DNA of 64,000 bases from positions 620,001-684,000 of the forward strand of contig NZ_CP016162.1 in NCBI RefSeq assembly GCF_001941865.1, given 5' to 3'. This stretch comes from Pseudomonas alcaliphila JAB1 (GTDB taxonomy: Bacteria; Pseudomonadota; Gammaproteobacteria; Pseudomonadales; Pseudomonadaceae). The translations under genes and the position numbers were made by a program. Positions 1 through 64,000 of this stretch are shown here, piece by piece. Within the stretch, counting starts at the first letter, position 1. Every line of letters starts with the position of its first letter. Under the pieces are notes generated by a model. That model was not told the DNA's origin. It was given only the letters and a program-made list of their open reading frames with translations, and made no database searches.

Positions 1-2
1 AT

Positions 3-1742
3 GTCAGGCCCTATATAGGCATGTTCCTGATCAGCATCCTGGGTTACGTCATTTTTGCTTCCACCCAACCAATGCTGGCGGGCATCCTCAAGTACTTCGT
101 GGATGGCCTGTCCAACCCTGATGTCGTGCTGTTTCCCACGGTGCCCTACCTGCGCGATCTGCAACTACTGCAGACGGTGCCCCTGCTCATCGTCCTGATC
201 GCCGCCTGGCAGGGTGTCGGTTCCTTCCTGGGTAACTATTTCCTGGCCAGGGTCTCGCTGGGCCTGGTTCACGACTTGCGTATCGCACTGTTCAACAGCC
301 TCATGGTGTTGCCGAACCGCTATTTCGATAGCCACAACTCCGGTCACCTGATCTCGCGCATCACCTTCAACGTGACGATGGTCACCGGTGCTGCGACGGA
401 CGCAATCAAGGTGGTTATCCGCGAAGGGCTGACGGTCATCTTCCTGTTCGCCTACCTGCTGTGGATGAACTGGCAACTGACTCTGGTTATGCTGGCAATC
501 CTGCCGTTGATCGCATTGATGGTGAACAGTGCCAGCAAGAAATTTCGCAAGCAGAGCAAGAAGATTCAGGTGGCGATGGGCGATGTTACCCACGTTGCCT
601 CGGAAACGATCCAGGGGTACCGGGTGGTGCGCAGTTTTGGCGGGGAGACTTACGAATCCCGGCGCTTTGCCGCTGCCAGCCAGGACAATACCGAGAAACA
701 GCTGCGCATGACCAAGACCGGAGCGGTGTACACGCCGATGCTGCAACTGGTGATCTACAGCGCGATGGCCGTGTTGATGTTCCTCGTTTTGCTGCTGCGT
801 GGCGATGCTACGGCAGGTGACTTGGTGGCCTATATCACCGCTGCGGGGCTCCTGCCCAAACCCATTCGCCAGTTGTCCGAGGTCAGCTCGACGATTCAAA
901 AGGGTATTGCCGGTGCCGAGAGCATCTTCGAGCAGTTGGATGAGGTGCCCGAAGTCGATCAGGGAACTGTAGAGCGCGAGCGCGTCAGCGGTCGTTTGGA
1001 AGTACGCAACCTGAGCTTCCAGTATCCGGACACGGAAAAGCCTGTGCTCAGTGATATCAATTTCACGGCTGAGCCTGGGCAGATGGTGGCATTGGTCGGG
1101 CGTTCCGGTAGCGGAAAATCGACCCTGGCCAACCTGATTCCTCGTTTCTACCATCACGAAACGGGTCAGATCCTGTTGGATGGGGTAGACGTCGAGCAAT
1201 ACAAATTGCGTAATCTGCGGCGTCATATTGCCCTGGTTACGCAGCAGGTCACCCTGTTCAACGACAGTGTGGCCAGCAATATTGCTTATGGCGACCTGGC
1301 CGATGCTCCGCGTGAAGCGATTGAGCAGGCGGTCGAAGCGGCCTACGCCAAGGAATTCATCGACAAGCTGCCGCAGGGGCTGGATACCGAGGTTGGCGAA
1401 AACGGCGTGCTGTTGTCTGGTGGCCAGCGCCAGCGCTTGGCAATTGCGCGGGCGTTGCTCAAGGATGCACCGATCCTGGTGCTGGACGAAGCGACCTCGG
1501 CCCTTGACACTGAGTCCGAGCGGCATATCCAGGCCGCTCTGGATCGGGTCATGGAGGGCCGAACCACGTTGGTGATTGCACATCGTCTGTCGACCATCGA
1601 GAAGGCCGATATGATTCTGGTGATGGATCAGGGGCGCATCGTCGAGCGCGGTACTCACGACCAGTTGCTGGCCCAAAACGGTTTCTATGCACGTTTGCAT
1701 TCCATGGGGCTCGATGAAGGCGCGCCCTTGGATATCGCCTGA
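3..1742 (+). CDS. msbA: MsbA, lipid A flippase ABC transporter (5' end missing)
   Basis: ATP-driven exporter that flips lipid A-core across the inner membrane. The reading frame is open from the window edge, so the true start lies upstream; the first in-frame ATG at 21 is internal, because the preceding codons read VRPYIG, which fits the usual MsbA N-terminus just after a cytoplasmic leader. The membrane domain fills roughly the first 300 residues. The ATPase domain follows with Walker A GRSGSGKST, signature LSGGQRQR and Walker B ILVLDEATSALD, all intact. It sits 41 bases before hldE on the same strand, so both lipopolysaccharide genes are probably co-transcribed. Only about 20 residues appear to be missing. 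Confidence 0.97.
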   Translation, partial: VRPYIGMFLISILGYVIFASTQPMLAGILKYFVDGLSNPDVVLFPTVPYLRDLQLLQTVPLLIVLIAAWQGVGSFLGNYFLARVSLGLVHDLRIALFNSLMVLPNRYFDSHNSGHLISRITFNVTMVTGAATDAIKVVIREGLTVIFLFAYLLWMNWQLTLVMLAILPLIALMVNSASKKFRKQSKKIQVAMGDVTHVASETIQGYRVVRSFGGETYESRRFAAASQDNTEKQLRMTKTGAVYTPMLQLVIYSAMAVLMFLVLLLRGDATAGDLVAYITAAGLLPKPIRQLSEVSSTIQKGIAGAESIFEQLDEVPEVDQGTVERERVSGRLEVRNLSFQYPDTEKPVLSDINFTAEPGQMVALVGRSGSGKSTLANLIPRFYHHETGQILLDGVDVEQYKLRNLRRHIALVTQQVTLFNDSVASNIAYGDLADAPREAIEQAVEAAYAKEFIDKLPQGLDTEVGENGVLLSGGQRQRLAIARALLKDAPILVLDEATSALDTESERHIQAALDRVMEGRTTLVIAHRLSTIEKADMILVMDQGRIVERGTHDQLLAQNGFYARLHSMGLDEGAPLDIA

Positions 1743-1783
1743 TAAACTACGAGCCCGCCAACACTAAGGCCCCCGGAGTTCAC

Positions 1784-3205
1784 ATGAAGTTGACCATGCC
1801 CCGTTACGATCAAGCCGCCGTCCTGGTGGTGGGCGACGTGATGCTCGATCGCTATTGGCATGGCGGCACCTCGCGGATTTCTCCGGAGGCGCCGGTGCCG
1901 GTGGTGCGTGTCGACCAGATCGAGGATCGTCCCGGTGGTGCTGCCAACGTGGCTCTGAATATCGCCGCGCTCGGCGCGCGAGCCTTGCTGGTTGGTGTGA
2001 CCGGTAATGATGAAGCCGCTGAAAGCCTGAGCGACAGCCTGCGTGGTGCAGGTGTGGATGCACATTTTCAGCGTCATGACAGCCAGCCGACCATCGTCAA
2101 GTTGCGGGTGATGAGCCGTCACCAGCAATTGCTGCGTATGGACTTCGAGGAGCCGTTCAATACCGACACCGTCGCCCTGGCGCGCGAGGTCGATGCGTTG
2201 CTCGATGGGATCAAGGTGCTGGTGCTTTCGGACTATGGCAAGGGGGCGCTGCAGAATCATCAGGCGCTGATCCAGGCCGCGCGTAGGAAAGGCATTGCGG
2301 TGCTGGCCGATCCCAAGGGCAAGGACTTCTCCATCTACCGTGGCGCCAGCCTGATCACCCCCAATCTGCACGAGTTCGAACTCATCGTTGGCGGTTGCGC
2401 CGATGAAGCCGAGCTGGTCAGCAAAGGTGCCACGCTGATGCGCGAACTGGAGCTGGGGGCCCTGCTGGTGACCCGTGGCGAGTACGGCATGACCCTGCTG
2501 CGTCCGGATCACGCCCCGCTGCACCTGCCGGCTCGCGCCCGCGAGGTGTTCGACGTCACCGGCGCAGGCGATACGGTGATTTCTACCCTTGCAGCTTCCA
2601 TTGCTGCCGGCGAAGAGTTGCCGCTGGCGGTGGCCCTGGCCAACCTGGCTGCCGGCATCGTTGTCGGTAAGCTGGGCACTGCTGCCATCAGCGCCCCCGA
2701 GCTGCGTCGCGCGGTCCAGCGTGAAGAAGGTTCCGAGCGTGGCGTGCTGAGCCTGGATCAGTTGCTGATTGCCATCGAGGACGCTCGCGCTCATGGCGAG
2801 AAGATCGTGTTCACCAATGGCTGCTTCGACATTCTTCATGCTGGTCACGTGACCTATCTGGAACAGGCTCGTGCGCAGGGTGACCGCCTGATCGTTGCGA
2901 TCAACGACGATGCCTCTGTCAGCCGTCTGAAAGGTCCTGGGCGTCCGATCAATGCCGTCGACCGGCGCATGGCCGTGCTCGCCGGTCTCGGTGCGGTGGA
3001 TTGGGTGGTGAGCTTCGGTGAAGACACGCCCGAGCGCCTGCTCGCACAGGTACTGCCGGATGTGCTGGTCAAGGGCGGCGACTACGGCATCGATCAGGTG
3101 GTAGGTGCGGATATCGTCCAGGCCCATGGCGGCGAAGTACGTGTGCTGGGGCTGGTCGAAAACAGCTCCACCACCGCTATCGTCGAGAAGATTCGCAGCA
3201 AGTGA
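1784..3205 (+). CDS. hldE: HldE, bifunctional heptose-7-phosphate kinase / heptose-1-phosphate adenylyltransferase
   Basis: Makes ADP-heptose for the lipopolysaccharide inner core in the cytosol. The 473-residue length is normal for the fused enzyme. The N-terminal ribokinase-type domain (about 1-320) carries the GG motif near residue 50 and the catalytic DVTGAGDT motif near residue 260. The C-terminal nucleotidyltransferase domain starts near residue 343 with FTNGCFDILHAGH, containing the HxGH nucleotide-binding motif. The start ATG at 1784 has a GGAG ribosome site about 7 bases upstream. An intrinsic terminator follows directly, closing the msbA-hldE unit. Confidence 0.97.
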   Translation: MKLTMPRYDQAAVLVVGDVMLDRYWHGGTSRISPEAPVPVVRVDQIEDRPGGAANVALNIAALGARALLVGVTGNDEAAESLSDSLRGAGVDAHFQRHDSQPTIVKLRVMSRHQQLLRMDFEEPFNTDTVALAREVDALLDGIKVLVLSDYGKGALQNHQALIQAARRKGIAVLADPKGKDFSIYRGASLITPNLHEFELIVGGCADEAELVSKGATLMRELELGALLVTRGEYGMTLLRPDHAPLHLPARAREVFDVTGAGDTVISTLAASIAAGEELPLAVALANLAAGIVVGKLGTAAISAPELRRAVQREEGSERGVLSLDQLLIAIEDARAHGEKIVFTNGCFDILHAGHVTYLEQARAQGDRLIVAINDDASVSRLKGPGRPINAVDRRMAVLAGLGAVDWVVSFGEDTPERLLAQVLPDVLVKGGDYGIDQVVGADIVQAHGGEVRVLGLVENSSTTAIVEKIRSK

Positions 3206-3211
3206 CACTGG

Positions 3212-3245
3212 GCTGAGCAAGGCGCAGACCTTGCTCAGCTTTTCC
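3212..3245 (+). terminator. Intrinsic terminator after hldE
   Basis: GCTGAGCAAGG and CCTTGCTCAGC form an 11-bp stem with a 6-base loop, followed by TTTT. It separates the msbA-hldE unit from the acyl-CoA dehydrogenase pair. Confidence 0.85.
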
Positions 3246-3347
3246 GTGGCTTGACCCGATTGCCGCCGCGCCGCGTCTTGAGGGTCATAGGCGTGCGCCA
3301 GTCGGCAGCGCATCATCGATGGCATCCCTCACGTGGAGCGAGATGCC

Positions 3348-4619
3348 ATGATCGTCGATACACAGGGCCAGGCCCTGAGCGTACTGAGCAAGCTGGCCCA
3401 GGCCGACTGGCCGGACCGCCTCAAGGTACGCAAATCCTTCGAGAAGCTCGTCTACAGCGGTAGCCGCGCCTGTTTTCGCCTGGCCGCCGGCGGCACCAGC
3501 AACAAGCCGCGCGCGGCAGCCGATGACCTGTTTGATCTGTCACTGACCGAAGAGCAGCAGATGCTGGTGGACATGCTCCAGGGCTTCGCGCTGGAGGTTC
3601 TGCGCCCGGCTGCGCACGGGGCCGACGCCGAGGCTCATGTGCCTGCAGCACTGCTCAATCAGGCGCATGAACTGGGCCTGGCACACTATGGTGTTGCCGA
3701 GGCACAACGTGGCCTTGCTGGGGAGCGCACCGTGCTGAGCAACGCACTGATCGCCGAGAGCCTGGCGCAGGGCGACTTTTCTCTGGCCGCGGCCTTGCTG
3801 GTGCCGCTGTCTGCAGCCAATTGCATTCGGCGCTGGGGAAACTCTGCGCAGCAGGCTGCCTGGTTGCCGGCATTCGTCAGTGAACAAGGCGCGCCAGGCT
3901 TCGCGTTGGCGGTAACAGAGCCCGGCGTATTGACTGATGCTGGTCAGCCCGCGACGCGGGCGCGCAAGCGCGGCAAGCACTATCTGCTCGATGGGGAGAA
4001 GGCGCTGGTCATCGCTGGTCTGGATGCCAGTCGGTTGATCGTAAGCGCCCAGGCAGTTGATGGCCCGGCGCTATTTATTGTCGATGCGACGAGCAAAGGT
4101 GTCTGTCGCCGTGCCGAGCCGGGCATGGGGCTCAAGGCCTGCGGGTTGGCACGTATTCAACTGAAAGGCGTCAAGGTACCGGGCGAGTGCCGTCTGGCAG
4201 GCGAGGGCTTCGATTTTCCGGCCTTTCTCGATTATTCGGCCTTGGCATTCTGTGCCCTTGCAGTCGGTACGGCGCAGGCGGCACTGGACTACGTGACGAC
4301 TTACTGCAACGAGCGCCAGGCGTTCGGCGAGCCGATCAGTCATCGCCAGGGCGTGGCCTTCATGGTGGCCGACATCGCCATCGAGCTGGACGCCATGCGC
4401 CTGCTGCTCTGGCGTGCCTGTGCCCGTGCAGAGTCTGGTCTGCCGTTTCGCCGTGAGGCGTACCTGGCACGCCTGCTCTGTGTGGATAAGGCGATGAAGA
4501 TCGGCTCCGACGCGGTGCAACTGCTCGGCGGCCATGGTTTTACCCAGGAGCACCCGGTCGAGCGCTGGTATCGCGACCTGCGCAGCTTGGCGGTGCTCGC
4601 CGGCGGCCTTCATCTCTGA
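3348..4619 (+). CDS. Acyl-CoA dehydrogenase family protein lacking the catalytic Glu (probable partner subunit)
   Basis: A 423-residue acyl-CoA dehydrogenase-like protein with an extra N-terminal stretch of about 60 residues. I chose ATG 3348 because GGAG lies 9 bases upstream; an in-frame GTG at 3333 is less likely. It keeps parts that normally reach the FAD of the neighbouring subunit: ERQAFGEPI (residues 322-330) and QLLGGHGF with Q391. Its own active site is degraded: the usual EPGxGSD loop reads EPGVLTD, and after VERWYRD, where the family has EGT with the catalytic Glu, it has Ala418 and stops at residue 423. The next gene has the complementary set. Probably a non-catalytic or structural partner in a heteromer; resembles P. 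aeruginosa PA4994 from memory. Confidence 0.85.
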   Translation: MIVDTQGQALSVLSKLAQADWPDRLKVRKSFEKLVYSGSRACFRLAAGGTSNKPRAAADDLFDLSLTEEQQMLVDMLQGFALEVLRPAAHGADAEAHVPAALLNQAHELGLAHYGVAEAQRGLAGERTVLSNALIAESLAQGDFSLAAALLVPLSAANCIRRWGNSAQQAAWLPAFVSEQGAPGFALAVTEPGVLTDAGQPATRARKRGKHYLLDGEKALVIAGLDASRLIVSAQAVDGPALFIVDATSKGVCRRAEPGMGLKACGLARIQLKGVKVPGECRLAGEGFDFPAFLDYSALAFCALAVGTAQAALDYVTTYCNERQAFGEPISHRQGVAFMVADIAIELDAMRLLLWRACARAESGLPFRREAYLARLLCVDKAMKIGSDAVQLLGGHGFTQEHPVERWYRDLRSLAVLAGGLHL

Positions 4620-4633
4620 ACAGGCAGGCAACC

Positions 4634-5845
4634 ATGAATCTGGAAACCCCGAAGAAATTCCGCGGCCTGCAACAGCAGGCGCAGCTGGTGGCCAAACACT
4701 ACTTCCGGCCGATCTCGCGCAAGTATGACAAGGTCGAGCACGCCTACCCCAAGGAGCTGGATCTGCTCGCCGCGTTGCTCGATGGCATGAACGAAGGCTC
4801 ACCCGATGCCGTCGGTGCCGGCTCGGCCAGCAAGCGTGGGGCAGCACGTGAGCAGCAGGCAGGTATCAAGAATGCTGGCAACATGGCTGCGCTGCTCGGC
4901 GTGATTGAGCTGTGCTGGGGCGACGTCGGCCTGCTACTGGCCATGCCGCGTCAGGGCCTGGGCAATGCGGCCATTGCCGCGGTGGCCAATGACGAGCAAC
5001 TGGCGCGGTTCGGCAAGACCTGGGCGGCCATGGCCATTACCGAGCCGGGCTGTGGTTCGGATTCGGCGGCGATTCGCACCACGGCGGTAAAGGATGGCGA
5101 CCACTACATCCTCAATGGCGAGAAGATCTTCGTCACCTCCGGCGAGCGTGCCGATGCCGTGGTGATCTGGGCCACACTGGACATAAGTCTGGGGCGTGCG
5201 GCGATCAAGTCCTTTGTAGTGGAGAAGGGCACGCCGGGGATGACGGTTACACGTCTGGAGAAGAAGCTGGGGATAAAGGCATCCGATACGGCTTCGATCA
5301 GCCTCAGCGATTGTCGGGTGCCGGCGGCCAACCTCTTGGGCAACGCCGAGATCGACGTCCAGAAGGGCTTTGCCGGGGTGATGGAAACCTTCGACAACAC
5401 CCGACCGCTGGTCGCCGGCATGGCGGTCGGCGTGGCGCGCGCGGCGCTGGAGCGTACCCGTGAGTTGCTGCTCAAGGCAGGTTGTCGCTTTGATTACGCC
5501 AAGCCGCTGCTGGCCGTCACTCATGCCGAGGCCACACTGTATCGCCTTGAGGCGGAATGGGAGGCCGCGCGTCTGTTGACGTTGAAGGCTGCCTGGATGG
5601 CTGACAACAAGTTGCCCAACTCGAAAGAGGCCTCGATGGCCAAGGCCAAGGCCGGACGTGTGGCCAGCGAGGTGACGCTCAAGTGCGTGGAGCTGGCCGG
5701 TGCGCTGGGCTACGGTGAGGATGAGTTGCTGGAGAAGTGGGCGCGCGATTCGAAGATTCTCGATATCTTCGAAGGCACCCAGCAGATTCAGTTGCTGATC
5801 GTCGCCCGGCGCCTGCTGGGCAAGAGTTCCAGCGAGCTCAAGTAA
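4634..5845 (+). CDS. Acyl-CoA dehydrogenase (catalytic subunit)
   Basis: Flavoprotein that oxidises an acyl-CoA to the 2-enoyl-CoA; substrate unknown. 403 residues. TEPGCGSDS (136-144) contacts flavin and substrate, and Glu380 in FEGTQQIQ is the expected catalytic base. The regions that in ordinary family members contact the neighbour's FAD are altered: ERxxFGxPI reads CRFDYAKPL (284-292; the Arg is kept) and QxxGGxGY reads ELAGALGY (353-360, Gln to Glu). It starts 14 bases after the previous gene, with a weak ribosome site, so the two are surely co-transcribed. In P. aeruginosa the same pair (PA4994/PA4995, from memory) also lies next to hldE-msbA. Confidence 0.92.
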   Translation: MNLETPKKFRGLQQQAQLVAKHYFRPISRKYDKVEHAYPKELDLLAALLDGMNEGSPDAVGAGSASKRGAAREQQAGIKNAGNMAALLGVIELCWGDVGLLLAMPRQGLGNAAIAAVANDEQLARFGKTWAAMAITEPGCGSDSAAIRTTAVKDGDHYILNGEKIFVTSGERADAVVIWATLDISLGRAAIKSFVVEKGTPGMTVTRLEKKLGIKASDTASISLSDCRVPAANLLGNAEIDVQKGFAGVMETFDNTRPLVAGMAVGVARAALERTRELLLKAGCRFDYAKPLLAVTHAEATLYRLEAEWEAARLLTLKAAWMADNKLPNSKEASMAKAKAGRVASEVTLKCVELAGALGYGEDELLEKWARDSKILDIFEGTQQIQLLIVARRLLGKSSSELK

Positions 5846-5894
5846 TCAAGGTAATCCAATCCGTCGCGAGCTTGTTGCACGTGGCGCATCCTAC

Positions 5895-5926
5895 AAGAAA
5901 AAGCCCGCATCTGCGGGCTTTTTCTT
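5895..5926. terminator. Bidirectional terminator between convergent genes
   Basis: AAGCCCGCA..TGCGGGCTT stem flanked by an A-rich arm on the left and TTTTTCTT on the right, so it can end transcription from both sides. It overlaps the stop codon of the minus-strand lipoprotein gene by two bases. Confidence 0.9.
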
Positions 5927-6644
5927 AGAAGCGGAAGACTTCCGTATCGATCTTGATCGGTTCCGCCACCGGAATCTTCGGCCCGGAAGCGGCTGGGTCC
6001 TGCGGTTTGGCTTTGGCCACTGGAGGCTTCTTGCGCGGCGGCTCGGGAGTAGGCTCGGCTGCAGCGATGGGTTGAATGGCCACAGCCAGTTCAGCCGCCA
6101 GACGTTGCAGCAAGACACTCTGCGCCTTGACCTGTTCGGCCATGGGCCCACCGTGCGCTTCTTCCAAACGAATCAGTCGGCTGTCGCGCAGTTGTCCGCG
6201 GCGGTCGAGCAGGCGCCACTGAGCTTCCAGCACGGCAGGTTGAGTCGGGCCGGAATCCAGGCGGGTAATGGTCAGCATGACCTGAGCATCGGCACTGAAG
6301 CCTGGTGCCGCCGGGGCTAGAACCAGGCGCTGGCTATCCAGGCGCCAGGCCAACTGGCGCAGCATCTGCTGGTCGATATCGTTGGCCAGGCCGCTGGCCC
6401 AGCGGGCATCATGCGCGGCCACCAGGCTGCCATCGGCCTGACGTTGCAGCAGATTTTGCTGGCGCAGGTAATCGGCCACGCTGATCGGGCCGACCAGTAC
6501 GGTCACACCGTTGTCCTGGGTCGGCGTTACGGCGCTGCCGCTATCGAGTTGGTAAAGAGGAACCGGCTTCTGCTGCAGCAGACTGCAACCACTCAATACG
6601 AGCAGCGTGGTCAGAAGCAGAGCCACAGGGCGTACTACAGTCAT
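5925..6644 (-). CDS. PqiC/YmbA-like outer-membrane lipoprotein
   Basis: A 239-residue protein with a lipoprotein signal: hydrophobic stretch then lipobox LSGC with Cys20. The following YQLDSG and VLVGPISVADYL segments match the PqiC (ABC-type transport auxiliary lipoprotein, formerly DUF330) family, which partners MCE-type lipid transporters. I chose the ATG at 6644 (second of two adjacent ATGs) for spacing to GGAA; a longer reading with 31 more residues is possible but would bury the signal peptide. The C-terminal tail after about residue 190 is rich in Pro and Lys. No PqiA/PqiB or MCE gene is nearby, so its partner must be elsewhere. It follows parC on the same strand after 175 bases. Confidence 0.8.
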   Translation of the reverse strand: MTVVRPVALLLTTLLVLSGCSLLQQKPVPLYQLDSGSAVTPTQDNGVTVLVGPISVADYLRQQNLLQRQADGSLVAAHDARWASGLANDIDQQMLRQLAWRLDSQRLVLAPAAPGFSADAQVMLTITRLDSGPTQPAVLEAQWRLLDRRGQLRDSRLIRLEEAHGGPMAEQVKAQSVLLQRLAAELAVAIQPIAAAEPTPEPPRKKPPVAKAKPQDPAASGPKIPVAEPIKIDTEVFRF

Positions 6645-6819
6645 CATTAATTCCAGGCAGCCGCTTCTGGGGCAGCTGCATATCGATCCCATATCATGCT
6701 GTGGGGTCATTTGCGCATGACCCAGGGCGCGTATCATCCGTCAAACCGCGCTACGACTCCAGCCTTGCCTGCTGGCTGGTAGCGCGGATATCCCGGACGA
6801 ACGGGGCGTGTTGCCGACG

Positions 6820-9069
6820 CTATTCCACCAGCAGCTGGTCGACGCGCTGGAAGCCTCGCGGCAGCTTGTTACCGCGGCGGCCGCGCTCGCCCTTGTAGTG
6901 CTCGAGGTCGTCGGCTTTGAGTGTCAGGGTACGCTTCCCTGCCTGCAAAACCAAACTGGCGCCGCTGGGCAGTACGGCCAGATCGGTCAGATATTCCTCA
7001 CGCGAGGCTACGCGCTCGCCGGGAATGCCGATGATCTTGTTGCCCTTGCCTTTACCCAGTTGCGGCAGATCGGTGACCTTGAACAGCAGCAGACGACCTT
7101 CTGTCGTCACCGCGGCCAACCAGTCGTCTTCCAGGTTACTGACTGGCTTGGGTGCGACCACCTTGGCGCCGTTGGGCAGGGTCAGCAGCGCCTTGCCCGC
7201 CTTGTTCTTGGCCTGCAGATCCTCGCCCTTGACCACGAAACCGTAACCGGCATCGGAGGCGATCACGTACAGCGCACTGTCCTCCGGCAGCATCACGCAT
7301 TCGAAGGTCGCACCCGGAGGCGGTGTCAGGCGACCGGTCAGTGGTTCACCCTGGCCACGCGCCGACGGCAGGCTGTGGGCCGCGAGCGAATAACTCCTGC
7401 CTGTCGAGTCGATAAAGACCGCGTATTGGTTCGAGCGGCCCGGCGCTGCTGCCTTGAAGCCGTCGCCGGCCTTGTAGGAGAGACCGGTGGCGTCAATGTC
7501 ATGGCCCTTGGCGCAGCGCACCCAGCCTTTTTCCGAGAGCACCACGGTGACCGGCTCGGTCGGCATCAGCTCGGTTTCCGACAGGGCCTTGGCCTCGGCG
7601 CGGGCGACGATCGGCGAGCGGCGGTCATCGCCGTACTTCTCGGCGTCCTCGATGATTTCCTTGCGTACCAGCTTCTTCAGCTTGGCTTCGCTGCCGAGCA
7701 GGGCCAGCAGCTTCTCGCGCTCCTTGGCCAGTTCGTCCTGCTCGCCACGGATCTTCATCTCTTCCAGGCGCGCCAATTGGCGCAGGCGAGTGTCGAGAAT
7801 GTAGTCGGCCTGCACATCGGTCAGGCCGAAGGTTTCCATCAGCACCGGCTTGGGCTGGTCCTCGGTGCGGATGATGCGGATTACTTCATCCAGGTTGAGG
7901 AAGGCGATCAACAGGCCTTCCAACAGGTGCAGGCGCTTCTCCACCTTGTCCAGGCGGAACTGCAGGCGGCGGCGCACGGTGCCGACACGGTACACCAGCC
8001 ACTCGCTGAGCAGGGTGCGCAGGTCCTTGACCTGCGGCTTGCCGTCGAGACCGATGACGTTGGTGTTGACCCGGTAGCTGGACTCCAGATCGGTGGTGGC
8101 GAACAGGTGGGTCATCAGTTCGTCGGCATCGACGCGGTTGGAGCGCGGGATGATGACGATGCGGGTCGGGTTCTCATGATCCGACTCGTCACGCAGGTCG
8201 GCGACCATCGGCAGCTTCTTGGCCTGCATCTGCGCGGCGATCTGCTCCAGTACCTTGGCCCCGGACACCTGGTGCGGCAGGGCGGTGACGACGATATCGC
8301 CGTCCTCGATGCGATAGACGGCGCGCATGCGCACCGAGCCGCGGCCGGTCTCGTAGATCTTCAGCAGGTCGGCCTTGGGCGTGATGACTTCGGCTTCGGT
8401 GGGGAAGTCCGGGCCCTGGATGTGTTCGCACAGCTGCTCGACCGTGGCGCCCGGCTCGTCCAGCAGGCGTACGCAGGCCGCGGCTACCTCACGCAGATTA
8501 TGCGGCGGCACGTCGGTGGCCATGCCCACGGCGATGCCGGTGGTGCCGTTGAGCAGCAGGTTGGGCAGGCGCGCCGGCAGGGTCGCCGGCTCGTTCATGG
8601 TGCCGTCGAAGTTGGGTACCCAGTCGACGGTGCCCTGGCCCAGCTCGGACAGCAGCACTTCGGAGTAGCGCGACAGGCGCGCCTCGGTGTAGCGCATGGC
8701 GGCGAAGGACTTGGGATCGTCCGGTGCCCCCCAGTTGCCCTGACCGTCGACCAGGGTGTAGCGGTAGCTGAACGGCTGCGCCATCAGGACCATGGCTTCA
8801 TAGCAGGCGCTGTCGCCGTGCGGGTGGAACTTGCCGAGCACGTCACCGACGGTACGCGCGGATTTCTTGTGCTTGGAGTCGGCGTCCAGGCCCAATTCGC
8901 TCATGGCGTAGACGATGCGCCGTTGTACGGGTTTCAGGCCGTCGCCGATGTGCGGCAGGGCGCGGTCCATGATCACGTACATGGAGTAGTTGAGATAAGC
9001 CTGCTCGGTGAAATCGGCGAGTGACCGGCGTTCAACGCCTTCCAGGCTCAAATCGAGGGATTCGCTCAT
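6820..9069 (-). CDS. parC: ParC, DNA topoisomerase IV subunit A
   Basis: Breaks and rejoins DNA to unlink daughter chromosomes, with ParE. 749 residues, normal length. The catalytic Tyr127 sits in [11 protein letters not shown]. The quinolone-resistance region reads [13 protein letters not shown] with Ser87 and Glu91, the residues expected in a drug-susceptible ParC, so no target mutation is visible here. The C-terminal beta-pinwheel region follows from about residue 500. It is followed by the PqiC-like gene and lies 7 bases after the retropepsin gene in the same operon. Confidence 0.98.
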
Positions 9070-9076
9070 GCGGGCC

Positions 9077-9601
9077 TCATTGCAAGGTTGATTGGCGCAG
9101 CACCAGGGTGCCGCCCTTCTGACTGAATTCGAGTTGTTTCAGGGCGCTCATGCCCAGCAGCACTTCGTCGCCGTCCATGCCGGGGGCGATCAGTGCGGCG
9201 ACGTCACGCAGTTCGATATCGCCCAGGCGCAGGCTGTCCAGGCGTGTGCGATGCCCGGTGGCACGGCCATTGGCCGTGCTGATGATGATCGGGGCGCCGC
9301 GTTGCAGGCCGAGACGCTCGGCCACCGCGCTGGGTATTGCCACCTGGGTGGCGCCGGTGTCGAGCAGAAAGGTCACGTCATGCCCATCGATCTGGCCATT
9401 GACCAGGTAGTGACCCTGACGACTGCTGGCCAGGCTCACCTCGACGAAACCATCGCCATGCACCGACTGCGGCGTCTGGTTGGGGTTGCGCTGGCGATCT
9501 TCCCAGTTACCGAAGAAGTGCGTGGCCAGCAGCAGGCCGGCGCCCCAGGCGAGTACCAACATCACTCGTCCAGCACGACGGCCTGGCGTCTGTTCGCTCA
9601 C
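9077..9601 (-). CDS. Single-domain retropepsin-like aspartic protease, membrane-anchored
   Basis: A 174-residue protein with one N-terminal membrane helix (about residues 14-30) and a pepsin-retropepsin clan AA domain. The active-site motif is [13 protein letters not shown], with a second conserved [10 protein letters not shown] segment near the end. As a single-domain protease it should work as a dimer, probably on the periplasmic side. I placed the start at GTG 9601, whose GTGA overlaps the stop of the preceding gene by four bases; a longer reading from an ATG at 9724 would add 41 Arg-rich residues that are out of keeping with the family. Substrate unknown. It lies between parE and parC. 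Confidence 0.85.
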
Positions 9602-10581
9602 GGGCGCCGGCTCCAGCCGCCCTTGGGTGCGGCAAAACGCCAGACGATGGGGCGCTCTTCGCCATCGGTGCGGGTCTGGCTGCCGTTGTCGACGCCGATC
9701 CAGGCACCATCCTTGTCGATCCACAGCGCTTCGGCCATGCCGTAGTCCGGTGCGTAGCGGCGTGGTTCGCTCAGGGCTTCGCTGGCGAACGACCAGCAGA
9801 TCTCCGCGACACCGTCGCTCAGGGTGCGCCGGCAGACACGGTGGGCCTGACGCTCAAGGGTAAAGAGCTTTTCACCGAAATAGGCCAGGCCGGAGAAGTC
9901 GCGTGGCGCCATATGGCCGCCGAGCGCTTCGGGCGACGCCTCGTCACCGCTTTCGCTGGTCAGCACGCAGCCGCCGGTACAACGCCAACTGCTGCCGCGA
10001 CGATGCAGTACAGTGAGGCCGCGGCGGCGCTGTTCGGCAGCCAGCCACAGGCGATCACCGGCCGGATCGATGGCGATGCCTTCGAAGCCCTGGTTGAAGT
10101 GCAGCAGCATGCCGCTGGCGCGGGCCTGGCGCACCAGTCCGCTGGGCAGGTTGAGCCACTGCGCGTTGCCGTTGCTGCTGACCTGCAGTACGGCGGCGCG
10201 GGTTTCACTGACCAGGTAACGGTTACCTTGTGCGTCGCATGCCAGTCCCTCGAAATCCAGTGCGCCACCGCGTACCAGGCCGGCCACCCAGTTGCGCATG
10301 CGCAGGCCCCAGGGCAGGGCGCTCTCGGGCGGTTCGGGGGCGACGAAGGTTTCTGCTTCGGCGCGCAGCAGCCCTTCTTCTCTATGCAGTTGATAGAGGC
10401 GGTCGTCGTCACGGTCGGAAACTGCCCACAGCGTTTCGCCGCACAGGGCCAGGCCGGACAGGTTGCCGCCCGGCATTTCTGTCACCGGGTATTCGGCCTC
10501 CAGCTTGAGCTCTTCCAGCACTACTGGCTCGGCGTTCGCGACGCCGGCCAACAGACCGAGTGCAAGGAGGTGATTACGCAT
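9598..10581 (-). CDS. Secreted esterase-like/phytase-like beta-propeller protein
   Basis: 327 residues with a clear signal peptide ending VANA-EP. The body has repeated SGLAL, FEGLACD, FEGIAIDPAGDRLWLAAE and FSGLAYFGEKLF segments, typical of the 'esterase-like activity of phytase' domain, a beta-propeller. The reaction is unknown; family annotation rests on fold. Its ATG overlaps the parE stop by one base (TGATG) and its end overlaps the retropepsin start, so translation is coupled across parE, this gene and the retropepsin. Probably periplasmic. Confidence 0.8.
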   Translation of the reverse strand: MRNHLLALGLLAGVANAEPVVLEELKLEAEYPVTEMPGGNLSGLALCGETLWAVSDRDDDRLYQLHREEGLLRAEAETFVAPEPPESALPWGLRMRNWVAGLVRGGALDFEGLACDAQGNRYLVSETRAAVLQVSSNGNAQWLNLPSGLVRQARASGMLLHFNQGFEGIAIDPAGDRLWLAAEQRRRGLTVLHRRGSSWRCTGGCVLTSESGDEASPEALGGHMAPRDFSGLAYFGEKLFTLERQAHRVCRRTLSDGVAEICWSFASEALSEPRRYAPDYGMAEALWIDKDGAWIGVDNGSQTRTDGEERPIVWRFAAPKGGWSRRP

Positions 10582-12479
10582 CAGGCCAGTACCTCGGCCA
10601 GGTTGCCCTTGGTTTCCAGCCAGCTCTTGCGATCACCGGCGCGTTTTTTCGCCAGCAGCATGTCCATCACTTCGCGGGTGCCTTCGAAATCATCCAGGGT
10701 CAGTTGCACCAGACGCCGGGTGTTGGGGTCCATGGTGGTTTCGCGCAACTGCGGCGGGTTCATCTCGCCGAGGCCCTTGAAGCGGGTGACCTGTGGCTTG
10801 CCGCGACGTTTCTCGGCCACCAGGCGGTCGAGGATGCCGTCGCGCTCGGCGTCGTCGAGGGCGTAGAAGATCTCCTTGCCCAGGTCGATGCGATACAGCG
10901 GCGGCATGGCCACGTAGACGTGACCGGCATCTACCAGCGGGCGGAAGTGACGTACGAACAGGGCGCAGAGCAGGGTGGCGATGTGCAGGCCGTCGGAGTC
11001 GGCGTCGGCAAGGATGCAGATCTTGCCGTAGCGCAGCCCGGAGAGGTCGCTCGAGCCGGGATCGATACCGACGGCCACGGCGATATCGTGTACTTCCTGC
11101 GAGGCCAGCACCTCGCTGCCGTCCACTTCCCAGGTATTCAGGATCTTGCCGCGCAGCGGCATGATGGCCTGGAACTCCTTGTCGCGTGCCTGCTTGGCGC
11201 TGCCGCCTGCCGAGTCACCCTCGACCAGGAACAGCTCGCAACGCAGCGGGTTCTGCCCCGCGCAATCGGCCAGCTTGCCGGGCAGCGCCGGACCCTGGGT
11301 GATCTTCTTGCGCTCGACCTTCTTGCCGGCCTTGAGGCGACGGCCAGCGTTGCTGATGGCCAGTTCGGCCAGCGCCAGGCCGGTTTCAGGATGGGCATTG
11401 AGCCACAGGCTGAAGGCATCCTTGACCACGCCGGAGACAAAGGCGGCGGCTTCGCGCGAGGACAGGCGCTCCTTGGTCTGGCCGGAGAATTGCGCGTCCT
11501 GCATCTTCATCGAGAGAACGAAGGCAATGCGTTCCCAGACGTCTTCCGGGGCGAGTTTCACGCCACGCGGCAGCAGGTTGCGGAACTCACAGAACTCGCG
11601 CATGGCATCGAGCAGGCCCTGGCGCAGGCCGTTGACGTGGGTGCCGCCCTGCGCGGTGGGGATCAGGTTGACGTAGCTTTCCTGCACCGCGTCGCCGCCT
11701 TCAGGCAGCCACAGCAGGGCCCAGTCCACGGCTTCCTTGTTGCCAGCCAGGCTGCCGACGAAGGGCTCTACCGGCAGACGCTCGAACTCGCTGACGGCAT
11801 CGACCAGATAGGAGCGCAGGCCGTCCTCGTAGTGCCACTCGACCTTCTCGCCCGAGGCCTTGTCTTCGAAGCTGACGTTCAGGCCCGGGCAGAGTACGGC
11901 CTTGGCCTTGAGCACATGCTTGAGGCGGCTGATGGAGAACTTGAAGGAGTCGAAGTACTTGGCGTCCGGCCAGAAATGCACGCTGGTGCCGGTGTTGCGC
12001 TTGCCGACGCTGCCGATGACTTCCAGCTCGCTGGCCTTGAAGCCGTCGGCGAAGCTCATCTGGTATTCGTTACCGTCACGCTTGACGGTGACCACCACGC
12101 GGGTCGACAGGGCATTGACGACGCTGATGCCGACGCCATGCAGACCACCGGAGAACTGGTAGTTCTTGTTGCTGAACTTGCCGCCGGCATGCAGCTTGGT
12201 AAGGATCAGCTCGACGCCCGGCACGCCTTCTTCCGGGTGGATATCCACCGGCATGCCACGGCCATCGTCGAGCACTTCCAGCGAATTGTCCTCGTGGAGG
12301 ATTACCTGGATCGACTTGGCGTGCCCGGCCAGGGCTTCGTCGACGCTGTTGTCGATGACTTCCTGGGCCAGGTGGTTGGGCCGTGTGGTGTCGGTGTACA
12401 TGCCCGGGCGCTTGCGCACCGGGTCGAGGCCGGAAAGGACTTCGATGGCGTCTGCGTTATAGGCGTTCTGCTGGGCCAT
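10581..12479 (-). CDS. parE: ParE, DNA topoisomerase IV subunit B
   Basis: ATPase subunit of topoisomerase IV. 632 residues. The GHKL ATP site shows VIDNSVDEAL, DDGRGMP and GGLHGVGISVVNAL; the TOPRIM metal site shows LVEGDSAGG and the DADSDG motif. The quinolone-binding loop around EGDSAGGSAKQARDKEFQA looks unaltered. It starts 15 bases downstream of yqiA and reads on into the phytase-like gene. Confidence 0.98.
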   Translation of the reverse strand: MAQQNAYNADAIEVLSGLDPVRKRPGMYTDTTRPNHLAQEVIDNSVDEALAGHAKSIQVILHEDNSLEVLDDGRGMPVDIHPEEGVPGVELILTKLHAGGKFSNKNYQFSGGLHGVGISVVNALSTRVVVTVKRDGNEYQMSFADGFKASELEVIGSVGKRNTGTSVHFWPDAKYFDSFKFSISRLKHVLKAKAVLCPGLNVSFEDKASGEKVEWHYEDGLRSYLVDAVSEFERLPVEPFVGSLAGNKEAVDWALLWLPEGGDAVQESYVNLIPTAQGGTHVNGLRQGLLDAMREFCEFRNLLPRGVKLAPEDVWERIAFVLSMKMQDAQFSGQTKERLSSREAAAFVSGVVKDAFSLWLNAHPETGLALAELAISNAGRRLKAGKKVERKKITQGPALPGKLADCAGQNPLRCELFLVEGDSAGGSAKQARDKEFQAIMPLRGKILNTWEVDGSEVLASQEVHDIAVAVGIDPGSSDLSGLRYGKICILADADSDGLHIATLLCALFVRHFRPLVDAGHVYVAMPPLYRIDLGKEIFYALDDAERDGILDRLVAEKRRGKPQVTRFKGLGEMNPPQLRETTMDPNTRRLVQLTLDDFEGTREVMDMLLAKKRAGDRKSWLETKGNLAEVLA

Positions 12480-12494
12480 AGGGTCTCTTGGTCG

Positions 12495-13106
12495 TCAATT
12501 GAATGCGGAAAAGTCGGTATCGCGCCAAAGTGTGGCGTTAATGCCGGCAAAAGCGAAGAGTGTCGGCAGGTGTTCGGCGAAGCCCTGGAAGCCATGGTCG
12601 CCCCCGGCCTGGATGCGCAGGGCGCAGGCGCAGTAGTAACGCTCGGCGTCACGGTAGTCGAGGGTTTCGTCGCCGGTCTGTAGCCAGATCTGGTAACGCG
12701 TCGGGTCGTTCGGCGCTGCAACGTCGAGTTCGGCCAAGGCCTGGACGTGATCTTCGGTAAGGTCCCAGGTCTCGTCGCTGTAGTAGTTCTTCTGTGGGCC
12801 CAGGTAGCCGTCGAAACGCAGGTGTGGCTGCACGGCGGGGTTGATCAGCAGCGCCTTGAGTCCATGCTGTTCGGCCAGGTAAGTGGCGTAATAGCCGCCC
12901 AGGGAGCTGCCCACCAGCAGCGGCGCGCCGAGTTCGCTGATCAGCGCCTGCAACTGGGCGATGGCCTGACGCGGATGATGATGCAGGGCCGGTACGCGCA
13001 ACTGGTTTTCCAGACCCAGGTGGGCCATGGCGCGGCTCAACTGGCTGGCCTTGTGCGAGGCTGGCGAGCTGTTCAGGCCGTGTATATAGAGGATGGATGC
13101 GGTCAT
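12495..13106 (-). CDS. yqiA: YqiA-like alpha/beta-hydrolase (esterase)
   Basis: 203-residue cytosolic hydrolase of the YqiA/YcfP (UPF0227) family. HGLNSSPASHK forms the oxyanion region, GSSLGGYYATY is the nucleophile elbow with the catalytic Ser, and GGDHGFQGF near the C-terminus supplies the His. E. coli YqiA cleaves short acyl and palmitoyl-CoA esters; the natural substrate is unknown. It lies between cpdA and parE, the same neighbours as in E. coli, which supports the call. Confidence 0.88.
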   Translation of the reverse strand: MTASILYIHGLNSSPASHKASQLSRAMAHLGLENQLRVPALHHHPRQAIAQLQALISELGAPLLVGSSLGGYYATYLAEQHGLKALLINPAVQPHLRFDGYLGPQKNYYSDETWDLTEDHVQALAELDVAAPNDPTRYQIWLQTGDETLDYRDAERYYCACALRIQAGGDHGFQGFAEHLPTLFAFAGINATLWRDTDFSAFN

Positions 13107-13132
13107 GGAGCGGGAGGCTACTCGTCCGGGGC

Positions 13133-13157
13133 CTCAAGCTGCAAGCTTCAAGCTGAT
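13133..13157. repeat. Short AAGCTGCAAGCTTCAAGCT inverted repeat
   Basis: The cpdA-yqiA gap holds overlapping copies of CAAGCT in both orientations around a central AAGCTT. Such short AAGCTTCAAGCT strings are common between Pseudomonas genes. No function is evident. Confidence 0.5.
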
Positions 13158-13167
13158 TGGGGGTATG

Positions 13168-13983
13168 TCAGTAACCCTTGACGCTGTAGTCCACTTCGAA
13201 ATGGATGCCGGTGACGCGCGATACACCGGTATCCAGCTTGCCGTCGGCATGCAGGCGTAGCCAGCGATAGCCGGGGGCTTCGCTGTCCACCTGAAACTCC
13301 TCGCTGCCCGGCGCGAACTGCACGCAGGTCGAAGGTGAGGCGAGCAGGCGCAGATTACCGCGCTGCTGGTCGAACTCCTGATGGATATGCCCCCAGAGCA
13401 CGGTGCGCGCCTGCGGGTAGCGGTCGAGCACAGCGAACAGGGCGTCGGGGTTGCGCAGGCCGATGGGTTCCATCCACTTGCAGCCGATGGAGACCGGATG
13501 GTGGTGCAGGCAGATCAGGTGATGGCGCTGCGGCGCTTCGCTGAGGGCGCGTTCGAGCAGTTCGAGTTGGCTGTCGGCAAGAAAACCGGGCACCGCGCCG
13601 GGGATCGATGAATCGAGCATGACGATGCGCCAGGCGCCAAGGTCGATTACCGGCTCCAGCAGCTCGCTGCCCTGGCAGGCAGCCTGCATGGGGGGGATTT
13701 CGTCATGGTTGCCAGCCAGCCAGCGGGTTGGTGCGTCGATGGCTGAGGTGAGTTGGCGAAAGCGCTGATACGACGCTTCGCTGCCGTCCTGCGAAAGATC
13801 ACCTGTAGCCAGAATCAGGTCGATCTGCGGCTGTTCCTGCAGGACCCGTTCGATCACCCGCTGCAGGCTGTCGCAAGTATCCATGCCCAGCAGCTTGCCG
13901 TCCGCTTCGGCGAACAGGTGACTGTCGGACAACTGCACCAGCAGTACCGAGGAATCAGTGGATTGGGTGGGCAGGCTCGGCAA
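13168..13983 (-). CDS. cpdA: CpdA, 3',5'-cyclic-AMP phosphodiesterase
   Basis: Hydrolyses cAMP to AMP and so lowers Vfr/CRP activity. 271 residues, a class III calcineurin-like metallophosphatase. All metal motifs are present in order: QLSDSHLF, ATGDLSQDG, GNHDE, CLHHHPV and GHIHQEF. It lies 199 bases after the DUF1249 gene and 61 before yqiA, in the E. coli-like nudF-yqiB-cpdA-yqiA-parE order. Confidence 0.96.
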   Translation of the reverse strand: MPSLPTQSTDSSVLLVQLSDSHLFAEADGKLLGMDTCDSLQRVIERVLQEQPQIDLILATGDLSQDGSEASYQRFRQLTSAIDAPTRWLAGNHDEIPPMQAACQGSELLEPVIDLGAWRIVMLDSSIPGAVPGFLADSQLELLERALSEAPQRHHLICLHHHPVSIGCKWMEPIGLRNPDALFAVLDRYPQARTVLWGHIHQEFDQQRGNLRLLASPSTCVQFAPGSEEFQVDSEAPGYRWLRLHADGKLDTGVSRVTGIHFEVDYSVKGY

Positions 13984-14182
13984 GACCGTCTCCTAGGGCG
14001 CAATCGGGTGAATTATGGTGGTTGCCGCAGTAAAGGGAAAACCCAGGAAGCGGACGCAGGTCACAGAAAAAACGCCAGAAGCGCTTTTTGCCGTGATTCG
14101 CGACAGTCGTCAGGCAGGGCGGGCCATCCAAACAATACAACGCCGCGCTATCGGCCTGGCACCGAAAAGCTTGATCGCCGGC

Positions 14183-14629
14183 CTACATCACCGGCTGCGG
14201 TTCGTGCCCGCAGGCCAGGCAATGGCTCAGCCATTCGCCGAGGAACAGGTTGAGCTGACTCTTCTCGTCCGGTTGATGCATCGCCGCGTTGGGATAGGGG
14301 TAGCGGATATGCAGGCGACGCGCGTTCTCTGCGCTGACGACCTCGGCCATGCGCGCATCGTGATAGACCCGCACTTCCAGCTGCGGCACCGGCAGCCAGG
14401 GCAGGCTGTGTTCCTGGCGCACGCACAGGGTGGTGGTGTAGGGGCAACTTTCCAACACGTCCAGCGCCAACACGCCGAGCAGATGCTCACCCTGGCTCAG
14501 CGCCACGCGGCGGCTTTCCGTGTGCTCACGCATGTTCGGTAGTAGGCGCATCAGGCGCGCGTAGTTGGCCTCGCAAGCCGCTTGCAGCTCGACCAGGTCG
14601 ACCCGATAGCGCTCGCGCAGCAGATTCAC
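14183..14629 (-). CDS. yqiB: DUF1249 protein (YqiB family)
   Basis: 148 residues of unknown function. ACEANYARLMRLLP near the N-terminus is the family signature. I set the start at GTG 14629, where GTGA overlaps the nudF stop by four bases; an upstream ATG at 14671 is inside nudF and would add 14 unlikely residues. Tight coupling to nudF is conserved in enterobacteria as well, hinting at a shared role, but none is known. Confidence 0.85.
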   Translation of the reverse strand: MNLLRERYRVDLVELQAACEANYARLMRLLPNMREHTESRRVALSQGEHLLGVLALDVLESCPYTTTLCVRQEHSLPWLPVPQLEVRVYHDARMAEVVSAENARRLHIRYPYPNAAMHQPDEKSQLNLFLGEWLSHCLACGHEPQPVM

Positions 14630-15225
14630 GACCACATCCCCCGCACTTCGTCGCGGTTCAGCGCCAGCCATTGCAGGGCGATGATGCTGGCGGCGTTGTC
14701 GATACGCCCGTCGCGCACAGCGGCCAGGGCATCCTCCAGCGGCATCACCTGTACCCGGATGTCCTCGCCTTCCTCAGGCAGGCCATGCACACCGCCGGCA
14801 CCCTCACTGCTGCAGCGACCAACGAACAGATGCACGCGCTCGTCCGAGCCACCAGGCGAAGGGTAGTACTGGGTGATCGGCCACAGCGACGTCAGGGGCA
14901 GATCGGCTTCCTCGATGGCTTCGCGACGCGCGACCTCCTCGGGCTCCTCGTCCTTGTCGATCAGGCCGGCGACCAGTTCCAGCAGCCAGGGGTTGGCGCT
15001 CTTGTCCATGGCACCGACGCGAAACTGCTCGATCAGCACCACTTCGTCGCGCTGCGGATCGTAAGGCAGCACGCACACGGCGTCGTGACGCACGAACAGC
15101 TCGCGGGTCAGCTGCGGGCCCATGTTGCCGGCGAACTGGCGATGGCGCAGCTTGATCCGGTCGAGGCGGTAGAAGCCGCGAAAGCAGTTCTCGCGCTCGA
15201 TGATCTCGATGTCGTCTTTGCCCAT
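14626..15225 (-). CDS. nudF: NudF, ADP-ribose pyrophosphatase (Nudix)
   Basis: Hydrolyses ADP-ribose to AMP and ribose-5-phosphate. 199 residues. The Nudix box is complete: G-x5-E-x7-REAIEEA, beginning AGLIDKDEE. The N-terminal strand region and FVRHDAVCVLPYD fit the dimeric ADP-ribose pyrophosphatase group. It is the first gene of the minus-strand block that runs to parE. The palindromic element at 15245-15412 fills its upstream region, so any promoter must lie in or beyond that element. Confidence 0.95.
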   Translation of the reverse strand: MGKDDIEIIERENCFRGFYRLDRIKLRHRQFAGNMGPQLTRELFVRHDAVCVLPYDPQRDEVVLIEQFRVGAMDKSANPWLLELVAGLIDKDEEPEEVARREAIEEADLPLTSLWPITQYYPSPGGSDERVHLFVGRCSSEGAGGVHGLPEEGEDIRVQVMPLEDALAAVRDGRIDNAASIIALQWLALNRDEVRGMWS

Positions 15226-15244
15226 GGCAACTCCCCAGATAGTC

Positions 15245-15412
15245 GTAACGGGCCAAGCTCAGACTGTGTGAAAACTACTGCGCTCGCTCATGCTGCGTTA
15301 AAAAACGGCTCAAAATGCTCATTTACAACTCGTAAACTGCGCTTTTCGCCGTTTTTTGCCTTGCCTGACCTTCGCTCGCTGCGTTTTCACACGGTCTGAT
15401 GCGGCCCGTTAC
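15245..15412. repeat. 168-bp palindromic MITE-like element
   Basis: Three nested inverted repeats share one centre. Outer arms GTAACGGGCC (15245-15254) and GGCCCGTTAC (15403-15412) match perfectly. Next, CAGACTGTGTGAAAAC (15260-15275) pairs with GTTTTCACACGGTCTG (15383-15398) with one mismatch. Innermost, AAAAAACGGC (15300-15309) pairs with GCCGTTTTTT (15348-15357). There is no ORF. It sits between the 3' end of thiC and the 5' end of nudF. Termini and size suit a non-autonomous mobile repeat; its hairpin could also end thiC transcription. Confidence 0.7.
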
Positions 15413-15464
15413 CTGTCACACTAGCGAGCATAGCGCTGCCAGATCAAGCTTCCATGACTGCCTG

Positions 15465-17551
<2,087 letters not shown>

Positions 17552-17556
17552 CGGGC

Positions 17557-17586
17557 AGTCTAAACAAGCTGATGGGAGAAAACCAA
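17557..17586 (-). promoter_or_regulatory. Candidate sigma-70 promoter of thiC
   Basis: On the minus strand, TTGGTT, an 18-base spacer and TAGACT. Transcription would begin near 17550, exactly where the riboswitch aptamer starts, which supports the assignment. The stretch 17587-17775 between this and opmH shows no other feature I can support. Confidence 0.5.
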
Positions 17587-17775
17587 CTCGGTGGTCAATA
17601 AATATCGACCCGTGCGTCGGAAAGCGACTGCTCGCGCTGCTGGTGGCGGATTGTTCCCGACGAGCAACATAGCTTGCCGCCAGCTAGACTGATGCCGTCC
17701 ATGGCGCGCTTGACCCCCGACTGTGGCGACCCGTAGCCTTGCCGATTACCGCCTATTCAAGGATCGACATCCATC

Positions 17776-19218
17776 ATGTTGCGCAGACTATCCCTGGCAA
17801 TCGCCGTGGCCGCCGCTTCGGTGGCTCTGGTTCAGGCCGAAGAGGCCCCGCTGTCGAGCAAGACCGACCTGGTCACCGTGTATCAGGAAGCGGCGAAGAA
17901 CAATGCCGATATCGCCGCCGCGCGCGCCGATTATCAGGCGCGCCGCGAAGTCGTACCGCAGGCGCGTGCAGGGTTGCTGCCCAACCTGTCCGCCGGTGCC
18001 AATTACGGCGACACGCGTACCGAGGTCGATTCGCCCAGCGTGACCCTCTCGCGCAGTGGCCTGGTCTATCAGGCCAACCTCAGTCAGCCGCTGTTCCGTG
18101 CCGACCGCTGGTTCCAGTTGCAGGCTGCCGAGGCCACCAGCGAGCAGGCTTCGCTGGAGTTGTCTGCCACTGAACAGAATTTGATTCTGCAGAGCGCCGA
18201 AACCTATTTCGCTGTGTTGCGTGCGCAGGACACCCTGGCCTCGACCAAGGCCGAGGAAGCGGCATTCAAGCGTCAGCTGGACCAGGCCAACGAACGTTTC
18301 GATGTCGGCCTGTCCGACAAGACCGATGTGCTCGAGGCGCAGGCCGGTTTCGATACTGCACGCGCCAACCGCTTGCTCGCCGAGCGTGCAGTGGATGACG
18401 CCTTCGAAGCCCTGGTGACTCTGACCAACCGCGATTATCTGGCCGTCGAGGGGATCGTCCACACCCTGCCGGTGCTGGCGCCGACGCCGAATGATGCCAA
18501 GGCCTGGGTCGACACCGCCGCGGCGCAGAACCTCAACCTGCAGGCCAGCCTGTATGCCGTGACGGCTGCCGAAGAGAATCTGCGCCAGCGCAAGGCCGGT
18601 CATGCGCCGACCCTGGATGCCGTGGCCAGCTATCAGCAGGGTGATAACGACAGCCTGGGCTTCACCAATTCTGGCGTGCCTGGCGCTTCTCGCTACAGTG
18701 GCGACGTTTCGCAGCGTTCCATCGGTCTGCAATTGAACATCCCGCTGTATAGCGGCGGTCTGACCAGCTCGCAGGTGCGTGAGGCTTATCAGCGCCTGGG
18801 CCAGACCGAGCAACTGCGCGAGAGCCTGCGTCGCCAGGTGGTGCAGAACACCCGCAACCTGTTCCGCGCGGTAAATACCGACGTGGAAACCGTGCAGGCG
18901 CGTCGCCAGTCGATCATCTCCAACCAGAGCGCGCTGGAAGCCACCGAGATCGGCTATCAGGTAGGTACCCGCAACATCGTCGACGTGCTCGACGCCCAGC
19001 GGCAGTTGTACAGCGCTGTGCGTAATTACAACGACGCGCGTTACGACTACATCCTCAACAACCTGCGCTTGAAGCAGGCTGCTGGCACCCTCAGCCCGGC
19101 CGACCTGGAAGCGCTGGGCAATTTCCTCAAACCGGACTACAACCCGGACAAGGACTTCCTGCCGCCAGATCTGGCCTCTGCCGCCGAAGATCGCCTGCAG
19201 AACAATCAGGATTTCTGA
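17776..19218 (+). CDS. opmH: TolC-family outer-membrane efflux channel (OpmH-like)
   Basis: Outer-membrane exit duct for type I secretion and efflux pumps. 480 residues with a signal peptide cut after LVQA. Two repeats of the outer membrane efflux protein domain are visible, including DVLEAQAGFDTARANRL and its repeat NIVDVLDAQRQLYSAVRNYNDARYDY typical of the TolC class rather than the OprM class. No lipobox Cys is present, again unlike OprM. It stands alone with a strong terminator after it. In P. aeruginosa opmH also follows thiC, from memory. Confidence 0.9.
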   Translation: MLRRLSLAIAVAAASVALVQAEEAPLSSKTDLVTVYQEAAKNNADIAAARADYQARREVVPQARAGLLPNLSAGANYGDTRTEVDSPSVTLSRSGLVYQANLSQPLFRADRWFQLQAAEATSEQASLELSATEQNLILQSAETYFAVLRAQDTLASTKAEEAAFKRQLDQANERFDVGLSDKTDVLEAQAGFDTARANRLLAERAVDDAFEALVTLTNRDYLAVEGIVHTLPVLAPTPNDAKAWVDTAAAQNLNLQASLYAVTAAEENLRQRKAGHAPTLDAVASYQQGDNDSLGFTNSGVPGASRYSGDVSQRSIGLQLNIPLYSGGLTSSQVREAYQRLGQTEQLRESLRRQVVQNTRNLFRAVNTDVETVQARRQSIISNQSALEATEIGYQVGTRNIVDVLDAQRQLYSAVRNYNDARYDYILNNLRLKQAAGTLSPADLEALGNFLKPDYNPDKDFLPPDLASAAEDRLQNNQDF

Positions 19219-19230
19219 ACCGTTCGCAGC

Positions 19231-19267
19231 AAACCCAAAGCCCGACGCGAGTCGGGCTTTGGGTTTT
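19231..19267 (+). terminator. Intrinsic terminator after opmH
   Basis: A 16-bp perfect stem (AAACCCAAAGCCCGAC / GTCGGGCTTTGGGTTT) with a GCGA tetraloop and a T run. Very strong. Confidence 0.95.
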
Positions 19268-19350
19268 GGCGATTTGCCACATAGGGTGTACTGCGCGCAC
19301 CGATCTGGTTGGCGGTGCGCTACCCGTGTTTGAGCCGAGCCAAATCAGTC

Positions 19351-19415
19351 GTAGCCCGGATGTAATCCGGGGAATGTTGCTGGCGTGACGTTTCCCCGGA
19401 TTGCATACGGGCTAC
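19351..19415. repeat. REP-type hairpin, GTAGCCCGGAT family
   Basis: GTAGCCCGGATGTAATCCGG at one end and CCGGATTGCATACGGGCTAC at the other form an imperfect inverted pair. The terminal GTAG tetranucleotide is the mark of Pseudomonas/enteric REP elements moved by RAYT transposases. Its right end supplies the TAG stop codon of waaA. Confidence 0.8.
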
Positions 19416-20677
19416 AGAAGACGCTGCAAACCTTCCAGCAAGCGCTGCAGTGCGCCCTGGTTGGCCTTGAGCACGCTCAGGCCGGCCTGGCTCATGCGCT
19501 GCATCTCGCCAGGCTCGCTCAGCAGTGCGGCAACCCTGTCCGCCAGTTGCGCGGCGTTCTCCACCTCGCTCAGGGCGCCGGCCTCACGCAATTGCGTGGC
19601 GATCTCCAGAAAATTGAACAGGTGCGGGCCGCTCAGCACCGACTTGCCCAGTGCTGCCGGCTCGAGCAGGTTATGGCCGCCATTGGCCACCAGGCTGCCG
19701 CCGACGAAGGCGATATCCGCCAGCGCATAGAGAAACAGCAGCTCACCCATGGTGTCGCCGAGCAGCACCTGGTCGCTGGCTTGCACGGCTTCAGCCGTGG
19801 AGCGGCGGCGAGTGGTCAGCCTTTCACTGATGCACAGCTCATGGACCGAGTTGAAGCGTTCGGGGTGACGTGGCACCAGAATCAGCAGTGCATCCGGCTG
19901 CGTCTTCAGCAACTGGCGATGGGCGGCGAGGACGATCTCGTCTTCACCGGCATGGGTGCTGGCAGCGATCCAGACAGGTCGAGTCGTTGCCTGCCATTGC
20001 TGGCGCAACGCATCTGCGCGTTGCAGCAGTCCGGCATCAATCTTCAGGTCGAATTTGATCGAACCGGTGACTTCCACGCAGCCAGGGCGAGCGCCCAGAT
20101 CGAGAAAACGCTGTGCCTCGGTCTGGGTCTGCACGGCGATCAGCGACAGTTCGCCGAGCATCGGTGCGGTGAGTTTGCCAAAGCGCGCATAGCCGCGTGC
20201 CGAGCGCTCGGAAAGGCGCGCATTGGCCAGGGCTACGGGAATGTTGCGCTTGGCGCACTGATGGATGTGGTTCGGCCACAGCTCGGTTTCCATCACCACG
20301 GCTAGACGTGGTTGTACGCGATCGAGAAAACGCGCGGCAGCCCAGGGCAGGTCATAGGGTAGGTAGCAGTGCTGCACGCTTTCACCGAACAGCGCCTGGA
20401 TGCGCTCGGAGCCGGTCGGTGTCATGCAGGTGACGGTGATCGGCAGTTCGGGATGGCGTGCCTGCAGCGCGCGGATCATCGGCGCGGCGGCAATACTTTC
20501 CCCGACCGATACCGCGTGTACCCAGATGCCGCCCGGTTTCATTGCCGGCAGGCCGAGGGAGAAGCGTTCATTGATACGCCGGGCATAGGCCGGCGCCTTG
20601 CGTGCGCGCAGGGCCAGACGCAGGGCAATCAGGGGCAGGGCCAGGTGCAGCAGCAGGGTGTAGAGGAGTCTGTTCAT
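19412..20677 (-). CDS. waaA: WaaA (KdtA), Kdo transferase
   Basis: Adds Kdo residues to lipid IVA at the inner membrane, a committed step of lipopolysaccharide synthesis. 421 residues. An N-terminal membrane anchor (about residues 4-22) is followed by the glycosyltransferase-N domain with WVHAVSVGESIAA, whose Glu is the catalytic base, and the C-terminal Rossmann domain with FVGGSLVANGGHNLLEPAA. The stop codon lies inside a REP hairpin. It is 43 bases downstream of the LysR-type gene. Confidence 0.96.
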   Translation of the reverse strand: MNRLLYTLLLHLALPLIALRLALRARKAPAYARRINERFSLGLPAMKPGGIWVHAVSVGESIAAAPMIRALQARHPELPITVTCMTPTGSERIQALFGESVQHCYLPYDLPWAAARFLDRVQPRLAVVMETELWPNHIHQCAKRNIPVALANARLSERSARGYARFGKLTAPMLGELSLIAVQTQTEAQRFLDLGARPGCVEVTGSIKFDLKIDAGLLQRADALRQQWQATTRPVWIAASTHAGEDEIVLAAHRQLLKTQPDALLILVPRHPERFNSVHELCISERLTTRRRSTAEAVQASDQVLLGDTMGELLFLYALADIAFVGGSLVANGGHNLLEPAALGKSVLSGPHLFNFLEIATQLREAGALSEVENAAQLADRVAALLSEPGEMQRMSQAGLSVLKANQGALQRLLEGLQRLL

Positions 20678-20720
20678 GGGGGCGCAGCTTATCGCCGCCG
20701 GTCATCCTCTGGAAGCGTGA

Positions 20721-21608
20721 TCATGCCTGCGGGCGCAGCAGTTCACGCGCCAGGCAGTCGGCCAGCCAGTTGGCAGCAGGACCGAGCGCGCCGTCGCGAC
20801 GGCAGACCAGCTCCACTACCAGTGGTAGGGGCGCCCAGTCGCTGCGCAGTTCCTGCAGGTGGCCCTGGTAGGTCGGGTACTGCGCTACGTGGCGGGGTAG
20901 CCAGGCCCAGCCAACACCGCGAATCACCAGCTCGGCCATCACGTAGAAGCTGTCGGCGCGCCACACCAGCGGACTGATCTGCTCGCCACCGGGGTAGTGG
21001 CTGTCCTGCGGTGTCATCAGCAGTTGGCGGTGTTCGGCCAGGTCACGGCGTTCGACGCTGTCGAGCTCGGCCAGCGGGTGGTGCGGGCTGCACACCGTGA
21101 CCATCTCGATGGTGCCCAGGCGCTGGCTTTCCAGTGCGCGTGGCATCTGTTCGTGATGAAACAGCAGGCCAAGATCGGCCTGATGCTGCAGCAGCTTGCG
21201 CGCCACGTCACCCTGGGCGCCGCTGGAAAGCTGCACTTCAAGCAGGGGGAAGGCAGCCGCCAGGGCTTCCAGGCTGGCCAGCACCGGTTGGTAAGGCATG
21301 GCCTCGTCCTGCGCCAGACGCAGGCGCGCCTCCTCGCCACGTGCCAGGCCCAGCGCGCGACCATCGAGGCGCTCGCACTGCTGCAACACGCTGCGGGCCT
21401 GCTCCAGCAGCGCCGCGCCTGCCTCGGTCAGCTGTGGCTGGCGACCGCTGCTGCGTTCGAAGAGGGTGACGCCGAGATCGCTTTCGAGCAGGGCGATGGC
21501 GGTGCTGACCGCCGATTGCGCGCGTCCGGTCTGCCGAGCTGCAGCAGAAAAGGATCGGCTCTCAGCGGTACGGACGAACAGTTGCAGTTGATCGAGATTC
21601 CAGTTCAT
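20721..21608 (-). CDS. LysR-family transcriptional regulator
   Basis: 295 residues: an N-terminal winged helix-turn-helix (about 1-60, with FSAAARQTGRAQSAVSTAIALLE) and a LysR effector-binding domain. It is divergent from the SMR efflux gene, and a perfect dyad with the LysR T-N11-A form lies 6 bases before its start codon. That suggests it represses itself and controls the SMR gene. Effector unknown. Confidence 0.9.
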   Translation of the reverse strand: MNWNLDQLQLFVRTAESRSFSAAARQTGRAQSAVSTAIALLESDLGVTLFERSSGRQPQLTEAGAALLEQARSVLQQCERLDGRALGLARGEEARLRLAQDEAMPYQPVLASLEALAAAFPLLEVQLSSGAQGDVARKLLQHQADLGLLFHHEQMPRALESQRLGTIEMVTVCSPHHPLAELDSVERRDLAEHRQLLMTPQDSHYPGGEQISPLVWRADSFYVMAELVIRGVGWAWLPRHVAQYPTYQGHLQELRSDWAPLPLVVELVCRRDGALGPAANWLADCLARELLRPQA

Positions 21609-21613
21609 GGCTG

Positions 21614-21636
21614 ACCTATCTCAAATACAGATAGGT
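21614..21636. promoter_or_regulatory. LysR-type operator in the regulator/SMR intergenic region
   Basis: ACCTATCT, 7 bases, AGATAGGT: a perfect 8-bp dyad that contains ATC-N9-GAT, the classic LysR T-N11-A box. It sits between the divergent LysR and SMR genes, where autoregulation is usual. Confidence 0.75.
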
Positions 21637-21697
21637 AATGACTTTATCCCATCATGGAAGAACTTAGAATTGCGCTCATCTTTCAGGAGTCGCCATC

Positions 21698-22030
21698 ATG
21701 CCCGGATATCTCTATCTCGCCATTGCCATCGCGGCCGAAGTGGTTGCCACCACCTCTATGAAGGCTATCGACGGCTTCAACAAACCCTTGCCGCTGTTGC
21801 TGGTGATCGGCGGTTACGCGATCGCTTTCTGGATGCTGATTCTGGTGGTGCGCACCATCCCGGTGGGCATCGCCTACGCCATCTGGGCGGGGTTGGGCAT
21901 CGTCCTCGTCAGCATCGCGGCGATGTTCATCTACCAGCAAAAGCTCGATCTGCCGGCCGTGCTCGGCATGGGGCTGATCGTCAGTGGCGTGGTGGTGATT
22001 CAGCTGTTCTCGCAATCGACCGGGCACTGA
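21698..22030 (+). CDS. SMR-family small multidrug transporter (EmrE-like)
   Basis: 110 residues with four membrane helices. Glu14, the proton/substrate carboxylate of EmrE, is in place in IAAEVVATTSMK, and the AIWAGLG segment with its conserved Trp is present. Probably exports cationic drugs or guanidinium-like compounds as a dimer in exchange for protons. AGGAG lies 7 bases upstream of the ATG. Control by the divergent LysR regulator is likely. Confidence 0.93.
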   Translation: MPGYLYLAIAIAAEVVATTSMKAIDGFNKPLPLLLVIGGYAIAFWMLILVVRTIPVGIAYAIWAGLGIVLVSIAAMFIYQQKLDLPAVLGMGLIVSGVVVIQLFSQSTGH

Positions 22031-22093
22031 TGGGCCGCGGGTGAGGTAGCTGGCGGGTTATACTGCGCGCCTGTTTTTCGCCGAGGCCCGTTC

Positions 22094-23269
22094 ATGTCCC
22101 AGTCTCTCAGCACCGATGTCCTGATCGTCGGCGGCGGTATCGCCGGCCTCTGGCTCAACGCGCGCCTGCGTCAGCAGGGTTTCTCCACCGTTCTGGTGGA
22201 GCGCGGCAGCCTGGGCGGCGGGCAGAGCCTGAAGTCGCAGGGCATCATCCATGGCGGCGCCAAATACGCCCTGCATGGCGCGCTGACCGGTGCCTCCGAG
22301 GCGATCGCCGATATGCCGCGCCGCTGGCGCGAGGCGCTGGCCGGTAACGGCGAGCTGGATCTGTCTGGCGTACGCATTCTTTCCGACGCGCATTACCTGT
22401 GGTCGCCCGGCACCCTGGCCGGCAACCTCACCAGCTTCTTCGCCAGCAAGGCGGTGCGTGGCCGCGTCGATCAGGTCAAGGGCGAGCAATTGCCGCCGGC
22501 GCTGCAGCATCCGAAGTTCAAGGGCAAGGTCTATCGCCTCGCCGAGCTGGTGCTCGATGTGCCGAGCCTGATCGCACGCCTGGCTGAACTGGCGGGCGAC
22601 AGCCTGCTGGCCGCCGAGCGTATCGAACCGCTGCAGGAGAACGATGAGCTGTGCGGGCTGATCGTCGATGGTCGCGAGATTCGTGCGCAGCGCGTGGTGC
22701 TCAGCGCGGGTGCCGGCAATGCCGATCTGCTCGCCGCACTGGGCGTCGAGCAGCCCGCGCAGCAGTTGCGCCCGCTGCATATGGTGCTGGCCAAGGGGCC
22801 GGCGCTGAAACCGTTGTACGCCCATTGCCTTGGTGGCGGGCCGAAGCCTCGGGTCACCGTCACCACCCATCCGGCGGCCGATGGCCAATGGGTCTGGTAC
22901 CTCGGCGGCGATCTGGCCGAAGCCGATGGCGTCGCCCGCGACGAGGCGGCGCAGATTGAGGCCGCGAAAAAGGAGATGGCCTCGCTGCTGCCCTGGGTCG
23001 ACCAGAGTCAGACTCGCTGGGCCACATTGCGCGTGGATCGCGCCGAACCCGCGCAGTCGGGCCTGGTGCGCCCTGATAACGCGTTTCTGGCCGAGCAACA
23101 GCGCTTACTGGTGGGCTGGCCGACCAAGCTGGCGCTGGCGCCGGATTTCGCTGATCGCGTACTGGCCACGCTGCAGCGCGATAATCTGCAGCCGTCCGCT
23201 GATATGCCATTGCCCGAATTGCCGCGCCCAGCCTTGGGGCAACCGGTGTGGGACGCGTTACTGCCATGA
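22094..23269 (+). CDS. FAD-dependent oxidoreductase (DAO family)
   Basis: 391 residues. Dinucleotide-binding motif GGGIAGLWLNARL at residues 14-26 and an Arg/Glu pair at LVERGSLGGGQS place it in the D-amino-acid oxidase/glycine oxidase superfamily. LSAGAGNADLL is the second FAD-contact segment. Substrate unknown. It overlaps the aldo/keto reductase gene by four bases (ATGA), so the two are translationally coupled and probably act in one pathway. Similar to P. aeruginosa PA4991 from memory. Confidence 0.87.
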   Translation: MSQSLSTDVLIVGGGIAGLWLNARLRQQGFSTVLVERGSLGGGQSLKSQGIIHGGAKYALHGALTGASEAIADMPRRWREALAGNGELDLSGVRILSDAHYLWSPGTLAGNLTSFFASKAVRGRVDQVKGEQLPPALQHPKFKGKVYRLAELVLDVPSLIARLAELAGDSLLAAERIEPLQENDELCGLIVDGREIRAQRVVLSAGAGNADLLAALGVEQPAQQLRPLHMVLAKGPALKPLYAHCLGGGPKPRVTVTTHPAADGQWVWYLGGDLAEADGVARDEAAQIEAAKKEMASLLPWVDQSQTRWATLRVDRAEPAQSGLVRPDNAFLAEQQRLLVGWPTKLALAPDFADRVLATLQRDNLQPSADMPLPELPRPALGQPVWDALLP

Positions 23270-24075
23270 GTACATTGCACGAGCTGCATCGTCCGCTGGG
23301 CTCCACTGGCTTTCAGGTTTCGCCGCTGGGTCTGGGCACGGTCAAGCTGGGCCGCGACCAGGGCGTCAAGTACCCCAACGGCTTCACTATTCCCGACGAT
23401 GCACAGGCACTGGCCTTGTTGCAGCAGGCCCGCGAGCTGGGCATCAACCTGATCGATACCGCGCCGGCCTACGGCATCAGCGAGCAGCGCCTCGGCCCGC
23501 TGCTGCGTGGCCAGCGTGATGAGTGGGTGATCGTCAGCAAGACCGGTGAGGAGTTCGAGCAGGGCCGATCGCACTTCGATTTCTCCCCCGCGCATACTCG
23601 CCTCTCGGTCGAGCGCAGCCTCAAGCGCCTGGAGACCGATCGTATCGATCTGCTGCTGGTGCACTCCGACGGCAACGATCTTGCCGTGCTGCGTGAAACA
23701 GGGGTGTACGAGACGCTGGCCGAGCTCAAGCGTGAGGGTAAGATCCTTGCCTACGGGATTTCCGGCAAGACCGTCGAGGGCGGGCTGCTGGCGCTGGAAC
23801 AAGGCGACTGCGCCATGGTCACCTATAACCTGAGTGAGCAGGGCGAGAAGCCGGTATTGGACTACGCTGCCAGTCACGCCAAGGGCATCCTGATCAAGAA
23901 GGCGCTGGCCAGCGGGCATGCCTGCCTGGCCGATGGTGTCGACCCGGTGCGCGCCAGCTTCGAGCTGATCTTCGCGCATCCGGGCGTCAGCAGCGCCATC
24001 GTCGGCACCATCACGCCCGCGCACCTGGCGGCCAATGTCGCGACTGTGGCGGCGGTTTTACAGGGCATCCGCTGA
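23266..24075 (+). CDS. Aldo/keto reductase
   Basis: 269-residue NAD(P)H-dependent reductase with a TIM-barrel fold. The catalytic tetrad is complete: Asp and Tyr in LIDTAPAYG, Lys in IVSKTG and His in LLLVHSDG. I set the start at ATG 23266, overlapping the upstream stop; an earlier ATG at 23248 lies inside the FAD oxidoreductase gene. Substrate unknown; the coupling to a flavin oxidase suggests the two handle the same metabolite. Confidence 0.9.
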   Translation: MSTLHELHRPLGSTGFQVSPLGLGTVKLGRDQGVKYPNGFTIPDDAQALALLQQARELGINLIDTAPAYGISEQRLGPLLRGQRDEWVIVSKTGEEFEQGRSHFDFSPAHTRLSVERSLKRLETDRIDLLLVHSDGNDLAVLRETGVYETLAELKREGKILAYGISGKTVEGGLLALEQGDCAMVTYNLSEQGEKPVLDYAASHAKGILIKKALASGHACLADGVDPVRASFELIFAHPGVSSAIVGTITPAHLAANVATVAAVLQGIR

Positions 24076-24219
24076 GTCCCCGGTCACGTCCTCTTACAGC
24101 CTTGGGTTGTACTGGGTGGTCGGCTTGGGGCAGCCTTGAGCGGTTTTCGCTTCAACCTGACCCTCGCGTGAGCGCTGGCTGCCGAGCCGCCTCACGCCCA
24201 GCCGGAACAAGGAGTCGAG

Positions 24220-25128
24220 ATGCCGCGTACGCTGATCCGCAAGGACCCGAGTAACTTCAAGACCCTGCCGCTGTTCGTCGAAGCCAGCCCGGATGGGCTG
24301 AGCTACCAGAGCCTGGGGCAGCCGCTGAATTTCCAGCAGATGCTCGAACGCCGCCGCCCGGTCGAGGTGGCGGACAGCTCACGGTTTTCCGTCGAGCTGG
24401 CCAACCTCGGCGTTTCGGTGCGTCTGACCCTGCGCCTGCATGGCCGTGACTACTGGTTGCTGGTGCGCCAGCGGCGGCCGGATCGCGGCGACACCGTGCT
24501 CAAGCTGATTTCCGGCTATGTGCCGGCGCACGAGTTGAATCTTCCGCTGCTCACTGCCATTCAGGAAGTCGCCGAGGAGTGCCTGCTGGAAAGCGCCGAT
24601 GGCTGGCTGAGCGGGCGTTTCTCCGATACCTGGTTGCCCACGCCCTATCAGGGCGCGCTGCGTTATCGCGAGTCGAGTCACTTTCGCCTCAGCCCGCTGT
24701 CCGGCGCTGCGCGGCCGGTGCAGTGCGGCAACCTGACCTTGCTCGAGCGCCCGCGCGCCTACGTGCACCTGCCTACCGCATCCTTGCAGCTGGTCTACGA
24801 CCTGAGCCTGGAGCTGCCGCGTGATGCCCGTCAGCTGAGCCTGTTCCATGTCGACGAATGCCTGGAAGACGGCCGCCTGGTGGCGCGTCTGGAGCGTCGT
24901 CGGCCGGATATCTACTTGTTGGCATTGCAGCGCGGCGTGCCCAGCGGTGGGCTGTTCACGCTGCGCAAGGGCGAGCTGCTGCCTGCCAGCACCCGAGGGG
25001 TATGGTTGTCGGAGAGCTTTGCCGAACAGGATGGCTGGCTGGTACGTGACGAGCGGATTCGCTGGAAAGACTGGCTGCAGCGCTACGGTGTGAAACCCCC
25101 GCAGCGGCGAGCATTGGCCAGCGCGTAG
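24220..25128 (+). CDS. Conserved protein of unknown function with a degenerate Nudix-like motif
   Basis: 302 residues, no signal peptide or membrane helix. I do not recognise a characterised family. Residues 99-123 resemble a Nudix box: G99, E105, then Q115-E116-V-A-E119-E120, but with nine instead of seven residues between E105 and the QE, Gln in place of Arg and Leu in place of Gly. The protein is rich in Arg and Leu. AAGGAG lies 8 bases before the ATG. It is convergent with the YtjB-like gene and its TAG stop codon is part of a REP hairpin. Some Pseudomonas relatives are called 'metal ABC transporter ATPase' in annotations, which I see no motif to support. Confidence 0.75.
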   Translation: MPRTLIRKDPSNFKTLPLFVEASPDGLSYQSLGQPLNFQQMLERRRPVEVADSSRFSVELANLGVSVRLTLRLHGRDYWLLVRQRRPDRGDTVLKLISGYVPAHELNLPLLTAIQEVAEECLLESADGWLSGRFSDTWLPTPYQGALRYRESSHFRLSPLSGAARPVQCGNLTLLERPRAYVHLPTASLQLVYDLSLELPRDARQLSLFHVDECLEDGRLVARLERRRPDIYLLALQRGVPSGGLFTLRKGELLPASTRGVWLSESFAEQDGWLVRDERIRWKDWLQRYGVKPPQRRALASA

Positions 25129-25177
25129 GGCGGGTGTAACCCGCCGTTGGCCGTCTGGCGGGTTGCACCCGCCCTAC
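25125..25177. repeat. REP-type hairpin, GTAGGGCGGGT family
   Basis: GTAGGGCGGGTGTAACCCGCC and GGCGGGTTGCACCCGCCCTAC are inverted copies around a short spacer. The left GTAG contains the stop codon of the preceding gene. It fills most of the gap between two convergent genes and could act as a terminator-like hairpin. Confidence 0.85.
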
Positions 25178-25193
25178 ATGGGCTGCGCCGCTT

Positions 25194-26726
25194 TCACACT
25201 CGGCTGTCGCGCATGCGCGTCAGTTGCCGCTCCAGCAGGGCCGGATAAGGATCGAGCAGGCGCTCCACGCAGCTGGCTCCTTCCGGGCTGGCAATCGGGC
25301 GAATGCGCGCACGCTGGCGGGCCAGGGCATCCTGTGCGACGCGTTGCTCGACCAGCAGCAGATTGCGGCTGTGTTGCGACAAGGCCAGGGCGTCCAGGGC
25401 GCTGTCGCTGAGCAGCAGGTCGGCCTGACCCAGCTCTTCCAGATCACTGCCCAGGGTCAGGCCGAGCTGCAGTTGCAGGGTGATGCCGCTGTCGGCGACC
25501 TCGATCTGCAGGGCGTGGCCCAAGGCGCGCATCAGCTCGCCACAGCAGATCGCGTGGGTCAGGTAATCCTCGCCGCACTCGCGCTCGTGGAACAGCATCA
25601 GGCTGCTGCCGTCCTTGAGTGTATGAAGTTGACCCTGATAGAGCGCAGCAGCCTGTTCCAGGCAACCCCGATAACGATCCAGCAGGTCCAGCAGGCGCGT
25701 GCGCGGCAGGCGACGCAACTGCTCCTGGGCGCCGAGTTGAATGGCCAGCACGGCGCTGGCCTGCGATGGGCGCGGAGCCTTGGCGACCGGCGCAGGCGCC
25801 TCGGACTCGTCACGCAGGTCGGCAAAGGGATCATCCGGCCCTATCGTGTCAGGCCAGGGCTTGAGCGGCTCGTCATCGCCATACTCATCGCTGATGTCCG
25901 CTTCATCGAAGGCAGCATGCTCGGCTGGGATCTTCTCCTGCTCGTTGAAGCGCTCGTCGTCTTCTTCGTGCAGATAGTCCTCGCTGTCATCGAGCAGCTG
26001 TTCGTCATCCAGTTCCTGCTCGGGCTCCGGTTTTTCCGGTACCAGACGCGCCTGCAGTTGACGCGCCAGGTCACCGATCTCGTCGTTGCGTCCGGCGCCT
26101 GGCGCAGGGTCGTCCGGGTCACGCAGCCACAGGCGCATCTGCAGCAGTGGGGTGGAAATATGCCGGCCGAGGCGCATGCTCAGCGACAGGGTCAGGGCCA
26201 GCAGAATCAGGCTGAGAATGCCCATGCTCTGCAGGCTGATGGTCATCGGTTGCTGGAACTGGCTCATGTCCAGGCTGATGCGCAACTGCCCGGCCATCAC
26301 TTCCTGGAAGGTGATGGACGTGGAGTACAAACCTTCGGTTTCACCCAGCACGCTGCGTGTCGGGCGCGCGCCGGCTTCGGCGAGGATGCGACTGTCCACG
26401 CTGTAGATGGCCGCATGAGCCACCAGCGGGTTCTTCGCCAGGTTATTCAGCAGTACGTTGAGGCTGAGGATGTCGTTGGACACCAGCAGTTCGGTGGCCG
26501 AGGCCGCCGTCTGGGTAATCAGCGCCTGACCCAGTGCATCGGCCTGCTGCTGCATGGCCTGCTTGAACTGCATGCCCATGACCCAGGCATAGATGACCAT
26601 CGCCAAGGCCACCAGCAGCAGGCTGTGGCTGGCGATGCGCAGCACCAGAGGCACCCGCCGCTGACGCAGCGCGTGGAAGATCAGGAGGAAGAAGTTATCG
26701 GGTTTGACGGGCGCGGGCCGGTTCAC
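25194..26726 (-). CDS. YtjB/AhpA-like membrane protein with a degenerate nucleotide-cyclase-like C-terminal domain
   Basis: 510 residues. Two membrane helices (about 27-48 and 170-192) flank a periplasmic segment of the Smp/YtjB type; E. coli ytjB is also divergent from serB. After a HAMP-like stretch comes a very acidic linker (about 230-308), then a domain (about 330-505) whose order of motifs follows class III nucleotide cyclases: LLDLLDRYRG, LKDGSSLMLF, LQLQLGLTLGS. The first metal-binding Asp is absent, so it is likely inactive. I chose GTG 26726, since a TATACT -10 box lies upstream at 26761; the ATG at 26795 would precede the likely transcription start. Confidence 0.75.
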   Translation of the reverse strand: MNRPAPVKPDNFFLLIFHALRQRRVPLVLRIASHSLLLVALAMVIYAWVMGMQFKQAMQQQADALGQALITQTAASATELLVSNDILSLNVLLNNLAKNPLVAHAAIYSVDSRILAEAGARPTRSVLGETEGLYSTSITFQEVMAGQLRISLDMSQFQQPMTISLQSMGILSLILLALTLSLSMRLGRHISTPLLQMRLWLRDPDDPAPGAGRNDEIGDLARQLQARLVPEKPEPEQELDDEQLLDDSEDYLHEEDDERFNEQEKIPAEHAAFDEADISDEYGDDEPLKPWPDTIGPDDPFADLRDESEAPAPVAKAPRPSQASAVLAIQLGAQEQLRRLPRTRLLDLLDRYRGCLEQAAALYQGQLHTLKDGSSLMLFHERECGEDYLTHAICCGELMRALGHALQIEVADSGITLQLQLGLTLGSDLEELGQADLLLSDSALDALALSQHSRNLLLVEQRVAQDALARQRARIRPIASPEGASCVERLLDPYPALLERQLTRMRDSRV

Positions 26727-26760
26727 AGAGCACGGCTCTTGTCGACTGAAGTTGCCGCGC

Positions 26761-26766
26761 AGTATA
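26761..26766 (-). promoter_or_regulatory. Candidate -10 box of the YtjB-like gene
   Basis: TATACT on the minus strand, 35 bases before the GTG start. No good -35 partner is visible. It matters because it decides between the GTG start at 26726 and the ATG at 26795. Confidence 0.4.
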
Positions 26767-26900
26767 GCGAGCGGCCTGGGGCGGGCAAAGCGCATGGCTG
26801 CCCGGATTGGCGGGAAACTGGGTAGAATGTGCGCCTTTTCGTCGGTCAGTGGCCAATTCGCCGCTTGCCTGCCTCAATCGTTTGCCTTGGAGGGTGCGTC

Positions 26901-28115
<1,215 letters not shown>

Positions 28116-28137
28116 GCACTAGCACTGCGTCGGATAT

Positions 28138-28167
28138 GAAAAAGCCGCCTGTTCAGGCGGCTTTTTC
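28138..28167. terminator. Bidirectional terminator between serB and fimX
   Basis: AAAAAGCCGCCTG / CAGGCGGCTTTTT stem with a tight loop, with an A run on one side and a T run on the other, between convergent genes. Confidence 0.92.
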
Positions 28168-28178
28168 GTCGGTGGGAT

Positions 28179-30248
28179 TTATTCGTCGCCGGCCGAGAAA
28201 TCGTAGTCCATCGACTGGCTCGGGCCCTGCAGGTAGTAGCCCTGAATGAAGTTGACCCCGGCCTGCCACAGCGTGGCCAGTACGCTGGCACTTTCGACGA
28301 AGGGCACGATGGTCAGCTTGGCCTGGGCATGCAGGCTGCTGAGCAGGGTTTTCAGCGCTTCCTGGTTCTCTGCATTGCTCAGGTCCTGGGAGAACGAGCC
28401 ATCGACTTTGACGAAGTCCACTTGCAGGTGTTTGAGCGTGTTGAACGGGTTAAGCGCACAGCCGAACTGGCTCAAGGCCACCTTGCAATGCAGTTCCGCC
28501 AGGCCCTGGGTCAGCACCTTGGCCTGTTTCAGGTAGGCGATGGCGTCCGGTTCGCTGAACTGGAACACCAGCGAGTCCGACGGCAGGCGCGCGGCTTTGA
28601 GTGCCACGCTGAGCCAGGGCAGCAGAGTCTGGTCCTGCAGGCTGGCGCTGGACAGGTGTACGAACAGACGGGTGTTATGGCCTTTGGAGCGATGATCGGC
28701 CAGTAGCTTGATCGAGTTGAGGATTACCCAGCGGTCGATCTTCTCGCCGAGGCCGGCATCCTTGGCGGCGGCGAGGAATTCCATTGGCGGCACCTCTGCG
28801 CCCTGCGGATTGAGCAGGCGCAGTAGCACTTCGTAGTGTTCGTGAGCATCGCCACGCAGGCTGATGATCGGCTGGAACAGCAGCCGGAAGCTGTTGTTCT
28901 CCAGTGCCTGCTGCACCATCGCCAGCAGGCTGCCGCGGTTGGCTGCTGCGGCGAGTTCATCGGCCGGGTTGAACACTTTGATGGCATTGCCGTCACTGAG
29001 CTCGTCGGCGCAGCGGTGCGCGCGATCGAGTACTTCCTGCGCCTTGGCGGTTTTCTCGCTGAGGCCGGCGACACCGATCGACAGGGTGGTCTGGGCGGTG
29101 CGGCCGCTGACATCGAACAGGTGGGCTTCGACCTTCTTCAGCAGGGGCGCCAGGCTGGCTTGGCACTGCTCGGGCGTCTGGCCCGGGAGCAGGGCGGCGA
29201 ACACGTCGTCACCGAAGCGGGCCAGTTGGGTATCCGCCGGGAAATGTGCGCGCAGCAGGCCGGCCAGGTCGGTCAGCAGCAGGTCGATGCCGGCCAGGCC
29301 GATCTCGCCCTGCATGCTGGCATAGCGGTCGACACGGATGTACGCCAGGGTCGAGGGCTGACCGGTGTTGACGGCGCGCTCGGCGGCGTTGTCCATCAGC
29401 TCGAGGAAGTGGTTGCGGTTGAACAGGCCGGTGACCAGATCCTGGCTGCTGATCTCGCGCAGTTTCTCTTCCAGTTCGGCATTGGAAGTTTCCGCGCGGA
29501 TCACCACCTGAATGCACGGTTCGCCATCATAGGTGGCGGGAGAAAAGGTCATTTGCGCGGCGAAGCTGCTGCCATCGGCACGTACGCCCTGGCAATTGAG
29601 CTCGGCATTGCCTTCGGCACTCTGGTAGTTCTTCAGGAAATCCTTGAACGCAGCGTGATCGGCACTGGCGATCAGGTCGATCATCGGCATGCCTTCCAGC
29701 TCATCACCATCCTCGTAGCTGAACAGCTCAAGATAGGCACGGTTGGCGTAGATGTGCATGCCGTCGTGGACGTAGGTGATGGCGTCTACCGAGCTTTCCA
29801 GCAGCAGCTGGCAGCGCTTCTCCGCTTCGCGCAAGGCCACTTCGGCGGCACGGCGGGCGCGACGTTCCTCGAGGTTGGCCAGCTCGCGCTTGGCCACTAG
29901 CACCAGACGTTCGTCCTCGCCTTGCGGCAGGGCGTCTTGCGCGCCGAACAACAGGGCTTCGGTGATGATCTCGGAATCGTTTCCCTCGACCAACTGGATG
30001 ACGGGGATGTCCTTGGCCTGACGGCGGATGGCACTGATCGCCTCGCCAGGATCGAGATGCTCGCTGCTCGCTGCGCAGATCAGCAGGTCCCAGGTCTGTT
30101 GCAGTGTCTCTGCCAGGTCTTCGCTGGATGTCAGACGATGCACACGAGTGGCATGCCCGGCGTTGCGGAACAGACTGACTAGGCGCTCTGCTTCGTTCTG
30201 CGAGTCTTCGAGAATCAGCAGGCGGATGGTTTTTTTTTCGATGGCCAT
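28179..30248 (-). CDS. fimX: FimX, c-di-GMP effector for type IV pilus twitching motility
   Basis: 689 residues with a receiver-like domain (about 10-125), PAS (about 140-255), GGDEF-like (about 260-425) and EAL-like (about 440-680) domains. The signature motifs are degenerate: GGDEF reads GDDVF at 346-350 and EAL reads EVL at 473-475. This is the FimX pattern: it does not make or cleave c-di-GMP but binds it and directs pilus assembly at the cell pole. The first residues MAIEKKTIRLLILEDSQNEA agree with P. aeruginosa FimX from memory. Codons 4-7 contain nine A in a row. The PilZ-like gene is just upstream on the same strand. Confidence 0.95.
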   Translation of the reverse strand: MAIEKKTIRLLILEDSQNEAERLVSLFRNAGHATRVHRLTSSEDLAETLQQTWDLLICAASSEHLDPGEAISAIRRQAKDIPVIQLVEGNDSEIITEALLFGAQDALPQGEDERLVLVAKRELANLEERRARRAAEVALREAEKRCQLLLESSVDAITYVHDGMHIYANRAYLELFSYEDGDELEGMPMIDLIASADHAAFKDFLKNYQSAEGNAELNCQGVRADGSSFAAQMTFSPATYDGEPCIQVVIRAETSNAELEEKLREISSQDLVTGLFNRNHFLELMDNAAERAVNTGQPSTLAYIRVDRYASMQGEIGLAGIDLLLTDLAGLLRAHFPADTQLARFGDDVFAALLPGQTPEQCQASLAPLLKKVEAHLFDVSGRTAQTTLSIGVAGLSEKTAKAQEVLDRAHRCADELSDGNAIKVFNPADELAAAANRGSLLAMVQQALENNSFRLLFQPIISLRGDAHEHYEVLLRLLNPQGAEVPPMEFLAAAKDAGLGEKIDRWVILNSIKLLADHRSKGHNTRLFVHLSSASLQDQTLLPWLSVALKAARLPSDSLVFQFSEPDAIAYLKQAKVLTQGLAELHCKVALSQFGCALNPFNTLKHLQVDFVKVDGSFSQDLSNAENQEALKTLLSSLHAQAKLTIVPFVESASVLATLWQAGVNFIQGYYLQGPSQSMDYDFSAGDE

Positions 30249-30310
30249 AGAGGGGTCATTACCGCGCCGAACGGACGCGAAAAGGCGACAAATGGTGAGT
30301 TCGCCGGAGC

Positions 30311-32113
30311 CTACAGCGACTTCCAGAGCGAGTCAAAATCTTCCTCCCCCGCAGGCTTCTGGCTTTGCGAGGCTGTGACCGGTGTCCCGGGCGCACCTTC
30401 TTCTTCGCCTACGCGGCGATACTCGAACTGGCTGAAGCTGCCGGTGCTGACCTGTCTGCGCGTGAGCAGCGCGCGGTGTTCTTCGCCGTGGTCGTTGATC
30501 AGGACCTTGCTGCCTTCCTGGAATGGCAGGCGTGGGGTGATCAGGCTGGCGGGGCGAGAAATGGCGCTGATTTCCGGTAGCAGCAGGGCGCGCAGGTACT
30601 GGCTGTTCTGCTCGGCTTTGCGTAGCAGTTGCAGGCCGCAGGGGCGTGCGTGCGGCGCGATCAGCTCGATACCCATCTGTGTGCCGCCGCCGCGCACCTG
30701 GCGAATCCAGCGCACGATGGCCACGCTCCAGCCCTGGCTGGGGTTGTCTTGTACGCCCAGCAGTTCACCGGCCTGCAGTTGGCTGGGGACGTCCTTGGGC
30801 CAGGACAGGCAATAGCCACCTGGGCTGTGATTGACGATGGGCAGGGGGAAGGTCGGGTAACTCTCGCCATTGTTCTCAGGCTGCGCCTGTTCACCGGGGG
30901 TTACCTTGGTGTACTGAATCTCTTCGAAGTGGATTTCGTCAGCCGCATTGCGCTGGGCATCGAAGGCGTTGGACCAGACATCAGGCTCGCCCGTGGAAGG
31001 CTTGAATACCGCAGCGCCCAGCTCGACCGGACGTTTGAGTACTTCAGCGAACGAGCAGCATCCGGAGAGGAAGAAATGCAGCGCGGTCATGCCGATGCAC
31101 AGGGTCAGGCTGCCTTGTCCCGGCGTGCGCTGGAAGGTGCGCTCGGCGATGTCGCCCCAGGCTGCGGCAACATGCTGCAGCAGATCGAGGGTGATGCCTT
31201 CCGGAATCATCAGGCGCGATTTGCTGCGCTCTTCTTCCGGGAGTTCCAGGTATTCCTTGATGGCATCGACCAGCGGTTGCGTATCGATGCCCAGCAGGTT
31301 GTGCAATTCGCTGCTCTGGTACAAGGACTTGTAGCGTGGCGGGCCGTCGATCTGCGGCGCCAGTACGAACAGGCTGTCGGCATGGTCGCCTGGCTGCAGC
31401 TTGACCTGCGCGCTCCAGGGCTCCAGCGCTTCTGCCAGGCGGGCGATGCCGTTCTGGCGCATCTGGTTGGTGCGCGCGCAGCCGAGTAGCAGTGCGGTCA
31501 CGTAGGTCTGCTCGGTGCTCATGCCCTGAGTATGGCGTGCCAGCGGGTCGCGAATGACCTGGCGCTGCAGGCGCTGCTCGCAGGCAATCTGATAGAGCTG
31601 GTGCAGCTCCAGCCAGAGCCCTTCCGGAACCGGGCAGTAGAGCTGACTGGCACGGATCAGCGGGCTGCACAGGCTGTGGCTGGCGCGCTGCAGGGAGACG
31701 GCGAGCAGCTGGTCGCGATCCTTGCCGCTGCGGGCGATCACGCGGGAAATGATCAGCTTGTAGCCGACAGCCAGGTGGTTCTGCAGCGCCTGGCACAGGT
31801 TGGCCACCTTGCGCGGGCGCTCGTCGAGAACGATGGCCTGGTTGAGAAAGTGACGCTCCAGGTGTTGGCAGACGAAGCTGACTTCCGGGCGCAGCAACTC
31901 GAGCAACTGCAGACGATTTTCCGAAGGGGTGAGGAATTGATTGAGTTCCACCAGGCTCTGATACAACTGACGTGCAGTTTCACCGATGTTCGCCTTGGGC
32001 AGGCCTGCGATCCAGCGTTTCAGATCACGGGGGCTGCCGTCGCAGAAACTGAGGCTCTGCTTGCTCGGCGTGGGAACGCGCAACAGTTGAAGGTGGGTAC
32101 TCTGTCTATCCAT
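30311..32113 (-). CDS. PilZ-like domain protein upstream of fimX
   Basis: 600 residues from the ATG at 32113; an earlier ATG at 32203 would add 30 residues that look non-coding. The large N-terminal part (about 1-340) is alpha-helical with no motif I recognise. Near residue 428, NHSPGGYCLSW fits the [D/N]xSxxG motif of PilZ c-di-GMP-binding domains, followed by VAIVRWIRQ and MGIELIAP strands typical of the fold. The RxxxR motif expected just before is not visible. Relatives in Pseudomonas (PA4958, from memory) are annotated as chaperone-like or c-di-GMP receptor. Position directly before fimX suggests a joint role in c-di-GMP signalling. Confidence 0.75.
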   Translation of the reverse strand: MDRQSTHLQLLRVPTPSKQSLSFCDGSPRDLKRWIAGLPKANIGETARQLYQSLVELNQFLTPSENRLQLLELLRPEVSFVCQHLERHFLNQAIVLDERPRKVANLCQALQNHLAVGYKLIISRVIARSGKDRDQLLAVSLQRASHSLCSPLIRASQLYCPVPEGLWLELHQLYQIACEQRLQRQVIRDPLARHTQGMSTEQTYVTALLLGCARTNQMRQNGIARLAEALEPWSAQVKLQPGDHADSLFVLAPQIDGPPRYKSLYQSSELHNLLGIDTQPLVDAIKEYLELPEEERSKSRLMIPEGITLDLLQHVAAAWGDIAERTFQRTPGQGSLTLCIGMTALHFFLSGCCSFAEVLKRPVELGAAVFKPSTGEPDVWSNAFDAQRNAADEIHFEEIQYTKVTPGEQAQPENNGESYPTFPLPIVNHSPGGYCLSWPKDVPSQLQAGELLGVQDNPSQGWSVAIVRWIRQVRGGGTQMGIELIAPHARPCGLQLLRKAEQNSQYLRALLLPEISAISRPASLITPRLPFQEGSKVLINDHGEEHRALLTRRQVSTGSFSQFEYRRVGEEEGAPGTPVTASQSQKPAGEEDFDSLWKSL

Positions 32114-32280
32114 CAAACTCGGATACTCCGGCCACGCAATACCAAGCGGCTCTAGTAATAGTCTTGCGAACTCTAGCAGTATCTGCCTGTGCTGGCAGCC
32201 CATCCGCGCGGACGGCCTGCCTCGCCAGAGTACGGATCTATGACCGAACGGTCGAGATGCGGGTTCCTTTTCTCAACGGT

Positions 32281-33141
32281 TCAGTCCTGAGCGGTGCCCA
32301 TCAGTTGGCCCATGCGCACCGCGCTGCCGGCGCCCAGCTCTTGAGCCCATTGCACCTGATTCGGGCCGAACAGGACGATGGCAGTAGAGCCCAGTTTGAA
32401 GCGGCCCATTTCTGCGCCCTTGGCCAGTTCTATCGGCCCGCGTGCTTGCGCGTCATAGCGTGTGCTCTTCAGCTCGCGCTTGGGGGGCGTGACCAGGCCA
32501 GCCCATACGGTTTCCACGCTGGCCACGATCATCGCGCCCACCAGTACCACGGCCATCGGCCCGCGTTCGGTGTCGAACAGGCAGACCACGCGCTCGTTGC
32601 GGGCAAACAGTTCCGGCACGTTTTCTGCGGTGGTCTGGTTGACCGAGAACAGGCGGCCCGGCACATAGACCATCTCTTTCAGCGTGCCGCCCAGCGGCAT
32701 ATGGACGCGGTGGTAATCCTTCGGTGAGAGGTACACGGTGGCGAACTGGCCACCCATGAACGGCGCTGCGCGTTCGGCGTCGCCACCGAGGAGTTCGACA
32801 GCGCTGAAACTGTGGCCCTTGGCCTGGAAGATGCGGCCGTGCTCGATGGCGCCGAGTTGGCTGATCGCCCCGTCGGCCGGGCTGAGAATGGCGCCGAGGG
32901 TTTCGTCCAGCGGGCGCGCGCCGTCTTTCAGGGCGCGGGTGAAGAACGCGTTGAAATGTTCGTAAGCACGCAGGTCCTCGACTTGCGCTTCGCTCATGTT
33001 GACCTGGTACTGCTTGGTGAACCACGAGATCAGCGGATTCTTCAGCCAGCCAATACGGCATTCGGCAATGCAGCCGATCAGGCGCGACAGCAGGTGATGA
33101 GGCAGCAGGTACTGGCTGAGGATAAAAAGACGTTGTTTCAT
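32281..33141 (-). CDS. psd: Psd, phosphatidylserine decarboxylase proenzyme
   Basis: Makes phosphatidylethanolamine at the inner membrane. 286 residues. The self-cleavage motif LGST lies at 250-253, so Ser252 becomes the pyruvoyl cofactor of the small subunit; the [17 protein letters not shown] segment holds the conserved catalytic Asp and His residues. AAGGAA lies 7 bases before the ATG at 33141; a longer reading from 33267 adds 42 residues out of family. It is 70 bases downstream of the rhodanese gene. Confidence 0.96.
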
Positions 33142-33211
33142 CGTGTTTCCTTGAAGGTTCTGAACCGACACTGGCGTGGCCAGGCCGGGTGCAACTGAAT
33201 GGTCGACGGAC

Positions 33212-34027
33212 TCAGCGTTCGATGGGCGTGTCGGGCAGGTTGCCCCACTCGGACCAGGAGCCGGCATAGGCCTTCACGCGTGGATAGCCGAGTGCCTTGG
33301 CCACCACGTAGCTGAAGCCGGAGCGGCGGTGAGTCTGGCAGTGAGTGATCACTTCCTTGTCGGGCGTGATGCCCAGACCTTGCAGGACTTCGGCGATATC
33401 CGTGCGAATGCGCATACCGCGTTGCAGGTCCATGCCGGCGGTCCACTCGAAATGGGTGGCGCCGGGGATATGCCCGCCACGCGCTGAACTCAGTTTTTCG
33501 CCGCGGTATTCGTCTGCGCCGCGCACGTCCCAGATGGCCAGGTCGGCGGCATCCAGGCGCGACTGCAGGTACTCGCGGGTGGCGGTGGGGGCATCGCTCA
33601 GCGTCAGTGATACCTCGGTGCGGGTTACTGCGGGCTCCTCCTGGCTCAGCTCGAGGCCATCACTGATCCAGGCCTGCAGACCTCCATTGAGGAAGTGGTA
33701 ACGCTGATGACCGATCACGTCGAGCAGCCAGATGAAGCGACCGGCCCAGGGGCCGCCCTCATCGTCGTAGACCACATAAACGGCATTCGCGTGATGACCG
33801 ATATCGGCGAACAGCGCTTCGAGCTGCGCTCGCTCGGGTAGCAGGCCGGGGGCGGGCGGCAGGCCCAGTTGCGTGCGCTTGGCATCCACCCAGCGCGCGC
33901 CTGGGATGTGGCCGGCGGCGTAGCGCGCTGCGCTGCTCAGATCGAGCAGGATCAGGTCGGCTGCATCCAGGCGTTTGGCCAGTTGGGCTGGCTCGATCAC
34001 CAGTGGCAAGTTGTCGAAGGCGGACAT
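33212..34027 (-). CDS. rhdA: Thiosulfate:cyanide sulfurtransferase (rhodanese, RhdA-like)
   Basis: 271 residues with two rhodanese domains, the second catalytic. The active-site loop [10 protein letters not shown] places Cys230 exactly where Azotobacter vinelandii RhdA has its catalytic Cys. The first domain lacks a Cys at the equivalent place (VYDDEGGPW). GGAGG lies 7 bases before the ATG at 34027; an ATG at 34123 would add 32 residues. It moves sulfane sulfur to cyanide or another acceptor. Rhodanese next to psd is also the P. aeruginosa order, from memory. Confidence 0.93.
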
Positions 34028-34077
34028 GACGGCCTCCTTGAATGAAAAGAGGTCGATTGTAGCGGAAACAGAGCGCT

Positions 34078-35601
34078 TCAGCGCCCGCGCCTGGAAAAGC
34101 TGCCCAGCGCGCGCTCGATGCACTGCACGGTCTTGCCGAACGCCTGCAGGCAGACGTCATTGAGCGGTTGGCCGCCCTGGTCGGCCACGACCAGCATCAC
34201 CACCCGACCGTTATTGGCCACAGAGCGCAGCAGCAGATGCTCGCTGGGAAACAGGGCCTTGAGGTTGCCCGGCAGCAGTGCCGAAAACTGCGCCACGTTG
34301 CTGGGCGTCAGGCGCAGTTGTCCTGGCGCGCTGAGCAGGCGTTTCAACACCTGACTTTGTGCTGGGTCGAGGCTGAGGGTGGCCGCGCTGGCATTGAGCC
34401 CCGCCTGTTGTTGGGTTTGCAGGCGGGTGTGCTGGCGATCGGCAAGAAGCAGCAGCACGCGCTTCAGGCCGCAGGCCTGCAAGGCGTCGCGGGCGCAGGC
34501 AGTCAGCTGCGGCACATTGGCAAAGGTGCTGGGGTCGGCGAGCAGGCGTGCACAGTGCTGACGCCAGGTGGCAAGGTCATCGCGCTTGGGTGGCGCTGCG
34601 GCGCTGACGGCTGGCTTCAGGCGATGGGCGTCCCATGGCCAGATCAGTGCCTGGGCCGGGTGCCAGAGTGCGTGATCGTGAACAAGGCGTGCGCTGCTCA
34701 CGGCGTGCTGGTGCACTTCCTGTTGCAGCTCATTCAGAGGGATCTGCAGGTAAAGTCCGGTAAGACGTTGCCAGCGCAGGCTGTGCGCGGTATCCCAGGC
34801 GTGGTGGGCGGATACTGCCAAACCGTTGGCCAGCAGCACGCAGTTGCTCGGATGGGTGAGCCAGTGGCGCAGGGGGATGTCGGCGTCGAGCATCTGCTGT
34901 TGATGCAGGGGATGCTCGTTGTCGCGAGCGATGTGCAGCGCCCGGACCAGTTGGCGACGATCACGCTCGAGCAGGCGGTAGCCGCGCACGATCCATTCTG
35001 GCAGTCGCCAGCGCTCGGCCAGTTTGACGCACAGCTGGATCAAGGTGACGCCGAGCAGCTCTTTCTCGACAGCAGCGGGCCGTTCGCCCTTGAGCAGCAC
35101 GCGTTGCTCCCAGGCCTCGAACAGCTGCGGATGGGCGCACAGTAATGGCCAGATGGGTGAAAGAAACAGCAGGCTGCAGCCGTGCAGTTCATTCCACAGG
35201 CGTGCCAGGCGTGCGCCGAACAGGCCACGAGCCTGTTGGCTTGCATGCTGACTGATCAGCAAAATCTGCTTGAATGCTAGAGGGATGTCGCTTTCTGGCA
35301 GGGCAGGCGCCTGGCTGAGCAGGGCTTCGCAGCGGCTCAGGCCCAGGCGCGACAGCGCGGTTTCGACGCTCTCGGCGGGATCGCTGAGGCTGTTGCTCGA
35401 TTGGTTTGCCTCGCGCAGTACCTGCAGGGCGAAAGAGGGGCTGGACTCTATCGCCTCGGCAATTTCGCGCCAGGTCCGGCGACTGTCTCCCAGGATGCGA
35501 CGCAGGCGCAAATGCTGCTGCTGCTCGATAGGCAGTGGCAACTTGCCCAGATGTTGTACCCAGGCGTCCAGAGTGCGTGGCAGAGACTTTGACGTCGGCA
35601 T
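34078..35601 (-). CDS. HDOD-domain protein
   Basis: 507 residues. The N-terminal half matches the HDOD domain: LPLPIEQQQHLRL, IAEAIESSPSFALQVLREANQSS and ETALSRLGLSRCEALL. HDOD proteins act in signalling and often link to motility or second messengers; they are related to HD phosphohydrolases but lack the catalytic residues. The C-terminal part (about 330-507) has a GAF-like feel but I cannot name it. Start chosen at ATG 35601; an earlier in-frame ATG at 35697 lies beyond the likely shared promoter with motA. It is divergent from motAB. Confidence 0.78.
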   Translation of the reverse strand: MPTSKSLPRTLDAWVQHLGKLPLPIEQQQHLRLRRILGDSRRTWREIAEAIESSPSFALQVLREANQSSNSLSDPAESVETALSRLGLSRCEALLSQAPALPESDIPLAFKQILLISQHASQQARGLFGARLARLWNELHGCSLLFLSPIWPLLCAHPQLFEAWEQRVLLKGERPAAVEKELLGVTLIQLCVKLAERWRLPEWIVRGYRLLERDRRQLVRALHIARDNEHPLHQQQMLDADIPLRHWLTHPSNCVLLANGLAVSAHHAWDTAHSLRWQRLTGLYLQIPLNELQQEVHQHAVSSARLVHDHALWHPAQALIWPWDAHRLKPAVSAAAPPKRDDLATWRQHCARLLADPSTFANVPQLTACARDALQACGLKRVLLLLADRQHTRLQTQQQAGLNASAATLSLDPAQSQVLKRLLSAPGQLRLTPSNVAQFSALLPGNLKALFPSEHLLLRSVANNGRVVMLVVADQGGQPLNDVCLQAFGKTVQCIERALGSFSRRGR

Positions 35602-35639
35602 ATTGGCTCGAGTCGAACTGGCTTTTGACCATAACTGGC

Positions 35640-35666
35640 TATAGTCTGGCGTATAAGCTCCGATAA
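35640..35666 (+). promoter_or_regulatory. Candidate sigma-28 (FliA) promoter of motAB
   Basis: TATAGTCT, 11 bases, TCCGATAA, close to the flagellar sigma consensus TAAAGTTT-N11-GCCGATAA with the exact spacing. It lies 54 bases before the motA ATG in the divergent gap with the HDOD gene. Confidence 0.6.
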
Positions 35667-35720
35667 TTAGAAGGGTTGTTTTTAATAACCCGTCCATTAG
35701 GCTCTACAAGCGTTTATTCC

Positions 35721-36572
35721 ATGGTAAAAATCTTAGGCATCATTGTCGTCTTTGGCTGTGTGCTCGGCGGGTTCATACTCTCGGGCGGGAAGTTCATGGC
35801 ATTGGTCCACCCCTTCGAGGTTCTGATTATTGGCGGCGCGGCGCTGGGTGCATTCCTCCAGGCCAACCCCGGCAGCATGTTCATGCAGGTTTTCAAGAAA
35901 TCGCTGAGCATGTTTGGCAGTCGCTTTACCCACGCTTATTACCTCGAAGTGCTCAAACTGCTGTACGAGATCCTCAACAAGAGTCGCCGCGAGGGCATGA
36001 TGGCCATCGAGGCAGACGTCGAAGATCCCAACGCCAGTCCGATCTTCAGCAAGTATCCCGGTGTGCTCAAGGATGCGCGGATGACTGCGTTCATCTGCGA
36101 TTACCTGCGCATCATGTCTTCCGGCAACATGGCGCCGCACGAACTCGAAGGCCTGTTCGACATGGAGCTGGCCAGCCTCAAGGAGGAAGTGGAGCACCCG
36201 GCGCACGCCGTGGCCAAGGTCGCCGACGGCATGCCGGCCATGGGTATCGTCGCGGCCGTGCTGGGCATCGTGATCACCATGTCGATCCTGGCAGAGGCGG
36301 ACAACGCGCAGATCGGTGAGAAGGTGGGTACTGCTCTGGTCGGTACCTTCCTCGGCATTCTCGCTTCCTATGGCTTCTTCGGCCCACTGTCGAACGCGCT
36401 GGAACATGACGCCAAGGAAGAGCTGAACCTTTACGAAGCGATCAAGGCGACCCTGGTCGCTTCTGCCTCGGGCATGCCGCCGACCCTGGCCGTGGAGTTC
36501 GGGCGCAAGGTGTTGTATCCGGCGCATCGTCCGAGCTTCAGCGAGCTCGAACAGGCCATGCGCGGCAGCTAA
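35721..36572 (+). CDS. motA: MotA, flagellar stator protein
   Basis: Proton-channel half of the flagellar motor stator. 283 residues with four membrane helices: two at the N-terminus (about 2-20 and 33-50) and two in the second half (about 170-190 and 200-222). The cytoplasmic loop has conserved charged residues, and the PAHAVAKVADGMPAMGIVAAVLG segment carries the family Pro. Start at ATG 35721, since MVKILGIIVVFG fits the family; no strong ribosome site is visible. Confidence 0.97.
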   Translation: MVKILGIIVVFGCVLGGFILSGGKFMALVHPFEVLIIGGAALGAFLQANPGSMFMQVFKKSLSMFGSRFTHAYYLEVLKLLYEILNKSRREGMMAIEADVEDPNASPIFSKYPGVLKDARMTAFICDYLRIMSSGNMAPHELEGLFDMELASLKEEVEHPAHAVAKVADGMPAMGIVAAVLGIVITMSILAEADNAQIGEKVGTALVGTFLGILASYGFFGPLSNALEHDAKEELNLYEAIKATLVASASGMPPTLAVEFGRKVLYPAHRPSFSELEQAMRGS

Positions 36573-36575
36573 GCC

Positions 36576-37571
36576 ATGGAAAATAACCAACCTATCATCG
36601 TCAAGCGAGTCAAGAAGACCGCTGGCGGACACCATGGCGGTGCCTGGAAGATCGCTTTTGCCGACTTCGCAACCGCCATGATGGCGTTCTTCCTGGTCAT
36701 GTGGCTGATGACATCGGCCACTCCGGAACAGAAGAAAGCCATTTCCGGCTATTTCCAGGACCCGATCGGTTTCACCGAGAGTGCCAGTCCATACGCCATC
36801 GACCTGGGCGGCACGCCTACGCCAGCGCCCGAGCGCACCCTTAATCCTGACATCTCCGAGACGCCGGAGAGTCAACCGGATGAGTCCGGCGTCAGCACCG
36901 ATCAGATCGAAACCCTGGCTGAAAAGATGGAGCAGGAGCGTCTGGAACTGCTGTTGCAGGAGCTGCAGAACAAGGTCGAAGAGAATCCCGAGCTGCAGCG
37001 TTTCAAGGACCAGATACTGTTCGAAATCACCCAGGATGGCCTGCGCATCCAGATCATGGACGCCGAGAATCGACCGATGTTCGCCCTCGGCAGTGCCAAC
37101 CTTCAGCCCTATTTCGAAGACATCCTGCTGGCCATGGCCGACACCATTCGCGCGGTGCCGAACAAGATCAGCATCAGCGGTCACACTGATGCCAAACCGT
37201 TCGTAGGGCGCGGCGATTTCGGCAACTGGGAGCTGTCATCCAACCGTGCCAACGCCGCGAGGCGCACATTGGTGGCGGGCGGGTACCCGGACGAGCAGGT
37301 GGCGCGGGTGGTCGGCTATGCCTCGTCGGCGCTGTTCGATCGTGAGGATCCGTTCAACCCGGTCAATCGGCGCATCGATATCGTCGTGCTGACCAAGAAG
37401 GCGCAGCGCGCCATCGAGGGCGAACAAGGCGTCGAGGAAGGCACTGCGCCCGCGCCAGGCGAGGCTCCGGCGGACGCGGCGAGTGAACCGCTAGCGCCAG
37501 AGCAACTGCAGCAGCGCCTGAATATCTTCGAAGAAGGCGCCTTGCAGTTCGATCAACTGAATAATCAGTAA
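36576..37571 (+). CDS. motB: MotB, flagellar stator protein
   Basis: Partner of MotA that anchors the stator to peptidoglycan. 331 residues. One membrane helix (about 27-47) begins [16 protein letters not shown] with Asp30, the proton-carrying residue. The OmpA-like peptidoglycan-binding domain contains [10 protein letters not shown] and [14 protein letters not shown]. It starts 3 bases after motA and its last 7 bases overlap the 3' end of rsgA on the other strand. Confidence 0.97.
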
Positions 37572-38596
37572 TCGTCTTCCGGCAGGCTGGCGATGATGTG
37601 CCGGTAGCTGGCCATGCGCTGCGGCTGCACGCGGCCGTCTTCCAGGGCCTGCAAAAGCGCACACCCGGGTTCGCGATCATGCTTGCAGTCACGGAAGCGG
37701 CAGCGCCCGAGCAGGTCGTGGAATTCGATGAAGCCCGCTTCCACGTCATCGCGGCTGACATGGCCGAGGCCGAATTCGCGAATGCCTGGGGAGTCGATCA
37801 GTTGACCGCCACCGGGAAAGTGGAAAAGCCGTGCGGTGGTGGTGGTGTGCGTCCCCTTGCCGGTCAACTCCGACAGCGCGCCGACACGCGTATCGACGCC
37901 GGGCAGCAGGCTGTTGACCAAGGATGATTTGCCTACGCCAGATTGGCCGACGAATACGCTGACGTTTCCGTTCAGGCGATGTTTCAGCTGCTCCATGCCA
38001 TCGCCCTGATGGGCCGAGACTTCCAGCAGCGGGTACTCGAGCTCACGATAGACCTTGAGCAGCGCGTCCAGCGCTACCTGGTTCTGCTCATCGATCAGAT
38101 CGGCCTTGTTAAGCAGCAGCAGCGGGCGAATGCCCGCGTGCTCGGCGGCAACCAGATAACGGTCGATCAGGTTGGCGTGCGGCTCGGGCAGCGGCGCGAA
38201 GACGATGACGATCTGGTCGACGTTGGCCGCCACCGGCTTGAGTTGGCCGCGCATGTCGGGGCGGCACAGTTCGCTGTTTCTCGGCAGTTGCGCGACGATG
38301 ACGCCGTCACCCTGATTGCCGGGGCGCCAGACTACCTGGTCACCAGTGACCAGTGCCGGCAGGTTGGCGCGCAGGTGGCAGCGAAACACCTGGCCGGCCA
38401 TCTCGCCCTGCAAACCTTCGATTTCCACCTGTACGCCGAAATGGGCGATTACCAGTCCGGTCTGTTCCGGGCCGAGGTCACCGCCTTCCAGTGCTTCCAT
38501 TGCCCGTGATTCACGCTTGGCGGCGCGGGCGGCGCGCTCGCCTTGAATCTTTTCGATCCGCCAGTTCTGGCGGCGGTTGAGTTGGCGTTTGGCCAT
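37565..38596 (-). CDS. rsgA: RsgA, ribosome small-subunit GTPase
   Basis: GTPase for 30S maturation. 343 residues. Order of domains is OB-fold, circularly permuted G domain (LNKADL precedes [12 protein letters not shown] and DSPGIREF) and a C-terminal zinc knuckle with [14 protein letters not shown]. The N-terminal K/R-rich tail fits ribosome binding. Divergent from the membrane methyltransferase gene. Confidence 0.96.
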
Positions 38597-38683
38597 GGAG
38601 CATCCGGGTAGTGGAGTGTTGATCGCGGCGAGTTTAGCATGAGCGCTCGGTGGCCATTCGGCTGTCAGGTACAGAGGTTGGGA

Positions 38684-39478
38684 ATGACGGCAGGCGAGGA
38701 ACGAACGGTGCTGCGGCTACCGTTATTGCGCGCTCTTTTGGCGCAGGGTCTGGCCTTGGCGCTGGTGGTGGTGCTGGTCTATCTGCTGGCGTTGCTGCCC
38801 TGGCGCATGTCGCTTTTTTCGGTGGCGCTGCTGCAAGGTGTTGTGGCCGCCGGGATCGGCTGGCGCCTGGGTCTGTCACGCTGGTGGTTTTGGATCAATC
38901 TGGCGTTTCTGCCTGCGCTGCTGGTAATGCAGCGCGCCGATTTACCGGCCTGGTTGTTCCTGCTGGGCTTCGTTCTGCTGCTACTGGTCAACTGGAACAG
39001 TCTGCGTGAACAGGTGCCGCTCTACCTGAGTGGGCGCAAGGCGCAGCAACGTCTGCAGCAGTGCTTGAGCGAGCGTGAGCCGCCGCTGCGCTTCGTCGAC
39101 CTGGGTTGTGGTGCTGCTGGTGCGGTGCTGCAGATGGCCAGATGGTTTCCGCGCGGGCAGTTCGTTGGTGTCGAGACGGCGCCGCTGCTCTTCGTTTTCG
39201 CCTGGCTACGCTGCCTGCTGCAGGAGAACTGCAGCATTCGTTATCGGAGTTTGTGGCAGGTCGAGCTCGGCGACTTCGATGTCGTCTACTGCTTTCTCTC
39301 GCCCGTGCCTATGCCGCGTCTGTGGGCCAAGGCGCAAGTCGAGATGCACGCCAATAGCTGGCTGATCAGCAACACCTTCGAGATTCCGGGCGTGCCGGCT
39401 GATCGTGAGCTCGAGATCAACGAAGGACGGCAAACGTCCCTGTTCCTCTGGCGCATGAAGGGTGCCGAGATCCGCTAG
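38684..39478 (+). CDS. Membrane-anchored class I SAM methyltransferase
   Basis: 264 residues. The first 110 or so form four membrane helices (about 15-36, 39-56, 66-80, 86-103). Then comes a Rossmann SAM-binding domain with [10 protein letters not shown] at about 137-146 (Asp139-Leu-Gly-Cys-Gly), and FVGVETAP supplying the acidic residue for the SAM ribose. [17 protein letters not shown] may hold the acceptor site. Target unknown: a lipid or membrane-bound substrate is plausible. Start at ATG 38684 with GAGG 6 bases upstream. It stands between rsgA and orn and ends 29 bases before orn on the same strand. Confidence 0.8.
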
Positions 39479-39507
39479 ACTTGGCGCCTGAGCCAAGGAG
39501 CCTAACC

Positions 39508-40050
39508 ATGCAAAACCCCAACAACCTGATCTGGATCGACCTGGAAATGACCGGGCTGGAGCCGGAGCGCGATGTGATCATCGAGATGGCCACCATCGTC
39601 ACCGACAGTGAGCTGAACGTGTTGGCCGAGGGCCCGGTGATCGCCGTCCATCAGAGCGACGAGGCTCTGGCCGGCATGGACGAATGGAACACCCGCACCC
39701 ATGGCCAGAGCGGCCTGACTCAGCGCGTACGTGAAAGCAAAATCGACACGGCGGCGGCCGAAGCACAGACCATTGCCTTCCTCGAACAGTGGGTGCCCAA
39801 GGGCAAGTCACCCATCTGCGGCAACAGCATCGGCCAGGATCGCCGCTTTCTCTACAAGTACATGCCGGCCCTGGAAGCCTACTTCCACTACCGCTACCTG
39901 GACGTGTCGACGCTGAAGATCCTCGCTGGTATGTGGGCGCCAGCGGTCAAGGACAGCTTTCAGAAAACCGCCACCCACCAGGCGCTGGATGACATTCGCG
40001 AGTCCATTGCCGAGCTGCGCCACTACCGTGAGCATTTCCTCAAGGTGTAA
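39508..40050 (+). CDS. orn: Orn, oligoribonuclease
   Basis: 3'-5' exonuclease that degrades RNA dinucleotides, including pGpG from c-di-GMP breakdown. 180 residues of the DEDDh class: Asp and Glu in [11 protein letters not shown], and [11 protein letters not shown] carrying the His and last Asp. AAGGAG lies 8 bases before the ATG. An in-frame ATG at 39481 would add 9 residues and overlaps nothing useful. Confidence 0.97.
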
Positions 40051-40089
40051 ATCAGCCACTCCGGCGCGTCGCGCGTGCCGTGCAAGTAC

Positions 40090-40150
40090 CGTAGCCCGGA
40101 TGCAGTCCGGGGAAGCGGGCGGCGCCATTCCCGGATTCCATCCGGGCTAC
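40090..40150. repeat. REP-type hairpin, GTAGCCCGGAT family (second copy)
   Basis: GTAGCCCGGATGCAGTCCGG and CCCGGATTCCATCCGGGCTAC flank a short spacer, the same family as the hairpin at 19351. It lies between convergent orn and queG, and its right end supplies the TAG stop codon of queG. Confidence 0.85.
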
Positions 40151-41211
40151 AAGGCGCCGTGCCGCTCCAGAGCCCATGCCACATGCTCGCGTACTAGCTC
40201 CGACGGGTGTTCGCGGCGCGCCTGCAGAGCCTGTAGTACCGGGATGGTGGATGGCGCATTGCCAAGGCCGACCGCCAGGTTACGCAGCCAGCGCTCGTAG
40301 CCGGCACGGCGTAGCGGCGAGCCTTCGGTGCGGCTGAGAAACTCCTCTTCCGTCCACATGAACAGCTCGGCCAGGCCGCTGTTGTCCAGGCCGTGGCGCG
40401 GCTGGAAGTCGCCCTGCTCGGTGGGGCGAGCGAAGCGATTCCAGGGGCAGACGATCTGACAGTCGTCGCAGCCGAACACGCGGTTGCCGATGGGCGCACG
40501 CAGCTCTTCGGGGATCGAGCCTTTTAGCTCGATGGTCAGGTAGGAGATGCAGCGCCGGGCATCCAGCACGTAGGGCCCGGCGAAGGCCGCAGTGGGGCAG
40601 ATATCCATGCACGCGCTGCAGCGTCCGCAATGCTCGCTGGCGTGTGGGGCATCCACCGGCAGTGGCAGGTCGACGAACAGCTCGCCGAGAAAGAAATAGC
40701 TGCCGGCCTTGCGATTGAGTACCAGGGTGTTCTTGCCGATCCAGCCGAGACCGGCTTTTTCGGCGATGGCCTTTTCTAGCACTGGGGCGCTGTCGACGAA
40801 GGCGCGGTAGCCGAACGGACCGATCTGCTGCTGGATGCGTTCGGCCAGTTGTTGCAGGCGCTTGCGGATCAGTTTGTGGTAGTCGCGGCCCAGGGCGTAG
40901 CGCGATACGTAGGCCTGCTCCGACTCTTTGAGGCGCTGGGCCATCTGCGTGTTGCCGGGCAGATAGTCCATGCGCAGCGACACCACGCGCAGGGTGCCAG
41001 GTACCAGTTCGTCCGGGTGTGAGCGCTTGCTGCCGTGGGCGGCCATGTACTCCATCTCGCCCTGATAGCCGGCTGCCAGCCAGCGTTGCAGGTGTGCCTC
41101 GTGTTCGCCCAGCTCGACATCGGTGATGCCGACCTGCTGAAAGCCCAGCTCACGCCCCCAGTCCTTGATGGACAGGGCCAGAGCATTGAGGTCGAGGGTT
41201 TGATCGGACAT
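40147..41211 (-). CDS. queG: QueG, epoxyqueuosine reductase
   Basis: Cobalamin and iron-sulfur enzyme for the last step of queuosine in tRNA. 354 residues. Two 4Fe-4S cluster motifs are visible: CGRCSACMDICP and CDDCQIVCPWN. The C-terminal HEAT-like repeat region follows. Start at ATG 41211 is chosen because the 22 extra residues to 41277 run into the divergent nnr promoter region. Divergent from nnr; the E. coli counterpart is at the same place. Confidence 0.95.
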   Translation of the reverse strand: MSDQTLDLNALALSIKDWGRELGFQQVGITDVELGEHEAHLQRWLAAGYQGEMEYMAAHGSKRSHPDELVPGTLRVVSLRMDYLPGNTQMAQRLKESEQAYVSRYALGRDYHKLIRKRLQQLAERIQQQIGPFGYRAFVDSAPVLEKAIAEKAGLGWIGKNTLVLNRKAGSYFFLGELFVDLPLPVDAPHASEHCGRCSACMDICPTAAFAGPYVLDARRCISYLTIELKGSIPEELRAPIGNRVFGCDDCQIVCPWNRFARPTEQGDFQPRHGLDNSGLAELFMWTEEEFLSRTEGSPLRRAGYERWLRNLAVGLGNAPSTIPVLQALQARREHPSELVREHVAWALERHGAL

Positions 41212-41271
41212 GGGCGGGCGCAGGCGATGGACGTAGGTATAATTCTGCCAGACATCCGTGGTGAGCGAGCC

Positions 41272-42771
41272 ATGCATCTACTACCAGCCTCTTTGCCGTT
41301 GAGCCTGCACAGTGCCGAACAGGTGCGTGCGCTGGATGCGCAGTTGATCGCCGCCGGCACGCCCGGTTTCGAGTTGATGCAACGCGCCGCCCACGCGGCC
41401 TGGCGCGCCTTGCGCAGGCGCTGGCCGGATGCTGGCGAAATCACCGTGCTGGCCGGGAGTGGTAACAATGCCGGTGACGGCTACCTGATTGCCGCTCTGG
41501 CTCAGCGTGCCGGTTGGCGCGTGCGCGTGCTGGCGGTGGGTGATCCCGCTGCTCTGAGTGGCGATGCTGAGCAGGCCGGCGCCGAGGCGCGAAGGGCGGG
41601 CGTCGATGTGCTGCCCTGGAGCGAATGCGCACCACTGGCTGGCATCGTGGTCGATGCGTTGCTCGGCACGGGGCTGGCTGGTGCGGTGCGTGAGCCTTAT
41701 GCCCAGGCGATTTGCATGCTCAACCATGGTGGCTTGCCGGTGCTGGCGGTGGATATTCCTTCTGGTTTGCACGCCGATAGCGGCGCGTGTCTTGGTGTGG
41801 CAGTGCGCGCCGATCTGACCGTGACCTTCATCGCCCTCAAGCTCGGCCTGCTGACGGGCGTTGGCCCGGAGCTGTGCGGCGAGCTGCAGTTCGACGATCT
41901 GCAGGGCGATGCTCGGCTATTGGCCCAGGCGCCCAGCGTGGCGCAGCGTCTCGATCCGGCCAATCTGCCGCGCCTTGCGGCTCGGTCGCCGGTGGCGCAC
42001 AAGGGTCAGTTCGGTCACCTGCTGGTGATCGGTGGCGATCTGGGCATGGGCGGCGCTGCGCTGCTCTGTGCCGACAGTGCCCTGCGTGCCGGCACTGGCC
42101 TGGTGTCACTGGCGACACGAGGTGAGCATGTCGCGGCCGCTTTGGTGCGACGGCCTGAAATCATGTGTGCGGCGGTGGCGTCGGCCAATCAGCTGTTGGC
42201 ACTCACCGAGCGCGCCGATGTCTGCGTGGTGGGGCCTGGCCTGGGTCAGGGGGCCTGGTCGCGCAGTTTGCTGTCTGGCGTCTGTGGTCTCGATATGCCT
42301 CAGGTCTGGGATGCCGATGCGCTCAATCTGCTGGCTGCCGGCCAGGTCGCCGCGCCTGATCAGGGCGTGCTCACGCCGCATCCGGGCGAAGCGGCGCGTT
42401 TGCTGGGTATCGATACCGCAAGCGTGCAGGCTGATCGGCCGGCTGCCGTGCGGGCCCTGGCGCAACGTTTTGGCCTGGTGGTGGTGCTCAAGGGCGCAGG
42501 CAGCCTGGTCGCAGCACCGGATGGGCGTCTGGCGCTGTGTGATCGCGGTCATCCGGCGATGGCGGGAGCCGGCTTGGGTGATGTTCTGGCAGGATTGATC
42601 GGTGCGCTGCTGGCGCAGGGCATGGCAGCGTATGATGCGGCCTGCCTGGCGGTATGGCTGCATGCACGTGCCGGTGAGGTGCTGGCTGCGCAGGGGCGCG
42701 GGCTGGCTGCCGGTGATCTGCCCTGCACCATTCGTCAGTTATTGGAGGAGTTGTGTCCTTGTGTGAAGTGA
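41272..42771 (+). CDS. nnr: Nnr, bifunctional NAD(P)H-hydrate epimerase / ADP-dependent dehydratase
   Basis: Repairs hydrated NAD(P)H. 499 residues. N-terminal epimerase (YjeF_N, about 1-210) with [13 protein letters not shown], and C-terminal ribokinase-like dehydratase with [22 protein letters not shown] and [11 protein letters not shown]. Start at ATG 41272 near the divergent queG start; a much earlier in-frame ATG at 41035 lies inside queG on the other strand. First gene of the long forward block; its 3' end overlaps tsaE by 19 bases. Confidence 0.94.
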
Positions 42772-43226
42772 AACTCGAAGCGGCCGACGAAGCCGCAATG
42801 CTGACTCTGGGGGCGCGGATCGCCGAGATCAGTGGGGGGCAGGGCATCATCTATCTGCATGGTGATCTGGGCGCCGGTAAAACCACCCTTTCACGCGGCA
42901 TTCTGCGCGGCCTGGGCCATGCTGGTGCGGTCAAGAGTCCGACCTTTACCCTGGTCGAACCCTACGAAATTGGCGACATGCGTGCCTTTCATTTCGATCT
43001 TTATCGTCTGGTCGATCCTGAGGAATTGGAGTTTCTCGGCATCCGCGATTACTTCGAGGGGGATGCCTTGTGCCTGATCGAATGGCCGCAGCGTGGCGCG
43101 GGCGTTTTGCCAAAGCCCGACCTGGACATTACCATTAGCCCCCAAGCGAGCGGCCGTTCGCTGTTGCTGCAGGGGCATGGGGCTCGAGGGGAGGCCTGGT
43201 GCAAGGCCCTGAGCAGCAAGGAATGA
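42753..43226 (+). CDS. tsaE: TsaE, tRNA t6A synthesis ATPase
   Basis: ATPase that works with TsaB, TsaD and TsaC to make t6A37 in tRNA. 157 residues. Walker [10 protein letters not shown] and the SPTF switch segment are clear. Start is GTG 42753 with GGAGGAG just upstream, both inside the end of nnr. The next gene amiB follows after 10 bases. Confidence 0.95.
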
Positions 43227-43236
43227 ATAAGAAGCG

Positions 43237-44664
43237 ATGGGGTTGGTTATGCGCATAGGCGCGCTGGTTACAGCTGTGGGGGTGTTGTTGGCGGCCCTGG
43301 CTGCCGAGGCCCTGGCTGCCTCCGATATACGGAGCGTGCGTCTGTGGCGTGCCCCGGACAATACCCGTCTGGTCTTCGATCTGTCTGGCCCGGTACAGCA
43401 CAGCGTGTTCACCCTTGCCGCACCTGATCGCATCGTTATCGACGTCAGTGGCGCCAAGTTGGCTACCAGTCTCGAGCAACTTTCGCTGGCCAACACCCCG
43501 ATTACCGGTGTGCGCTCGGCCCAGCGCAGCGCTGATGACCTGCGCGTGGTCATCGATTTGTCGGCGCCGGTGTCGCCAAAGAGCTTTACCCTCGCGCCCA
43601 ATCAGCAATATGGCCATCGCCTGGTGGTCGATTTGTTCGATCAGGGCAGTGCGCCACCCGCCACGCAGGCGCCCAGCATTGCCGCCAGCGCACCTCCTGT
43701 GCCGGTAACGCCAACCCAGCCACCACCGAAGTTGACGCCTGTGCCCAATGGCAAGCGCGATATCGTCGTCGCCATTGATGCCGGCCATGGTGGTGAGGAC
43801 CCGGGTGCGTTGTCGCCGGTCAAGGGGCAGTACGAAAAGAACGTGACCCTGGCCATCTCCAGAGAGTTGCAGCGGCAGATCAATGCCGAAAAGGGCTTCC
43901 GTGCCGAACTGGTGCGCACCGGTGACTATTTCATTCCGCTGCGTAAACGCACCGAGATCGCGCGCAAGAAAGGCGCAGACCTGTTCGTGTCCATTCATGC
44001 CGACGCGGCGCCGCGGGCTTCGGCGTTCGGCGCTTCGGTCTATGCCCTGTCCGAACGGGGTGCTACGTCCGAGACGGCGCGCTGGCTGGCCGATGCCGAG
44101 AACCAGTCCGACCTGATCGGTGGCGCCGGCAATGTCAGTCTCGACGACAAGGACAAGATGCTCGCCGGCGTGTTGCTGGATCTGTCGATGACCGCTTCGC
44201 TGTCCTCCAGTCTCAATGTCGGGCAGAAGGTGCTGTCGAACATGGGCGGCATCACCCCGCTGCACAAACGGCGCGTCGAGCAGGCAGGCTTCATGGTGCT
44301 GAAATCGCCGGATATTCCTTCGATTCTGGTTGAGACCGGTTTCATCTCCAACCCCAACGAAGCCAAGAAACTGCATACCGCCAGCCATCAGCAGGCGCTG
44401 GCGCGTTCGATCACCACCGGGGTCAAGCAGTTCTTCCATGAGAACCCGCCGCCTGGCACCTACGTTGCCTGGCTGCGTGATGAAGGCAAGATCGCCGCTG
44501 GCCCGCGTGAGCATGTGGTGGCACGCGGCGAGAGCCTGGCGCTGATCGCCCAGCGCTACCAGATCAGCCTGGCGTCCCTGCGTAGTGCCAACAAGCTCAA
44601 TGGTGACGTGATCAAGGTCGGCCAGACATTGCAGATACCCGCCACAGCGCTGGCAGCCCAGTAG
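43237..44664 (+). CDS. amiB: AmiB-type N-acetylmuramoyl-L-alanine amidase
   Basis: Periplasmic amidase that splits septal peptidoglycan. 475 residues: signal peptide ending ALAA, AMIN domain (about 30-125), Amidase_3 domain (about 170-390) with [18 protein letters not shown] and ETGFISN (zinc ligands and catalytic Glu), a Pro-rich linker in between, and a C-terminal LysM repeat (about 427-470). The start may be ATG 43237 or the ATG at 43249; I take the first. Its TAG shares its last base with the mutL GTG start. Confidence 0.94.
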
Positions 44665-46544
44665 TGAGTGTCATGTCCCGTATTCATTTGCTCAGCCCGC
44701 GCCTGGCCAACCAGATCGCTGCGGGCGAGGTGGTCGAGCGTCCGGCTTCGGTCGCCAAGGAACTGCTGGAAAACAGCCTGGACTCCGGTGCGCGGCGTAT
44801 CGATGTCGACGTCGAGCAGGGCGGTGTCAAACTGCTCAAGGTGCGTGACGACGGTGGTGGTATCGCCCCAGACGACCTGCCGCTGGCATTGGCGCGCCAT
44901 GCCACCAGCAAGATTCGTGAGTTGGAAGATCTCGAGGCGGTGCTCAGCATGGGCTTTCGTGGCGAGGCGCTGGCGTCGATCAGCTCGGTGTCGCGCCTGA
45001 CCCTGACCTCGCGTACCGCCGACGCCGACCAGGCCTGGCAGGTGGAAACCGAAGGCCGTGACATGGAGCCGCGTGTGCAGCCTGCTGCACACCCAGTGGG
45101 TACCTCGGTGGAAGTGCGTGACCTGTTTTTCAATACCCCGGCGCGGCGCAAGTTCCTGCGTGCCGAGAAGACCGAGTTCGATCACCTGCAGGAGGTGATC
45201 AAGCGCCTGGCGCTGGCGCGGTTCGATGTGGCTTTCCATCTGCGTCACAACGGCAAGACCGTGTTTGCCCTGCACGAGGCTGGCGACGAAGTCAGCCGTG
45301 CGCGCCGCGTCGCCTCTGTCTGCGGACCGGCTTTTCTGGAGCAGGCGCTGCCCATCGAGATCGAGCGTGGTGGCCTGCGCTTGTGGGGTTGGGTCGGCTT
45401 GCCGACCTTCTCCCGCAGCCAGGCGGATCTGCAGTATTTCTACGTCAACGGCCGCATGGTGCGCGACAAGTTGGTGGCCCATGCGGTGCGCCAGGCCTAT
45501 CGCGACGTGCTGTTCAATGGCCGGCACCCGACCTTCGTGCTGTTTCTGGAAATCGATCCGTCGACGGTGGACGTCAATGTTCACCCAACCAAGCATGAAG
45601 TGCGTTTTCGTGACAGCCGCATGGTCCATGACTTCCTCTACGGCACCCTGCATCGCGCCCTGGCCGATGTACGCCCGGAAGATCAGGTGGCGGCTCCGGC
45701 AGCCATCTCACCCATGGCGCGCCCGAGCGGCCTGGCTGCCGGAGAGTTTGGCCCGCAGGGCGAAATGGGTCTGGCGGCCAGCATTCTTGAAACCCCGGCT
45801 CCCAGCCTGCAGCCGGCCTGGCGCGGCAGTGGTGCTGGCTACCAGCAGCCTGCAGGTAACCCCGGCGTATCCGCTGGCGAAGCCCAGGCAGCGTATCGCG
45901 AGTACTTCTCGCCGCTGCCGAGCGCTCAGGCTCAGTCGATGCCGCAGGAGCAGGGCGACATTCCACCACTCGGTTACGCCGTGGCGCAGCTCAAAGGCGT
46001 CTACATCCTCGCCGAAAACGCTCAGGGCCTGGTGGTGGTGGACATGCACGCCGCGCACGAGCGCATCACTTACGAGCGGCTCAAGCACGCCATGGCCAGT
46101 GAGGGCTTGCGCGGCCAGCCGCTGCTGGTGCCGGAGTCCATCGCCCTCAGCCAGCGCGAGGCCGATTGCGCCGAGGAGCATGGTGAGTGGTTCCAGCGCC
46201 TGGGCTTCGAGCTGCAGCGCCTGGGTGAGGAAACCGTGGCGATTCGCCAGATTCCGGCACTGCTCAAACAGGCTGAGGCCACCCAGCTGGTGCGTGACGT
46301 GCTGGCCGATCTGCTCGAGTACGGCACCAGCGACCGCATCCAGGCACATCTCAACGAGCTGCTGGCGACCATGGCCTGCCACGGTGCGGTGCGCGCCAAC
46401 CGGCGCCTGACCATTCCCGAGATGAACGCCCTGCTGCGCGATATGGAACAGACCGAACGCAGTGGCCAGTGCAACCACGGGCGTCCGACCTGGACGCAGT
46501 TGAGTATGGATCAGCTCGACAAGTTGTTCATGCGTGGTCAGTAA
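44664..46544 (+). CDS. mutL: MutL, DNA mismatch repair protein
   Basis: Coordinates mismatch repair. 626 residues. GHKL ATPase motifs NSLDSGA, DDGGGI and GFRGEAL are intact. Unlike E. coli MutL, the C-terminal domain carries the endonuclease motif [12 protein letters not shown], as in P. aeruginosa, so strand nicking by MutL is expected. GTG 44664 overlaps the amiB stop by one base; this start gives the 14-residue lead-in ([14 protein letters not shown]) that fits the P. aeruginosa protein from memory. An ATG lies three codons on at 44673. Confidence 0.96.
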
Positions 46545-46597
46545 TTGAATGAAGCCCTGAGTCAGGGGCGCCCGTCTTCGTGTTTCGAGCCATATCG

Positions 46598-47569
46598 ATG
46601 TCTTCGCTTCCTCCTGCAATCTTCCTGATGGGCCCGACTGCCGCCGGCAAGACCGATCTGGCCCTGGAGCTGGCGCGCGTATTGCCGTGTGACCTGATCA
46701 GTGTCGATTCGGCGCTGGTCTATCGCGGTATGGACATCGGCACGGCCAAGCCCGAGCGAGTCGTTCTGGACGAATTTCCCCATGCGTTGATCGATATTCG
46801 CGATCCGCTCGAGAGTTATTCGGCGGCGGAATTTCGCGCCGATGCCCTGGCTGCCATGGCCGAGAGCGCCGCACGTGGGCGTATTCCGCTGCTGGTAGGC
46901 GGCACCATGCTCTATTACAAGGCGCTGTTGGAGGGCTTGGCCGATATGCCCAGCGCCGACCCAGCCATCCGCGCCGAGCTGGAAGCAAGGGCCGCAGCCG
47001 AAGGTTGGGAGGCGCTGCATCGGGAGCTGGCTGAGGTCGATCCGCAGTCCGCCGCGCGCATCCATCCCAACGATCCGCAGCGTCTGACCCGGGCGCTTGA
47101 GGTCTATCGCGTGAGCGGCCTGAGCATGACCGAGCATCGCCTGCGCCAGGCTGCAGGAAATCCCGATGCGGGCACATCAGGCACCGGGCAATTACCCTAT
47201 ACTGTTGCTCAGCTTGCTATCGCACCAGCGCAGCGTCAGGTTTTGCATGACCGCATCGCTCAACGATTTCGGGTGATGTTGGAACAGGGTTTCGTGGAAG
47301 AGGTCGAAGCCCTGCGTAGACGAAGTGACTTGCACGCGGGATTGCCGTCTATACGGGCGGTGGGTTATCGCCAGTTATGGGAATACCTCGATGGCGAGCT
47401 GTCCCGGGACGATATGGTCGAGCGGGGCATCATCGCCACTCGGCAATTGGCCAAGCGTCAGTTCACCTGGCTACGCGGTTGGGAGAACTTGCATTGGCTC
47501 GATAGCCTGGCCTGCGACAATCTGTCTCGCGCCTTGAAATACCTGGAAAGCGTCTCCATATTGAAATGA
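46598..47569 (+). CDS. miaA: MiaA, tRNA dimethylallyltransferase
   Basis: Adds an isopentenyl group to A37 of tRNAs reading UNN codons. 323 residues. P-loop [11 protein letters not shown], then [16 protein letters not shown] with the catalytic Asp/Thr region, and [12 protein letters not shown] 46598 opens the family-typical [17 protein letters not shown]; a GTG at 46580 would add six residues. It is 53 bases downstream of mutL and 100 before hfq. Confidence 0.95.
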
Positions 47570-47648
47570 GACCTTGCCGCTGGTCGTCTATCCTTGGGGG
47601 TGGGACGGCCTGAAGCCATTGTTTACCTACTAAAATTATTGAAATTGA

Positions 47649-47930
<282 letters not shown>

Positions 47931-47942
47931 TAGGGGGCTGCA

Positions 47943-49244
47943 TTGTTCTTCGAGCGTCATGAGGGCGGTGAGCGGGCCATCCTGGTTCATCTGGAAGGCC
48001 AAGACTCCGAGGCGAGCGAAGACCCCCAGGAGTTCCAGGAATTGGCCATGTCGGCAGGCGCCGACATGGTCGCTTTCTTTAGCGTGCCCAGCAGTCGTCT
48101 GACTGCCAAGTTCCTTATCGGCAGCGGCAAGGTCGAGGAGCTGCGCGATCAGGTCAAGGCCATTGAGGCCGATCTGGTCATCTTCAATCACACCCTGACG
48201 CCGAGCCAGGAGCGCAACCTCGAGCGCGCCTTCGAGTGTCGTGTGCTCGATCGTACCGGGTTGATCCTCGATATCTTCGCTCAGCGTGCGCGCACTCACG
48301 AAGGCAAGCTGCAGGTCGAGTTGGCTCAGCTCGATCACATGAGTACGCGCCTGGTGCGTGGCTGGACCCACCTCGAGCGGCAGAAGGGGGGTATCGGCCT
48401 GCGTGGTCCGGGTGAAACCCAGCTGGAAACCGACCGCCGCTTGCTGCGCGTGCGTATTCGCCAGATCAAGCAGAAGCTCGAGAAGGTGCGCAGTCAGCGC
48501 GAGCAGGCGCGCCGTGGGCGCAGGCGCGCGGATATCCCTTCGGTTTCCCTGGTGGGTTACACCAACGCCGGCAAGTCCACGCTGTTCAATACGCTCACCA
48601 CCTCCGAGGTCTACGCGGCCGACCAGCTGTTCGCCACGCTCGACCCGACCTTGCGGCGTCTGCAGCTCGACGACCTTGGTCCGATCGTGCTGGCCGACAC
48701 CGTGGGTTTCATTCGCCACCTGCCGCACAAGCTGGTCGAGGCCTTCCGCGCTACGTTGGAAGAGTCGAGCAACTCCGATCTGCTGTTGCACGTGATCGAT
48801 GCCCATGAGCCCGAGCGTATGGCGCAGATCGAGCAGGTACAGAACGTGCTCAAGGAGATCGGCGCACACGAGTTGCCGATGCTCGAGGTATACAACAAGC
48901 TGGATTTGTTGGATGGTGTCGAGCCGCAGATCCAGCGCGATGCTGATGGCAAACCGCTGCGTGTCTGGTTGTCGGCCCGCGAGGGGCGTGGTCTTGAGCT
49001 GTTGCGTCAAGCAGTGGCGGAGTTGTTGGGCGAAGATTTGTTCGTCGCCACGCTGCAGCTGCCGCAACGGTTGGGGCGACTGCGTGCGCAGTTCTTCGCG
49101 CTGGGGGCGGTGCAGAGCGAAGAGCATGATGAGTTGGGGCGCAGCCTGCTGGCGGTACGTTTGCCACGAGTCGAGCTCAATCGCCTGGTGAGTCGCGAAG
49201 GTTTGGAGCCTCAAACCTTCATCGAGCAACATACTTTGCAATAA
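47943..49244 (+). CDS. hflX: HflX, ribosome-splitting GTPase
   Basis: Heat-shock GTPase that rescues stalled ribosomes. 433 residues, N-terminal HflX domain (about 1-190) and G domain with GYTNAGKSTLFN and DTVGFIRHLPHKL. The start is TTG 47943 with GGGGG upstream, 12 bases after the hfq stop; the protein then starts FFERHEGGERAI, as in other Pseudomonas HflX from memory. Confidence 0.95.
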   Translation: MFFERHEGGERAILVHLEGQDSEASEDPQEFQELAMSAGADMVAFFSVPSSRLTAKFLIGSGKVEELRDQVKAIEADLVIFNHTLTPSQERNLERAFECRVLDRTGLILDIFAQRARTHEGKLQVELAQLDHMSTRLVRGWTHLERQKGGIGLRGPGETQLETDRRLLRVRIRQIKQKLEKVRSQREQARRGRRRADIPSVSLVGYTNAGKSTLFNTLTTSEVYAADQLFATLDPTLRRLQLDDLGPIVLADTVGFIRHLPHKLVEAFRATLEESSNSDLLLHVIDAHEPERMAQIEQVQNVLKEIGAHELPMLEVYNKLDLLDGVEPQIQRDADGKPLRVWLSAREGRGLELLRQAVAELLGEDLFVATLQLPQRLGRLRAQFFALGAVQSEEHDELGRSLLAVRLPRVELNRLVSREGLEPQTFIEQHTLQ

Positions 49245-49296
49245 AGCCTGGGACGGTGGCTTTGCTGTCACCATAGGGCTTTGGGTAGCATTGGCC

Positions 49297-49325
49297 GGCG
49301 CGCCGTGGGCGCGCCTTCGCTTTAT
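49297..49325 (+). terminator. Candidate hairpin between hflX and hflK
   Basis: GGCGCGCC-GTG-GGCGCGCC, an 8-bp perfect stem with a 3-base loop, then TTCGCTTTATT. The tail is poor for a terminator, so this may be an attenuator or a partial terminator ahead of hflK. Confidence 0.5.
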
Positions 49326-49341
49326 TAGTACGGAGAACGCT

Positions 49342-50508
49342 ATGGCTTGGAATGAGCCGGGTGGCAACTCGAACAATCAAGACCCTTGGGGCGGCCGCAA
49401 AGGCGGTGGCCGGCAGGGGCCGCCGGATCTCGACGAAGCGTTCCGCAAGCTGCAAGAAAGCCTCAACGGGCTGTTTGGCGGTGGCAAGAAACGTGGTGAC
49501 GACGACTCTGGTCGCAGTGGCGGCGGTGGCTTCGGCCTGCTGTTCGTCGGTCTCGGCCTGTTGGCGGTGGTATGGCTGTACAGCGCGATCTACGTGGTGG
49601 ACGAACAGGAGCAGGCCGTGGTGCTGCGCTTCGGTAAGTACCACGAGACCGTTGGTCCGGGCCTGAATATCTATTTCCCGCCAATCGATCGCAAGTTCCA
49701 GGAAAACGTCACGCGTGAGCGCGCCTACAGCAAGCAGGGCGCCATGCTGACCGAAGACGAGAACATCATCGAAGTGCCGCTGACCGTGCAGTATCGGGTG
49801 AGCAACCTGCAGGACTTCGTGCTCAACGTCGAGCAGCCGGAAGTCAGTCTGCAGCACGCTACCGACAGTGCCGTGCGCCACGTGGTGGGTTCCACCGAGA
49901 TGGATCAGGTGCTGACCGAAGGTCGTGAGCTGATAGCCAGCGAGGTGCGTGAGCGCCTGCAGCGTTTCCTCGACAACTACCGCACCGGTATCACCATCAC
50001 TCAGGTGAACATCCAGAGCGCTGCGGCGCCGCGTGAGGTTCAGGAAGCCTTCGACGACGTGATCCGTGCCCGTGAAGACGAGCAACGCGAGAAGAACCAG
50101 GCCGAGTCCTACGCCAACGGCGTGATTCCGGAAGCGCGTGGTCAGGCCCAGCGTCTGCTGGAAGAGGCCAACGGTTACCGTGATGAAGTCATCGCTCGCG
50201 CCCAGGGTGAGGCTGATCGCTTCACCAAGCTGGTCGCCGAGTACCGCAAGGCGCCCGAGATCACTCGCGAGCGTCTGTACATCGACACCATGCAGGAAGT
50301 GATGAGCAACACCAGCAAGGTTCTGGTCACCGGTGACAAGGGGCAGAACAACCTGCTCTATCTGCCGCTGGACAAGATGATCGACAGCCGTGGTGGTGCT
50401 TCTTCCTCCAGTTCTGCCAACAGCAGCAATTCGACAGCGCGTGATCCGGCCGTGCCGCTGAGCAGCGATATGTCGCAGCGTAACCTGCGTACCCGGGAGG
50501 GCCGTTGA
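49342..50508 (+). CDS. hflK: HflK, FtsH modulator, SPFH protein
   Basis: Inner-membrane protein that, with HflC, surrounds and restrains the FtsH protease. 388 residues. A Gly-rich cytosolic N-terminus (WGGRKGGGRQGPP), one membrane helix (about 65-86), then an SPFH/prohibitin domain (IYVVDEQEQAVVLRFGKY). GGAG lies 8 bases before ATG 49342; a longer reading from 49291 adds 17 residues. Its stop overlaps the hflC start (TGATG). Confidence 0.95.
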   Translation: MAWNEPGGNSNNQDPWGGRKGGGRQGPPDLDEAFRKLQESLNGLFGGGKKRGDDDSGRSGGGGFGLLFVGLGLLAVVWLYSAIYVVDEQEQAVVLRFGKYHETVGPGLNIYFPPIDRKFQENVTRERAYSKQGAMLTEDENIIEVPLTVQYRVSNLQDFVLNVEQPEVSLQHATDSAVRHVVGSTEMDQVLTEGRELIASEVRERLQRFLDNYRTGITITQVNIQSAAAPREVQEAFDDVIRAREDEQREKNQAESYANGVIPEARGQAQRLLEEANGYRDEVIARAQGEADRFTKLVAEYRKAPEITRERLYIDTMQEVMSNTSKVLVTGDKGQNNLLYLPLDKMIDSRGGASSSSSANSSNSTARDPAVPLSSDMSQRNLRTREGR

Positions 50509-51377
50509 TGAACAACAAGTCCCTGATCGGCCTGATCGTGGCCGTGGTTGTGGCCCTGGTGGCGTGGAACAGCTTCTATATCGTGGCGCAGACCGAGCGT
50601 GCGGTGCTGTTGCAGTTCGGGCGAGTGGTTCAGCCTGATGTGCAGCCCGGCCTGCATGTGAAGATCCCCTACGTCAACCAGGTGCGTATCTTCGACGGTC
50701 GTCTGCTGACGCTGGATTCGACGTCCTCGCGCTTCCTGACCCTGGAGAAGAAGGCGCTGATGGTCGATGCCTATGCCAAGTGGCGGGTGAAGGATGCCGA
50801 GCGCTTCTATCAGTCCACCTCGGGCATGAAGCAGGTCGCTGATGAGCGTCTGGCGCGTCGTCTGGAAGCATCGCTGCGTGACCAGTTCGGTAAGCGCACC
50901 CTGCACGAATCGGTATCCGGTGAGCGTGATGCGCTGATGGCTGACGTGACCGCGACCCTCAACCGCGCCGCCGAGCGTGAGCTGGGTATCGAAGTGGTCG
51001 ACGTTCGGGTCAAGGCCATTGACCTGCCGCGCGAAGTGAACCGCAGCGTGTTCGAGCGGATGAGCACCGAGCGTGAGCGTGAAGCGCGCGAGCATCGCGC
51101 CAAGGGTCGTGAGCTGGCCGAAGGTATTCGCGCCGATGCCGATCGTCAGCGCCGCGTACTGCTGGCTGAAGCCTATCGTGAAGCTGAAGAGCTGCGCGGT
51201 GACGGTGATGCCCAGGCTGCGTCCATCTACGCCAACGCCTTCGGTCAGGATCAGGAGTTCTACTCCTTCTACCGTAGCCTGCAGGCTTACCGCGAAAGCT
51301 TCGCTGACAAGCGTGATGTGCTGGTGCTGGACCCGGGCAGCGATTTCTTCCGCTACCTGGAAAAATCCAGGCCTTGA
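50508..51377 (+). CDS. hflC: HflC, FtsH modulator, SPFH protein
   Basis: 289 residues: membrane helix at about 5-24, SPFH domain opening FYIVAQTERAVLLQFG, then a long helical region ending FFRYLEKS. Forms the HflKC cage around FtsH. Start ATG 50508 with GGGAGG 7 bases upstream, overlapping the hflK stop by one base. Confidence 0.96.
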   Translation: MNNKSLIGLIVAVVVALVAWNSFYIVAQTERAVLLQFGRVVQPDVQPGLHVKIPYVNQVRIFDGRLLTLDSTSSRFLTLEKKALMVDAYAKWRVKDAERFYQSTSGMKQVADERLARRLEASLRDQFGKRTLHESVSGERDALMADVTATLNRAAERELGIEVVDVRVKAIDLPREVNRSVFERMSTEREREAREHRAKGRELAEGIRADADRQRRVLLAEAYREAEELRGDGDAQAASIYANAFGQDQEFYSFYRSLQAYRESFADKRDVLVLDPGSDFFRYLEKSRP

Positions 51378-51444
51378 CCGGCAACCCTGGCGGCGCGATG
51401 CGTCGCCAGGGTGACCGCAAGGTAAAACGTGGTATCATGCGGCA

Positions 51445-51467
51445 GCCGGGAAAATCCCGGCTTTTTT
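51445..51467 (+). terminator. Terminator or attenuator before the DUF2065 gene
   Basis: GCCGGG-AAAAT-CCCGGC followed by six T: a compact intrinsic terminator. A TATCAT -10-like box at 51432-51437 lies just before it, so a transcript starting there would meet the hairpin at once. A larger hairpin (CCCTGGCG / CGCCAGGG, 51385-51411) lies a little upstream, probably ending hflC. Confidence 0.75.
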
Positions 51468-51482
51468 GCGTCTGTGGGAATC

Positions 51483-51668
51483 ATGTGGCAGGAACTCGGC
51501 ATCGCACTGTGTCTGGTATTGGTGCTGGAAGGCATCCTGCCCTTCCTCTATCCGCGCCATTGGCGCGGAGCGGTCATGCAGGCAGCTCGTCTGCCCGACC
51601 GCCGACTGCGCCTTATGGGGCTGACCAGCATGCTGCTGGGTACGGCCCTTCTATATCTGCTTCACTGA
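51483..51668 (+). CDS. DUF2065 small membrane protein (YjeT family)
   Basis: 61 residues with two membrane helices: [17 protein letters not shown] and [17 protein letters not shown]. YjeT follows hflC in E. coli as well. Function unknown. ATG 51483 is preceded by GTGGGA; the terminator at 51445-51467 ends only 15 bases before it. hisZ follows after 37 bases. Confidence 0.85.
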
Positions 51669-51705
51669 AGGCTTGTGCCGCCCGGATCGAGAGGGGAATG
51701 GCGAA

Positions 51706-54245
<2,540 letters not shown>

Positions 54246-54270
54246 TCGAGATGCTCTCGAGTCGCACAGG

Positions 54271-54293
54271 AGCCGCCTTCGGGCGGCTTTTTT
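54271..54293 (+). terminator. Intrinsic terminator after purA
   Basis: AGCCGCC-TTC-GGGCGGCT stem with six T. It separates purA from the chemoreceptor gene. Confidence 0.9.
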
Positions 54294-54406
54294 GTGTCCG
54301 TCCGTACGGGCGCTCCCGCAGGGAAGCTGGGCATGCGCTTTGCTTATATTCAATAAATCCCGGAAGTCGCCGTTATAGCTATTACGGTTGTTGAGGAGTG
54401 TCCCCA

Positions 54407-56341
54407 GTGTTCGCCATCGTTTCCATGTTGCGTAGCCGTTTGTTGCGCCCGGTGTTCGTCGCGCTTGGCCTGGCCATGTTGGTGCAGGTCGGTTTGGCTG
54501 TTTGGCTGATGCGCGCCTCGGTCGACGGAATGGTCGAGGATCTGGCGCAGCGCCTGGGTGGTGAGAGCCGCCGTCTTGGCGAAGAGCTGAACATGGCTGA
54601 GCGCGAGATGAGTCAGGGCCTTGCGGCGTTGGCGAGCATTACCCGCACTCGCCTGGGCGAAGGGCTTTCTGGCCAGTTGAAGACTGAGCAGGCGCAACTG
54701 CGTGCGGTGCTCGAGGGCAATCTCAAGCAGTCCGGCCAGGCGCTGGCGCAATTGCTGGCTGGGGTGGCGCCGAAGTCCATCTGGGACATGGATATTCCTG
54801 CGCTTACTGCGCTTACCCGAATCGCCCAGCAGGATCCGGCGGTGTTGTTCGCCATCATCTATGACGCCGATGGTCAGCGCCTGACGCGCAACTTCAATCG
54901 CAGTAACGCGCAGGTGCGTGAACTCGTCGCTGCCGGGCAGGGAGACTCGCCGCTGGAGAAGCTGGTGGATGCGGCTTCGCGCGATCCGCGTGTTTATGTG
55001 GTCGAGGCTGATATCAATCCAATGGGCTCGCGCATCGGCAAGGTGCAGATGGGCCTGTCACTGGATGTGGTGGAAAAGGAGCTGGCCGCGCTCGACGGCC
55101 GCTTTGCGTCGTTGGTCAGTGGTGCCGGTGAGTTGGTCGACAGCAGCCTGACAGGTGCTTCCGAGGAGGCGACCGGTGCGCTGCGCGAGCGTCTGCAGTC
55201 GGCTGAGCGCTACACCCAGGAAATGGCGCGCAACGGTGGTGAGTCGGTGCGCGTGGCGGCGGATTCGCTGCGCTGGAACATCGCCCTCGGCCTGTTGATA
55301 GTCGGGGCGCTGGCAATGCTAGTGGTCGCGCTTGTGTTGGGCTGGCGAGTGCTGAGTCGCTTGCGCCTGCTTAGTGCGGCGCTCAATGACCTGGCGGCGG
55401 GCGAGGGCGATCTGACGCGGCGCGTGAGCATCGACAGTCAGGACGAGGTCGGCGAGATGGCTGATGCGGTCAATCGCTTCATCGCCAAGCTGCAGCCCAT
55501 CGTGCGTGAGTCGGGCGAGGTGGCGTTGCGTACCGGTGAGCAGATTCGCAGCTTGACTCAGCGCGGCGTGGCGGCCGAGGCGGCGGCTGGGCGGCAGCGT
55601 GATGAGGTGGCGGGTAGCTTGCATGCGTTGGAGCAAATGGCCGACGAGGCGCAGGCGGAAAGTCAGGCCATGCAGGAGGCGTTGCAGCGCGTCGATACCA
55701 TCCGCCAGGCGGCGCACGAGAACGCGGCTATCGCTCAGCGTCTGTCTGCGCTGATCGAGGGCTTGGTGGCGCGGGTGGCCGATGGTTCGGCGGTGATCGA
55801 ACGGCTGGCCAAGCAGAGCGAGCAGATCGAGGTGGTGCTGACGGTGATTCAGTCCATCGCCGAGCAGACCAACCTGCTGGCGCTCAATGCCGCCATCGAG
55901 GCCGCGCGCGCTGGCGAGAGTGGTCGCGGGTTTGCCGTGGTGGCTGACGAGGTGCGTGCGCTGGCGAGCAAGACTCAGCAGTCAACCGGCGATATCCAGA
56001 CCCATATCGCTGCTCTGCAGCGGGGCGCGCAGGAGGCGGTTGCCGCCATCGCCCAGGCGGGCGCGCAAGGTAGTGAAGGTCTGCAGGTGCTGCGTGACAG
56101 TGCGCGTCTGCAGCAGTCGGTGCAGCAGTCGGTGGATGAAGTGCATGGCGCCATCAATGCAGCGACCCAGGCGGCGGCACATCAGGCGGACGGAGCTGGA
56201 GCGGTACGCGGGCGTGTCGAAACCATCCATGCCGAAGCGCAGCGTGCGGCCGAGGCGGTGGCGGCGATTGCCGGCAACGCAAGAGCGCTGGACGAGCTGG
56301 CGGCGCAGCTCAAGGCCAGTCTGGGGCAGTTCAGGGTCTAG
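54407..56341 (+). CDS. Methyl-accepting chemotaxis protein
   Basis: 644 residues. A membrane helix near the start (about 12-33), a periplasmic sensor region of about 250 residues, a second helix (about 290-311), HAMP, then the signalling domain with the conserved hairpin [25 protein letters not shown]. The ligand cannot be told from the sequence. No C-terminal CheR-docking pentapeptide is seen. I chose GTG 54407 because GAGGAG lies 8 bases upstream; a GTG at 54398 overlaps that site. Inserted between purA and the tRNA-Leu genes. Confidence 0.9.
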
Positions 56342-56351
56342 AAAGGATTGC

Positions 56352-56420
56352 TGTAGGAGCGAGCTCTGCTCGCGAAGCTTTTGCCTGGCAAGGGTTCGCG
56401 AGCAAAGCTCATTCCTGCGG
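56352..56420. repeat. REP-like hairpin pair, GTAGGAGCGAGC family
   Basis: TGTAGGAGCGAGCTCTGCTCGCGAAGC and an inverted partner around GTTCGCGAGCAAAGCTC face each other over a 12-base spacer. It is the Pseudomonas TGTAGGAGCGAGC repeat type. Lies after the chemoreceptor stop, before the bidirectional terminator. Confidence 0.7.
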
Positions 56421-56435
56421 TTTTTACCAGGCAAT

Positions 56436-56464
56436 AAAAAACCGAGCCATTGGCTCGGTTTTTT
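56436..56464. terminator. Bidirectional terminator, chemoreceptor and tRNA-Leu
   Basis: AAAAAACCGAGCC / GGCTCGGTTTTTT, a perfect stem with an AT loop and A/T runs on both sides. It serves the chemoreceptor gene on the plus strand and the tRNA-Leu pair on the minus strand. Confidence 0.93.
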
Positions 56465-56470
56465 GAAATT

Positions 56471-56557
56471 TGGTGCCCAGGAGAAGACTCGAACTTCCAC
56501 GACCGTTAAGTCACTGATACCTGAAACCAGCGCGTCTACCAATTCCGCCACCTGGGC
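56471..56557 (-). tRNA. tRNA-Leu (anticodon CAG), second copy in its transcript
   Basis: 87 bases including an encoded CCA. Acceptor stem GCCCAGG pairs with CCTGGGC; the anticodon loop TTCAGGT gives anticodon CAG; a long variable arm (TGACTTAACGGTCG) marks it as class II. Identical to the copy at 56642-56728. Confidence 0.97.
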
Positions 56558-56641
56558 ACTACAGCAATGTTCGTCGTTGCCGACACGGAGCGTTGCATCC
56601 GTTTATTTGCAAAGCGGGCTATCAAACCACTTCACGAAATT

Positions 56642-56728
56642 TGGTGCCCAGGAGAAGACTCGAACTTCCACGACCGTTAAGTCACTGATACCTGAAACCA
56701 GCGCGTCTACCAATTCCGCCACCTGGGC
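56642..56728 (-). tRNA. tRNA-Leu (anticodon CAG), first copy in its transcript
   Basis: Identical 87-base tRNA-Leu(CAG) with encoded CCA, nearest to the promoter at 56792-56820. The two copies share six bases of downstream flank (AATTTC) and are otherwise separated by 84 unrelated bases. Confidence 0.97.
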
Positions 56729-56791
56729 ACAGAAACCGATGAATCATCATCTGCTTCGTGTTACAACGTCTGCTCGACGCTGTGGGCGCGA

Positions 56792-56820
56792 ACTATACGG
56801 GCGGGCATTTACCTTGTAAA
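56792..56820 (-). promoter_or_regulatory. Promoter of the tRNA-Leu pair
   Basis: On the minus strand TTTACA, 17 bases, TATAGT, followed by a GC-rich discriminator (TCGCGCCC), as expected for a stringently controlled stable-RNA promoter. It drives both tRNA-Leu genes toward the terminator at 56436-56464. Confidence 0.85.
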
Positions 56821-56935
56821 CCCCTGGCCCCAAAAAAATTATTGTCGCCGGAAAAGCTGCCTTGAATGACGTTTTCGCGCTTCAATAGGCAGATGGCATA
56901 CAACTTTATAGATAAGCACAGGTAATCCTCCTTAC

Positions 56936-59443
56936 ATGGCCGATTGGCAATCCCTCGATCCCGAGGCCGCCCGCGAGGCGGAAAAATACGACAACCCCAT
57001 CCCCAGCCGTGAGCTGATTCTTTCGCATCTGGCCGAGCGCGGCGCGCCTGCCAGTCGTGAACAGCTGATCGAAGAGTTCGGTTTGCATACCGAAGATCAG
57101 CTCGAAGCCCTGCGACGCCGACTGCGCGCAATGGAGCGTGATGGTCAGCTCATCTATACCCGCCGTGGCACCTATGCCCCGGTGGACAAGCTCGACCTGA
57201 TCTGTGGTCGCATCAGCGGTCACCGTGACGGCTTTGGCTTCCTCGTGCCGGATGACGGCAGCGACGACCTGTTCCTCAGCCCAGCGCAGATGCGCCTGGT
57301 GTTCGATCGTGATCGGGCGTTGGTACGGGTGGCAGGTTTCGATCGCCGTGGCCGTCGTGAAGGCGGCATCGTCGAGGTGATCGAGCGCGCGCACGAGAGC
57401 ATCGTCGGCCGTTACTACGAAGAGAACGGCATCGGCTTCGTCGTCGCCGACAATCCCAAGATCCAGCAGGAAGTGCTGGTCACCCCAGGACGCACTGCCG
57501 GTGCGCGCATCGGCCAGTTCGTCGAGATCAAGATCACTCACTGGCCTACGCAGCGTTTCCAGCCGCAGGGCGACATCGTCGAGGTGATCGGCAACTACAT
57601 GGCGCCGGGCATGGAGATCGACGTGGCGCTGCGCAGCTACGACATCCCGCACGTCTGGCCCGAGGCGGTAGTCAAGGAAGCGCGCAAGCTCAAGCCTGAG
57701 GTGGAGGAGAAGGACAAGGAGAAGCGCATCGACCTGCGCCATCTGCCTTTCGTCACCATCGATGGTGAAGACGCCCGCGACTTCGACGATGCGGTCTACT
57801 GCGAGAAGAACAGCAGCCGCTGGAAGTTGTTCTCCGGTGGCTGGAAACTCTACGTGGCCATCGCCGACGTTTCGCACTACGTCAAGGTCGGCTCGGCGCT
57901 GGATGCCGAGGCGGTCGAGCGCGGCAACTCGGTGTATTTCCCCGAGCGCGTCGTACCGATGCTGCCGGAGGAGCTGTCCAACGGCCTGTGCTCGCTGAAC
58001 CCGCATGTCGATCGCCTGGCCATGGTCTGCGAAATGACCATGTCCAAGAGCGGCCAGATGGTCGACTACAAGTTCTACGAGGCGGTGATCCACTCCCATG
58101 CGCGCCTGACCTACAACAAGGTCAGCCTGATGCTGGAAGATCCCAAGAGCAGTGAGGGCAAGTCCCTGCGCAGCGAGTACAAGGAAGTCCTGCCGCACCT
58201 CAATCAGCTCTACGCGCTGTATCAGGTACTGGTCGCCGCTCGTCACGAGCGCGGCGCCATCGACTTCGAGACCCAGGAAACCCGTATCATCTTCGGCGAA
58301 GGGCGCAAGATCGCGGAGATCCGCCCGACCCAGCGCAACGATGCGCACAAGCTGATCGAGGAGTGCATGCTGGCCGCCAACGTGGCCACCGCGCGCTTCA
58401 TGCAGGATCACGAGATCCCCTCGCTGTATCGCGTGCACGATGGCCCGCCGCCGGAACGCCTGGAGAAGCTCAAGGCCTTCCTCGGTGAGCTGGGGTTGTC
58501 GCTGCAGCGTGGCAAGTCCAAGGATGGTCCGTCACCCAAGGACTATCAGCGCCTGCTGGAAAGCATCCGCGAGCGCCCGGACTATCACCTGATCCAGACC
58601 GTGATGCTGCGCTCGCTGAGTCAGGCGGTGTACAGCGCTCAGAACGAAGGGCACTTCGGCCTCAATTACGAGGCTTACACCCACTTCACCTCGCCGATCC
58701 GTCGCTATCCCGACCTGTTGGTGCACCGTGCCATTCGCAGCGTGGTCCGTTCCAAGCGCGACACCAAGCACGTGGAGCGTGCCGGTGCGGCAGTCATGCC
58801 CAAGGCTCGTATCTATCCGTACGACGAAGCGACCCTGGAAAAGCTCGGCGAGCAATGCTCGATGACCGAGCGCCGTGCCGACGAAGCGACCCGCGACGTG
58901 GTCAACTGGCTCAAGTGCGAGTTCATGCAGGATCGTGTCGGTGAGACCTTTGCCGGTGTGATCACTGCCGTGACCGGTTTCGGCATTTTCGTCGAGCTGC
59001 GCGACATCTACGTCGAGGGTCTGGTGCATGTGACCGCGTTGCCGGCCGACTACTACCACTTCGACCCGGTTCACCATCGCCTGTCCGGCGAGCGCAGCGG
59101 CCGCAGCTTCCGTCTTGGCGACAGCGTCGAGGTCAAGGTGATGCGCGTCGATCTGGATGAGCGCAAGATCGACTTCGAGCTGAGCCAGGACAAGGCCGGC
59201 AAGGGTGATGATGCGCGTCGCGGCGGCAAACCGAGCGGCATGGGCAATACCGACGTGCAGAAAAGCCGCGACGTGAAGAAGGCGCTGTTGGCTGGTGCCA
59301 AGGCCGGCAAGGGTGCGAGTGGCAAAGGTGTTGCCGGCAAGTCGGCGAGCAAGCCGGCCGGCGGTGCGCGCAAAGGCTCCGGGCGTGGTGACAGTGCCCC
59401 GCCAGCTGCCGGTAAGCCGCGCAAGCCTAAGGCCAAGTCATGA
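56936..59443 (+). CDS. rnr: RNase R, 3'-5' exoribonuclease
   Basis: Processive exonuclease that degrades structured RNA. 835 residues: an N-terminal helix-turn-helix region (about 20-85), cold-shock domains (about 85-240), the RNB catalytic domain with DGEDARDFDDAVY supplying the metal-binding Asp residues, an S1 domain (about 655-740) with FAGVITAVTGFGIFVEL, and a Lys/Gly/Ala-rich tail of about 80 residues. Start ATG 56936; the ribosome site is weak. Its stop overlaps rlmB by four bases (ATGA). Confidence 0.97.
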   Translation: MADWQSLDPEAAREAEKYDNPIPSRELILSHLAERGAPASREQLIEEFGLHTEDQLEALRRRLRAMERDGQLIYTRRGTYAPVDKLDLICGRISGHRDGFGFLVPDDGSDDLFLSPAQMRLVFDRDRALVRVAGFDRRGRREGGIVEVIERAHESIVGRYYEENGIGFVVADNPKIQQEVLVTPGRTAGARIGQFVEIKITHWPTQRFQPQGDIVEVIGNYMAPGMEIDVALRSYDIPHVWPEAVVKEARKLKPEVEEKDKEKRIDLRHLPFVTIDGEDARDFDDAVYCEKNSSRWKLFSGGWKLYVAIADVSHYVKVGSALDAEAVERGNSVYFPERVVPMLPEELSNGLCSLNPHVDRLAMVCEMTMSKSGQMVDYKFYEAVIHSHARLTYNKVSLMLEDPKSSEGKSLRSEYKEVLPHLNQLYALYQVLVAARHERGAIDFETQETRIIFGEGRKIAEIRPTQRNDAHKLIEECMLAANVATARFMQDHEIPSLYRVHDGPPPERLEKLKAFLGELGLSLQRGKSKDGPSPKDYQRLLESIRERPDYHLIQTVMLRSLSQAVYSAQNEGHFGLNYEAYTHFTSPIRRYPDLLVHRAIRSVVRSKRDTKHVERAGAAVMPKARIYPYDEATLEKLGEQCSMTERRADEATRDVVNWLKCEFMQDRVGETFAGVITAVTGFGIFVELRDIYVEGLVHVTALPADYYHFDPVHHRLSGERSGRSFRLGDSVEVKVMRVDLDERKIDFELSQDKAGKGDDARRGGKPSGMGNTDVQKSRDVKKALLAGAKAGKGASGKGVAGKSASKPAGGARKGSGRGDSAPPAAGKPRKPKAKS

Positions 59444-60192
59444 GTGATCTGGAAAAGATCTACGGCGTACATGCCGTAGAGGCCATGCTGCGTCATCACC
59501 CCAAGCGGGTGAAGCAGGTCTGGCTGGCCGATGGTCGCAGTGATCCTCGGGTGCAGCCCTTGCTGGAGCTGGCTGCGCAGTCTCGCGTAAAAGTGGGGCA
59601 GTGCGAGCGCCGTGAGATGGACGCCTGGGTCGAGGGTGTGCACCAGGGTGTGGTTGCCGATGTCAGCCCCAGTCAGGTCTGGGGCGAGGCGATGCTCGAG
59701 GAGTTGCTCGATCGCTGCGAAGGCCCGCCTTTGCTGCTGGTGCTCGATGGCGTGACCGACCCGCACAACCTGGGGGCCTGCCTGCGCACGGCGGATGCCG
59801 CCGGCGCGTTGGCGGTGATCGTGCCCAAGGACAAATCGGCCACCCTCAACGCCACGGTACGCAAGGTGGCCTGCGGTGCTGCCGAGGTGATTCCGCTGGT
59901 GGCGGTGACCAACCTGGCGCGCAGTCTGGAGAAGTTGCAGCAGCGCGGCCTGTGGGTGGTTGGTACGGCCGGTGAGGCCGAGCTTGAGGTCTATCAGCAG
60001 GACATGACTGGGCCAACGGTGCTGGTCATGGGGGCCGAGGGCAAGGGTATGCGCCGTTTGACCCGCGAGCATTGCGATTACCTGGTCAAGCTGCCCATGG
60101 GCGGCAGTGTCAGCAGTCTCAATGTCTCGGTTGCCACCGGTGTCTGCCTGTTCGAGGCGGTGCGTCAGCGTCAGGCCAAGCGCAAGGCATAG
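59440..60192 (+). CDS. rlmB: RlmB, 23S rRNA G2251 2'-O-methyltransferase
   Basis: SpoU-family knot methyltransferase. 250 residues with the N-terminal substrate domain and the C-terminal SPOUT motifs: DPHNLGACLRTADAAG (motif 1), GAEGKGMRRL (motif 2) and GGSVSSLNVSVATGVCLFE (motif 3). Overlaps rnr. Its TAG stop merges with the left end of a repeat cluster. Confidence 0.97.
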   Translation: MSDLEKIYGVHAVEAMLRHHPKRVKQVWLADGRSDPRVQPLLELAAQSRVKVGQCERREMDAWVEGVHQGVVADVSPSQVWGEAMLEELLDRCEGPPLLLVLDGVTDPHNLGACLRTADAAGALAVIVPKDKSATLNATVRKVACGAAEVIPLVAVTNLARSLEKLQQRGLWVVGTAGEAELEVYQQDMTGPTVLVMGAEGKGMRRLTREHCDYLVKLPMGGSVSSLNVSVATGVCLFEAVRQRQAKRKA

Positions 60193-60370
60193 GGCGGCCA
60201 CTCACCGCCGTTCCTGCGTAGGGCGTACTCGGCTTTGGCATCCTGCGTCGCTCTACCTCCTGCATCCATGCAGTCGTCGCGAAGCAGTACGTCTGGTGTC
60301 CTGATGGTGCGTAATGCTGGGCTCGGTATGCCTTGGCGGGCTGTTCGCTGCGCTCCTGAGTCCGCCCTAC
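60190..60370. repeat. Repeat cluster in the rlmB-rpsF gap
   Basis: The 444-base gap between rlmB and rpsF begins with GGCGGCCACTCACCGCC, then GTAGGGCGTACTCGGC, and on the other strand GTAGGGCGGACTCAGG near 60340-60370. These are GTAG-type REP fragments in both orientations. The rest of the gap (60370-60486) shows nothing I can support; the rpsF promoter follows. Confidence 0.65.
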
Positions 60371-60486
60371 GTCCTAGCCCTACACTCTGCGCTACGAGCG
60401 GCCGGCGTTCCAGGTTGTCTTTCGCCCTGGGCCTGCTGCCCACGGATGCGCCCGCAGTTGGTTGTTCAAATAATCGCCAATCTGCC

Positions 60487-60515
60487 TTGCGTGCGGCGAG
60501 GGGCTTCTCTAGAAT
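60487..60515 (+). promoter_or_regulatory. Promoter of the rpsF-rpsR-rplI operon
   Basis: TTGCGT, 17 bases, TAGAAT, followed by a GC-rich GGCGCCCC discriminator as in other ribosomal-protein promoters. The leader to the rpsF ATG is about 115 bases and could hold an RNA regulatory structure for S6:S18 autoregulation. Confidence 0.8.
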
Positions 60516-60636
60516 GGCGCCCCTTGCCGTGACGGCAGGCCCTTTCGCGCCTACCGCCTGGCAAGCTCATCACGAGAAAAACCCACTCCTTGCCTGACCA
60601 CCTTAGTTGGCAGGCTACAACCCGTAAGGAGCATTT

Positions 60637-61059
60637 ATGCGTCATTACGAAATCATCTTTCTGGTTCACCCGGACCAGAGCGAGCAAGTCGGCGGCATGG
60701 TCGAGCGTTACACCAAGCTGATCGAAGAAGACGGTGGCAAGATTCACCGCCTGGAAGATTGGGGCCGTCGTCAGCTGGCTTACGCCATCAACAACGTCCA
60801 CAAAGCCCACTACGTGATGCTCAACGTAGAGTGCACCGGCAAGGCCCTGGCCGAGCTGGAAGACAACTTCCGCTACAACGACGCCGTGATCCGTAACCTG
60901 GTCATCCGTCGCGACGAGGCCGTCACTGGCCAGTCCGAGATGCTGAAGGCCGAAGAAAACCGCAGTGAGCGCCGCGAGCGTCGTGAACGTCCTGAAAACG
61001 CCGAGTCCAACGACGGCGATGACAGCGACAGCAACGACAGCGACAACGCTGACGAGTAA
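60637..61059 (+). CDS. rpsF: Ribosomal protein bS6
   Basis: 140 residues, binds S18 in the 30S platform. The core (about 1-100) starts [18 protein letters not shown]. The tail after residue 105 is Arg/Glu-rich and then acidic, ending DNADE, the kind of C-terminus that RimK extends with Glu in Pseudomonas. AAGGAG lies 8 bases before the ATG. Confidence 0.99.
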
Positions 61060-61087
61060 TCCACGGATCTATTGAGGAGCCAATCAC

Positions 61088-61318
61088 ATGGCACGTTTCT
61101 TCCGTCGTCGTAAATTCTGCCGCTTCACCGCTGAAGACGTGAAAGAGATCGATTTCAAAGATCTCAACACCCTGAAAGCCTACATCTCGGAAACCGGCAA
61201 AATCGTTCCTAGCCGTATCACCGGTACCAAGGCTCGTTATCAGCGTCAGCTGGCCACCGCTATCAAGCGCGCCCGCTTCCTGGCCCTGTTGCCCTACACC
61301 GACAGCCACGGCCGCTGA
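61088..61318 (+). CDS. rpsR: Ribosomal protein bS18
   Basis: 76 residues, basic, with [17 protein letters not shown] and [20 protein letters not shown]. It follows rpsF by only 28 bases; there is no priB gene between them as there is in enterobacteria. Ribosome site AGGAG. Confidence 0.99.
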
Positions 61319-61354
61319 GACCGGGCAGTCGACAAGAGTTAAGGAATAGATCGC

Positions 61355-62248
61355 ATGCGCGCCCTGGCTGAATACATCATGCGCGGCCGTATGCAGGCCA
61401 CCCTCGTGGTGGTGGGATCGGCAGCGATGCCGCTGTTGTTCTGGTTGAGTGCCGCCGCTGGCAGCCTGGTGCTGTTGCGGCGTGGAGCCAGTGATGCCAT
61501 CGGCATCCTGGCCTGGGCCATGCTACCGGCGATTGCCTGGTGGTATTTCGGCGAACCGCGCACCTTGCTGGTGCTGGTCGGCGCGCTGGGGTTGGCGTTG
61601 TTGTTGCGCGCCAACTGGACCTGGAACCGCATACTGCTGAGCAGTGTGGCGCTGGGCCTGGTGTATGGATTTGTCCTTGGGGCAGTGTTCCGCGAACCCA
61701 TCGCGGCCATGGCTGGTGAGCTGCAGAAGCTGCTGCCAACCATGTTCGATGGGGCTCACCAGCAATTGTCGGTGGGTGAACGCGAGCGTCTCGAGGCACT
61801 GATCGCACCGGTGCTGACCGGACTGCTGGCAGCCTTGCTGCAGATTCTGAGCTTGCTGAGCCTGATCCTTGGGCGTTACTGGCAGGCCGTGTTGTACAAC
61901 CCTGGCGGTTTTGGTCGCGAGTTTCGCGCGCTGAGACTGTCGCTGCCGCAGGCGCTGTTGCTGCTGGCGGGCATGATACTAGGTCCCAATCTGGGGCCGC
62001 AGTTGGCCATGCTCACGCCGCTGTGCAGTGTGCCGCTGCTGTTCGCCGGGATCGCCCTGGTGCACGGCCTGGTGGAGAAGGGTGGGCTCGCCCGCTTCTG
62101 GCTGGTGGGCATGTACATCACGCTCCTGCTGTTCATGCAGCTGATCTATCCGTTACTGGTGGTCTTGGCCATCGTCGACAGTCTGTTTGATTTTCGCGGT
62201 CGCCTGGCGCGCAAGAACGGCCCGGGCTCTGCGAACGGTGAAGGTTAA
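61355..62248 (+). CDS. YybS-like (DUF2232) membrane protein
   Basis: 297 residues with about eight membrane helices. No catalytic motif is visible. YybS/DUF2232 proteins sit between rpsR and rplI in many bacteria, which is why I name the family; function unknown. AAGGAA lies 7 bases before the ATG. rplI follows after 21 bases, so it is a member of the ribosomal protein operon. Confidence 0.8.
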   Translation: MRALAEYIMRGRMQATLVVVGSAAMPLLFWLSAAAGSLVLLRRGASDAIGILAWAMLPAIAWWYFGEPRTLLVLVGALGLALLLRANWTWNRILLSSVALGLVYGFVLGAVFREPIAAMAGELQKLLPTMFDGAHQQLSVGERERLEALIAPVLTGLLAALLQILSLLSLILGRYWQAVLYNPGGFGREFRALRLSLPQALLLLAGMILGPNLGPQLAMLTPLCSVPLLFAGIALVHGLVEKGGLARFWLVGMYITLLLFMQLIYPLLVVLAIVDSLFDFRGRLARKNGPGSANGEG

Positions 62249-62269
62249 AAGTTAAGAGGTAAGACCCAA

Positions 62270-62716
62270 ATGGAAGTCATCCTGCTGGAAAAAATCGCCA
62301 ATCTGGGCAACCTGGGCGACAAAGTGAACGTTAAAGCCGGTTACGGCCGTAACTTCCTGCTGCCGCAAGGCAAAGCCACCGCTGCCACCGAAGCCAACGT
62401 TGCTGCTTTCGAAGCACGTCGCGCCGAGCTGGAAAAAGCTGCTGCCGAGAAGAAAGCTTCCGCTGAATCTCGCGCTGCTCAGCTGGCTGAGCTGGAAGTC
62501 ACCATCACCGCCACCGCTGGCGATGAAGGCAAGCTGTTCGGTTCCATCGGCACCCACGACATCGCTGACGCCCTGACCGCCTCCGGCGTTGAAGTGGCCA
62601 AGGCTGAAGTTCGTCTGCCGAACGGCACCATTCGCCAGATTGGCGAATACGACGTAGCTGTGCACCTGCACACCGACGTCGAAGCCACCGTCAAGGTGGT
62701 TGTGGTCGCTGCTTAA
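62270..62716 (+). CDS. rplI: Ribosomal protein bL9
   Basis: 148 residues: N-terminal RNA-binding domain ([32 protein letters not shown]), a long connecting helix rich in Ala, Glu and Lys, and the C-terminal domain with [15 protein letters not shown]. Last gene of the ribosomal block. Confidence 0.99.
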
Positions 62717-62767
62717 TCAAGTAGCCGCCAAGCGGACTTGCGCTGTAGCGTAGGTCTGCTGACAATC

Positions 62768-62807
62768 GGGCACGGTATCGCTCTGCGATCCGTGCCCTTT
62801 GTTTTTT
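62768..62807 (+). terminator. Intrinsic terminator after rplI
   Basis: GGGCACGG..CCGTGCCC stem, reinforced by an inner ATCG/CGAT pairing, then TTTGTTTTTT. Only 28 bases precede the dnaB ATG, so dnaB needs its own promoter or read-through. Confidence 0.9.
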
Positions 62808-62834
62808 CTATCGCAGCATTTTCTCCCCGAGCCT

Positions 62835-64000
62835 ATGAACGACATCAGCATTCCCGAGCAATACGACCTGCAGACTGCCGCCCTGAAAGTGCCGCCGCAC
62901 TCCATCGAGGCGGAACAGGCGGTGCTCGGCGGCCTGATGCTCGACAACAACGCCTGGGAGCGCGTGCTCGATGGTGTGTCGGATGTCGATTTCTATCGCC
63001 ATGACCATCGCCTGATCTTCCGCGCCATCTTCAAGTTGGCCGAGCGTAACGAACCCTTCGACGTGGTGACCCTGTCCGAGCAGTTGGACAAGGAAGGGCA
63101 GCTGTCGCAGGTCGGTGGCCTGGCTTATCTCGCCGAGCTGGCGAAGAACACGCCGTCGGTGGCCAACATCAAGGCCTATGCGCAGATCATTCGTGAGCGC
63201 GCCACGCTGCGTAAGCTGATCAGCATCAGCAACGAGATTGCCGACAGTGCCTACGCCCCTGAAGGTCGCACTGGCGAGGAGATTCTCGACGAGGCGGAGC
63301 GGCTGATCTTCCAGATCGCCGAAGACCGCCCCAAGACTGGCGGGCCGGTGGGCATCAACGACATTCTGGTCAAGGCCATCGACCGCATCGACACGCTGTT
63401 CAACAACGGTGACGCGATCACCGGCCTGTCCACCGGTTTTGATGACCTGGATAACTTGACCAGTGGCCTGCAGCCGGCCGACATGATCATCGTCGCCGGC
63501 CGTCCGTCGATGGGTAAGACCACTTTCGCCATGAACCTGGTGGAAAACGCGCTGATGCGTAGCGACAAGGCGATTCTCGTCTACTCGCTGGAGATGCCGT
63601 CGGAATCCATCGTGATTCGTATGCTCGCATCCTTGGGGCGTATCGATCAGACCAAGGTACGTGCCGGCCAACTCGACGACGATGACTGGCCGCGTCTGAC
63701 CAGCGCAGTCAACCTGCTCAACGACCGTAAGCTGTTCATCGACGATACCGCCGGTATTTCCCCGAGCGAGATGCGCGCGCGTACCCGCCGCCTGGCGCGC
63801 GAGCACGGCGAAATCGGCCTGATCATGGTCGACTACCTGCAACTGATGCAGATTCCCGGCTCCAGCGGCGACAGCCGGGTCAACGAGATCTCCGAGATCT
63901 CGCGCTCGCTCAAGGGCTTGGCCAAGGAGTTCAACTGCCCGGTCATCGCCCTTTCACAGCTCAACCGTGGTCTGGAGCAGCGTCCCAACAAGCGCCCGAT
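62835..64000 (+). CDS. dnaB: DnaB, replicative DNA helicase (3' end outside window)
   Basis: Opens the replication fork. 388 residues are visible before the window ends; the full protein is about 460. The N-terminal domain starts MNDISIPEQYDLQTAALKVP and HSIEAEQAVLGGLMLDNNAW; the RecA-like domain has Walker A GRPSMGKTTFAMN and Walker B IMVDYLQLM. No intein is seen in the visible part. Confidence 0.97.
   Translation, partial: MNDISIPEQYDLQTAALKVPPHSIEAEQAVLGGLMLDNNAWERVLDGVSDVDFYRHDHRLIFRAIFKLAERNEPFDVVTLSEQLDKEGQLSQVGGLAYLAELAKNTPSVANIKAYAQIIRERATLRKLISISNEIADSAYAPEGRTGEEILDEAERLIFQIAEDRPKTGGPVGINDILVKAIDRIDTLFNNGDAITGLSTGFDDLDNLTSGLQPADMIIVAGRPSMGKTTFAMNLVENALMRSDKAILVYSLEMPSESIVIRMLASLGRIDQTKVRAGQLDDDDWPRLTSAVNLLNDRKLFIDDTAGISPSEMRARTRRLAREHGEIGLIMVDYLQLMQIPGSSGDSRVNEISEISRSLKGLAKEFNCPVIALSQLNRGLEQRPNKRP

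Follow-up and report, generated by a model that had tools for sequence, protein, structure and literature searches.

Two consecutive genes of Pseudomonas alcaliphila JAB1 encode proteins that both resemble acyl-CoA dehydrogenases (ACADs), and the question that this locus raises is whether they specify two enzymes or, as an initial annotation proposed, the complementary halves of a single one. The genes lie in a 64,000-nucleotide stretch of contig NZ_CP016162.1 (positions 620,001 to 684,000), which we call the window and to which all coordinates refer. We termed their products P1 and P2.

Two adjacent ACAD genes

The two genes and the one distinct segment of P1 are located as follows:

3348..4619, + strand: P1, ACAD, beta-like subunit, 423 amino acids from ATG (ORF and Pfam)
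3348..3527, + strand: N-terminal extension of P1, about 60 amino acids (alignment; present in a long subfamily of P1 and absent from a short one)
4634..5845, + strand: P2, ACAD, alpha-like catalytic subunit, 403 amino acids (ORF and Pfam)

The N-terminal, middle and C-terminal ACAD domains were found by Pfam in both proteins, which places P1 and P2 in the superfamily. The residues to which the initial annotation had drawn attention are all present: EPGVLTD, ERQAFGEPI, QLLGGHGF and an alanine, Ala418, in the position of the catalytic base in P1, and TEPGCGSDS, CRFDYAKPL, Glu353 and Glu380 in P2. The P1 chain stops five residues past Ala418, and the median number of residues following the base position is 5 in P1 homologues versus 18.5 in control ACADs. 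Monomer models of P1 (mb81d3a214c74) and P2 (mf0106ffbe5b3) have mean pLDDT values of 88.9 and 81.6, respectively. The P1 extension is predicted to form helices at residues 5–17 and 28–47 with low to middling confidence (block pLDDT of about 49–78 over residues 1–60). Both genes are under purifying selection, with dN/dS of 0.08–0.20 for P1 and 0.04–0.11 for P2 (six comparisons each).

A predicted division of the FAD-binding site between P1 and P2

To score the FAD site, we used the contacts published for human SCAD (PMC13027082) and an alignment of 201 P1 and 200 P2 rows, from which two P1 rows and one P2 row were dropped for a gap at a scored position. The contacts that a subunit makes with its own FAD are complete in none of 199 P1 homologues and in 198 of 199 P2 homologues; those that reach the FAD of the adjacent subunit are complete in all 199 P1 homologues and in 0/199 of P2. 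Both half-sites are complete in 33 of 34 control ACADs, in 0/199 P1 and in 0/199 P2 homologues. The constant loss in P1 concerns the flavin half-site (Gly160, Ser161 and Thr187 in human SCAD numbering), and what it retains, ERQAFGEPI and QLLGGHGF, comprises the residues that reach the neighbor's FAD. In P2, the isoalloxazine and pyrophosphate half-site is intact (TEPGCGSDS, Thr168), and the neighbor-reaching residues are lost (Glu353, Ala357).

One feature of P2 counts against a heteromer. The arginine of CRFDYAKPL can be aligned without a gap with SCAD Arg297, and under this reading the column holds Arg in 63 and Lys in 58 of 200 P2 homologues, so that P2 Arg285 could be a functional equivalent of Arg297. 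Even with this reading, the adjacent side of P2 is complete in 0/200 homologues because Gln365 and Gly369 are not jointly kept. At the sequence level, the FAD site is split, with its isoalloxazine side in P2 and its ADP-ribose side in P1, which is the division that characterizes steroid-type ACADs, and such a complementary pattern of loss is not a product of chance.

It is most improbable, in our estimate, that P1 and P2 are separate homo-oligomeric ACADs that happen to share an operon. Both proteins do have the ACAD fold, and unlike ACADs can adjoin, as illustrated by Acinetobacter dispersus, in which two ACADs of about 600 amino acids with a PF12806 domain lie within 2 kb of each other at about 3.77 Mb, away from the P1–P2 pair at 1.32 Mb. 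However, the own half-site is incomplete in 199/199 P1 and the partner half-site in 199/199 P2 homologues, and neither homodimer would thus have a normal FAD site. As each protein keeps only the half that the other has lost, a full site would need a P1–P2 dimer.

The catalytic base

In the window pair, only one subunit carries the catalytic glutamate: P2 has Glu380, which aligns with human SCAD Glu392, and P1 has Ala418. The base column contains Glu in 198/200 P2 and 8/201 P1 homologues. The loss of the base from P1 that the initial annotation described is therefore correct for the window, but it is not universal, and P1 proteins of the short sister subfamily often have Glu or Asp in this position. 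In the most distant pair (L004), Gly replaces Glu in P2 and P1 has Asp, which shows that the base is not always kept in P2 across the family. The alternative base position on helix G is occupied by Thr in 18/18 P2 rows of our tree, 17 of which have Glu at the C-terminal position.

The absence of the base from most P1 proteins, the end of their chain just past its position (a median of 5 residues versus 18.5) and the extra N-terminal region of the long subfamily are what one would expect if P1 were a pseudoenzyme that acts as a scaffold or regulator outside the FAD site of P2, with P2 binding FAD by itself in some altered way. The P1 residues that are kept in 199/199 homologues are, however, precisely the contacts to the partner's FAD, for which a scaffold would have no need, and we consider this explanation very unlikely.

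The genes for P1 and P2 occur together

The gene for P2 lies directly downstream of that for P1 in 79 of 80 named loci, which span Pseudomonadota and Actinomycetota and include Acinetobacter, Alcanivorax, Marinobacter, Nocardioides and other genera. In the 80th, a contig end falls inside P2, as its twin locus L091 demonstrates. Across 293 genomes of the order, P2 directly follows P1 at 74 of 77 P1 places; at two of the remaining three, a contig end truncates P2, and an ordinary ACAD accounts for the last. Within the genus Pseudomonas, P1 and P2 were each found in 28 of 398 genomes and both in 26/398, and the two P1-only and two P2-only genomes each contain a fragment of the partner at a contig end. 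In genome G339, P1 is present and P2 is split between two frames, due to either a real break or a sequencing error.

We searched the genus and order genomes for the regular occurrence of one gene without the other, which would have spoken against a heteromer, and did not find it: no unpaired P1 or P2 was found away from a contig end in the 80 named loci, the 293 order genomes or the 398 genus genomes, which is a second argument against two independent enzymes. As to the question raised initially of whether the two genes always occur together across Pseudomonas, they were, contig ends aside, together wherever we found them, but the pair is not genus-wide.

Conserved adjacent genes can also encode separate enzymes, and we counted this against the heteromer.

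Genomic surroundings

The immediate neighborhood of the pair contains four further elements, two of them genes outside the proposed system:

1784..3205, + strand: HldE/RfaE-type bifunctional protein (PfkB kinase and cytidylyltransferase; domain matches), upstream
3213..3243, + strand: likely terminator in the gap from hldE to P1, a hairpin with TTTT after it (MFE −23.5, z −3.27, 1/200 shuffles as low)
5895..5926, no strand assigned: A-tract, hairpin and T-tract 3′ of P2, likely bidirectional terminator shared with the convergent gene (MFE −22.6, z −7.43, 0/200 shuffles as low)
5925..6737, − strand: ABC-transport auxiliary lipoprotein, convergent downstream neighbor

An automated scan of positions 3000–6100 reported no promoter-like and no terminator-like site and listed neither hairpin. 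The first hairpin would likely part P1–P2 from the LPS gene hldE. Of the 80 named loci, at least 19 have an HldE homologue upstream of the pair (18 from Pseudomonas or close relatives and one from Atopomonas), a lower bound, as ORF calling was simple and in some loci overlooked even P1 or P2. Since this neighbor is limited to one set of lineages and a T-run hairpin separates hldE from P1, we rejected a link to LPS genes and regard these neighbors as incidental.

No neighbor family is common to different taxa in the 80 named loci. Among the neighbor clusters that span several lineages, clusters 5 and 6 are opposite-strand shadow ORFs over the pair itself and the few others comprise 4–10 loci each; we abandoned the attempt to derive a function from neighboring genes.

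A proposed P1–P2 enzyme

Combining these findings, we propose that P1 as the beta and P2 as the alpha subunit belong, with high probability, to a single heteromeric ACAD that depends on FAD, most likely an alpha2beta2 tetramer. Two genes would specify one enzyme since the half of the flavin site retained by either protein is the half missing from its partner. Both the flavin ring and the acyl-CoA would sit in P2, which would also supply the base Glu380. P1, which would have no working active site, would lend P2 the Arg, Phe, Gln and Gly contacts to the adenosine end of FAD and in doing so stand in for the identical partner that supplies these contacts in an ordinary ACAD. The two proteins would associate physically and function as a dehydrogenase, each P1–P2 pair having a single FAD and a single active site and the tetramer two of each, with electrons presumably passed on to ETF. 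One full active site per pair, as the initial annotation anticipated, is strongly supported by the complementary losses observed across some 200 P1 and 200 P2 homologues and by the co-occurrence of the two proteins.

The homologues of P1 and P2 in Pseudomonas aeruginosa are 71% and 88% identical to them. Going by position, we take PA4995 to be P1 and PA4994 to be P2, and PA4995–PA4994 is probably the direct counterpart of the pair. Several genera that host the pair are oil or lipid users. PA4995 adjoins rfaE (PMC4243448), and PA4994 and PA4995 are moderately upregulated with sphingomyelin together with the FaoA/FaoB genes (PMC5150637). The substrate may be a CoA thioester that arises when lipids or hydrocarbons are degraded, with a lipid-derived acyl-CoA as our best guess.

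A heteromer that is something other than an ordinary beta-oxidation dehydrogenase, for instance one that reduces enoyl-CoA or acts on steroid-like or other bulky acyl-CoA, appears rather unlikely. In NCBIfam, both proteins score best against acryloyl-CoA reductase (178.5 bits for P1 and 221.7 for P2, far under the cut-off of 640 bits), but the base Glu is kept in 198/200 P2 homologues, and the named loci show no neighbor family shared by different taxa. A wide pocket might be indicated by Pro105 in the helix-E region of P2, present in 17/18 P2 rows and found within three columns in 1/17 controls. A proline near the start of helix E has been associated with the wide pockets of LCAD and ChsE4 (PMC11153573), and Pro105 may correspond to it. 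However, Pro is missing from the vicinity of this column in six of seven alpha rows of the steroid type, and 17/18 P1 rows have one within three columns of it, which makes Pro105 a weak marker of a steroid-sized pocket.

If P1 and P2 do form one enzyme, annotating the two genes as unrelated ACADs would lead metabolic models astray, along with knock-out studies and attempts at single-protein expression, and deletion of either P1 or P2 should yield an identical phenotype.

Comparison with known ACADs

SCAD, MCAD and butyryl-CoA dehydrogenase, all homotetramers, are nearest to P1 and P2 in sequence and fold and share the position of the base; these ordinary ACADs contain both FAD halves in one chain, whereas P1 and P2 contain one each. 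Among 60 matches listed, a sequence search of solved structures named the heteromer subunit 6wy8 for P1 and no heteromer subunit for P2 or the P1 profile. A fold search returned 6wy8 and 6wy9 among the matches of P1 and no heteromer among the 50 matches listed for P2, an absence that carries no weight.

PimC/PimD, the large and small subunits of pimeloyl-CoA dehydrogenase (TIGR03204 and TIGR03203), are a named two-subunit ACAD, whose curated cut-offs P1 and P2 do not reach (26–88 bits, cut-offs 624 and 653). As each of the two proteins weakly matches both profiles, there is no one-to-one relation. The Acinetobacter proteins AcdA/AcdB have consecutive numbers (ACIAD0623/0624; PMC6971185). We considered them as a possible P1–P2 pair and set them aside: acdA/acdB are more likely, though not proven to be, the PF12806 ACADs that in A. 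dispersus lie far from the pair. The papers cited above for PA4994 and PA4995 call them no more than probable ACADs or give just their numbers (PMC5150637, PMC4243448). Consistent with the belief stated in the initial annotation, we found no description of the pair as a heteromer in the open-licence PMC literature.

Heteromeric ACADs have been described from steroid catabolism (PMC11153573, PMC8399759). These alpha2beta2 enzymes include ChsE4-ChsE5 (FadE26-FadE27), ChsE1-ChsE2 (FadE28-FadE29), Scd1AB and IpdE1-IpdE2, with CasC as a fused form; one polypeptide binds isoalloxazine and has the Glu, and the other binds the ADP-ribose end. P1–P2 resembles them in having two ACAD polypeptides and, as far as sequences can tell, an FAD site divided in the same manner. 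The published ChsE, FadE, Scd and IpdE enzymes were set beside P1–P2 by description, and the sequence comparison was made with genome G032. This genome contains ACAD pairs that complement each other in the manner of P1 and P2. Three of the pairs lie near PF01796 (ChsH2 OB) genes, an arrangement that matches the one described for ChsE4-ChsE5 (PMC11153573, PMC8399759). Out of 42 ACAD rows of G032, we selected seven as alpha and nine as beta by pattern and position, and their complementarity is thus partly a matter of choice. The strict own-side test is passed by 5/7 alpha rows, with Thr for Ser161 in the other two, and 3/9 beta rows have His for Gln365. Rows L246, L262, L263 and L289 are among several in G032 with a degraded adjacent side and no assigned partner.

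The differences from the steroid type are several. P1–P2 is ordered beta to alpha, whereas 5/6 of the G032 pairs whose genes adjoin on the same strand run alpha to beta; a further pair, L282, has divergent genes. The base is on helix G in 7/7 G032 alpha rows, a trait not known as defining, and at the C-terminal SCAD/MCAD position in P2. No steroid genes lie beside P1–P2 in the 80 named loci; in the window, the neighbors are HldE, ABC and ParC-type genes, which is not a steroid-catabolism setting, and NCBIfam IpdE2 (NF050027) has only matches below the cut-off in the genome of the window. Four separate clades, each supported at 100/100, comprise P1, P2, the G032 rows of steroid-type alpha and those of steroid-type beta. 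In a first quick tree, P1/P2 separated from the steroid type at 90, and with two long rows removed P1 joined steroid-beta at 92.7; an AU test did not reject a grouping of P2 with steroid-alpha (p 0.525). The careful tree grouped helix-G ACADs and steroid-alpha (85/71) and supported no particular order among the other deep branches. Of the proposed FadE28-FadE29 type, the split-site pattern stands, whereas P1 and P2 fall outside the G032 steroid-type clades and the base is elsewhere; heteromery may have arisen either once or twice.

Tentatively, and with the odds somewhat against it, P1–P2 might represent a second heteromeric-ACAD superfamily with an origin separate from that of the steroid enzymes, in which a SCAD-like ancestor whose base was C-terminal arrived at the split alpha2beta2 design through reciprocal losses. 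Such a superfamily would serve lipid or hydrocarbon rather than steroid catabolism and would have spread, always as an inseparable pair, through Pseudomonadota and on to Actinomycetota, with P. aeruginosa probably among its hosts. If the design did arise twice, it would offer a clean case of how reciprocal degeneration turns a homomer into an obligate heteromer. The P1–P2 pair would extend the split-ACAD design beyond steroid clusters to Pseudomonas, Acinetobacter, Alcanivorax, Marinobacter and Nocardioides, and bring it to a lineage with a different base position.

The gene pair and its setting

The two adjacent acyl-CoA dehydrogenase (ACAD) genes, the beta-like P1 and the alpha-like P2, are separated by 14 bases in a single-contig genome of 5.34 Mb. 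The neighbouring genes were assigned from Pfam matches, and their finer names are our judgement.

MsbA-type ABC transporter, upstream of the HldE-type gene
HldE-type gene, upstream of P1
3348-4619, + strand, P1, 423 amino acids counted from the ATG
4634-5845, + strand, P2, 403 amino acids
ABC auxiliary lipoprotein gene, downstream of P2, convergent
ParC-type topoisomerase gene, downstream of P2, convergent

An alternative in-frame GTG is located 15 bases 5′ of the P1 ATG, and the closest of the named loci listed is that of Pseudomonas chengduensis (97% in P1). The stretch between hldE and P1 contains a strong hairpin with four T behind it, and P2 is followed by an A-tract, a hairpin and a T-tract. 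With hairpins on both flanks, P1 and P2 look like a transcription unit of their own. A consensus scan around the pair listed neither a promoter nor a terminator. In some P. aeruginosa ST395 strains, an asparagine synthetase gene is described between rfaE and PA4995 (PMC4243448), so insertions are tolerated at the site 5′ of the pair. PA4995 and PA4994 are probably the P. aeruginosa counterparts of P1 and P2.

P1 and P2 carry complementary halves of the FAD site

In human SCAD, the described FAD contacts come from Phe152, Leu154, Ser155, Thr187, Gly160, Ser161, Thr364 and Glu396 of the same subunit (the own side) and from Arg297, Gln365 and Gly369 of the adjacent subunit (the adjacent side), with Glu392 as the catalytic base (PMC13027082). 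We aligned 201 P1, 200 P2 and 34 other ACADs, the latter from the window's own genome and its relatives, with rat SCAD. The own side was counted as complete when Gly160, Ser161 and Thr or Ser187 were present, and the adjacent side when Arg297, Phe or Tyr300, Gln365 and Gly369 were present; Phe300, a residue of the same motif, was included by our judgement, and Thr364 was left unscored. The P1 and P2 sets comprised the best 120 proteins of each search (which scored 7999 candidates, those with the most words in common), the window's own proteins, and P1 or P2 of 80 named loci, and are rich in Pseudomonas because of this assembly.

The own side was complete in none of 199 P1 but in 198 of 199 P2 proteins, whereas the adjacent side was complete in all 199 P1 and in none of 199 P2 proteins, which bears out the complementary losses noticed in the initial annotation. 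Both sides were complete in 33 of the 34 control ACADs, the single failure being a highly divergent row (L012_c2). A gap-free reading placed an Arg in 63/200 P2 proteins and still left the adjacent side complete in none. At the Gln365 column, 50 diverse P2 rows have Glu (44), Gln (3), Ala (2) or Asp (1), and in 49 of them the base is Glu. The median number of residues after the base column was 5 in P1, 23 in P2 and 18.5 in the controls. In human SCAD, Q365H reportedly blocks assembly of the tetramer and G160S severely impairs activity (PMC13027082), so losses of this kind ought to matter in a self-sufficient ACAD.

P1 and P2 occur together

A search of 398 genomes of the genus (E ≤ 1e-60) found P1 in 28, P2 in 28 and both in 26. 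By coordinates, the two genes adjoin in 25 of these 26; in the last (G076), each is on a contig of its own, that of P2 starting with the end of P1. All four genomes with one match (P1 in G252 and G296, P2 in G342 and G378) have a fragment of the partner at a contig end in the correct position, which strengthens the co-occurrence. At L095 (G339:C1:943500-947500), P1 is present and P2 is divided over two frames around residues 64-75, by either a real break or a sequencing error.

In a named-species scan that kept the best 80 of at least 574 relatives, P2 is directly 3′ of P1 at 79 loci. The 80th (L119) stops 229 bases past P1; the same 5078-base stretch in another collection (L091) has the first 25 P2 residues at its extreme end. 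In the order, P1 was found in 59 of 293 genomes, P2 in 58 and both in 57; 74 of 77 P1 places have P2 directly 3′, 13-182 bases away. Two of the other three have P2 cut by a contig end, and the third (in G041) is an ordinary ACAD that retains its Glu; in the sole P2-only genome (G466), P2 is cut at the contig start. A search of 274 genomes of the class with the P1 profile gave matches in 9. Of these, G774 and G894 contain ordinary ACADs, and the other seven, the window's included, have P2 alongside P1 except for G719, where the fetched stretch stops 28 bases past P1.

Considering the half-site complementarity and this co-occurrence, P1 and P2 are very probably complementary halves of one heteromeric ACAD, as the initial annotation had proposed in suggesting one full active site per pair.

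Subfamilies and divergent pairs

The family has a long form, in which P1 carries an N-terminal extension of about 60 residues, and a short form; they often coexist in a genome, where each has a separate partner. The extension (3348-3527 in the window) falls outside the Pfam matches, and members of the long subfamily have it in genera ranging from Pseudomonas to Nocardioides. Of 20 fetched short-form places, 19 are pairs, and the remaining one (L228, in G041) is an ordinary ACAD. The base column of short-form P1 commonly holds Glu or Asp, a residue that is probably idle because the flavin half-site is changed. In the most distant pair (L004 of genome G032; P1 1501-2607, P2 2648-3805), the base position of P1 is occupied by Asp, and P2 has Gly for the base Glu and Thr at the helix-G column.

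Pro105 of P2 (4946-4948), in the helix-E region, is present in 17/18 P2 rows, with a nearby counterpart in 1/17 controls. In the P2 model, this residue falls between two helices, 98-103 and 109-117. The proline could mean a wider pocket.

Two genomes of one genus have a second P2 in tandem after a single P1 (G455:C40:172254-174709 and G515:C207:8750-11205). Both also contain a further, weaker pair of adjacent ACAD genes (L300 2173-4691, L301 987-3452), which looks like a fourth pair type: one member has DIFEGT, and the other lacks a Glu at that place.

Selection, possible transfer and proposed substrate

Comparison with six relatives gave a dN/dS of 0.08-0.20 in P1 and of 0.04-0.11 in P2; P1 is therefore not undergoing decay. 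Across 104 loci, the pairwise distances between P1 proteins correlate with those between P2 proteins (r = 0.79), as common ancestry by itself could also produce. The pair is present in Nocardioides (Actinomycetota; L169, also L164, L168, L170, L173 and L184). The placement of L169, the only Nocardioides locus in the tree, among Pseudomonadota rows for both proteins suggests that the two genes were transferred jointly.

No neighbour family at the named loci was common to different taxa. Several host genera of the pair are users of oil or lipids. PA4994 and PA4995 are reported as moderately upregulated with sphingomyelin, along with FaoA/FaoB (PMC5150637), and PA4995 is listed among genes modulated by cis-2-decenoic acid (PMC4412052). 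On these expression reports and the host genera, a lipid-derived acyl-CoA is our best guess for the substrate, one we moderately favour.

Comparison with steroid-type heteromers

Genome G032 has 45 PF02770 and 12 PF01796 (ChsH2 OB) matches. From its 42 ACAD rows, 7 alpha-like and 9 beta-like rows were chosen by pattern and position. All seven alpha rows have Glu at the helix-G column and an incomplete adjacent side, and in five the own side is strictly complete; all nine beta rows have an incomplete own side, and the adjacent side is complete in six, the rest having His for Gln365. Several pairs with reciprocal half-site loss occur within this one genome (L280-L288), and other rows, among them L246, L262, L263 and L289, have a degraded adjacent side and no assigned partner.

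Three pairs (L280, L281, L282) are near PF01796 genes, and it is on this proximity and the residue pattern that we label the G032 pairs as putatively steroid-type. In arrangement they match the published description of ChsE4-ChsE5 (PMC11153573). In a tree built after masking of the FAD and base columns, P1, P2, steroid-type alpha and steroid-type beta each formed one clade (100/100, support for each clade by itself). The predicted architecture itself is already known from such enzymes; new here are how far the family extends, how tightly its genes are paired, the different position of the base and a setting outside steroid catabolism.
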